A stretch of DNA of 31,601 bases from a virus, in the IMG/VR virus record IMGVR_UViG_3300028920_000638, positions 1 through 31,601 of that record. One strand, given 5' to 3'. The notes under the pieces are model-generated. The model had not been told where the DNA came from. It searched no databases and was given only the letters and a program-made list of their open reading frames with translations. Each line of letters begins with the position of its first letter. The stretch's first letter is position 1. Positions 1 to 31,601 of this stretch are shown piece by piece. The position numbers were made by a program, and so were the translations under genes.

Positions 1-149
1 GATCTTAGCGCATGGATGCAAGCCGGTGGTCGGATACTACCGCAAGGGGATCGGGGGTTGGGACCTGGCCCACGGGCTCGACGAGCACAACCCGTACCTG
101 CTGCAGCAAGCGCGCGGATGGATCGACCTATCTGATATCGGGGTAGCGT
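1..149. repeat. Terminal direct repeat, left copy
   Basis: These 149 bases recur at 31453-31601 in the same orientation. I find two differences, at position 16 (A here, C in the right copy) and position 140 (G here, T in the right copy). The repeat lies wholly inside one open reading frame that continues across the two ends, so it reads as overlap of a circular or circularly permuted assembly. A packaged terminal repeat is the alternative. The unique genome is then about 31,452 bp. Confidence 0.9.
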
Positions 150-151
150 GA
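2..151 (+). CDS. DUF551-like small protein, 3' part (gene begins at 31352)
   Basis: This is the C-terminal part of an 83-residue protein whose start is at 31352 near the right end. The frame is open across the junction and stops with TGA at 149-151, overlapping the next gene's ATG. Together the two parts show a P-E-G-Q-S-V-L strand, a G-Y-Y strand and a G-W-I segment. This recalls DUF551 proteins, which are small phage and prophage proteins of unknown role. The difference between end copies at 140 changes Trp (right) to Gly (left) three residues before the C-terminus; the one at 16 is synonymous. The family call is tentative and no biochemical function is claimed. Confidence 0.7.
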   Translation: MLAHGCKPVVGYYRKGIGGWDLAHGLDEHNPYLLQQARGWIDLSDIGVA

Positions 152-447
152 TGGCACGCTACAAGATCACCCGGCACCAGAACGGCAAAACGACCCTGCG
201 TCGCGCCCACCGGAAGGACCGAAACGCGCCGTGTCCATGCGGATCCGGCAGGAAATACAAACACTGCTGCCTGCGAGACGAGTACCAGGAGCGCGTCGAC
301 TACATCGACGCAAAAAAACAGGAGCAGGAACGGCTCAGGCAGGAACGGCTTGAGGAAATGATCATGAAAAACCTGGATCTGGATCCTGTCACGAGAGCCA
401 CGGCGGCCTATACAGAGTCGCTCGCGGCCTACACGAACAGGGAATAG
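151..447 (+). CDS. SEC-C motif (SecA-type zinc-binding) small protein
   Basis: A 98-residue protein with a SEC-C zinc motif at residues 28-40, CPCGSGRKYKHCC, the same C-x-C-x8-H/C-C pattern found at the C-terminus of SecA. A basic N-terminus (residues 1-25) precedes it and a charged Glu/Arg/Gln-rich helix (about 43-75) follows. SEC-C motifs bind zinc and mediate protein contacts with partners such as SecB or ribosomes. Stand-alone SEC-C proteins occur in bacteria and phages, mostly without known function. ATG at 151 overlaps the upstream TGA; an in-frame GTG at 148 would add one residue. The motif is clear, the role in the phage is not known. Confidence 0.85.
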   Translation: MARYKITRHQNGKTTLRRAHRKDRNAPCPCGSGRKYKHCCLRDEYQERVDYIDAKKQEQERLRQERLEEMIMKNLDLDPVTRATAAYTESLAAYTNRE

Positions 448-467
448 CAAACGAATCGGGGGGAAGC

Positions 468-1229
468 ATGAACAACAGGGAGAAGCTGGAATCAGCGATC
501 AAGATGATGGATGTGTTCAGGAGTGATATGTTCGCGCAACATATCCATGGGTACATTGATAGTGTACAGGCTGTACTCCGCAGCATCGACCTGCCCGACC
601 CGCCGCAGGAGTGCAAACCCATCATCGGCTCAGACGGGCGCGAGTGGTGGCCGTGTTATGGGGAGAAGCAGCCGGAGATAGGCGAGAAGGTGTTCTGCAT
701 GCTTAACGATGGCAGATGCCTCAAGGTTAAATACAAATATGTCGGATGGCACAAAGCCTATACACACTGGTCTCACTTCACCGAAGGAGAACCCGTCCCG
801 CCAGGGCCGTTTGAGAAGGTTGAGTGTAAGCACGAATGGATACCTCGCATCGACGATAGGCTATGCCGCCTGTGCAACATGAAGGTACCGAACAAGAAAC
901 CAACGCCAGCACCAGAGCCGTTTGATGAGGTCGAACGACTGGAAGCCGAGAACAAGCGGCTGCGGGAGGAGCTTCACATCGCGAAAGCTGATATGAGTGG
1001 TGCGATCAAGATAGCTAGGGCAAAAAGCGATGAGGCAAAACGGCTGCGAGAGGAACGTGACGCGGAGGAACGCAGATCCATTCTACTCACCGAGGACTGT
1101 TGCAGGCTGCGGGAGTGGCAGCGGAAGGCGGTTGGTGAATTGAAGGTTTTGCAGCAGCTTGATTCACGCCATGTTGACTGCAGACCTACTGAAAGCCTCA
1201 TCGCAGAGGCCGAGGGATGTAAACAATGA
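468..1229 (+). CDS. DUF551-like domain plus zinc knuckle plus coiled coil, unknown function
   Basis: A 253-residue protein. Residues about 55-115 look like a DUF551 domain: a W-W-P start, a P-E-I-G-E-K-V strand, and a T-H-W motif near the end. Residues about 118-142 carry a C-x-H pair followed by C-R-L-C, a small probable zinc site. Residues about 150-253 are strongly charged (E-R-L-E-A-E-N-K-R-L-R-E repeats) and should form a coiled coil. A GGGGGGAAG stretch upstream of ATG 468 is a usable ribosome binding site. It overlaps the next gene by ATGA. A similar DUF551-like gene spans the genome ends, so this accessory cluster may hold two relatives. Function unknown. Confidence 0.8.
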   Translation: MNNREKLESAIKMMDVFRSDMFAQHIHGYIDSVQAVLRSIDLPDPPQECKPIIGSDGREWWPCYGEKQPEIGEKVFCMLNDGRCLKVKYKYVGWHKAYTHWSHFTEGEPVPPGPFEKVECKHEWIPRIDDRLCRLCNMKVPNKKPTPAPEPFDEVERLEAENKRLREELHIAKADMSGAIKIARAKSDEAKRLREERDAEERRSILLTEDCCRLREWQRKAVGELKVLQQLDSRHVDCRPTESLIAEAEGCKQ

Positions 1230-1411
1230 AACGATTTGGACAAGTAGAACTTGGTGCGTTGTGCGTCCTATTGATGTGCGACGATCCAACAGACCTGACG
1301 AAGTTGCAGCGGGAATCAATAGAGTCGTTTGCCGACGCAGAAGCGCAGAGACTCGGTTACAAGGACTGGAGCGATGCTTTACACAATATCGATGTGGTGA
1401 AGGGTGATTGA
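1226..1411 (+). CDS. Hypothetical protein, 61 residues
   Basis: I do not recognise this protein. ATG at 1226 overlaps the upstream stop by ATGA, the arrangement used through most of this genome and a good sign of translational coupling. The N-terminus has a hydrophobic stretch with two cysteines (residues about 8-18), too short to call a membrane segment with confidence. The rest is acidic and probably helical. It belongs to the row of small accessory genes that ends at 2071. Confidence 0.7.
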   Translation: MKRFGQVELGALCVLLMCDDPTDLTKLQRESIESFADAEAQRLGYKDWSDALHNIDVVKGD

Positions 1412-1580
1412 AATCCGTGGATGGAACCGGGTGCGGAACGTCAGCGTGTGCACGCTGCCGTGGATCAAGATCCATATCCCGTTCACCGACAACCTGTACC
1501 TGTGCATCGCGAGGGAGTACAGATGGCCTCTGGATCGCAACCTCAGGGCCGAGGAGATGAAGGGGATGACGAATGATTGA
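1404..1580 (+). CDS. Small hypothetical protein, 58 residues, GTG start
   Basis: An open frame of 58 residues begins with GTG at 1404, overlaps the upstream gene by 8 bases and ends with TGA at 1578-1580. The GAAGGGT just upstream of the GTG is a poor ribosome binding site at best, and tight overlap is the main support. The product starts M-I-E-I-R-G-W and contains two separated cysteines and several tryptophans. No family is recognised. It fills what would otherwise be a gap in a region where all neighbours abut or overlap. Confidence 0.55.
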   Translation: MIEIRGWNRVRNVSVCTLPWIKIHIPFTDNLYLCIAREYRWPLDRNLRAEEMKGMTND

Positions 1581-1620
1581 CCCCACGACGTGGAAAGTGG
1601 AATACCTGGAGGACGCATGA
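1573..1620 (+). CDS. Possible 15-residue leader peptide
   Basis: A 15-codon frame from ATG 1573 to TGA 1618-1620 bridges the previous gene (overlap of 8 bases) and the zinc ribbon gene (ATGA overlap at 1617-1620). It has no strong ribosome binding site. It may couple translation of the two neighbours or be a chance frame. Its last codons contain the TGGAGGA that serves as ribosome binding site for the zinc ribbon gene. Confidence 0.3.
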   Translation: MIDPTTWKVEYLEDA

Positions 1621-1766
1621 CCATCTACCCATGGCGCGACACCTGCCCGAAGTGCGGCTCGCCGTTCGTGCAGGAAGAAATCGATGGCGAGTGCTATTGC
1701 CCAACATGCAGGTATACGTGGCACATGGCCCCAAGGCGCGCCACCAGGCGCAGAGGATACGAGTAG
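1617..1766 (+). CDS. Small zinc ribbon protein, 49 residues
   Basis: ATG at 1617 lies just downstream of a strong TGGAGGA ribosome binding site, and the frame ends with TAG at 1764-1766. The 49-residue product has two C-x2-C knuckles: C-P-K-C-G at residues 10-14 and C-P-T-C-R at about 28-32. These are separated by about 15 residues with a central C-Y, the spacing of a one-domain zinc ribbon. A W-H follows the second knuckle and the C-terminus is very basic (R-R-A-T-R-R-R). Zinc ribbons of this kind bind nucleic acid or partner proteins. No specific function can be given. Confidence 0.75.
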   Translation: MTIYPWRDTCPKCGSPFVQEEIDGECYCPTCRYTWHMAPRRATRRRGYE

Positions 1767-1779
1767 GAAAGGAGCGACA

Positions 1780-1974
1780 ATGCAACTTACACACGAAGCC
1801 GGTGAGCTTGTAACGATACGTAGCCACGTGTATCTTACTGGCAAGGGCAAGGCCAGGCTGGCGCAAGCTGGCATCGACACGTGGACGTGGCTCGTCGAGT
1901 ACAGAAAGGGGCTGAATGATGCCGAGGCAGAAATCGAGAATGAAGAACATGATGACCGGGAAGCAGATGCGTAA
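1780..1974 (+). CDS. Small hypothetical acidic protein, 64 residues
   Basis: ATG at 1780 follows GGAAAGGAGCGACA, one of the better ribosome binding sites in this cluster, which is why I prefer it to in-frame starts further upstream. The N-terminal half (T-H-E-A-G-E-L-V-T-I-R) looks beta-rich, like a small barrel; the C-terminus is highly acidic and ends in D-D-R-E-A-D-A. No family is recognised. The next small gene starts inside this one in another frame. Confidence 0.65.
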   Translation: MQLTHEAGELVTIRSHVYLTGKGKARLAQAGIDTWTWLVEYRKGLNDAEAEIENEEHDDREADA

Positions 1975-2071
1975 GGTCCGCGACCAGAAGGGCAACACGC
2001 CGACCAAGAAGGTGAACGGCAGCAAGTCGATCCGGGCCTGGCGGATTGACGGGTCACAGAAGGGTGGTTGA
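1919..2071 (+). CDS. Small basic protein, 50 residues
   Basis: A 50-residue frame starts at ATG 1919, nested in the 3' end of the previous gene, about 8 bases after GAAAGGGG. It ends with TGA at 2069-2071. The product is strongly basic (M-P-R-Q-K-S-R-M-K at the N-terminus, then many Lys and Arg), which suggests nucleic acid binding, though that is inference from composition only. The overlap with an acidic partner in another frame means the composition could be partly dictated by that gene. The downstream 133 bases carry no convincing gene. Confidence 0.5.
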   Translation: MPRQKSRMKNMMTGKQMRKVRDQKGNTPTKKVNGSKSIRAWRIDGSQKGG

Positions 2072-2132
2072 CAGGATACCGAGCACCTGATACCGTAGAC
2101 ATCTGGATAACGGTTGGCACCATGGACGGCGC

Positions 2133-2163
2133 GAGACCCCTGGGGGATACCCTGGGGGTTCTC
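2133..2163 (+). terminator. G+C-rich hairpin before the late promoter
   Basis: The segment from 2133 to 2163 folds as GAGA/TCTC outer arms with inner CCC/GGG pairs built from two copies of CCCTGGGGG. It is followed by CCTTTCTT, a pyrimidine-rich tail but not a pure T run. Its position between the last gene of the accessory cluster (ending 2071) and the promoter at 2170 fits a terminator of incoming transcription. The stem has mismatches and could pair in more than one way. Confidence 0.5.
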
Positions 2164-2169
2164 CCTTTC

Positions 2170-2198
2170 TTGACGGGTCATATGCACAGAGCTAGTAT
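2170..2198 (+). promoter_or_regulatory. Sigma70-like promoter for the packaging genes
   Basis: TTGACG (2170-2175), a 17-base spacer, then TAGTAT (2193-2198). The expected transcription start, about 7 bases after the -10 hexamer, is at 2205, the A of the terS ATG. This predicts a leaderless mRNA. No Shine-Dalgarno sequence precedes that ATG, which fits. Confidence 0.65.
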
Positions 2199-2204
2199 CA
2201 AAGC

Positions 2205-2789
2205 ATGGGAACCAAACAGAAGAAGCGCAAACGCAAGTACAAACCATCCAAGTGGGACACGGTGATCCAACCACGGATCACCGAGATTGCAGCATGGTGC
2301 CGCGACGGCCTGACAGATCAGGAGATCGCCAAACGTCTTGGCATGGCCAGGTCCACGTTCAACAAGCACAAGGCAGAGCATGAAGAACTGCGCGAGGTGC
2401 TGAAGCGCAACAAGGAAGTGGCTGACGTTGAGGTGGAGGACAGCCTGTTCAAACGGGCCAACGGCTACGAGTACGAGGAGCGTAAGGTTGTCAAGAAGCG
2501 TATCCCCCCGAAGTACGGCGATGATGGCGAGGAGATCGAACCATCCAGGCTCGTGATCGTCAAGGAAGAGGTGACACGCAAGAAGGTTGCCCCTGACACC
2601 ACAGCCTGCATCTTCTGGCTGAAGAACCGCAAGCCAGGCGTATGGCGCGACAAGCAGGAGATCGACCACAGCAGCAGCGACGGCAGCATGGCTACCAAGA
2701 CTGACGACCCAATAGACTATGGCAAGCTATCCACGGATACCCTGCGTGACCTCCTCCAAGCATCTAAGCCCGGACCTGACGAGGGTTAA
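2205..2789 (+). CDS. terS: Terminase small subunit
   Basis: A 194-residue protein with a very basic N-terminus (residues 1-15) and a helix-turn-helix at about 17-57 (T-D-Q-E-I-A-K-R-L-G-M-A-R-S-T-F), the fold used by small terminase subunits to recognise phage DNA. The region at 68-140 (V-E-D-S-L-F-K-R-A-N-G-Y-E-Y) and the F-W-L-K-N-R-K-P motif followed by W-R-D-K are characteristic of TerS proteins in HK97-like phages. It lies directly before terL, overlapping it by 71 bases. ATG 2205 is the first start, sits at the predicted transcription start, and has no ribosome binding site. The next Met is residue 48, inside the HTH, so a shorter start is unlikely. Confidence 0.9.
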   Translation: MGTKQKKRKRKYKPSKWDTVIQPRITEIAAWCRDGLTDQEIAKRLGMARSTFNKHKAEHEELREVLKRNKEVADVEVEDSLFKRANGYEYEERKVVKKRIPPKYGDDGEEIEPSRLVIVKEEVTRKKVAPDTTACIFWLKNRKPGVWRDKQEIDHSSSDGSMATKTDDPIDYGKLSTDTLRDLLQASKPGPDEG

Positions 2790-4161
2790 ACAGGAGCTTG
2801 TCAGGCGGTCGTTCTGGGACTACCGGCGAATCATCCGGCCGCGCATGTTCATCGGCTGGTGGCAGGCTGACCTGGCCGCCAGGCTGCAGCGGTTCTACCA
2901 GGATCTGATAGCAGGCCGACGCCCGAAGCTGGTTATCCAGGCCCCGCCACAGCACGGCAAGAGTGAGCAGGTGGAGGACTTCATTGGGTGGCTGGTCGGT
3001 ATGAACCCGGACACCAGGGTGATCTATGCCAGCTTCTCGGATCGCCTCGGGGTCAGGGCCAACAAGAACCTGCAGCGCCGTATCGATTCGGATACATACC
3101 GCGAGTTGTTCCCTGGTACAAGCATCAATGCGGAGAACGTGGTCACCAAGTTCGACCGCCCGCTACGCAACTCCGATGTGTTCGAGTTCGTGAACCGCGA
3201 AGGCTACTTCCGCAACACCACCGTGCTCGGGTCTGTGACCGGCGAGGGCCTGGACCTTGGCGTGGTGGATGACCCTCTGAAGGGCCGGGCCGAGGCATCA
3301 AGCAAGCTCGTGCGTGATCGCACATGGGACTGGTTCACCGATGACTTTTTCAGCCGGTTCAGTGAGCGTGCCGGGCTGCTGGTGATTATGACACGGTGGC
3401 ATCTCGATGACCCTGTTGGACGAATGATCGCTGACCTACCTGGCGTGGAGGTGGTGACCTACAAGGCTATCGCAACCGAGGACGAGGAGCATCGCAAGGC
3501 TGGCGATCCGCTTTTCCCGGAACTCAAGTCCATGGACTTCTTGACCGAGCGCCAGCGCCTCATGCTGCCAGCCAGGTGGTCGGCACTGTACCAGCAGGAT
3601 CCGCAGCCGGACGAAGGGTCGCTGATGGATGCCTCACGCCTGGTGGTTGTCGATCAGCTACCTGCAGACGTGGAGGTGACCCAGGAGGTCAGGTACTGGG
3701 ACAAGGCTGGCACGGAAGGCGCTGGGTGCTTTACCGTCGGAGCCAAGCTCGGGAAGCTGTCCGATGGGCGCTTCGCCATCCTGGACATCATCCGGGATCA
3801 GGTTGGGGCCGTACGCCGTGAGCGGATGATCCGGCAAGCTGCAGACATGGACGGGTCAGGTGTCACCGTGTGGATCGAGCAGGAGCCTGGTAGCGGTGGC
3901 AAGGAATCCGCCGAGAACACCATCCTCCGACTGTCGGGGTACGTGGTCAAGGCAGACAAGCCGACGGGCAACAAGGAGCTGCGGGCGGAGCCATACGCGG
4001 TGCAGGTAGAGGCGGGCAACATCCTCGTGCTGCGCCGCTCGTGGACCGAAGCTCTGATCGAGGAGCACCGCACGTTCCCCGGCGGGAAGTACAAAGACCA
4101 GATCGACGCGGTGGCCGGTGCGTTCAACAAGCTCGCTAGGCCATCAGTCGCGATGTGGTAA
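2719..4161 (+). CDS. terL: Terminase large subunit
   Basis: The packaging motor and nuclease that drives DNA into proheads. A Walker A-type loop is at about residues 75-83 (A-P-P-Q-H-G-K-S-E), a Walker B region at about 178-187 (L-G-V-V-D-D-P), and a coupling motif T-R-W-H at about 225. The C-terminal RNase H-like nuclease shows its acidic positions in Y-W-D-K-A-G-T (about 325), I-E-Q-E-P-G (about 386) and K-Y-K-D-Q-I-D-A (about 457-464). Length of 480 is usual. The start is uncertain: ATG 2719 overlaps terS by 71 bases without a clear ribosome binding site. In-frame GTG 2746 or a later start would still leave the ATPase intact. Confidence 0.95.
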   Translation: MASYPRIPCVTSSKHLSPDLTRVKQELVRRSFWDYRRIIRPRMFIGWWQADLAARLQRFYQDLIAGRRPKLVIQAPPQHGKSEQVEDFIGWLVGMNPDTRVIYASFSDRLGVRANKNLQRRIDSDTYRELFPGTSINAENVVTKFDRPLRNSDVFEFVNREGYFRNTTVLGSVTGEGLDLGVVDDPLKGRAEASSKLVRDRTWDWFTDDFFSRFSERAGLLVIMTRWHLDDPVGRMIADLPGVEVVTYKAIATEDEEHRKAGDPLFPELKSMDFLTERQRLMLPARWSALYQQDPQPDEGSLMDASRLVVVDQLPADVEVTQEVRYWDKAGTEGAGCFTVGAKLGKLSDGRFAILDIIRDQVGAVRRERMIRQAADMDGSGVTVWIEQEPGSGGKESAENTILRLSGYVVKADKPTGNKELRAEPYAVQVEAGNILVLRRSWTEALIEEHRTFPGGKYKDQIDAVAGAFNKLARPSVAMW

Positions 4162-4187
4162 TCTACCGCGTACCAATGGGCGTCACG

Positions 4188-4216
4188 TTGACAATCCACC
4201 CGTGCGCGGCTATAAC
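4188..4216 (+). promoter_or_regulatory. Near-consensus sigma70 promoter for portal and head genes
   Basis: TTGACA (4188-4193), a 17-base spacer, and TATAAC (4211-4216), 11 of 12 consensus bases. The expected transcription start is at about 4223, exactly the portal ATG. It lies in the only gap between terL and portal. The distance from the last -10 base to the ATG is 7, identical to the terS promoter. Confidence 0.8.
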
Positions 4217-4222
4217 CGGTAC

Positions 4223-6253
4223 ATGGGCCTATTCTCGAATATCTTCACATCACGTAAGCCTGAAACACGCAACCCTGTAACGCTTTTCGGTGGGTATTCC
4301 ATCCGTGGGTTCGACCGGTCATCGCGTGCTGTTCTTGAGTCGTTCGCCACGTCACCGATCATGCAGTCGGTTGTATCAGCCATCGCCAACGACACGGCTG
4401 CGATACCGCTCCGGCTTTACACCAAGAAGACAGACGGATCCTATGATCCAGTCGCCGACCACTTCCTGCTTGATGCGATCGGCAGACCTGTGGCAGGGCT
4501 GGCCGGATATCAGAAGCGGTGGCTGCTCCAGGTGTGGATTGACATGGTTGGAGAGGGCGGGTGGCTCAAGCAGAGGAGCGAAACCAGCGGACGAGTCATT
4601 AACCTGTGGCCTATCCCTCCGGCGTGGGTGATGAGCAGGCCTATCGACTCAACGCAACACTGGGTTATCACGCCAAAGTCTGGCATCACCTTCAACGCAC
4701 CATACAACGAAGTGATCTGGTTCCATCGCCCACACCCTGTGCGCCCATACTATCGTGGGTCTGGAGTTGGCACGTCTCTGAAAACAGAGATATCCGTGGC
4801 CGAGCTGGCGCTGAAGACGATAGCCTCGTGGTTCTACAACGAGGGCAAGCCGGAAGTCCTGGTGGTCGGCGAGAACCTAAGCCCCGACAAGACCAAGGCG
4901 CTCGAAGCGAAGTGGAAGGAGAAGCACAGCGGCCTTTTCCGCCAGTTCCTTCCGTCTTTCTTGGGCGGCTGCAAGGTCGACGTACATGAGTTCCGAACTG
5001 ACTTCAACGGGCTTCCGCTGGTCGACCTGAAGACCAACCAGGCAGACATCATGCGCCAGACCCTCGGGGTGCCTCCCGAGATCCTGGGCAACGTGACCAA
5101 CAGCAACCGGGCAACCATCACTGCGGCGGACAACATCTATGCCAGGCACGTGCTTGTGCCCCGTATGCGGCTGCAGACAGAGATCCTGACCATCGGGCTG
5201 GCGCAGGAGGTCAACCCGTCGTTCTGCTTCGACTTCGACGACCCGGCTCCAGATGACAAGGATTTCAAGCTATCCGTCTACCAGGCGCGACCCGAGGCCG
5301 TGATGATCGACCAGTGGCGGGAGCTTGCCGGAGACGAGCCGCTGCCAGATGGCAAGGGCCAGATATTCCTGATGAGCCCGACCGTCTACCCGGTCAAGGA
5401 TCCAGGCGAGGACTTGAGCTACCTCAACCCGTCGTCGCCTGCCTCCCCATCCGATGCCAGCAAGTCTGTACCGCGAATCGTCACCAAGGCCGCGAATGAG
5501 GGCGACATCGAGGTGGCTTTGAAGAAACACCCGATGACCGCAGTCATCATCCCGCAGGTGGCCGACGTGGTGGAGTTCTATGGCTCGTCCATGCACGACG
5601 AGATCCAGGGCAACGAGAAGGCGGAAGGTGGGTTCAGCTTCGCGAACCCGCGAGTGGCCGCATTCTTGACGGAGACGGCTCGGAAGCGCGTGCTTGCAGA
5701 GATCGAGCAGACCACACAAAACGCTATCTTCTCCGTCCTTCGGATGGGTGAAGAGGAACGATGGACGATTGACGAGGTTGCCCGGGCTATCGAGGATGTG
5801 ATGGACACCGGCGACGTGAGCCGGGCGTGGACGATTGCCAGAACCGAGACTGTACGAGCTGCGAACTTCGGACACTATGAGGCTGGGATGCAGCTTGACG
5901 TCAACGAGAAAGAATGGTTGACCACCATCGACGGGCGTGAGCGCGATTCGCACCGTGAGATACAGGGTCAGACCGTGCCTTACAGCGAACCGTTCCGAGT
6001 CGAGTCTGGAGCGACAGCCCAGTACCCAGGCGACTTCGGCGTTGCAGCAGAGGATATCAACTGCCGGTGCACCATGCTGCCGGTTCCTGGTGGAAAGTCT
6101 GCATACAACACGGTGGAGAAGCGAGCGGCAAGGTATGCGCTACATGAGCGTCAGCGCCTGATCTATGAGGTGAGGATGCGCCGGGCTGTGCTGGCGAACT
6201 TCCGCAAGCAGAAGGAGGCCGTTATCGCGGCCGTGAGGGGGCAGAGTGCCTAA
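4223..6253 (+). CDS. Portal protein fused to Mu F-like head morphogenesis domain
   Basis: A 676-residue fusion. Residues about 1-410 match HK97-family portals: S-P-I-M-Q-S-V-V near 45, the I-W-F-H-R-P region near 160, and the L-G-V-P-P-E-I-L-G motif near 290 (dodecameric vertex through which DNA passes). After a Pro/Ser linker (about 415-430), residues about 490-625 match the phage Mu F minor head domain. Its diagnostic W-L-T-T-I-D-G-R-E-R-D-S-H (about 564) and I-N-C-R-C (about 612) motifs are present. These are usually two genes; fused forms are known in some phages. ATG 4223 is chosen over an upstream in-frame extension to 4118, which overlaps terL and contains the promoter. No ribosome binding site precedes it. 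Confidence 0.93.
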   Translation: MGLFSNIFTSRKPETRNPVTLFGGYSIRGFDRSSRAVLESFATSPIMQSVVSAIANDTAAIPLRLYTKKTDGSYDPVADHFLLDAIGRPVAGLAGYQKRWLLQVWIDMVGEGGWLKQRSETSGRVINLWPIPPAWVMSRPIDSTQHWVITPKSGITFNAPYNEVIWFHRPHPVRPYYRGSGVGTSLKTEISVAELALKTIASWFYNEGKPEVLVVGENLSPDKTKALEAKWKEKHSGLFRQFLPSFLGGCKVDVHEFRTDFNGLPLVDLKTNQADIMRQTLGVPPEILGNVTNSNRATITAADNIYARHVLVPRMRLQTEILTIGLAQEVNPSFCFDFDDPAPDDKDFKLSVYQARPEAVMIDQWRELAGDEPLPDGKGQIFLMSPTVYPVKDPGEDLSYLNPSSPASPSDASKSVPRIVTKAANEGDIEVALKKHPMTAVIIPQVADVVEFYGSSMHDEIQGNEKAEGGFSFANPRVAAFLTETARKRVLAEIEQTTQNAIFSVLRMGEEERWTIDEVARAIEDVMDTGDVSRAWTIARTETVRAANFGHYEAGMQLDVNEKEWLTTIDGRERDSHREIQGQTVPYSEPFRVESGATAQYPGDFGVAAEDINCRCTMLPVPGGKSAYNTVEKRAARYALHERQRLIYEVRMRRAVLANFRKQKEAVIAAVRGQSA

Positions 6254-7259
6254 CTGGATCACGAGAGACGAGTTTCTGAAAGGCAAGCAGGGGGACCTGC
6301 AGCAGATCGTTGTGGCCCAGAAGGCCGCGACGAAGAGCGCGAAAGAACGCACCATCCCCTTCATCATTTCGAGCAAGACACAGGACCGCCACGGCGATAC
6401 CATCAAGCAGGGTGGGTGGCTGATCGACAACTACCTCCGCAACCCGGTGGTGCAGTGGGCACATGACGGCAACATCCCAGCCATCGCCCAGGCCCCGAAC
6501 ACCAAGGTGAGGCGAAACAAGGAGCTGTTCAGCGAAGCCACGTTCGCCTCGCAGGAAGAGCACGGCCACGAGTTCGCCGAGATGATCTACCGCCTTGTGG
6601 AAGGGGACTTCATCCGTGGTGCGTCCGTAGGTTTCCGCCCAATCACGTGGGAGTTCCGGCGTGACCCTGAAGGCATGACGACGGGAGTGGATTACATCGA
6701 ACAGGAGCTGCTGGAGTGGTCTGTATGCAACGTGCCGTCGAACCCAGACGGGCTACTGCAGGCACGCAGTGCTGGCATCAACATCGCCCCCATGTACAAG
6801 TGGGCAGAGAGCGTGCTTGATCTGGACGATGACCGCCTGGTGATCAAGCTGGCCGGATGCAGCCGAGACGCCGTGGATAAGGCACGCAAGGATTCCGATC
6901 CGAAGCAGCGGGTACTGTTCCTGCTCGACGGATTCCAGACGCGGGAAATCGAGAATGACAACGAGGAGGATGACGACATGGCTGGAACCGATGACGTGGC
7001 GGCAGCGGCCAAGGATCTGCGCGAGACGGTTACGGCCTTGGCCGAATCCCTCAAGATGGTAGTCACGCGCATGGACGCTGCAGTGGATGGGCTGGAGGAT
7101 CTGGCGCTCGGTAAGCACGCGCCGGTTGACTCGCAGCCCAATGATGGCGATCATGATACCAACAACACCGAGAAAGAAGCCGACAAGGATGCCGTGGTCA
7201 AGGCTATCCTGGCCGGTATCGAGGACATGGCCGGGACCGGCCAGGAAGGTAGTGAGTAA
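6246..7259 (+). CDS. Prohead protease (HK97 gp4-like, peptidase S78) with C-terminal scaffold-like region
   Basis: A 337-residue protein starting with GTG 6246, overlapping the portal stop by 8 bases. Residues about 35-190 are the S78 serine protease: the S-K-T-Q-D-R-H-G-D strand, catalytic His in W-A-H-D-G (about 75), and catalytic Ser in R-G-A-S-V-G-F (about 127). It would process the capsid protein's N-terminal delta domain during head maturation. From about residue 235 the sequence is acidic, low in complexity and helical, like a scaffold. An in-frame ATG at 6978 with a very good ribosome binding site may give that part as a separate protein. The catalytic Asp/Glu is not assigned. Confidence 0.92.
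   Translation: MPNWITRDEFLKGKQGDLQQIVVAQKAATKSAKERTIPFIISSKTQDRHGDTIKQGGWLIDNYLRNPVVQWAHDGNIPAIAQAPNTKVRRNKELFSEATFASQEEHGHEFAEMIYRLVEGDFIRGASVGFRPITWEFRRDPEGMTTGVDYIEQELLEWSVCNVPSNPDGLLQARSAGINIAPMYKWAESVLDLDDDRLVIKLAGCSRDAVDKARKDSDPKQRVLFLLDGFQTREIENDNEEDDDMAGTDDVAAAAKDLRETVTALAESLKMVVTRMDAAVDGLEDLALGKHAPVDSQPNDGDHDTNNTEKEADKDAVVKAILAGIEDMAGTGQEGSE
6978..7259 (+). CDS. Predicted nested scaffold protein, in frame within the protease gene
   Basis: An ATG at 6978 in the protease frame is preceded by GAGGAGG at 6963-6969 with an 8-base gap, one of the best Shine-Dalgarno sequences in the genome. It would give a 93-residue acidic, Ala/Glu/Asp-rich helical protein identical to the protease C-terminus. 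Lambda C/Nu3 uses the same nested arrangement to make protease and scaffold. The caution is that the GAGGAGG encodes Glu-Glu in an acidic stretch and could arise by codon choice alone. Confidence 0.5.
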   Translation: MAGTDDVAAAAKDLRETVTALAESLKMVVTRMDAAVDGLEDLALGKHAPVDSQPNDGDHDTNNTEKEADKDAVVKAILAGIEDMAGTGQEGSE

Positions 7260-8506
7260 TGGCAGATACCCCCAAGACCCCTGAACAGGAGCTTCAGGAG
7301 AACAAGCAGGTCGTCGAACAGATCCGCAATCTGGCCGGTCCGACCGTGGCGAAGATCGTCAACGAGGCGATTGACAAGCGGTTCGAGGCCGAGCGGGATC
7401 GGATCGAAGCTGGCGTTGCGCCCATGGGCCTGTTCGGCTCGAAGGGTGCGGAACAGCGTGGCGAGAAGCCCGAGGACTTCCCGGGCCAGAACTTCGCCCG
7501 CTGCTGGATCGTGGCGGCCCAGTGCGGCAAGAACCCGAGCGCGGCCCCGGACATCGCCAAGAACCTGTACGGTGAGGGAAGCGTGATCCACAAATACATG
7601 AGCAGCGACGTCGAAGAGCACGGCGGATCCGCTGTCCCGATCATGTACAGTCCAGAGATCATCGAGCTGCTGCGGCCCGTCGCGGTCATGCGTGGCCTTG
7701 GCGTTCGCAGCCTCCCGCTCGTGAACGGCAACATGACCATCCCGGCCCTGACCGGTGGCGCGGTTGCCAACTACGAGGGCGAAGGCGCTCCGGTGTTCCC
7801 GGTCGACCCGACCACCGGCAAGGTCAGGCTCATCTCCAAGAAGATGCGCGTGTTCCTCGCGCTGACCCAGGAGCTGATCAGCCGCACCGACCGCCGGATC
7901 GAGGAGATGGTACGGGATGACGCACTGCGGGCGATGGCCAACCGAGAGGATCTGGCCTTCATCCGTGGCGACGGCACCGAGGATACCCCGCGGGGTATGC
8001 GATACCTCGTCCACCCGGATAACGTGATCCCGGCTGGTGCTGGCGACCTCGCCGGTGTCATCGCGACCCTGAAGAACCTGTTCCTCGCCCTGGCCTACGG
8101 GGACGTGGACATGACCAGTGCCGCGTGGGTGATGAACCCGCGCACCTGGATGTTCCTGTGGTCCTTGCTGGACAACAACGGGAATCCGGTGTACCAGGCC
8201 GAGCTGATGACCGGAAAGCTCTGGACCCTCCCGTACCGCTGGACGAACCAGATCCCGCGCAACCTCGGCGTGGGTGGCGATGAGTCCGAGCTGTACTTGG
8301 CGAACATGGCCGACCTGATCGTGGCCGATGAGGATCGCCTGTCCGTCGAGGAGTCCATGGAAGCCACGTTCGTGGACGCGGAAGGCAACGTGACCAGTGC
8401 CTTCCAGTCCGACATGAAACTCTTCAAGGGTCGGCAGCTCCACGACTTCGCGGCAAGGCACCGCAAGGCCATCGCGGTATCGCCCGATGTGGATTGGGGT
8501 GCGTGA
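7259..8506 (+). CDS. Major capsid protein, HK97 fold
   Basis: A 415-residue protein beginning with ATG 7259 in a TAATG overlap, after AGGAAGG. The N-terminal about 100 residues are helical and charged (the delta domain, normally cleaved by the S78 protease). From about residue 117 onward the HK97-fold core is evident: G-G-S-A-V-P as the start of the N-arm, E-I-I-E-L-L-R-P, then the F-L-A-L-T-Q-E-L-I helix strand and R-E-D-L-A-F-I-R-G-D-G motif common to HK97-like capsid proteins. The D-T-P-R-G loop fits too. It assembles the icosahedral head. The order protease, capsid, accessory, connector is canonical. Confidence 0.95.
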   Translation: MADTPKTPEQELQENKQVVEQIRNLAGPTVAKIVNEAIDKRFEAERDRIEAGVAPMGLFGSKGAEQRGEKPEDFPGQNFARCWIVAAQCGKNPSAAPDIAKNLYGEGSVIHKYMSSDVEEHGGSAVPIMYSPEIIELLRPVAVMRGLGVRSLPLVNGNMTIPALTGGAVANYEGEGAPVFPVDPTTGKVRLISKKMRVFLALTQELISRTDRRIEEMVRDDALRAMANREDLAFIRGDGTEDTPRGMRYLVHPDNVIPAGAGDLAGVIATLKNLFLALAYGDVDMTSAAWVMNPRTWMFLWSLLDNNGNPVYQAELMTGKLWTLPYRWTNQIPRNLGVGGDESELYLANMADLIVADEDRLSVEESMEATFVDAEGNVTSAFQSDMKLFKGRQLHDFAARHRKAIAVSPDVDWGA

Positions 8507-8940
8507 TGAGCGGGATCACCGAACGCAGGGACATCGGCGCAATGCTGAACCAAGCGCTCGCGGTTGATACCACGAGCATCACCGCAACCGCTGTGGCCAC
8601 CGGCGAGGTCATCGACCGCGAGGACCACAACATGCCGCTGTCGATGAAGGCAGTGGCCAGTCTCGGGCTGACCATCGGCACCGACGAGACCGTACAGGTG
8701 TCGTACCAGCTGCAGGACAGCGCGGACGGCGCGAGCTTCGACGACTACGGTGATCCCGTGGAAGGCACCGAGTACACCGATGCCGACACCGGCACGACCG
8801 TGGTCGAGGCCGCCGACTTCAACCTCTCGGGGTGCCGTCGGTACGTCAAGATCGTGGCCACCGTCACGCTGTCTGCAGGGTCCGGTGACGAAGTGCAGTT
8901 CCTGGTCGTCGCCATCCTGGAGAAGGGCGACAGGTACTGA
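8506..8940 (+). CDS. Capsid accessory or decoration protein candidate, first of two paralogs
   Basis: A 144-residue protein, ATG 8506 in a TGATG overlap with the capsid gene. It appears all-beta. The A-L-A-V-D-T-T-S-I-T-A-T-A start and V-S-Y-Q-L-Q-D-S-A-D-G-A-S-F segment recall jelly-roll capsid cement proteins of the Bbp16 type, but this is resemblance by eye. It shares its central Q-x-S-x-D and its later R-Y-V-K-I strand with the next gene, so the two look like a tandem duplication. Position immediately after the capsid gene is where decoration proteins are usually encoded. A minor structural protein of another type is possible. Confidence 0.65.
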   Translation: MSGITERRDIGAMLNQALAVDTTSITATAVATGEVIDREDHNMPLSMKAVASLGLTIGTDETVQVSYQLQDSADGASFDDYGDPVEGTEYTDADTGTTVVEAADFNLSGCRRYVKIVATVTLSAGSGDEVQFLVVAILEKGDRY

Positions 8941-8943
8941 CGC

Positions 8944-9393
8944 ATGACCAGCCGCCTGAACATCGCCAGCGAAATCCGGCCACTTCCTGGGACGGCCGTC
9001 TCCTCCGTAATTGGAGGCAGCCCCCTGGATGGGGTGTTCAATGATCTGGTCGCGATTTCATACGACACCCTGGAGATGAACAGCGTCCAGTCGATGGCCG
9101 TGATTGTCGGCGGATTGTCTACAATCCCGGCAGGTCAGACCATCACCGTGTGTGCGATGATCCAGCACAGCGATGACGAGATCACGTGGGACGAGTTTTT
9201 CACCTGCGACGGCGTGGTGCTCGAAGGTCCCATTACCGCGCAGCCTATCGCGATCAGCCTTGGCGCTCCGCTCGTCGGATCAAAGCGATACATCAGGACG
9301 TTGCTCAAGGCCACGACCAGCAGCGGGTTGTCATCTTCAAACGTGCTCATGCTCGGGATCGACTGTTTCGAGTCTGGCATGTACGTGGAGTGA
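8944..9393 (+). CDS. Capsid accessory or decoration protein candidate, second of two paralogs
   Basis: A 149-residue beta-rich protein starting at ATG 8944, three bases after the previous stop. Landmarks shared with its neighbour in the same order: I-Q-H-S-D-D-E-I-T-W versus L-Q-D-S-A-D-G-A-S-F, and G-S-K-R-Y-I-R-T versus G-C-R-R-Y-V-K-I, followed by an alternating hydrophobic strand at the C-terminus. The N-termini differ more. Two diverged copies could occupy different sites on the capsid or form a heteromeric decoration. Function is inferred from position only. Confidence 0.6.
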   Translation: MTSRLNIASEIRPLPGTAVSSVIGGSPLDGVFNDLVAISYDTLEMNSVQSMAVIVGGLSTIPAGQTITVCAMIQHSDDEITWDEFFTCDGVVLEGPITAQPIAISLGAPLVGSKRYIRTLLKATTSSGLSSSNVLMLGIDCFESGMYVE

Positions 9394-9428
9394 TCCGCTG
9401 CAAGACACACACAGAAAGGAATCGACAC

Positions 9429-9587
9429 ATGGTAATCGTGCAGTTCGTCAAAAGGTACCGCATCTACAACATCGGCGAGATCGCTGGATTTTCTCCGGAT
9501 GAAGCCAAGCGCCTGATCGAGAAGGGGAAAGCGATCAAGCATGATCCCAAGCGCAACCACAAGACCGGCAAACCCGGATCCGAATGA
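9429..9587 (+). CDS. Small GEIAGF-motif protein of phage head regions
   Basis: A 52-residue protein from ATG 9429, after AGAAAGGAATCG. The N-terminal strand is followed by Y-N-I-G-E-I-A-G-F and an E-A-K-R-L-I-E-K-G helix, then a basic tail. Small proteins with this Y-N-x-G-E-I-A-G-F pattern are commonly encoded between capsid and connector genes of siphoviruses. Their role has not been settled to my knowledge. In-frame starts further upstream run through the previous gene and are rejected because the ribosome binding site marks 9429. Confidence 0.75.
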   Translation: MVIVQFVKRYRIYNIGEIAGFSPDEAKRLIEKGKAIKHDPKRNHKTGKPGSE

Positions 9588-9592
9588 AGACA

Positions 9593-9618
9593 AGGGGCGG
9601 GATGAGAGTCCCGCCCCT
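9593..9618 (+). terminator. Perfect 10-bp hairpin after the GEIAGF gene
   Basis: AGGGGCGGGA (9593-9602), a six-base loop, and TCCCGCCCCT (9609-9618) form a perfect stem. No T run follows, so it is not a textbook intrinsic terminator. It could slow polymerase, protect the 3' end of the capsid-protein mRNA, or partly terminate to lower expression of the connector genes. It sits in one of few gaps of the late region. Confidence 0.6.
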
Positions 9619-9664
9619 CTCGTCATCATCAAGCCGGTGACAGGAGTCACGAAAGGTGGGCAGT

Positions 9665-10282
9665 GTGTTGATTGTGGACGTACCAGCGTCAGAAGCGGCG
9701 CGGGCTATCGTCGCACCAGTCGTACTGGAGACTGAACTGAACGCATGCCCGTTCGATGCGCATAAGCTATCGTGCATCGCTACGGCCGTGATCGAAGAGT
9801 ATTGCGGCCGCGTGTTCGGCGTGCAGGGGTACACCGAGTACCTGGCCGGCACGGGTGACCAGGAGCTGCGACTGGAGATATCCCCGATCACCGAGGTCGT
9901 CAGCGTGGACGGAGACGACGTGCCGGACTACGTGCTTGACTCCAGGCGCGGGATCCTGTTCGCACCCGATGACGTGTGGGCCCGCCGATATCGATACTAC
10001 GATTACGTGAACTGCATGCCCATGGCTGGATCTGGCGCGGCCCGCGACTTCGTCGTCAACTACCTGGCAGGGTACACGACGATGCCCGCCGACCTGGTTA
10101 ACGTGGCGGTGGAGATCGCACGGACGGCGATGAACGAGAACGCGCTGGACCGTAGCATGAAGGCGGCTGCGTTGGGAGACTACAATTACACTCGCGACTG
10201 GAGCGGGGCGCTATATAAGGGTGGCCTGGTTTCCGGCCACGAGGCAACGCTGGACAAGTACAAGGTCATGGCGGTCTGCTGA
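9665..10282 (+). CDS. Head-tail connector protein (HK97 gp6-like)
   Basis: A protein of about 205 residues. The A-x-A-I-E-E-Y-C-G-R-V-F segment, D-Y-V-L-D strand and the late helix V-N-V-A-V-E-I-A-R-T match the pattern of phage gp6-like adaptor proteins, which bind beneath the portal as a ring. It precedes the head closure gene in the usual order. I prefer GTG 9665, about 8 bases after GAAAGG; in-frame GTG 9656 overlaps that site and TTG 9668 is also possible. It overlaps the next gene by TGATG. Confidence 0.8.
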   Translation: MLIVDVPASEAARAIVAPVVLETELNACPFDAHKLSCIATAVIEEYCGRVFGVQGYTEYLAGTGDQELRLEISPITEVVSVDGDDVPDYVLDSRRGILFAPDDVWARRYRYYDYVNCMPMAGSGAARDFVVNYLAGYTTMPADLVNVAVEIARTAMNENALDRSMKAAALGDYNYTRDWSGALYKGGLVSGHEATLDKYKVMAVC

Positions 10283-10587
10283 TGTTCCGTGATTGCGCCA
10301 CGATAGAGCGGCCAAGCCGCATGAGCGACGGCCAGGGTGGATACATCCAAACCCTGGTATCCGTCGGATCGTTTCGTGCGCGGTATGCGTCACCGACCGG
10401 TAAGGACGTTGCCTACGCTGGCGCGATGCAGGATCACGTCGATGCTGTCGTGTACTTCCCACCCGGGACAGATGTGCTAGTCGAGGACCGGATCACGGTG
10501 CGTGGCGAGACTTACATCGCCATGCCGCCCGTGTCACCATCGGTGCCCGCCTACGTGAAGGTCATGGTACGCCGTGTCAAGCGTTAA
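10282..10587 (+). CDS. Head closure protein
   Basis: A 101-residue protein of the phage head-tail joining/closure family (SPP1 gp16-like, HK97 gp7/8 position). It has an N-terminal strand with C-A-T-I-E-R, the S-D-G-Q-G-G-Y turn typical of this family, a F-R-A-R-Y-A strand, and a late D-R-I-T-V-R-G-E-T-Y strand. It seals the connector after packaging and forms the tail attachment interface. Start ATG 10282 overlaps the upstream stop. Short length agrees with the family. Confidence 0.8.
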   Translation: MFRDCATIERPSRMSDGQGGYIQTLVSVGSFRARYASPTGKDVAYAGAMQDHVDAVVYFPPGTDVLVEDRITVRGETYIAMPPVSPSVPAYVKVMVRRVKR

Positions 10588-10972
10588 GTACGTCAGCCAT
10601 ACTGACGCGGCAATCATGCAGATTCGCAACCAGATGGGGCGCAACCTACGAGACGCGACCATTGTGCTGTACCGGGCTGTAGTCAAGAAGGTGTCAGGTG
10701 GTGGGCGCGGAAAGGAATACAGAATCCCTGGAACAGCTGGGAAGATGTATCGGGCATCAGCGGCAAAGGATCCACCGGCAGTAAGAACCGGGGCGCTCAA
10801 GAACAGCATCAGATATTTCGTTGAGCTAACCCGTGGCGTAGTTGGAACAGACCTGGAATATGCAGAGTGGCTTGAACGCGGCACGTCAACAATGGAGCCA
10901 AGGCCTTACATGGAACCATCAGCCGAAGAAGCACAGCCGGAGATCGTCGCCATCATGAGGCGCAAGCTGTGA
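10574..10972 (+). CDS. Tail completion / neck protein (HK97 gp10-like)
   Basis: A 132-residue protein starting with GTG 10574, overlapping the closure gene by 14 bases. The V-R-T-G-A-L-K-N-S-I motif followed by V-G-T-D-L-E-Y-A-E-W-L-E-R-G-T and R-P-Y-M is diagnostic of the HK97 gp10 family, which act at the head-tail junction. The ribosome binding site is weak, so coupling to the previous gene is likely. An internal ATG at 10616 is possible but would lose conserved N-terminal sequence. Confidence 0.85.
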   Translation: MSSVKYVSHTDAAIMQIRNQMGRNLRDATIVLYRAVVKKVSGGGRGKEYRIPGTAGKMYRASAAKDPPAVRTGALKNSIRYFVELTRGVVGTDLEYAEWLERGTSTMEPRPYMEPSAEEAQPEIVAIMRRKL

Positions 10973-11370
10973 GCGGACTGCAACAGGTACTATACGAGCG
11001 GCTGACTAGCAACGAGGAGCTGAACGGGCTACTGGTTGGCGGTATCAGCAGTGAGTGGTTTGCATCTACGGCGTACCCTCGCATGCTGTTCCGGCTATCC
11101 AGGTCACGCATCGATACGGAGATCGGCAGCGGGACCCTGGTCATGGACGTGTTCAGTGACGAGAACAACCAGGTGAAGATGGACCGGATACTGGTGCTTG
11201 TCCAGTCGTTGCTTGAAAACGTGTACCTTACCACCGACGAGACAGGTCCGACCCTGCGGATGTTCTTCGTGTCTGCTGGGTACATCGCAGACCCGGACCC
11301 GCAGGTGCTACACTTGTCGATTAACTACGCTCTGCGGGGCGCGAGAATCAAGCCAGCGTTGCTGGTATAG
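10969..11370 (+). CDS. Tail terminator / DUF3168-like protein
   Basis: A 133-residue protein starting with GTG 10969 in a GTGA overlap. It has an N-terminal helix (Q-Q-V-L-Y-E-R-L-T-S-N), a strand P-R-M-L-F-R, an M-D-V-F-S-D strand and a helix D-R-I-L-V-L-V-Q-S-L-L. This is the pattern of tail terminator proteins related to DUF3168, lambda gpU and HK97 tail-completion proteins. These cap the tail tube and join it to the head. Assignment rests mainly on gene order (just before the tail tube gene) and secondary-structure pattern. Confidence 0.65.
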   Translation: MSGLQQVLYERLTSNEELNGLLVGGISSEWFASTAYPRMLFRLSRSRIDTEIGSGTLVMDVFSDENNQVKMDRILVLVQSLLENVYLTTDETGPTLRMFFVSAGYIADPDPQVLHLSINYALRGARIKPALLV

Positions 11371-11386
11371 AACAGGAGAAACAAAC

Positions 11387-11866
11387 ATGGGCGTATCAGC
11401 AAGCACACCAGGAAACATGGTATTGGACGCCGGGGTCCTGGCCGTAGGCGGTACCGTCATCGGCGCGACTCGCGGTGGGGCAACCTTCAACAGTAACCCG
11501 ACTTGGCGGGATCCTGCCATCGACAACCAGCCGAACCCGGCTGCCGGGACCAAGCGGGTCATCTCGTATGCCCCGACTCTCACCGTGGTTGGCCTGGAGT
11601 TCACCGACGACTTGCTTGATGCAGCTATCGTCGGCGGAGCCGCGACACCGACCGAGCACGTGGTGGCGCTGTCGGATTACCAGACGGTCACGTACACCGC
11701 CGTGAAGGGTGACGGCAGCAGCGTGACGATCACCCTTACCCGGGCGATCTGCACGAACCCTGCTGTCGCGTTCGCCAACGAGGACGAGGGAACGGTCAGC
11801 ATGGAGTTCACTGGGCATTACGAGCTGAGTAGCCGTACCCCACCGTTCACCATCGTTGTGGCATAA
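11387..11866 (+). CDS. Major tail tube protein
   Basis: A 159-residue beta-rich protein from ATG 11387 after ACAGGAGAAAC, a strong ribosome binding site suited to a highly expressed structural protein. The sequence contains G-A-T-R-G-G-A-T-F-N, P-T-W-R-D-P, and an N-E-D-E-G-T-V-S-M-E-F-T-G-H-Y strand near the C-terminus. These are typical of tail tube subunits, where the final strands form the tube barrel. It lies directly before the chaperone pair and tape measure gene, as in lambda gpV. Length is on the short side of the family. Confidence 0.8.
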   Translation: MGVSASTPGNMVLDAGVLAVGGTVIGATRGGATFNSNPTWRDPAIDNQPNPAAGTKRVISYAPTLTVVGLEFTDDLLDAAIVGGAATPTEHVVALSDYQTVTYTAVKGDGSSVTITLTRAICTNPAVAFANEDEGTVSMEFTGHYELSSRTPPFTIVVA

Positions 11867-11875
11867 GGGGTTGAC

Positions 11876-12211
11876 ATGCGCCGACTTACCGCCGGGGACT
11901 TTCTCAAGCTGTCCAGCATCGTCAAGAAGGGGCTCGTAGACATCGGTCAGATCAACTTCGCCAGGAAGCCAGGCGAGGACGATACAGCCTTCGGTATTCG
12001 CGTTGGGCGCTCCGGTCTGCTCGCGCTGATGGATCACTGCTATGAGGATATGGTTGACCTGCTGGTGGACCTGTCCGGCAAAGATCGCGAAGCGTTCGAG
12101 GCCATGCCGTTCACGTACCCGATGGACCTGGTGATGGAGCTTTCCGAGAGTGAGGACCTACGCGCTTTTTTTTCGCAGGCATTGGCGCTCGTGAAAAAGC
12201 GCCAGCGGTGA
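11876..12211 (+). CDS. Tail assembly chaperone, upstream frame (lambda G-like)
   Basis: A 111-residue acidic helical protein from ATG 11876 after AAGGGG. Tail assembly chaperones coat the tape measure protein before tube polymerisation. Position between tube and tape measure genes and the overlap with a second frame carry the assignment. At codons 97-99 the sequence GCT TTT TTT puts a T-TTT-TTT heptamer in the correct phase for a -1 shift. A shifted ribosome then runs without a stop into the 12208-12510 frame, giving a 211-residue fusion. The unshifted product ends 12 codons after the shift site. Confidence 0.82.
   Translation: MRRLTAGDFLKLSSIVKKGLVDIGQINFARKPGEDDTAFGIRVGRSGLLALMDHCYEDMVDLLVDLSGKDREAFEAMPFTYPMDLVMELSESEDLRAFFSQALALVKKRQR
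12166..12172 (+). promoter_or_regulatory. Predicted -1 ribosomal frameshift site
   Basis: A run of eight T residues (12166-12173) provides the heptamer T TTT TTT in phase with the upstream chaperone frame. After slippage the -1 frame is open from 12172 through to 12510. The nearby GTG AAA AAG at 12191-12199 is a poorer heptamer. A programmed shift in this gene pair is conserved in siphophages (lambda G/GT and many relatives). T runs of this length are otherwise rare in this G+C-rich genome. Confidence 0.75.
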
Positions 12212-12510
12212 TCGAAAGGCTGGCGGCGCGGTGGGGAATCGCGCCGTCGGCTGTCCTGCTTGAAGAGTGGCAGTACTGCTCGCCAGCCCTGGAACACATC
12301 GCCGATGGCCTGATGGACCCATGGAGGCGTGAAGCGTTTGGGCGGTGGCTCGATGGATTCAACCCCAGGGGGACATTCGGGGCCATGCTATCCAGCCTGG
12401 GGCTAAGTGCATCGAAACGCGCTTGCACCTACAAGAAAGATCCGCGTAGCACTGCAGAGATACTGGCGGAGGGGACCCGCATCATGCGCGAACAGGGGCA
12501 CATAAAATGA
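12208..12510 (+). CDS. Tail assembly chaperone, downstream frame (lambda T-like, expressed by frameshift)
   Basis: About 100 codons in the -1 frame relative to the upstream chaperone, ending with TGA that overlaps the tape measure ATG. A GTG at 12208 could start it, but the ribosome binding site there is poor and the lambda precedent says it is made as a G-T fusion. The product is W-rich (E-W-Q-Y-C, D-P-W-R-R-E-A-F-G-R-W-L) and helical. The T part of such fusions binds the tape measure and recruits tube protein. Confidence 0.78.
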   Translation: MIERLAARWGIAPSAVLLEEWQYCSPALEHIADGLMDPWRREAFGRWLDGFNPRGTFGAMLSSLGLSASKRACTYKKDPRSTAEILAEGTRIMREQGHIK

Positions 12511-14132
12511 AGGTCTTCGAACTGTTCGGCGAGATCCTGCTGAAAGGTGACCAGGCTGTTGCTGCTGGACTCAAGACCGTTGATGAGCAGGCCAAGGTAT
12601 CAGCCGAGAACATAAAGAAGTACGGCAAAGCCATAAGCAGCGCTGGCGAAACTATGTCAAAGTGGGTCACCGGCCCAATGGTTGCCATCGGTGCTGGTTT
12701 GGTTGGGCTGACGAACAGCGTGGCGCAGTATGGTGACAGGGTAAACGACCTTGCCGCCATCACCGGCATGTCAACCCAGGCGATCCAAGAGTACCAACAT
12801 GCAGCCAAGGTGGCAGGCACTGACACCGAGGCCGTCACCAAGACCATGCGGATATTCTCCGCGCAGCTGGACCAGATCGCAAAGGGCACTGGGCCGGTTG
12901 CCGAGGCGTTCCAGAGGCTCGGGATAGAGACGGACGCCTTCATTCAGATGTCACCGGATCAGCAGATGGCGGCCATGATCTCTGCGCTTCAGGAGATACC
13001 GGACCCAGCAGAGCGGGCACGTATCGGTGTGGAACTGTTCAGCAGACAATGGGAACAGTTGGCTCCGATTGTGGGCCTTGGAGCTGACGCCCTGCGTGAT
13101 GCACAAGAAGCGGCCGGAGAGTTCGCGCTTGACGAGGAACAGCTGGCAAGCCTTGACGGGTTCCGCCTTGCGATGGTCGACTTGCAAGCCGAGATCACTG
13201 GTATGATGAACAAACTGGGGGCGGAGCTTGCGCCAGTCCTTACCGAGTTCGTGGCATCGATTAAAGAGAATGGGTTGCCAGTACTCGAATCGATGGCCAA
13301 AGCGGTCGTTTCAGTGATGAATGGATTCATGTCATTGCCTGGACCAGTGCAATCGTTCATCGTTGTACTCACTGGTGTGCTTGCCGCGGCTGGCCCCGTG
13401 TTGGTTGTTATTGGCCAGCTTATCACTGCATGGGGGGTAGTATCTGGTGCCGTATCCGCTGCATCCGGCGTGTTCGCGGTTATAGCTGGCGTTATCGGAA
13501 CGGTCGCTGCACCTGTGCTGGCGGTGGTTGCTGCAGTCGCTGCACTGATCGCGATATGGTACAACTGGGATGAGATCGTGCGAGGCTCGGAAGTACTTTG
13601 GGACATGATCAAGGATGGTGCCGAGTCCAGCGCGAAAGCTCTCACAGAGTTCGGGGCCGATGCCCTGGATGTATTCGTGGACCTAGCGACCGCGATACCC
13701 AGGAAAGCCCACGAGATGGGTGAGAAAGTTGCTGAAGCCATCAAGGAAATGGTGGCCCAATCGATAGCCGCATTGAAAAGACTATATCAAGAAGCCGTTG
13801 GCAACTCCATCATCCCAGACATGGTGCGAGATATCGGCGTTGAGATGACCACCATGTCCGATGAAGGCGGCGAGGCTGCAGATCAGTTCGCTGAGAACGT
13901 GATATCTGGCTTGACCAAGGCCGAGAACTACGCTCCAGCGTTCGGGTATGCTGGAGCTGGCGGCAGCATGGGTGGTATGGGTGGCGGCATGGGTATGCCT
14001 GGCGGTCTGTTTGGCACCGGCAAACCGGCAACGCAGCAGGTAAACTACGACTTCAGGGGATCCGTGTTCGCCGATGACAAGTCGTTCCGCAACCGGGTGA
14101 ACCGCGGCACCAACGGGGTCCAGGGGATGTAA
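12507..14132 (+). CDS. Tape measure protein
   Basis: A 541-residue protein, ATG 12507 in an ATGA overlap with the chaperone frame. The N-terminal 120 residues are helical with Gly/Ala breaks; the D-R-V-N-D-L-A-A-I-T-G-M-S segment is typical of tape measure proteins. Residues about 280-350 are strongly hydrophobic (two or three membrane-spanning segments), suited to insertion in the host membrane during DNA ejection. Residues about 485-503 are a Gly/Met-rich linker. At about 0.15 nm per residue the length predicts a tail of roughly 80 nm, a short siphovirus tail. No peptidase or lysozyme domain is seen. Confidence 0.92.
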   Translation: MKVFELFGEILLKGDQAVAAGLKTVDEQAKVSAENIKKYGKAISSAGETMSKWVTGPMVAIGAGLVGLTNSVAQYGDRVNDLAAITGMSTQAIQEYQHAAKVAGTDTEAVTKTMRIFSAQLDQIAKGTGPVAEAFQRLGIETDAFIQMSPDQQMAAMISALQEIPDPAERARIGVELFSRQWEQLAPIVGLGADALRDAQEAAGEFALDEEQLASLDGFRLAMVDLQAEITGMMNKLGAELAPVLTEFVASIKENGLPVLESMAKAVVSVMNGFMSLPGPVQSFIVVLTGVLAAAGPVLVVIGQLITAWGVVSGAVSAASGVFAVIAGVIGTVAAPVLAVVAAVAALIAIWYNWDEIVRGSEVLWDMIKDGAESSAKALTEFGADALDVFVDLATAIPRKAHEMGEKVAEAIKEMVAQSIAALKRLYQEAVGNSIIPDMVRDIGVEMTTMSDEGGEAADQFAENVISGLTKAENYAPAFGYAGAGGSMGGMGGGMGMPGGLFGTGKPATQQVNYDFRGSVFADDKSFRNRVNRGTNGVQGM

Positions 14133-14437
14133 TGGCCACAGACTTCGAACTGCTTGACCTCGAACTTCCGCCACCGGTGACATGCGAGCAGGGATTCCAG
14201 CGACCTGACGGAACGTTCGTCAAGGATTCCGATATGCCAGGCGGAGGAAGCGGCCCTGGCGGTGGTGGTTACATCGAAGGGACCTGGACAGAAACAGCAA
14301 GGACAACCGAGGACTATATCGTATCCGATGTCGAAAACACGTTCAGCGTCATCATATCCAAGGTAACAAGTATCGACTTCACCCAGGATCAAGAGGGGAC
14401 GCTTCGCACCTTCAGGCTTGAGCTGACAGGGTTGTAG
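14132..14437 (+). CDS. Hypothetical tail-region protein, 101 residues
   Basis: ATG 14132 overlaps the tape measure stop as TAATG. The N-terminus is acidic (L-L-D-L-E-L-P-P-P), followed by a G-G-G-S-G-P-G-G-G-G-Y flexible linker at about residues 37-47 and a beta-rich C-terminal half. I do not recognise a family. In siphophage order a distal tail protein would be expected about here. This one is too short for a full Dit, so it may be a small tail-tip or adaptor protein that works with the RCC1-like protein after it. Confidence 0.7.
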   Translation: MATDFELLDLELPPPVTCEQGFQRPDGTFVKDSDMPGGGSGPGGGGYIEGTWTETARTTEDYIVSDVENTFSVIISKVTSIDFTQDQEGTLRTFRLELTGL

Positions 14438-14438
14438 C

Positions 14439-16670
14439 ATGGCGCACGATATCGGACCGTTCCAGACACTCGTATCGTTCGCAAGACGCGGCGGAATCTG
14501 GCGATCAGAAGTGACCCCTGGTGGCTTCAACCAAGACATATCGCGGCTGAATAAAGCGTATCGGGGACCGTACACCGACTTTCAGGTCAACGGGTATTCT
14601 GACCTGTCTTCGTTGCCGTGGACTAGCATCGACTCATATGCCAGGGCCTTCCAGTCATTCGAGAAGGAAAACATCGGCACACCAGAGGACCCAGAATATG
14701 TGTTCCACGAGATCAACAGCGTAACCGTGCGCGGCAGTAATCAGTTCGGCCAGTTCGGCCTGGGGACTGTTGGAGACGTGTCTACCTGGACGGACATCTT
14801 CGGATACCTCGAAACCTTCCCAGGATCCGGTGTGTACGAGGAAGTACCGTTGAACGTAAAGACCTACGCGCTTGGCGTAAGGCACATGATCGTTGTGGAT
14901 ATCAACGGCACGGCATGGGTGGCCGGAGACAACACATACGGCCAGCTTGGTCTGGGGAATACCTTCGCCAGCCTGTACCTTGTGCCGATAGTCGGGAACG
15001 ACTGGGAGAAGGTAGGAGCAGGATGGTACCACACATCTGCGATCAAGGATGATGGAACGATCTACGTGTGGGGCAACGGGGTACTCACACCGCAGCAGCG
15101 AGGTGTCGGAAATGTCTTCGTGGCAGTGTCGGCAGGATACGATCACATCCTCGCGATTGACGGATCCGGGCACCTGTGGCGTATGACTACCAGTGACACC
15201 GACTTCGTGTTGCTGGAAAACACCAGGACTTACATGCAGATCAGTGCGGGGTTCCAGCGTTCGTCCGCAATCACAACCGATGGCGATCTGTGGATCGGAA
15301 ACCAGACGGCGCTGTTCTACAAGGTGGCCGGAAAATGGCAGTACGTTTCGACCAGCATGTACAACAGGGCGGACATCAGGGGCGATCACCTTGCCAATCC
15401 GCGATACACCCGAGCTGCGATATCGATTTACGGCGTGACGTATGGAGTCAGCGACTTCGCGGGGGTCCTGCTCTTCGATTCGGTTGAAAGCGAATACCTG
15501 GACCTCATGGCAGACACTACCTTGTTCGCGAAAAGCGACGGTCGCGTGCTTGGCACAGGGCGCAACGATCACGGCCAGCTGCTGCTTGGTGATATGGTTG
15601 ACAGACCATACCCGGTGGTGACCAACAAGGGTAGGGTGTACGAGGTGCTTGGAACAGAGCCTGATCTGCGGTTCCCGATGTTCGCCTCCGACGGTGACAG
15701 CATGCTGTGGACCGACAACCGCCGCGCCCTGTATGGCATCGGTAAAAACGACTACGGCCAGATGAGCCAAGGGATATCCACCGAGGACGACTACAGCGTG
15801 CCGGTGGTTGCCTATTACTTCGAGGACGTTCACCCGTTAGACACCCTGGCAGGTGTATCCATGGGTCTGGGCTTCGGCGTTGTGTGGACAGAGAACGGGG
15901 CCACGTTTGCCTGGGGGAAGAACGACACGTACCAGTGCGGACGAGGCAATACGGACGACACGTTTTCGATCACCCAGGTGTTGGACAGCTCTGATACTCC
16001 GGTGTCGTTTCAGCAGGTAGCGGCTGGCGGGTCCCATTGTGTCGCGCTGGACTTCTCCGGCAACATCTGGACCTGGGGCGACGGATCCAACGGAGCATGC
16101 GGGAACGGCACGACGAACCCGAACGTCTACCCGGAGCCGATTGTATTTGACCCGCCGAGGACATTCGTGCAGGTTGGTGCTGGGCTGGACTTCTCCGTAG
16201 CCATAGACGATACCGGCCAGGTGTTCACCTGGGGGGCAAACGCGCACGGGCAGCTGGGCAATGGCGGGTACGGGCAGGCCCTGATACCATCGTTCGCCAT
16301 CATCGCCAATGCTCAAACGATAGCAACGCACAGCCGGGCGCAGCATGTAGCCTGTATCACGGTGGATGCTTTCCTCTATACCTGGGGACTCAACACGTCC
16401 GGCCAGCTGGGGACTGGAACGACCATCGACAGCCCGACCCCTGCATACATAACCGGGGCAAAGCGTCCTGGCCAGTGTTTCGTGGGCGCAGCTCACACGG
16501 GCGTGATATCGCCGACAAACGACGGGAAGCGCAAGGGCAAGATCCGATTATGGGGTTCTAATTTCTACGGGCAAACAGGAGTGTTCACGAGTATAATCCC
16601 AGACATAGTGCCGGGATTAGAGTATGATCGCGTGCGCTTTTCGTTCGATGAGGTGTGGGGGGTAGAGTGA
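14439..16670 (+). CDS. RCC1-repeat beta-propeller tail protein
   Basis: A 743-residue protein. After about 95 residues of non-repeat sequence, nine recognisable RCC1 blade motifs of the G-x-N-x-x-G-Q-x-G type occur. They fall at about residues 98, 162, 373, 434, 493, 547, 598, 649 and 706, each followed by A-x-G-x-x-H/F and a W-T-W-G or similar strand. Between 200 and 300 there are degenerate blades (V-W-G-N, L-W-R-M, L-W-I). RCC1 folds are seven-bladed propellers used for protein or polysaccharide contacts; in eukaryotic RCC1 they drive Ran nucleotide exchange, which is not implied here. Its place between tape measure and hub suggests a virion tail-tip component, perhaps receptor-binding. 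The ribosome binding site is weak. Confidence 0.85.
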   Translation: MAHDIGPFQTLVSFARRGGIWRSEVTPGGFNQDISRLNKAYRGPYTDFQVNGYSDLSSLPWTSIDSYARAFQSFEKENIGTPEDPEYVFHEINSVTVRGSNQFGQFGLGTVGDVSTWTDIFGYLETFPGSGVYEEVPLNVKTYALGVRHMIVVDINGTAWVAGDNTYGQLGLGNTFASLYLVPIVGNDWEKVGAGWYHTSAIKDDGTIYVWGNGVLTPQQRGVGNVFVAVSAGYDHILAIDGSGHLWRMTTSDTDFVLLENTRTYMQISAGFQRSSAITTDGDLWIGNQTALFYKVAGKWQYVSTSMYNRADIRGDHLANPRYTRAAISIYGVTYGVSDFAGVLLFDSVESEYLDLMADTTLFAKSDGRVLGTGRNDHGQLLLGDMVDRPYPVVTNKGRVYEVLGTEPDLRFPMFASDGDSMLWTDNRRALYGIGKNDYGQMSQGISTEDDYSVPVVAYYFEDVHPLDTLAGVSMGLGFGVVWTENGATFAWGKNDTYQCGRGNTDDTFSITQVLDSSDTPVSFQQVAAGGSHCVALDFSGNIWTWGDGSNGACGNGTTNPNVYPEPIVFDPPRTFVQVGAGLDFSVAIDDTGQVFTWGANAHGQLGNGGYGQALIPSFAIIANAQTIATHSRAQHVACITVDAFLYTWGLNTSGQLGTGTTIDSPTPAYITGAKRPGQCFVGAAHTGVISPTNDGKRKGKIRLWGSNFYGQTGVFTSIIPDIVPGLEYDRVRFSFDEVWGVE

Positions 16671-18559
16671 TACTTGCCGAGGCAACGCAAGAGGTCTACG
16701 TCGATAGCGTGTACATCTATGTGCAGGGCTGCAGCGTCAAGCGGTCCAGGGATCAGCGCGTAGGTGAAGCTAGCTTCGTGGTCGACAAGGACGTTAACGA
16801 CGCCCAGAACCCTCTTGCCTATGATGCCGTGGTGATGGATGCCGAGGTGGAGATCATCCACACTGCTGATGGTGTCACGCTGACCGATAGGGGCACGATC
16901 TACAGCGTCAAGAAACAATCTGCCAGTGGCGCACACTGGAAGGAAGTAACTGTCCGGTCACAGGAAGAGCGCCTGCAAAGGATCAGGGTGCGAGGCGAGT
17001 GGCAGGACATGGACGCTGCAGACCTGGTTGCCGAGCTGATAACCAACTACGGCGTTGCTGCTGGTGTGTCCCAGGGGACGCTCGATAGTGACGGGCGAAA
17101 GATCGCTGAAGTGGTTGGCAAGTATGATACCTGGTACGATCTCATGGAGCAGATCAGCGAGCAGACCGGGCTGTCATGGGATGTCGATAACCTGCAGGTG
17201 AACCTCTACGTCCCGGAGGAGATTTATGGCCCCACCATCAGCCAGGGCGCGTTCGGCGACGGCACGGCATCAGTGGAGCTTGACCTGGATGGTGTATTCA
17301 ACTACGTGCGGATGCAAGCCTACGAGTACGAGTACATCGAGGTACTCGCAGAGGCGTGCAGCGTATCGGCGCGGTTGCCTATCGCAGGACCAGGCTGGGA
17401 GCTGTCCGGTGATATTGTGTTCCCGCAGTCGTGGACGAAAGAGATGCTTCAGGATCTAAAGTTCGAGCTGGACCTGGAAAACATGTTCGCCCGGTGGGAG
17501 CAGCCGGAATACCCGTTCTTCGCGAAATTCTACGTTCGCAGGCAGGCATGGGTGACTCGCAAAGATGACGCCAGCATAGCACTCTACGGCAGGCGAGAAG
17601 CCGCACCGTTGTCTGCCGATGGCGGAATCAGCGTTGCCAACGCGAACTTGATACTGGCGGCGTACCTTGAGAAGCATGCGTTTCCAATCGCTGCGATCAA
17701 GGGGATACAGCCGACAAACTTCGGGCACAAGCCGGACGCGTTCGCCGTTGCGTCCTTGCCTGACCAGGGGATCGAACAGGACGTGTATATCAGCAGCGTT
17801 GAACGGGCCATGGACCAGGGCGATCTGTTCGTGACTCTCGACATCACCACCCGGGCAGGGGTTGGCAAAAACCATGACGTGGCCGTGGAGATGATGAGGC
17901 GTATCGAGAAGCTGGAGCGGTCAGGACTTAGCCCAGCAGTGTATCAGGGCCAGCCTGTCAGCCACCCGGAGATCAGCCCGCCCGAAGGACAGACCGCGGT
18001 GAAGGATGGGGACGTTATCACCGTGGCCGGAAGTGGATCACCAGAACGCACGCTGTCGGGATCCACGTGCCGCGACCTGAACAACAACGAGGTGCTGGGC
18101 AGCGATACCACGGACGTGGAGTACGATCCTGAAACCGGCCTGTTCGGAGGCACGTTCATCATGGGCACCAACCCGACCGAGTTCGTGCGGCTTGAGGCAA
18201 TCCTGGAGAACACTGCAGGGGCGAGCTTCGCTGACAACAGCAGGTCGAACCCGCTGGATGTAATCAATGAGCCACCGACCGGGGCGAGCATCATAATCAA
18301 CGGCGGCGACCCGACCACTAGCAACCCGGTGCTGAACCTCGCGCTGTCAGCCACGTCCCCATACGACATCGAGATGTACATCGACGGTGACATAGCGGAC
18401 GCCGGTAACGTGAGGACATGGGTACCGTTCCAAGCATCCACCACCGTGACGGTGGCCTCCGGCATAACAGGGACGGTTGAAGTATCAGTGATCTTCCGAG
18501 AGGCTAGAGCACACAACGAGGCATCTCTGGTATCAGACGATATCTATTACGATCCATGA
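16667..18559 (+). CDS. Tail tip / baseplate hub-like protein with C-terminal Ig-like region
   Basis: About 630 residues. GTG 16667 in a GTGA overlap is preferred; an in-frame GTG 16655 would add four residues. The N-terminal about 390 residues resemble the gp27-like hub of phage tails. They have a Y-V-Q-G-C-S-V-K strand, the V-T-V-R-S-Q-E-E-R-L region, a Y-D-T-W-Y-D-L-M-E-Q-I-S-E-Q-T-G domain typical of late control D or hub proteins, and a D-I-T-T-R-A-G end. Residues about 420-630 are beta-rich with repeating Ig-like strand patterns. Such proteins form the trimeric tail tip on which fibres and spikes dock. Assignment is by domain pattern and order. Confidence 0.7.
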   Translation: MILAEATQEVYVDSVYIYVQGCSVKRSRDQRVGEASFVVDKDVNDAQNPLAYDAVVMDAEVEIIHTADGVTLTDRGTIYSVKKQSASGAHWKEVTVRSQEERLQRIRVRGEWQDMDAADLVAELITNYGVAAGVSQGTLDSDGRKIAEVVGKYDTWYDLMEQISEQTGLSWDVDNLQVNLYVPEEIYGPTISQGAFGDGTASVELDLDGVFNYVRMQAYEYEYIEVLAEACSVSARLPIAGPGWELSGDIVFPQSWTKEMLQDLKFELDLENMFARWEQPEYPFFAKFYVRRQAWVTRKDDASIALYGRREAAPLSADGGISVANANLILAAYLEKHAFPIAAIKGIQPTNFGHKPDAFAVASLPDQGIEQDVYISSVERAMDQGDLFVTLDITTRAGVGKNHDVAVEMMRRIEKLERSGLSPAVYQGQPVSHPEISPPEGQTAVKDGDVITVAGSGSPERTLSGSTCRDLNNNEVLGSDTTDVEYDPETGLFGGTFIMGTNPTEFVRLEAILENTAGASFADNSRSNPLDVINEPPTGASIIINGGDPTTSNPVLNLALSATSPYDIEMYIDGDIADAGNVRTWVPFQASTTVTVASGITGTVEVSVIFREARAHNEASLVSDDIYYDP

Positions 18560-18569
18560 TGATCGGGGA

Positions 18570-18598
18570 TTGACATGCGCCACACACGGCGCGAGAAT
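18570..18598 (+). promoter_or_regulatory. Candidate promoter for receptor-binding genes, with palindrome in the spacer
   Basis: TTGACA (18570-18575), a 17-base spacer and GAGAAT (18593-18598, 4 of 6). The spacer is almost filled by the inverted repeat GCGCC (18577-18581), six bases, GGCGC (18588-18592), which could be an operator. Transcription would begin near 18605, just inside the GAGGGG ribosome binding site of the gene at 18615. The very short leader weakens the case a little. Confidence 0.5.
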
Positions 18599-18614
18599 AC
18601 AGGCGAGGGGTGAC

Positions 18615-19154
18615 ATGGCATTCATCATGAGAGTGGGCGCGGCTAACTTGCCGCAGCCAGGAGATGAGGTAGCAGTATATCTAACTGGCACAAGCACGCT
18701 TGTAACAGGGTTGAAAACACCGGATACTGCTGCGCTGCCACTATCCAATCCGTTCACTGTTCCAGCATCTGGTCAGTACGGATTCGAGGTGCCAGACGCA
18801 TCCCGTGTGGATGTGTACTGGTTAGACGAATCACAATACGTTGTTACAGATGTCAACGTGTTCGATGTCACCCCAACGCTGAAGTCAGGAGCAACTTCCG
18901 AAGCGACAAGGCCGGCTGCTGTACTTGTCACGCCAGAGATATTTGCGGCAAAGGGTTTCACGTTCGCAGATGAAGGGCTTCCTAATCCAGCGTCATTGGA
19001 AAAAACCTTGATTAGATATCATGGTGCGCTTCTCCAGATCGGTGTAGACGTAGGGGTAACCGTAGGATCTGGTGCAGTGTTGAACTGGAATATCCTGGGA
19101 CTCGACGGGCAGATAGAAGCTGGCGAGTACCTGGAACTGGTTTACGCCTTCTAG
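18615..19154 (+). CDS. Tail tip or receptor-binding protein with shared C-terminal module
   Basis: A 179-residue protein from ATG 18615, after GAGGGGTGAC. The N-terminal domain is beta-rich (residues 1-85). A Ser/Thr/Ala-rich linker follows. The last about 45 residues (G-V-D-V-G-V-T-V-G-S-G-A, then L-G-L-D-G-Q-I and A-G-E-Y) match the C-terminus of the next gene, a tail fibre. This points to a common trimerisation or receptor-binding tip carried by two proteins. It lies between hub and fibre genes. No enzymatic motif is seen. Extending the frame upstream to TTG 18570 lacks a ribosome binding site and is rejected. Confidence 0.7.
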   Translation: MAFIMRVGAANLPQPGDEVAVYLTGTSTLVTGLKTPDTAALPLSNPFTVPASGQYGFEVPDASRVDVYWLDESQYVVTDVNVFDVTPTLKSGATSEATRPAAVLVTPEIFAAKGFTFADEGLPNPASLEKTLIRYHGALLQIGVDVGVTVGSGAVLNWNILGLDGQIEAGEYLELVYAF

Positions 19155-19175
19155 TAAAGGCAGAGAGGCAGTGCA

Positions 19176-20156
19176 ATGGCTATCGCTAATCCTATTTCAA
19201 AAAAGGTTCTGAACTTCGACGAAAACGATGCCACCAATGGCATTACCGGATCTGACATCAAGGCGGCATCGGGAGAAAGCCAGAGCATTGCTGACGTTCT
19301 CGCCGATACAATCGCCAAGGAGCCTACGTTTACCGACGGGGCAATCGCGACCTGGAACGATGACGGGTTCCTCGATGATTCGGAGACCCTAGTTTCAGAT
19401 CTTGAGGCAGTGGCGAACAAGGGAGCGGCAAGCGGGTACTGCCCCCTTGACGCATCCTCGAAAGTATCCACCACGTACCTGCCTGATGCAGTCATTGGTG
19501 CGCTGAATTACCAGGGTACCTGGGATGCCGACACCAACGACCCGAGCCTGGCCAGTGGCGTTGGCACCAAGGGGTATTATTACGTGGTCAGCGTGGCCGG
19601 TACCACCACTCTCGATGGCATCTCCGACTGGCAGATCGGCGACTGGGTTGTGTTCAACGGCACGGCATGGGAGAAGATCGACAACACCGACAAGGTGTCT
19701 AGCGTCAACAGCCAGACCGGCGTTGTGGTTCTCGACACCGAGGACGTTGCGGCTTCCGGGGACAATCAGTATTACACCCCGTCCGCCAGCTCCGCCAACG
19801 AGAAGACCGCCAACAAGGGTGCAGCCAACGGCTACTGTCCTCTCGGTGCTGACCAGAAGGTGCCGAGTGCAAACCTTCCCGCCTCCGCTGGATCTGCCAC
19901 CGCGTGCTTCCATCACAAGGTGACGGCTGGCGAAATCTCCGCCAAGACCATCGACTTTTCCGAGATCAACAACGGCGACGAGCCTGGAGACGCTACGAAC
20001 TTCAAGGCCGGGTACTACGGTGTTCCCCTCGTGATGGGTGGAGTCGATGCAACTCTCACACCTGGCGCGGGCGCAACCATGACTTGGAACGGCCTCGGCC
20101 TTGACGGTGTGATCGCGGCTGACGAGTACATCAGCTTCACGTTCAAGATCAACTGA
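19176..20156 (+). CDS. Tail fibre protein
   Basis: A 326-residue protein from ATG 19176. It starts M-A-I-A-N-P, similar to the M-T-L-A-N-P start of the spike gene downstream, suggesting a shared docking peptide. Two copies of a fibre repeat (A-N-K-G-A-A-x-G-Y-C-P-L, then K-V-x-x-x-x-L-P) are at residues about 79-105 and 210-236. Between them is a domain common in phage fibres: G-Y-Y-Y-V-V-S-V-A-G-T-T, W-Q-I-G-D-W-V-V-F-N-G-T-A-W, then S-V-N-S-Q-T-G-V-V-V-L. The last about 45 residues carry the tip module shared with the preceding gene. It likely mediates host recognition. Confidence 0.88.
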   Translation: MAIANPISKKVLNFDENDATNGITGSDIKAASGESQSIADVLADTIAKEPTFTDGAIATWNDDGFLDDSETLVSDLEAVANKGAASGYCPLDASSKVSTTYLPDAVIGALNYQGTWDADTNDPSLASGVGTKGYYYVVSVAGTTTLDGISDWQIGDWVVFNGTAWEKIDNTDKVSSVNSQTGVVVLDTEDVAASGDNQYYTPSASSANEKTANKGAANGYCPLGADQKVPSANLPASAGSATACFHHKVTAGEISAKTIDFSEINNGDEPGDATNFKAGYYGVPLVMGGVDATLTPGAGATMTWNGLGLDGVIAADEYISFTFKIN

Positions 20157-20183
20157 TCGACAGGCTGAACAGTAACCATGATC

Positions 20184-20207
20184 GGGCCGGGCTGAATGGT
20201 CCGGCCC
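20184..20207 (+). terminator. Hairpin between tail fibre and tail spike genes
   Basis: GGGCCGG (20184-20190), a ten-base loop and CCGGCCC (20201-20207) form a perfect 7-bp stem, extendable by GAT/ATC with one mismatch. No T run follows. It sits in the 73-base gap between fibre and spike genes and may act as a partial terminator or mRNA stabiliser that sets the ratio of the two receptor-binding proteins. Confidence 0.5.
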
Positions 20208-20229
20208 AATCACACATGCAGGGGGGATA

Positions 20230-21603
20230 ATGACACTTGCGAATCCACTCAAGCGGGGGAAACAGGTTGCCCCTTATGCACAGGTTATCGAAGTTGCTAA
20301 GTCAGGCACGTTCAAGTCTGGCATCAAGGAAGCTCTAGACAGCATCACGGATGCGACCGCAAGCAAGCGGTACTGCGTCCTGATCGCTTCAGGAGACTAC
20401 ACCGAGACAGCCGGCGTCCCAGCCAAGCCGAACGTCGATATCATGGCGCTTGGCCCGGTCAAGATCAGCTCCGGCGTAAGCCCTGCTCTGGATCTCGACT
20501 GGAACCAGCGGGTGATCGGCAACCTCCGGGCACACTATACCGGCAGCGGGGCAGGTACCGACCAGGCAGTCGCCATCCGCATGAAGATCAGCGGATACCA
20601 GGCCACATCTGACATCTTCGAATCACAGGTCATTGATGGACTCACGGGGGTGGTGGAGAGCGCCCAGACGTCTGCGCCGTCTTCCGCTGCGATTCTCGTC
20701 ACGGTTGACGATACCAGCGCATCCTCGGAAGATCCGGTGTTCGGTGAGCAGATAGTGAGAAACTGCTTGGCTATGAACATGGCATCGACATCCGGCGGAT
20801 ACGACATCGGTATCTTCGTTGGACAGGAATCCGGCAACCAGTACGTGGAGGTCCCTGTCACAATCAGGGCCTGCCAGGCGTATGGGCCTGGTGCTGGGAT
20901 GCTCATCCAGTCAGGGATCGACGACATCAACGAGACGTATCGCGACTTCACCATGTTTGACAGCTTTGCCAACGGTTATAACGAGGATGACTCTGGCGCC
21001 GTCGGCATCTTCATGCAGGGGCCAGGCAAGCTGTATCACTGCCGCGCCGTTTCTGATTCCGTAGACGGCTACGGGTACGAATGCTCCTTCGAGTACAGCC
21101 CGAACGGTGGAACGCTTGAGCTGCACGACTGCCAGGGGTTCGCCATCGAGGGCGACCCGGGCGGTGACCCTGGCGAAACAGATGACGGCTTCGGACTACA
21201 GATCGACACTGCAGGGACTCCGGTCATCCACCTGATCGGTGGCAAGTACAGGGGCGGAACAACGAACGGTGCCGATCTTGCGTTCGAGGACGGCGAGACC
21301 CAGGTTGACGAGATATTGCAGGTCAACTCGAACACCGACTACACGAGCATCGGTACCGGCCTCACCCTATCGGATCCGAGGTCCGGGAAGGCAACGATCT
21401 CGAACGGGACCAACACCGTTACAGTGACGAACAGCATCGTAACGACGGCCAGCGTGATAGTTGTAACTCCCACTCAACGAGTCCAGGATGCATCGAACGA
21501 TATGATCTGGTGGGCTACACCTGGGGCAAATCAATTCACGATCAACACGCCTAACAACGTGAACGGGAACACAGTTTTTGCCTGGCGCGTTGCGAAGGCG
21601 TAG
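20230..21603 (+). CDS. Tail spike with parallel beta-helix and C-terminal fibre-tip domain
   Basis: A 457-residue protein from ATG 20230 after AGGGGGGAT. The N-terminal M-T-L-A-N-P-L resembles the preceding fibre. Residues about 30-370 have the repeating V-x-I/L-x-x-C/G and N-G-x-x pattern of right-handed parallel beta-helices (C-V-L-I-A-S-G-D-Y, then I-V-R-N-C-L-A, I-R-A-C-Q-A-Y-G, L-Y-H-C-R-A-V-S, L-H-D-C-Q-G). Such spikes often bind or cleave surface polysaccharide, but I cannot point to a catalytic triad. The last about 75 residues form a beta-strand domain common at phage fibre ends (G-K-A-T-I-S-N-G-T-N-T-V-T-V, T-P-G-A-N-Q-F-T-I), likely a trimerisation or receptor tip. Confidence 0.85.
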   Translation: MTLANPLKRGKQVAPYAQVIEVAKSGTFKSGIKEALDSITDATASKRYCVLIASGDYTETAGVPAKPNVDIMALGPVKISSGVSPALDLDWNQRVIGNLRAHYTGSGAGTDQAVAIRMKISGYQATSDIFESQVIDGLTGVVESAQTSAPSSAAILVTVDDTSASSEDPVFGEQIVRNCLAMNMASTSGGYDIGIFVGQESGNQYVEVPVTIRACQAYGPGAGMLIQSGIDDINETYRDFTMFDSFANGYNEDDSGAVGIFMQGPGKLYHCRAVSDSVDGYGYECSFEYSPNGGTLELHDCQGFAIEGDPGGDPGETDDGFGLQIDTAGTPVIHLIGGKYRGGTTNGADLAFEDGETQVDEILQVNSNTDYTSIGTGLTLSDPRSGKATISNGTNTVTVTNSIVTTASVIVVTPTQRVQDASNDMIWWATPGANQFTINTPNNVNGNTVFAWRVAKA

Positions 21604-21605
21604 TG

Positions 21606-21965
21606 ATGCAAAGCTCACAGATGTGTCCCGACCATTCTCGGCTGGCCGGGGATGTTAATCGGATCGAGTCGAACCAGAACGAGATACGGAGAGAAACCAA
21701 CGAGTTCCGTCGCAAGTTCGAACGGCTGTGCGGAAACTTAGAGCAGACTCTTCCGACCCTTGTCCAGCTTGGCAAGGACGTAAAGCAACTGCATGCACGG
21801 ATGGACAACCTGACGACGTATGCCGAGAAAAGTACGGCAGATCAAGAGCAGTACCAGGATGAACATAAGGCCACCCATAGCACGCTCAAATGGGCCATCG
21901 GATTCCTCGGCACCATGATCCTCGCCGTGATATCTCACCTTCTAGCATCTGGAGGCACTCCATGA
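21606..21965 (+). CDS. XhlA-like membrane protein, accessory to lysis
   Basis: About 119 residues. In-frame GTG 21603 directly before ATG 21606 would add one residue. A long charged coiled-coil region (residues about 12-95) with Glu/Arg heptads is followed by one transmembrane helix at about 96-116 (I-G-F-L-G-T-M-I-L-A-V-I). This topology is that of XhlA-type haemolysin-like proteins often encoded beside holins and amidases. It could also be a spanin-like or tail-associated protein. It overlaps the spike stop and the next gene by ATGA. Confidence 0.65.
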   Translation: MQSSQMCPDHSRLAGDVNRIESNQNEIRRETNEFRRKFERLCGNLEQTLPTLVQLGKDVKQLHARMDNLTTYAEKSTADQEQYQDEHKATHSTLKWAIGFLGTMILAVISHLLASGGTP

Positions 21966-22147
21966 CCATCTTCAACGGATGCACGGACATCCTTGCCATA
22001 GGGTTCGGCTGGGAGCAGCAGGGCACGTACCTGCCTCGCCCGCTCGGGATCACGTGCGTAGAGGTGTCATACAGTGGGCAGTGCGGCGTGTTCGCTTGCA
22101 GTACCTGTACCTGGACATGGGATGGAGCTTTCAGTGAGCACCTGTAG
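21962..22147 (+). CDS. Small cysteine-rich hypothetical protein, 61 residues
   Basis: ATG 21962 overlaps the upstream stop by ATGA, which marks the start. The product has five cysteines, three of them in a cluster near the C-terminus (C-G-V-F-A-C-S-T-C-T-W), and many aromatic residues. It could be a small structural protein stabilised by disulfides or a metal site. No family is recognised. It lies among lysis and tail-tip genes, and the following gene begins within its 3' end. Confidence 0.6.
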   Translation: MTIFNGCTDILAIGFGWEQQGTYLPRPLGITCVEVSYSGQCGVFACSTCTWTWDGAFSEHL

Positions 22148-22505
22148 CCCGAGCACATCTGTGATACTCGTTGAGTTGGAACGCGAGAAAGAGGTCACCA
22201 TCACGCTTGGTGAGAAGACGATATGCGCCGACGACTGCGATACGATCCCGGCGAACAGCATCACCCGGGCTGTGCTGCGGATCGGTGACATCATCCTCGA
22301 TACGGACGTGCCTGGCGACGGCTTGAGCTTCAACAGCAACAAGACCGCTCTGGTGTGCATGCTTGGCCTGGTAGAAGGATTCGACCCGTACACCACATAT
22401 CCTGCACACATCACCGTGTACGATGATCTGGCTTATACTGGTGGGATCCCGTGGACCAGACTCATCATCAAGACGGTGCCGTGGCCTGGGCCGGAGGCAG
22501 AATGA
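22122..22505 (+). CDS. Hypothetical beta-rich protein, probable tail or virion accessory
   Basis: About 127 residues. ATG 22122 is given; in-frame GTG 22134, with GGAG seven bases upstream, is an equally good start that overlaps the previous gene by only 14 bases. The protein alternates beta strands (V-I-L-V-E-L, E-V-T-I-T-L-G, A-V-L-R-I-G) and has a conserved-looking W-T-R-L-I-I-K-T-V-P-W-P-G end. No family is recognised. It is followed by the amidase with ATGA overlap. Confidence 0.6.
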   Translation: MELSVSTCSPSTSVILVELEREKEVTITLGEKTICADDCDTIPANSITRAVLRIGDIILDTDVPGDGLSFNSNKTALVCMLGLVEGFDPYTTYPAHITVYDDLAYTGGIPWTRLIIKTVPWPGPEAE

Positions 22506-22999
22506 TCAAGATCTCTAGGGATGATTGGGGAGCTTCTGAGCCTCGGCATGCCTATAGCAAGCACATCCCGAGGTTCGTCGGGATCCACCACAGCGCCAGC
22601 GACCAGGACGCATACAATGGGGCACCGTCAATCCGCACGTTCCAGCGGTACCACCAGCACCACCGTGGGTGGAATGATATCGGATACCACTACATCATCG
22701 GCCCTGATGGCAAGGTGTACGAGGGGCGACCAGAGGATGCAATGGGAGCGCACGTCAAGGGTAAGAACGATGGCAGCATCGGGATCTGCCTGATCGGCGA
22801 CTACCGGCCGGGCCGTGACCAGCTCACCCGCTTCGGGTGGTCGGCCCTGGTAGGCGTGTGCTGTGAGGTCATGAAGCGGTGGAACATCCCGCCGGATCAA
22901 CTGTACGGGCACCGTGACCTCGGATATACTCAATGCCCTGGGGATCAGCTCTACTACCCCATCGCTGTGATCCGATTCATCTATGGCGTGGAGTTATGA
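22502..22999 (+). CDS. N-acetylmuramoyl-L-alanine amidase endolysin (T7 lysozyme / PGRP fold)
   Basis: A 165-residue single-domain amidase that cuts between muramic acid and L-alanine in peptidoglycan. Zinc ligands are visible as His in the I-H-H-S-A-S motif (residue 29 or 30), His137 in G-H-R-D-L, and Cys145 in T-Q-C-P-G. The family Y-H-Y-I-I-G strand (about 62-68) and G-S-I-G-I-C-L-I-G-D strand (about 91-100) are present. The Lys two residues before the zinc Cys in T7 lysozyme is Thr here, a common variant. ATG 22502 overlaps the previous gene by ATGA. No signal peptide or cell-wall binding domain is seen, so it relies on a holin. Confidence 0.92.
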   Translation: MIKISRDDWGASEPRHAYSKHIPRFVGIHHSASDQDAYNGAPSIRTFQRYHQHHRGWNDIGYHYIIGPDGKVYEGRPEDAMGAHVKGKNDGSIGICLIGDYRPGRDQLTRFGWSALVGVCCEVMKRWNIPPDQLYGHRDLGYTQCPGDQLYYPIAVIRFIYGVEL

Positions 23000-23012
23000 G
23001 AAAGGGACTATC

Positions 23013-23189
23013 ATGAATCACCCCAAGACTATCAAGGGTATGCTGTTCGTAGCGGCCACCGGCCTGTTGTTCGGCGGTGCCAAGGCGATGGAATCTGGCG
23101 ACGTCACGACCGGATCCGTGATGTTCGTGTTCGGCCTGGCAGCTGTCGCCATGCGCGAGATCGTCAAGGAGAAGGACGGCGATCAGTGA
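23013..23189 (+). CDS. Candidate holin, 58 residues
   Basis: ATG 23013 follows GAGAAAGGGACTATC, a good ribosome binding site; the in-frame ATG 22983 overlapping the amidase lacks one. Two hydrophobic segments at about residues 10-25 and 42-56 are separated by a short polar loop, and the C-terminus is charged (K-E-K-D-G-D). This is class II holin topology, and it lies directly downstream of the amidase. The product would form holes in the cytoplasmic membrane for endolysin release. Assignment rests on topology and position. Confidence 0.7.
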   Translation: MNHPKTIKGMLFVAATGLLFGGAKAMESGDVTTGSVMFVFGLAAVAMREIVKEKDGDQ

Positions 23190-23491
23190 AACACTCGCTT
23201 GACCAGCTCATCGCACGAGGGTGGCCCGAGACCATCGTCCCTTTCCGCACTGCGAAAAACCCGGAAGGCGATGCCGTGGCGATGCAATGCACCGCATGTG
23301 GCAGAGAGCAGGAGGCCGTGAAGGGGATCCTAATCGCAACACGTGGAGGGGTACTGTGCTTCGACCATCTGCTCGATCTGTGCCGCCGTGATCCGCGTGT
23401 GGCGCTTGACATCGCCAAGGCGCTATCTCGACTCGTGACCGACATCTACAAAGTGGCAAGGCCAAGATCCAGACGCTTCCACTTCTGGTAG
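23186..23491 (+). CDS. Small protein with ClpX-like zinc-binding domain
   Basis: A 101-residue protein, GTG 23186 in a GTGA overlap with the holin gene. Residues 35-66 resemble the N-terminal C4 zinc domain of ClpX. C35-x2-C38 is followed by G-R-E-Q-E-A-V-K (ClpX has G-K-S-Q-x-E-V-K), a hydrophobic I-L-I-A segment, then C58-x2-H61 and L-L-D-L-C. The fourth ligand is His rather than Cys. There is no AAA+ domain. The C-terminus is a helix followed by a basic tail (R-P-R-S-R-R). In ClpX this domain dimerises and binds adaptors such as SspB and substrates. A free copy could interfere with that, but this is inference. A generic zinc finger is the alternative. Confidence 0.7.
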   Translation: MKHSLDQLIARGWPETIVPFRTAKNPEGDAVAMQCTACGREQEAVKGILIATRGGVLCFDHLLDLCRRDPRVALDIAKALSRLVTDIYKVARPRSRRFHFW

Positions 23492-23520
23492 CTTCACCGC
23501 ACCCCCACTATCAGCTTTCC

Positions 23521-23550
23521 GGCCCCCGGCACCTCCCCGGGGGTCGTTTC
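23521..23550 (+). terminator. Intrinsic terminator closing the late operon
   Basis: GGCCCCCGG (23521-23529), a seven-base loop and CCGGGGGTC (23537-23545) form a stem of nine pairs including one G-T, followed by GTTTCT. It lies 30 bases after the last late gene and before the early promoter. This is the strongest terminator candidate in the window. Confidence 0.75.
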
Positions 23551-23559
23551 TATGTGGTA

Positions 23560-23589
23560 CACTGGTGCGCCTGAAAACGCAGGCCAGTG
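23560..23589 (+). other. Bulged hairpin in the late/early intergenic region
   Basis: CACTG (23560-23564) pairs with CAGTG (23585-23589), and GCCTG (23569-23573) with CAGGC (23580-23584), leaving a four-base bulge on the left. A variant pairing uses TGCG/CGCA. The intergenic region 23492-23703 therefore holds a terminator, this element, a promoter and a leader hairpin, with no gene. The bulged form recalls protein-binding RNA hairpins or a second terminator; pyrimidine-rich sequence follows some 20 bases later. Confidence 0.4.
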
Positions 23590-23620
23590 CTGCGATCTTG
23601 AAAAACCTTTCCTTTTCTCC

Positions 23621-23649
23621 TTGCCTTGTAAGCTAAACTAGGTGATAAT
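23621..23649 (+). promoter_or_regulatory. Early promoter
   Basis: TTGCCT (23621-23626, 4 of 6), 17-base spacer, GATAAT (23644-23649, 5 of 6). The expected start is near 23656. The A+T-rich spacer stands out in this G+C-rich genome. It drives the early operon starting at 23704. Confidence 0.65.
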
Positions 23650-23657
23650 GTAATCAA

Positions 23658-23680
23658 GGGGGAGCGAAGTGGAAACCCCC
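23658..23680 (+). other. 5' leader hairpin of the early transcript
   Basis: GGGGG (23658-23662) and CCCCC (23676-23680) flank a 13-base loop, starting about two bases from the predicted 5' end. Such 5' hairpins protect mRNA from decay. The ribosome binding site (AAAGGA near 23691) lies outside the stem. Confidence 0.45.
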
Positions 23681-23703
23681 GAGAGGAACGAAAGGAACCG
23701 ACC

Positions 23704-23994
23704 ATGACCATCGAGGAAATGATCAAGAAAGCCCACGAAACCGCTACCGCCAACCCTGGATACAGCTACAACAGCGAAGTCCTCGAAAGTGTTTGCAGGG
23801 CCGGGTACGAGGGACTTCCAGATCAATTCATCGCGGCGCAGAAAGGAACCCAGACGGTCACCATTGACAAGGCGCGCGGCGTGATGGTGATCGCTGACAA
23901 CGGGGTGGAGATACAGGCGGTACCATTGACGGAGGAACTCAAGGATAACGCTGTGATCCTTGATGCGTGCCGCCAGTCAAGGCGCGGATGGTAA
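23704..23994 (+). CDS. Hypothetical early protein, 96 residues
   Basis: First gene of the early operon; ATG 23704 follows CGAAAGGAACCGACC, a clear ribosome binding site. The protein has an N-terminal helix (E-E-M-I-K-K-A-H-E-T-A), a central helix (S-E-V-L-E-S-V-C-R-A), then strands V-T-I-D-K-A-R-G-V-M-V-I-A-D-N-G-V-E-I. No family is recognised. First early genes of phages often act against host functions, but nothing in the sequence shows that here. Confidence 0.75.
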   Translation: MTIEEMIKKAHETATANPGYSYNSEVLESVCRAGYEGLPDQFIAAQKGTQTVTIDKARGVMVIADNGVEIQAVPLTEELKDNAVILDACRQSRRGW

Positions 23995-24004
23995 GGAGGA
24001 TAAC

Positions 24005-24400
24005 ATGACCAACACCAACACCGCCACCACCACCGAGTGGCTGTCAGAGGACGGCCAGGGCACAATCGATATGGGCGACATGCATCCGGCCGGCGCCGTG
24101 CGAGAGCTGATGGAGCAGTGTGGGTCAGACGAGGAGTTGGTGGGTATCTTGGCTGGCACAATCAACGGAATCAGGTGCTCACAGATCCTCGACGATACCA
24201 GGTACGCCATTGATATCACCCGCCACTACTACGCACCTCAGCCAGACACCACGGAGCGATTGACCGATTCGTGGACCGGGGAGGAGTGGAGCGGGACCCT
24301 GGAAGAGGCCGAGGACAAGATCGAAGAGATCGAGGCCGCACTATACGAGTGCAGCAATGGCGAATCCAGCCGGCCCACCCTGACGATTGTCAGGGTGTGA
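24005..24400 (+). CDS. Hypothetical acidic early protein, 131 residues
   Basis: ATG 24005 sits after TAAGGAGGATAAC, nearly a perfect Shine-Dalgarno, so it should be well expressed. In-frame upstream starts are rejected on that basis. The product is acidic, with a Thr/Asn-rich N-terminus (residues 1-10), a W-T-G-E-E-W-S-G-T-L motif near 90-99 and a helix E-E-A-E-D-K-I-E-E-I-E-A-A-L. Strong acidity is common in phage anti-host proteins that mimic DNA, which is speculation here. No family is recognised. Confidence 0.75.
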   Translation: MTNTNTATTTEWLSEDGQGTIDMGDMHPAGAVRELMEQCGSDEELVGILAGTINGIRCSQILDDTRYAIDITRHYYAPQPDTTERLTDSWTGEEWSGTLEEAEDKIEEIEAALYECSNGESSRPTLTIVRV

Positions 24401-24603
24401 TGGGGGATGCCATGGACCCAGAACTGCAGGCAGTAATGGACTGGCTCAACGGGATGCAGTACACCGGCCTGCTCCAGGTCGAGCAGGACACAGGGGTAAC
24501 GCTACCGAGCCTGTACAAGTACAGGGCCGGACACATCGGCAAGGCCCGGTATACAACGATCCGCACCCTGCAGCGATATGCAGGGCTGGAGGTGAAATCA
24601 TGA
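24400..24603 (+). CDS. Small helix-turn-helix DNA-binding protein
   Basis: A 67-residue protein; ATG 24400 overlaps the upstream TGA, and in-frame ATG 24412 is an alternative. Residues about 24-60 look like a Cro/CI-type HTH: helix L-L-Q-V-E-Q-D-T-G, turn V-T-L, recognition helix P-S-L-Y-K-Y-R-A-G, then T-I-R-T-L-Q-R-Y-A. It lacks any C-terminal oligomerisation or cleavage domain. A role in controlling early promoters (for example the palindromes at 25067-25092) is plausible but not shown. It may be a distant relative of the HTH gene at 29518. Confidence 0.7.
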   Translation: MGDAMDPELQAVMDWLNGMQYTGLLQVEQDTGVTLPSLYKYRAGHIGKARYTTIRTLQRYAGLEVKS

Positions 24604-24827
24604 AGCGCGTGGCAGTGATGACGAGCGACAACGGAAGCGTCATCCATGCGTCTGGTGACATGGGTACGAGGCAGGTGGCAGCCAGCAATGATCGCAGCCG
24701 CGAGTGGAATCATGCGTTCGCGGTCAGGAGACTGCTGCAGGTGTGCGGCATGGAGACGAGGGACATCGCGTCCGCACCGCTCGGAAACTCCATGGTGCAT
24801 GTGGTGACGGTTGAGGGGGGATTGTGA
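24600..24827 (+). CDS. Hypothetical early protein, 75 residues
   Basis: ATG 24600 overlaps the HTH gene stop by ATGA and is preceded by GGAGGTGAAATC, a good ribosome binding site. The protein has two short beta segments and a helix (A-F-A-V-R-R-L-L-Q-V-C). I do not recognise it. It overlaps the next gene by GTGA, so it is part of the same coupled early operon. Confidence 0.65.
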   Translation: MKRVAVMTSDNGSVIHASGDMGTRQVAASNDRSREWNHAFAVRRLLQVCGMETRDIASAPLGNSMVHVVTVEGGL

Positions 24828-25060
24828 TCCAGGCAATCAAGCAGTGGCTGTTCCCGAAGGCGCAGGACCACGATCCTCCGAAACGTATGGACCCATGGGA
24901 TGAGCTGAACGCCGAGCTTTCCCGGATCAGCGTCTACCTGCCGTACCTCAAGGATGCAACGAGGAACCGCAGGCAGGGCCAGTGCGCCGTGTACCTTGGG
25001 GAGATCGAGGCCGGTATGGATCGGCTCTGGAAACTCTACCAGAAAAACAAGAGCGCTTGA
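24824..25060 (+). CDS. Hypothetical early protein, 78 residues
   Basis: GTG 24824 in a GTGA overlap, preceded by GAGGGGGG. The N-terminus (I-Q-A-I-K-Q-W-L-F-P-K) is amphipathic, and the rest is helical and charged, with an R-N-R-R-Q-G-Q-C segment and a G-M-D-R-L-W-K-L-Y-Q-K helix at the end. Its stop codon overlaps the TTGACA of the next promoter (25057-25062). No family is recognised. Confidence 0.65.
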   Translation: MIQAIKQWLFPKAQDHDPPKRMDPWDELNAELSRISVYLPYLKDATRNRRQGQCAVYLGEIEAGMDRLWKLYQKNKSA

Positions 25061-25085
25061 CACGAGGTACACACCAATGTACAGT
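25057..25085 (+). promoter_or_regulatory. Promoter for the recombination operon
   Basis: TTGACA (25057-25062), 17-base spacer, TACAGT (25080-25085, 4 of 6). The predicted start at about 25092 coincides with an in-frame ATG 7 bases after the -10 hexamer, the same geometry as the promoters at 2170 and 4188. A Shine-Dalgarno-led ATG lies 15 bases further on at 25107. Confidence 0.65.
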
Positions 25086-25092
25086 TAGTACA
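25067..25092. promoter_or_regulatory. Operator-like inverted repeats overlapping the -10 box
   Basis: Three half-sites alternate: GTACA (25067-25071), TGTAC (25078-25082), GTACA (25088-25092). They make two overlapping palindromes with 6- and 5-base spacers that cover the promoter spacer, the -10 hexamer and the predicted start. This is a typical layout for repression. The HTH protein at 24400 or 29518 is a candidate ligand. Confidence 0.6.
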
Positions 25093-25343
25093 TGAAAGGA
25101 GGGGCCATGACGAAGGTAGGAGAGATGTATCCGCAGACCAGGATGGTGAAGATCGACCACGGCGTAGTGATCGACGTGGAAACCGGAGCAGTCTACACCA
25201 TCGCAGGAATCGACACTGATGCAACTGGCATCAAGATCAGCATGCCACACCGCCCGAGCCCGGACGCATGTGAGCGGACCTGGTACCGGTGGGCACGAAA
25301 CTGCCGGGCGCTGTACCTGGCAGCGCAGCACTCCAAGGGGTAA
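25092..25343 (+). CDS. Hypothetical protein with alternative leaderless or Shine-Dalgarno-led start
   Basis: Two in-frame ATGs are possible. 25092 is at the predicted transcription start and gives 83 residues beginning M-K-G-G-A-M-T-K. 25107 follows AAAGGAGGGG and gives 78 residues beginning M-T-K-V-G-E-M. The protein has beta strands (M-V-K-I-D-H-G-V-V-I-D-V, A-V-Y-T-I-A-G-I) and a C-terminal helix W-Y-R-W-A-R-N-C-R-A. No family is recognised. It is first in the recombination operon, separated from the ATPase gene by a 57-base leader with a hairpin. Confidence 0.7.
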   Translation: MKGGAMTKVGEMYPQTRMVKIDHGVVIDVETGAVYTIAGIDTDATGIKISMPHRPSPDACERTWYRWARNCRALYLAAQHSKG

Positions 25344-25357
25344 AGAGAGAGAAAGAA

Positions 25358-25380
25358 GGCCAGGACATGAAGACCTGGCC
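25358..25380 (+). other. Hairpin in the leader of the ATPase gene
   Basis: GGCCAGG (25358-25364), nine-base loop, CCTGGCC (25374-25380), a perfect 7-bp stem ending six bases before the AAAGGA ribosome binding site of the gene at 25401. No T run follows. It may affect mRNA stability or translation of the ATPase. Confidence 0.5.
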
Positions 25381-25400
25381 AGTAGAAAGGAACCAGCTCC

Positions 25401-27296
25401 ATGATAATCAAAACTGTGACATATCGCAATTTCAAGGGGTTGAAGGAGTTCACCGTCGACCTCAATGGAAAATCGGTCACCATCAGCGGGGCCAACGAGG
25501 CAGGCAAGACAACTCTGGCCGATGGCATCTGGTGGTTGTTCTTCGGCAAGGATCTGAACAACCGCACGGATTTTTCCGTCAAGCCACTGGATGCTACCGG
25601 GGCTGCATCGCAAGGCGCCGAGGTATCTGTGGAGGCCGTGACGGACGCCGGGACGTTCAAGCGCACGTATCGCGAGGTGTGGGCCCGCAAGCGTGGCGCC
25701 GAGGCCGAGACGTTCAGCGGGCACACCACCGACTACGAGATCAACGGCGTGCCTGCCAGTGATCGCGAGTACAAGACCGCGGTGGCCGAGATCGTTGGTG
25801 AAGAGCAGTTCAAACTGCTCACCAACCCGGTGTATTTCGCGTCCATGCTCAAATGGCAGAAGCGACGTGAGATCATCCTGGCCATCTGCGGCGACGTGTC
25901 CGACGAGGATGTGATCTCGCAGAATGCCGAGCTGGCAGAACTGCGCGGGATCCTGGGCGACGTGCCTGCCGACAAGTACCGCAAAATGCTGGACGCCCGC
26001 CGCAAGGCGATCAACGATGAGCAGAGCAAGATCCCGGCCCGGATCGACCAGGAGAACAAGGGACTGTACACGGACGACCTGACCGTCGAGGAGCTGCGCC
26101 AGCAGGCCGCAGACATCCAGGCAGAGGTAAGCGCCATCACCAAGACCATCGCCAGCATCGAGTCCGGCGAAGAGATCCAGCGGGTGGAAACCGAGATCGC
26201 CCGGCTGGAGGTGGCTGGCGAGTCGAAGGCAGCTAAGGAGCTGGCGAAGAAGCGGGACGAGCTGTCGAAGCTCCAGCGCGATGCCACGGCCCACTCAATC
26301 CGGCTTGCGAACTTGCGCCAGCAAATCGTCACCAAGACGGCGGAGATCGAGCGGCACGACGACAAGGTGGCCGCGCTCGACTGTGAGATGAAGGAACTGC
26401 AGCGCAAGTACATGGAGGCGTACAAGGCCGATTACGGTAGCCTATGCCCTACGTGCGGTCAGGACATGCCAGCCGGCCGCGTGGCCGAGTCACGCGCTCG
26501 AGCGCTTGCCACGATCACCGAGGATGGCAAGGCCAAGGAGGCGGAGCTGAAAGCGGCCATCGAGTCGCGACCATCCCTCGATCAGGAACTGCAGGAAGCC
26601 CAGGAGATCTATGCCGCTGCCGAGAAGAGCGGGCAGGCGTTCGCCGATGGCGTGAAGACCCTGGAAACCATGATCCGCAATGCCGAGAGCGACGAGCCAC
26701 AGGGAGAGTGCATGGAGCTGACGGAGCTTCGCGGAAAGCTGTCCGAGCTGCAGGCTGATACTGCGGCTGCTGCGGAGCTGGCGAAGGCCAAGCAGGTGGA
26801 ACTGGAGAACGACCTGTCCGAGATCCGCAGACGCATCGCTGGGCTGGAGTCCAACGCATTCGCACACAAGCGGATCGACGGGCTCAAGGCTAGGCAGAAG
26901 GAGCTGGCGAAGGAATGGGCGCAGACCGAGCGAGAGCTGCACCTGCTGGACGAGCACACCCGTGCCCGGGTCCGCGTCCTGGAGTCTGCCGTCAACGCAC
27001 GGTTCAAGATGGCGCGGTTCCAGATGTTCAGGGACCAGATCAACGGTGGCGTGCAGGAGTGCTGCGAGGTTACCTACAACGGCGTGCCGTACAACGGCGG
27101 GCTTAACACCGGGGCCCGCATCCTGGTCGGACTGGATATCATCGAGACACTGCAGAAGCACTACGGCCTTTCGATGCCGGTGTTCGTTGACAACGCCGAA
27201 GCGATCACGTCACCCATCGAGTGCGACGTGCAGCAGGTGGTGAAGCTCGTGGCCGTACAGCGGCCGAAGAATCTCAAGGTGGAGGTGGCAGCATGA
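25401..27296 (+). CDS. SbcC/Rad50-like ATPase of phage recombination
   Basis: A 631-residue SMC-type ATPase. Walker A is at about residues 29-38 (S-G-A-N-E-A-G-K-T-T). Long coiled coils (about 185-345 and 360-540) flank a zinc hook C-P-T-C-G near 348-352. The C-terminal half has the G-G-L-N-T-G-A-R signature-like segment (about 565-573) and a Walker B P-V-F-V-D-N-A-E-A (about 593-601). Length is about half that of bacterial SbcC, as in phage versions. It has no Mre11-like SbcD partner here. ATG 25401 follows GAAAGGAACC. It overlaps recT by ATGA, suggesting joint action at DNA ends. Confidence 0.9.
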   Translation: MIIKTVTYRNFKGLKEFTVDLNGKSVTISGANEAGKTTLADGIWWLFFGKDLNNRTDFSVKPLDATGAASQGAEVSVEAVTDAGTFKRTYREVWARKRGAEAETFSGHTTDYEINGVPASDREYKTAVAEIVGEEQFKLLTNPVYFASMLKWQKRREIILAICGDVSDEDVISQNAELAELRGILGDVPADKYRKMLDARRKAINDEQSKIPARIDQENKGLYTDDLTVEELRQQAADIQAEVSAITKTIASIESGEEIQRVETEIARLEVAGESKAAKELAKKRDELSKLQRDATAHSIRLANLRQQIVTKTAEIERHDDKVAALDCEMKELQRKYMEAYKADYGSLCPTCGQDMPAGRVAESRARALATITEDGKAKEAELKAAIESRPSLDQELQEAQEIYAAAEKSGQAFADGVKTLETMIRNAESDEPQGECMELTELRGKLSELQADTAAAAELAKAKQVELENDLSEIRRRIAGLESNAFAHKRIDGLKARQKELAKEWAQTERELHLLDEHTRARVRVLESAVNARFKMARFQMFRDQINGGVQECCEVTYNGVPYNGGLNTGARILVGLDIIETLQKHYGLSMPVFVDNAEAITSPIECDVQQVVKLVAVQRPKNLKVEVAA

Positions 27297-28228
27297 ACCA
27301 GCGCAATGATCTCGTCAGACAGGATGGCACCGCGAAGTTCGGCCTGGATCCGAACGGTAGGCCCAGGACATTCATGGCGGCGCTGTCCGCCAAGCTGGCA
27401 ACCGCCAGCGTTCAGTCATCGTTCGCCCAGGCGGCCGGGCCGCTTGCCCGCGCCATCATGGGGTCCATCATCGAGGTGTGCAGCAACAACCAGAAGCTGC
27501 AGGAGTGCGACCCGAATCTCGTGATCCAGGAGGCGGTGAAGGCGGCCACGTGCGGCCTGTCACTCGCCAGTGGACTCGGGCACGCTTACATCATCCCGTA
27601 CAACAAATCTGTGAAGGTTGGCACCAGGTGGGAAAAAGTGCCGATCCCCCAGATGCAACTCGGGTATCGTGGACTTATCCAGCTGGCCCTGCGTACCCGG
27701 CAATATCGCACGATCAACGCGGACATGCTGTACGTCGGTGAATCGGTTGTGATCGACCGACTTACCGGCCGTGTGTCCATATCCGGGGCACCGACATCCG
27801 ACGAGGCTATCGGGTATTTCATATATTTCGAGACGCTGGATGGATTCGAGAAATCCGGGTTCATGTCTCGGGATGACATGCTGGCACACGCCCAGCGGTA
27901 CTCGAAAAGCTGGGATGCGAAAAACAAGCGGTTCAACCCATCATCCGCATGGGCAACGAATTTCGACAAGATGGGCATCAAGACCATGGTGCGCCTGGTT
28001 CTGCAGAAATATGGCCCGGTATCTGTGGAGTTCATGGAGGCAATCAACCGCGACAGCGATGCGGACGGCTACCGCTACGATGCCGCGCCGACGCCTCCGG
28101 CGCTTGATTACGACGGGCCGCAGGTGCATGATGGAGAGGATGGCCACGAGGCACCGGACGAGGCGATGACCATTCCGGATCCGGTGCAGGAAGAGACGGA
28201 GGTTGTGCCTCCGTTCGGGATGGGGTGA
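27293..28228 (+). CDS. recT: RecT-family single-strand annealing protein
   Basis: A 311-residue protein. RecT-family features: the N-terminal helix region, D-P-N-L-V-I-Q-E-A-V-K-A-A-T-C-G-L-S-L (about 69-87), G-L-G-H-A-Y-I-I-P-Y (about 91-100), Q-M-Q-L-G-Y-R-G-L-I-Q-L-A (about 117-129) and the M-G-I-K-T-M-V-R-L-V motif (about 216-225). The acidic Asp/Glu/Pro-rich tail (about 245-311) may recruit a single-strand binding protein. It promotes annealing of single strands for phage recombination. ATG 27293 overlaps the ATPase by ATGA, after AAGGTGGAGG. It lies directly before a metallo-beta-lactamase-fold gene rather than a recE or YqaJ exonuclease. Confidence 0.93.
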   Translation: MNQRNDLVRQDGTAKFGLDPNGRPRTFMAALSAKLATASVQSSFAQAAGPLARAIMGSIIEVCSNNQKLQECDPNLVIQEAVKAATCGLSLASGLGHAYIIPYNKSVKVGTRWEKVPIPQMQLGYRGLIQLALRTRQYRTINADMLYVGESVVIDRLTGRVSISGAPTSDEAIGYFIYFETLDGFEKSGFMSRDDMLAHAQRYSKSWDAKNKRFNPSSAWATNFDKMGIKTMVRLVLQKYGPVSVEFMEAINRDSDADGYRYDAAPTPPALDYDGPQVHDGEDGHEAPDEAMTIPDPVQEETEVVPPFGMG

Positions 28229-28231
28229 CGA

Positions 28232-28993
28232 GTGAATATCACGACACTCGGAAGCGGTAGCAGTGGCAACGCTCATATCGTGGAGTGCGGGGGGGCTAGC
28301 GTCATGCTTGACGCTGGCCTGCCTTTCCGCAAACTCATGGAGCTGTCGAAGTTCAAGGCGACCGATGTGCAGGCTGCGCTCATTACCCACGAGCACCAGG
28401 ACCACGCAAAGGCAGTCGAGGATCTTATGCTACACGGTGTCGACTGCTGGATGAGCCTGGGCACGGCCATGGCTCTCGGGATCCCATCGGACACGCCGCG
28501 CCTGCAGTTCTGCCACCCCGGCGAGCTGCACAGCCTGGGTGATCGGTGGGAGATGGGATGCTTCCACACAACGCATGACAGCGAGGAGCCGTTGGGCTTC
28601 ATCGTGCAGCGCCAGGGATACCCATACCGGCTCATGTACCTAACCGACTCGGCGACCGGCCCGAGCTGGCCAACCGGCATCACCCACCTGATGATCGAGG
28701 TAAACCACACCCGAGATCTGATCGCCTCGTCCACGGCAGTGCATGCAGGACGCGCCAAACGGTCGCACATGGGGCTGGAGTATGCCCTGCGGTATATCGA
28801 TGACCTGCGCTTCAATTCGCCCAACCTGTTCGAGGTGCATTTCATCCACCTCAGCGACTGCCATGCGGACCAGGAGGAGATCGAGACGGCTGCGGCTATG
28901 GCACTCCCAGGTGTGCGGATCAAGATCGGTGACCGGGCACGCACGGAGCCAGTCAGTTACCCGCAGGCGTTCGGGCTGGTGGATGAGCTGTGA
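28232..28993 (+). CDS. Metallo-beta-lactamase-fold hydrolase (YycJ-like), recombination-associated
   Basis: A 253-residue protein, GTG 28232. The metallo-beta-lactamase motif is clear: T-H-E-H-Q-D-H-A at residues 52-59 with His53, His55, Asp57 and His58. Other ligands are probably in the later H-T-T-H-D-S (about 110-115), T-D-S-A-T (about 135-139) and H-L-S-D-C-H segments. Close phage relatives sit beside recT genes. Related bacterial YycJ proteins are nucleases of DNA mismatch repair, so this protein may supply the 5'-3' resection that RecT needs. That function is inferred from family and position. Confidence 0.85.
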   Translation: MNITTLGSGSSGNAHIVECGGASVMLDAGLPFRKLMELSKFKATDVQAALITHEHQDHAKAVEDLMLHGVDCWMSLGTAMALGIPSDTPRLQFCHPGELHSLGDRWEMGCFHTTHDSEEPLGFIVQRQGYPYRLMYLTDSATGPSWPTGITHLMIEVNHTRDLIASSTAVHAGRAKRSHMGLEYALRYIDDLRFNSPNLFEVHFIHLSDCHADQEEIETAAAMALPGVRIKIGDRARTEPVSYPQAFGLVDEL

Positions 28994-29451
28994 AACTCAC
29001 CCGTGAACAATCCCGCGCCCTATTCGCAAGGATCCGCAGGGACGGCACGGAAGACCTCCGTGATGTGGACCCAGACGTGCTCAGGATCGCCCAGGAGCAA
29101 ACGAAACCACGTCAGGCGCCCGTAGAGCGCAAACCAAAGATGAACAAGACAGAGGCGAGATACGAGGCCGAGATACTTCGGCCCATGCTCCACGCCGGGG
29201 AACTGGTCGCGTACCTGTTTCAGCCCATCACGTTGAAGGTGGCCGAGTTCAACTGCCGATATACCCCGGATTGGTTCCTGGTGTTACCGGATCGGTTCGC
29301 GTTCCACGAGGTCAAAGGGTTTTGGCGGGACGACGCCCTGGTGAAGTTCAAGGCCGCTGCCACCCAGTACCCCTGGTTCGACTGGGTGTCCGTGCAGCAC
29401 AAACGTGGCGAGTGGGTGACGTGGGATCCGTGGGAGGACGGGTGCCGGTAG
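28990..29451 (+). CDS. DUF1064 nuclease-like protein
   Basis: A 153-residue protein, GTG 28990 in a GTGA overlap. After a basic N-terminal extension (1-50), residues 51-153 match DUF1064: M-N-K-T-E-A-R-Y, F-Q-P-I-T-L-K-V-A-E, Y-T-P-D-W-F-L-V (Asp94), H-E-V-K-G (Glu107, Lys109), then V-K-F-K-A-A-A-T-Q-Y-P. Glu55/59, Asp94, Glu107 and Lys109 fit a PD-(D/E)xK nuclease core. DUF1064 proteins are proposed to be Holliday junction or structure-specific nucleases. Placement after RecT and the metallohydrolase agrees with a recombination role. Confidence 0.8.
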   Translation: MKLTREQSRALFARIRRDGTEDLRDVDPDVLRIAQEQTKPRQAPVERKPKMNKTEARYEAEILRPMLHAGELVAYLFQPITLKVAEFNCRYTPDWFLVLPDRFAFHEVKGFWRDDALVKFKAAATQYPWFDWVSVQHKRGEWVTWDPWEDGCR

Positions 29452-29471
29452 GTGCCTGGTCTCTTTTTTTG

Positions 29472-29500
29472 TTGCATCTGTTTACCAAAGTAAATACAAT
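29472..29500 (+). promoter_or_regulatory. Promoter of the replication operon
   Basis: TTGCAT (29472-29477, 4 of 6), 17-base spacer, TACAAT (29495-29500, 5 of 6). The expected start is near 29507, in the ribosome binding site of the HTH gene, so any leader is very short. A T7 run at 29464-29470 just upstream may end transcription from the recombination genes, but its preceding hairpin is weak. Confidence 0.7.
29481..29494. promoter_or_regulatory. Operator-like palindrome in the promoter spacer
   Basis: TTTAC (29481-29485), CAAA, GTAAA (29490-29494): a perfect 14-bp inverted repeat that exactly abuts the -10 hexamer. Its position between -35 and -10 is a classic repressor site. The adjacent Cro-like gene makes autoregulation likely. 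Confidence 0.65.
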
Positions 29501-29517
29501 GTGTGAAAGGAGGGCGA

Positions 29518-29712
29518 ATGACGACAGAAGAGATAAGGTCAAAGGTCCAGGAAATCACCGAACATGACCGTGAAATATGCTTTCGTGCCGATGTTTCGCA
29601 GTCGTGGCTTGTGCGGTTCAGGAGCGGTGATTTCAAGAGGTGCGGGCACGATATGATGGAACGCCTGGAATCCGTGCTACTTGAGATAGAGGCCAGGGAT
29701 GAGGGCGCGTAA
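29518..29712 (+). CDS. Cro-like small helix-turn-helix protein
   Basis: A 64-residue protein. ATG 29518 follows AAAGGAGG; an in-frame GTG at 29503 lies upstream of that site and is less likely. Residues about 20-45 are an HTH: helix D-R-E-I-C-F-R-A-D, turn V-S, recognition helix Q-S-W-L-V-R-F-R-S-G, then a helix M-M-E-R-L-E-S-V-L. It is first in the replication operon, directly after a promoter that holds a palindrome, and so probably regulates itself. It overlaps the initiator gene by 14 bases. Confidence 0.75.
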   Translation: MTTEEIRSKVQEITEHDREICFRADVSQSWLVRFRSGDFKRCGHDMMERLESVLLEIEARDEGA

Positions 29713-30523
29713 CATCAAACCGGGGTTCTTTACGAACGAGGATCTGGTCGAATGTTGCTATGAGTCCCGCCTGTTGTATATCGGACTATGGATGATGGTG
29801 GACTGCGAGGGCAAGATGGAGTACCGTCCGAAGCAGATCAAGATGAAGCTGTTCCCGGCCGACGACATTAATGTCGAGTCGTGTATCGCAGAGCTTCGCA
29901 GGTGGTCATTCATAAGGTTGTACCATTGTGACGGGATTGACTACCTTGACATACCAACATTTACAAGGCATCAAAACCCGCACCACCGCGAGAAACCAAA
30001 GGGATATCCAGACTATAGCCTGGGGCAAGCCCTGGGCCAACCCGAGGCGAGCCCGAGGCAAGCCTGGCTGAATCCTGAATCCTTAATCCTGAATCCTGAT
30101 CCCGGATCCCGGAATCCTGAATCCGGAACCCTGAATCCGGATACCAGTAAACCACATAGTGCGAAATCCGACACGAAACCATTCACATACGATCCTGACT
30201 TTGAGGAGTGGTGGAACGCTTTTCCTGTCCAGCGAAGGAAGAACAAACGGAAAGCGCACGAGATATGGGTGAAGCTCAGGCGGAGGAACCAGTTGCCGGA
30301 TCAAGATCACATGATGGCGAACATCACAACGTATGCCATGAGCGCGGAGGTCCGCGAAGGCTATGCCAAGATGCCGACAACATTCCTCAACCAGGGATGC
30401 TTCGACGACGACTATGAGCCTGATGATGGTTTGTCTGTTATCGGAAGGGCAAACAAGACAGCGGCACAGATTGTGCTGGACAAGCTCAACGCGGAGGCGG
30501 AGGCAAACGATGATGACGCATGA
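29699..30523 (+). CDS. Replication initiator-like protein with in-gene repeats
   Basis: A 274-residue protein, ATG 29699 inside the previous gene's 3' end. Residues 1-100 match the N-terminal winged-helix domain common in phage replication proteins: R-A-R-N-I-K-P-G-F-F, R-L-L-Y-I-G-L-W-M-M-V-D-C-E-G, L-F-P-A-D-D, then F-T-R-H-Q-N-P-H. Residues about 105-155 are a low-complexity linker (L-N-P-E-S, L-N-P-D-P) encoded by tandem DNA repeats. Residues about 160-250 form a helical C-terminal domain (F-E-E-W-W-N-A-F-P), as in primosome or DnaD-like proteins. It likely binds the origin within its own gene and recruits the loader encoded next, analogous to lambda O. Confidence 0.85.
   Translation: MRARNIKPGFFTNEDLVECCYESRLLYIGLWMMVDCEGKMEYRPKQIKMKLFPADDINVESCIAELRRWSFIRLYHCDGIDYLDIPTFTRHQNPHHREKPKGYPDYSLGQALGQPEASPRQAWLNPESLILNPDPGSRNPESGTLNPDTSKPHSAKSDTKPFTYDPDFEEWWNAFPVQRRKNKRKAHEIWVKLRRRNQLPDQDHMMANITTYAMSAEVREGYAKMPTTFLNQGCFDDDYEPDDGLSVIGRANKTAAQIVLDKLNAEAEANDDDA
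30070..30145. repeat. Tandem heptamer repeats, candidate replication origin
   Basis: About 11 imperfect copies of GAATCCT or close variants (GAATCCG, TAATCCT, GATCCC, GGATCCC) follow each other over about 76 bases inside the initiator gene. A second set of 9-11-base repeats (CCCGAGGC variants) lies just upstream at about 30024-30066. Iterons inside the initiator gene are the arrangement of the lambda origin. The following sequence is more A+T-rich (from about 30145), suitable for melting. Confidence 0.7.
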
Positions 30524-31094
30524 ACAGCGTGCAGAAATCATGGGCATGCTGGTAGCTATCGGTGAAGAGCACAAGGATCCTTTCAGCCCTATCCGGCTTG
30601 AGGTATGGATGAAGGACATGGAGCGGGTTGGGTATGATCGAGCCAGACCTGCGCTCATGCGTGCGATCCACCATACCCACCGTCCGAAGCTCGGAGAGGT
30701 GATGCAGTGGGCTACTGGATCCGACCAGGACAGCGCAGAGGTGGAAGGTATCCGGGTACTCAATGCAGCGAAACGTCATGGGCCATACGCCTCTGTCATC
30801 TTCGACGACCCGGTAACGAACTCCGTTATCTCCCAGGGGTTCGGTGGCTGGATAAAGCTCTGCACCGAGATGACGCTGGAGGATGAGAAGTGGTTTCCTC
30901 GAAACTTCGCCAAAGTGTATAGGGCGTTTGCGGATAGGGGTACCAGGTCGACAACCCATCTGATCGGAATGCACGAGCGGAACAATGCAATCAAGTTCCC
31001 GGAGCAGTCACCTGAAATATGCAGGATCGGTGACGCCATAAAGATCCAGCAGATGCTGGGGCATGGTGTGGCTCAAATCGAGGATCTTACGTGA
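30510..31094 (+). CDS. Helicase loader-like protein (lambda P position, DUF6475-like)
   Basis: A 194-residue protein. ATG 30510 (or 30513) lies after GGAGGCGGAGG and overlaps the initiator stop. The N-terminal domain has the pattern of phage P-like or DUF6475 proteins: E-I-M-G-M-L-V-A-I-G-E-E, then L-E-V-W-M-K-D-M, D-R-A-R-P-A-L-M-R-A-I and P-K-L-G-E-V-M-Q-W. The C-terminal region includes G-G-W-I-K-L-C and F-P-R-N-F-A-K-V-Y-R-A-F. It would bring the host DnaB helicase to the initiator-bound origin. No Walker motif is seen, as expected for P-type loaders. Assignment combines weak sequence pattern with gene order. Confidence 0.7.
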   Translation: MMTHEQRAEIMGMLVAIGEEHKDPFSPIRLEVWMKDMERVGYDRARPALMRAIHHTHRPKLGEVMQWATGSDQDSAEVEGIRVLNAAKRHGPYASVIFDDPVTNSVISQGFGGWIKLCTEMTLEDEKWFPRNFAKVYRAFADRGTRSTTHLIGMHERNNAIKFPEQSPEICRIGDAIKIQQMLGHGVAQIEDLT

Positions 31095-31309
31095 ACCCAA
31101 CAATGGCCAAGTACAAGACGCTGAAGCCCATGCCCATGGAGGAGTACGAGCGCAGGGGTGCAGATGCGAAACAGAAGGCAGCAATCCGCAGGTCACTTCG
31201 CAAGTGGAGCCATGCATCCAAGTGCGACAAGTGTGGAGTCATCCGCGACCTTGACGACATGAAGCGCGTGGGCCACTCGGAGATATGCAAGGACTGTTAC
31301 GTGAAGTGA
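31091..31309 (+). CDS. Small zinc ribbon protein, 72 residues
   Basis: GTG 31091 in a GTGA overlap; ATG 31103 is an alternative start. The N-terminal half is basic and helical. The C-terminal half has C-D-K-C-G and, about 20 residues later, C-K-D-C, a C-x2-C pair of knuckles that should bind one zinc. Small proteins of this type are common near phage replication genes, and some relate to HNH-like or Zn-ribbon accessory proteins, but no HNH histidines are visible. Function unknown. Confidence 0.75.
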   Translation: MNPTMAKYKTLKPMPMEEYERRGADAKQKAAIRRSLRKWSHASKCDKCGVIRDLDDMKRVGHSEICKDCYVK

Positions 31310-31351
31310 GCGACAGCCGGACAACCGGACGCTCGAAAGGAAGGCATGCTG

Positions 31352-31601
31352 ATGGACACACGAGACACGATCGGAGATCCGCACGAGGTGGTATCGGCGC
31401 CGGTGCTACACCACATGAAACAGATCCCCCCGGAAGGCCAGTCCGTGCTGCTGATCTTAGCGCATGGCTGCAAGCCGGTGGTCGGATACTACCGCAAGGG
31501 GATCGGGGGTTGGGACCTGGCCCACGGGCTCGACGAGCACAACCCGTACCTGCTGCAGCAAGCGCGCGGATGGATCGACCTATCTGATATCTGGGTAGCG
31601 T
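31352..31601 (+). CDS. DUF551-like small protein, 5' part (continues at position 2)
   Basis: ATG 31352 lies 7-8 bases after AAAGGAAGG and is preferred to in-frame ATG 31346, which is too close to that site. The frame is open to the window end and, joined to the left end, stops at 151, giving 83 residues. The N-terminus is acidic, followed by I-P-P-E-G-Q-S-V-L, G-Y-Y-R-K and G-G-W-D, a DUF551-like pattern. The frame running cleanly across both ends is the best evidence that the contig is circular. Function unknown. Confidence 0.75.
   Translation, partial: MDTRDTIGDPHEVVSAPVLHHMKQIPPEGQSVLLILAHGCKPVVGYYRKGIGGWDLAHGLDEHNPYLLQQARGWIDLSDIWVA
31453..31601. repeat. Terminal direct repeat, right copy
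   Basis: Matches 1-149 with two substitutions, at 31468 and 31592. See the left copy for the interpretation. Confidence 0.9.

Follow-up and report, generated by a model that had tools for sequence, protein, structure and literature searches.

A putative treble-clef zinc protein encoded beside the lysis genes of a metagenomic phage resembles the ClpX zinc domain in predicted fold but scores outside its family

The window, the whole stretch of DNA analyzed here, is a virus record of 31.6 kb (31,601 nt). Its lysis region encodes an amidase endolysin and a small holin-like protein, and the latter gene overlaps an open reading frame (ORF) of 101 codons. The features of this locus are the following.

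22451..22999, + strand: endolysin, N-acetylmuramoyl-L-alanine amidase (Amidase_2; Pfam E 1.5e-21, PHROGs amidase E 4.4e-31)
23013..23189, + strand: small holin-like gene with two hydrophobic stretches, directly upstream of the 101-codon ORF; no family match
23172..23176, + strand: Shine-Dalgarno-like AAGGA, 9 nt 5′ of the GTG, read from the sequence
23186..23189, + strand: 4-base GTGA overlap between the ORF start and the TGA stop of the holin-like gene, read from the sequence
23186..23491, + strand: ORF for the orphan putative treble-clef zinc protein, 101 aa, GTG start, TAG stop
23520..23546, + strand: intrinsic terminator-like hairpin of 10 pairs, 9 of them GC, with a T-rich tail, shortly downstream of the ORF

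The ORF at 23186-23491 is very likely a real gene of this metagenomic phage, judging from its ribosome-binding site, the overlap, the codon score and the hairpin. With ten clear genes of the window as the training set for codon usage, this frame scored 0.053 per codon, the highest of the six frames (-0.20 or lower in the five others) but below most of the neighboring genes (0.072-0.317). The GTGA overlap suggests translational coupling with the holin-like gene, whose product we infer to be a holin from its position and hydrophobicity. An XhlA-like protein, matched below the cut-off, is also encoded upstream. As the XhlA-like, amidase and holin-like genes lie upstream and the hairpin downstream, the 101-codon ORF is probably the final gene of the structural and lysis (late) operon, which the hairpin at 23520-23546 probably closes after the ORF. 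Two terminator-like sites were found versus an average of 1.3 in shuffles, and the hairpin is thus supportive only. No RNA families were found in the window by an Rfam search.

Along part of its length, the terminase of the window is 62% identical to that of a Desulfobulbus MAG contig, and its identity to the best known phages among the matches listed is 43.6% or less. Several other genes of the phage were recognized. The region of tail genes contains a 743-aa RCC1-repeat protein (14439-16670, + strand; Pfam RCC1 E 1.4e-54, RCC1-like domain E 3.8e-73), a predicted beta-propeller that seems odd for a gene of the virion region. A small SEC-C zinc motif protein is encoded at the start of the window (148-447, + strand; E 1.9e-10). 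An SbcC-like protein and, after it, a RecT-like annealing protein are encoded at 25401-28228 on the + strand (PHROGs E 5e-66 and 6e-53), and relatives of the SbcC-like protein were present in only two viral contigs. A metallo-beta-lactamase-fold protein follows at 28232-28993 (+ strand; Lactamase_B_2 E 1.9e-8), which also gave a weak match, below the cut-off, to the anti-Pycsar protein Apyc1 (E 8.7e-4).

No close relatives of the 101-aa protein were found in phages, plasmids, viral contigs or genome contigs. Degenerate DNA patterns designed for its motif with the fourth-ligand histidine and for its N-terminal GWPExxVPF gave no relative either, the loci retrieved, where there were any, encoding unrelated zinc proteins. 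Fifty records of related phages, selected via terminase, endolysin or SbcC, were searched whole with a query that had no positive control, and no relative was retrieved. Among 297 genomes of the Desulfobulbus phylum, only four weak matches appeared at E 0.01, all interrupted by stop codons and about as many as expected by chance. The protein is most likely an orphan with no homologue in the collections searched.

Residues 35-66 of the protein read C35-T-A-C38-G-R-E-Q-E-A-V-K-G-ILIA-T-R-G-G-V-L-C58-F-D-H61-L-L-D-L-C66. Together with the C-terminal part, this segment defines the following features.

23288..23299, + strand: zinc knuckle C35-T-A-C38, putative ligands 1 and 2, from the sequence
23357..23368, + strand: C58-F-D-H61, putative ligands 3 and 4, with H where ClpX has C, from the sequence; a predicted helix starts here
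23393..23458, + strand: long helix predicted for residues 70-91, following a kink at D69-P70; AlphaFold2 single-sequence model, pLDDT mostly about 83-89
23459..23488, + strand: basic C-terminal tail RPRSRRFHFW, residues 92-101, from the sequence; low confidence, pLDDT below 50 at residues 97-101

The preliminary description of this DNA had read residues 35-66 as following the C4 domain of ClpX in both order and spacing. The order agrees, but the spacing does not, because each of two loops has one extra residue: 19 residues separate the ligand pairs versus 18 in ClpX, and four residues lead from the last ligand to the following LC cysteine versus three in ClpX. A spacing of 19 residues between the ligand pairs also occurs in genuine phage ClpX-type fingers, so the first of these differences is compatible with ClpX kinship. 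The same description had pointed to the lysis region, to the absence of an AAA+ motor, to a basic tail and to a histidine at the fourth ligand that is unusual for ClpX. Each of these can be read at the locus: the ORF adjoins the amidase endolysin and holin-like genes, the frame is just 101 aa long, RPRSRRFHFW forms the C-terminus, and H61 occupies a position at which none of the genuine ClpX-type viral fingers has a histidine. Scans of viral contigs for C3H patterns with 19- and 18-residue spacing (15 and 18 loci for the two patterns) yielded unrelated zinc proteins only and not a single ClpX-type domain. By contrast, the C4 pattern scan of viral contigs gave many ClpX-type domains. Two small phage families, one comprising L071, L076 and L079 and the other L072, L085, L074, L081 and L083, carry C-x2-C-G-x2-Q-x2-V followed by C-x2-H; neither has a detectable relation to the 101-aa protein.

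The profile search against zf-C4_ClpX suggested in the preliminary description placed the phage protein outside the family by score. Up to E 10, Pfam PF06689 matched neither the full-length protein nor two fragments of it nor the window translated in six frames, in a search with a cut-off of 27 bits in which the zinc-binding domain (ZBD) of E. coli ClpX scored 77.8 bits. Nor did Pfam, NCBIfam or PHROGs assign the 101-aa protein to any family. When all PDB chains were searched by phmmer, ClpX zinc domains came out on top with non-significant E-values of 0.045-0.067; ClpX was recovered neither by three shuffles preserving Cys, His and Gly nor by a natural phage protein sharing the pattern. The ClpX ZBD was also the best six-frame match in two of six bacterial genomes, those of Bdellovibrio (E 0.007) and Pseudomonas arsenicoxydans (E 0.03). 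Against a profile of 17 ClpX-type domains, the phage protein scored 9.7 bits, a value reached by two out of 5000 shuffles preserving Cys and His. We rejected such shuffles as the sole control for being too easy: the phage protein beats 4998 of the 5000, yet natural pattern-matched proteins reach 9.7 bits as well.

As the fairest control, natural proteins that share the pattern itself, we collected 90 distinct pattern-matching domains from the scans of viral contigs, consisting of 27 genuine ClpX-type domains and 63 others. A widened profile built from 44 ClpX-type domains divided them into two separate groups, with the genuine ClpX-type domains at 65-84.5 bits (n=27) and the others at 20.6 bits or less (n=63). 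The phage protein scored 9.7 bits with this profile and fell within the non-ClpX group, in which four of the 63 scored higher. By phmmer median it was third of 64 (two others higher), and by hhalign tenth (nine others higher). These ranks indicate a hint of ClpX-ward similarity that is no greater than that of certain clearly different zinc proteins. The 63 natural proteins further mean that C-x2-C-G-x2-Q-x2-V alone does not mark relatives of ClpX. Membership in the ClpX C4 family was therefore not supported, given the lack of a PF06689 match, a score of 9.7 versus 65-84.5 bits, a place inside the pattern-matched background and the lack of any ClpX-type finger with a histidine ligand. Membership among the stand-alone phage ClpX-type fingers was likewise not supported, since the score of the C4-finger family was not reached in the PF06689 and widened-profile tests. 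A very remote ClpX ancestry may nevertheless underlie the sequence, as the ClpX-ward signal tops all PDB sequences.

The full-length protein was modeled by AlphaFold2 from the single sequence with pLDDT 72 and pTM 0.56, and a fold search with this model gave no convincing match and no ClpX chains. The model of residues 22-96 (pLDDT 78, pTM 0.53) consists of a knuckle, a hairpin, a helix from residue 59 and the long helix of residues 70-91. The tail RPRSRRFHFW is probably flexible, to judge from the model. In a Foldseek search with residues 22-96, ClpX ZBDs held ranks 1-5, though only weakly (E 0.1-0.5, probability 0.77-0.92), followed by the RNF4 RING and LIM domains. VIA, in which differences of up to 1 Z are treated as ties, aligned the ClpX ZBD at Z 4.5 (rmsd 2.5 over 40 residues; 40-44 aligned) and the RNF4 RING at 3.6. 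Because ClpX ZBDs rank top in both Foldseek and VIA, the protein is likely to adopt a treble-clef fold arranged much as in ClpX. The model of residues 22-96 was built from a sequence that bears the motif, and the likeness in fold may partly echo that motif instead of being independent proof. Of the stand-alone ClpX-like zinc domain described earlier, there remains a small motor-less protein that is probably a zinc finger and for which ClpX comes first by PDB sequence and by predicted fold; its membership in the C4 family is not supported.

We consider it probable that the product of this gene is a zinc-stabilized treble-clef protein which acts by protein contact, with a partner from the host or the phage. 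A single zinc site of the treble-clef type, formed by C35, C38, C58 and H61, would lie in a small soluble protein and hold the knuckle, the beta-hairpin and the helix start together, with the long C-terminal helix and the basic tail beyond. Its translation, coupled to that of the holin-like gene, would take place late, from the final gene of the structural/lysis operon. The protein would most likely contact a host or phage partner via the hairpin and the long helix, possibly as a dimer. The likeness to the ClpX N-domain would then be one of fold only, as in the anti-sigma factor CsfB, and not one of family membership. The fold models behind this reading are single-sequence models of moderate confidence, which counts against it, as does the lack of a homologue in the collections searched whose ligand residues could be compared.

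Three other explanations were weighed against such a contact protein. A regulator directed at nucleic acids or RNA polymerase, which would bind DNA, RNA or a sigma factor through its zinc domain and basic tail and shut off or tune late transcription, is unlikely, albeit the least so of the three. It would account for the arginine-rich tail RPRSRRFHFW, the treble-clef fold is common in such roles, and CsfB is a precedent for a ClpX-NTD-like fold serving as an anti-sigma factor (PMC5890618); however, the protein matched no regulator family in Pfam, NCBIfam or PHROGs, and CsfB was absent from the phmmer PDB matches. The least probable explanation is a non-zinc protein or a non-functional gene, that is, an orphan frame with a weak coding signal that ends the operon and whose Cys/His pattern is coincidental. 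The codon score, top of the six frames yet low at 0.053 versus 0.072-0.317 in most neighbors, fits this explanation, as does the lack of a homologue in the collections searched. It is at odds with the ribosome-binding site, the GTGA coupling and 101 open codons, and with a C-x2-C / C-x2-H pair around which a structure is predicted.

Between these two in probability, and quite unlikely, is a divergent stand-alone mimic of the ClpX N-domain, which would dock onto SspB- or RssB-like adaptors or substrates of ClpX, or onto ClpX N-domains, and late in infection shield phage proteins from ClpXP or redirect it. Binding to ClpX or its adaptors is a possibility drawn from resemblance: ClpX ZBD entries come first both by PDB sequence (E 0.045-0.067) and by fold (Foldseek probability 0.92 and 0.89; VIA Z 4.5 over 40-44 residues), the three Cys/His/Gly-preserving shuffles had no ClpX match, and the best six-frame matches in Bdellovibrio and Pseudomonas arsenicoxydans were ClpX ZBDs (E 0.007 and 0.03). 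Free ClpX ZBD blocks RssB-mediated degradation in vitro (PMC7226468), and SPO1 Gp53, acting on ClpC, is a precedent for an adaptor-like Clp protease modulator of a phage (PMC6873191). Against the mimic stand the missing PF06689 match and the 9.7 bits versus 65-84.5 bits, along with the pattern-matched zinc proteins that rank higher (of the 63, four in the profile score, two in the phmmer median and nine in hhalign). Moreover, no ClpX-type finger with a histidine as the fourth ligand was found, the 297 genomes scanned yielded at E 0.01 only the four weak, stop-interrupted matches, close to the chance number, and the resemblance in the fold search may partly repeat the sequence motif. In its fuller version, a very divergent C3H form of the ClpX N-domain, produced together with the lysis proteins, would act as a free decoy that engages the adaptors or substrates of ClpX and so protects late phage proteins or restrains ClpXP at the end of infection; this strikes us as rather improbable. 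A true mimic of the ClpX N-domain would mean phage control of host proteolysis from the lysis operon, and the evidence falls short of this.

Of the known systems compared, the N-terminal zinc domain of ClpX (zf-C4_ClpX, PF06689; PDB 2DS5-2DS8, 1OVX) ranks first for the 101-aa protein in the comparisons of sequence and predicted fold. The two have in common the order of C-x2-C-G-x2-Q-x2-V, a hairpin, C-x2-[C/H] and LDLC. Unlike the ClpX domain, the phage protein has a histidine as the fourth ligand, an extra residue in two loops, a long extra helix and a basic tail. SPO1 Gp53, a phage adaptor-like modulator of ClpCP (PMC6873191), is similar as a precedent of a phage protein redirecting a host Clp protease, but it is a 25 kDa protein that targets ClpC, and no relation to the 101-aa protein is shown. 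CsfB (Gin), an anti-sigma factor of Bacillus subtilis, stands alone and has the ClpX N-domain as its nearest structural relative, although its authors doubt a common function or ancestry (PMC5890618). The 101-aa protein is like CsfB in being a small stand-alone protein with a treble clef, here a predicted one; CsfB differs in that its function and dimer are known and that it is not encoded in a phage lysis region. CsfB (5N7Y) was absent from the phmmer PDB matches up to E 10, and the phage protein had no match among the family profiles of Pfam.

Stand-alone ClpX-type fingers in phages are already known and not new: C4-type fingers have been annotated in P88 (gp19), PP9W2 (gp081), BUCT566 (gp74) and Alize, and in plasmids such as pEC361_3. 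Like the 101-aa protein, the fingers of phages and phage-plasmids are small, phage-borne and motor-less, with a single ClpX-like finger. They differ from it in having four cysteines and a finger that is 39-68% identical to the ZBD of E. coli ClpX, and in the phages examined they adjoin replication, recombination or integration genes and not lysis genes. In the viral collection, at least 27 distinct domains are genuinely of the ClpX type, and the majority of them stand alone. L232, L235, L242, L257, L276, L290, L291, L301, L303, L306 and others carry genuine phage ClpX-type fingers in which the ligand pairs are one residue further apart; most of these, too, are stand-alone. In L225 (4757-5998), L248 (8622-9854), L302 (2836-4089) and L307 (5173-6384), a ClpX-type finger opens a frame of about 404-418 aa, and these frames apparently encode phage-borne full-length ClpX-like proteins. 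As free ClpX ZBD blocks RssB-mediated sigma-S degradation in vitro (PMC7226468), a decoy of this kind can work, and the 27 genuine viral ClpX-type domains are better candidates for a ClpX decoy than the 101-aa protein.
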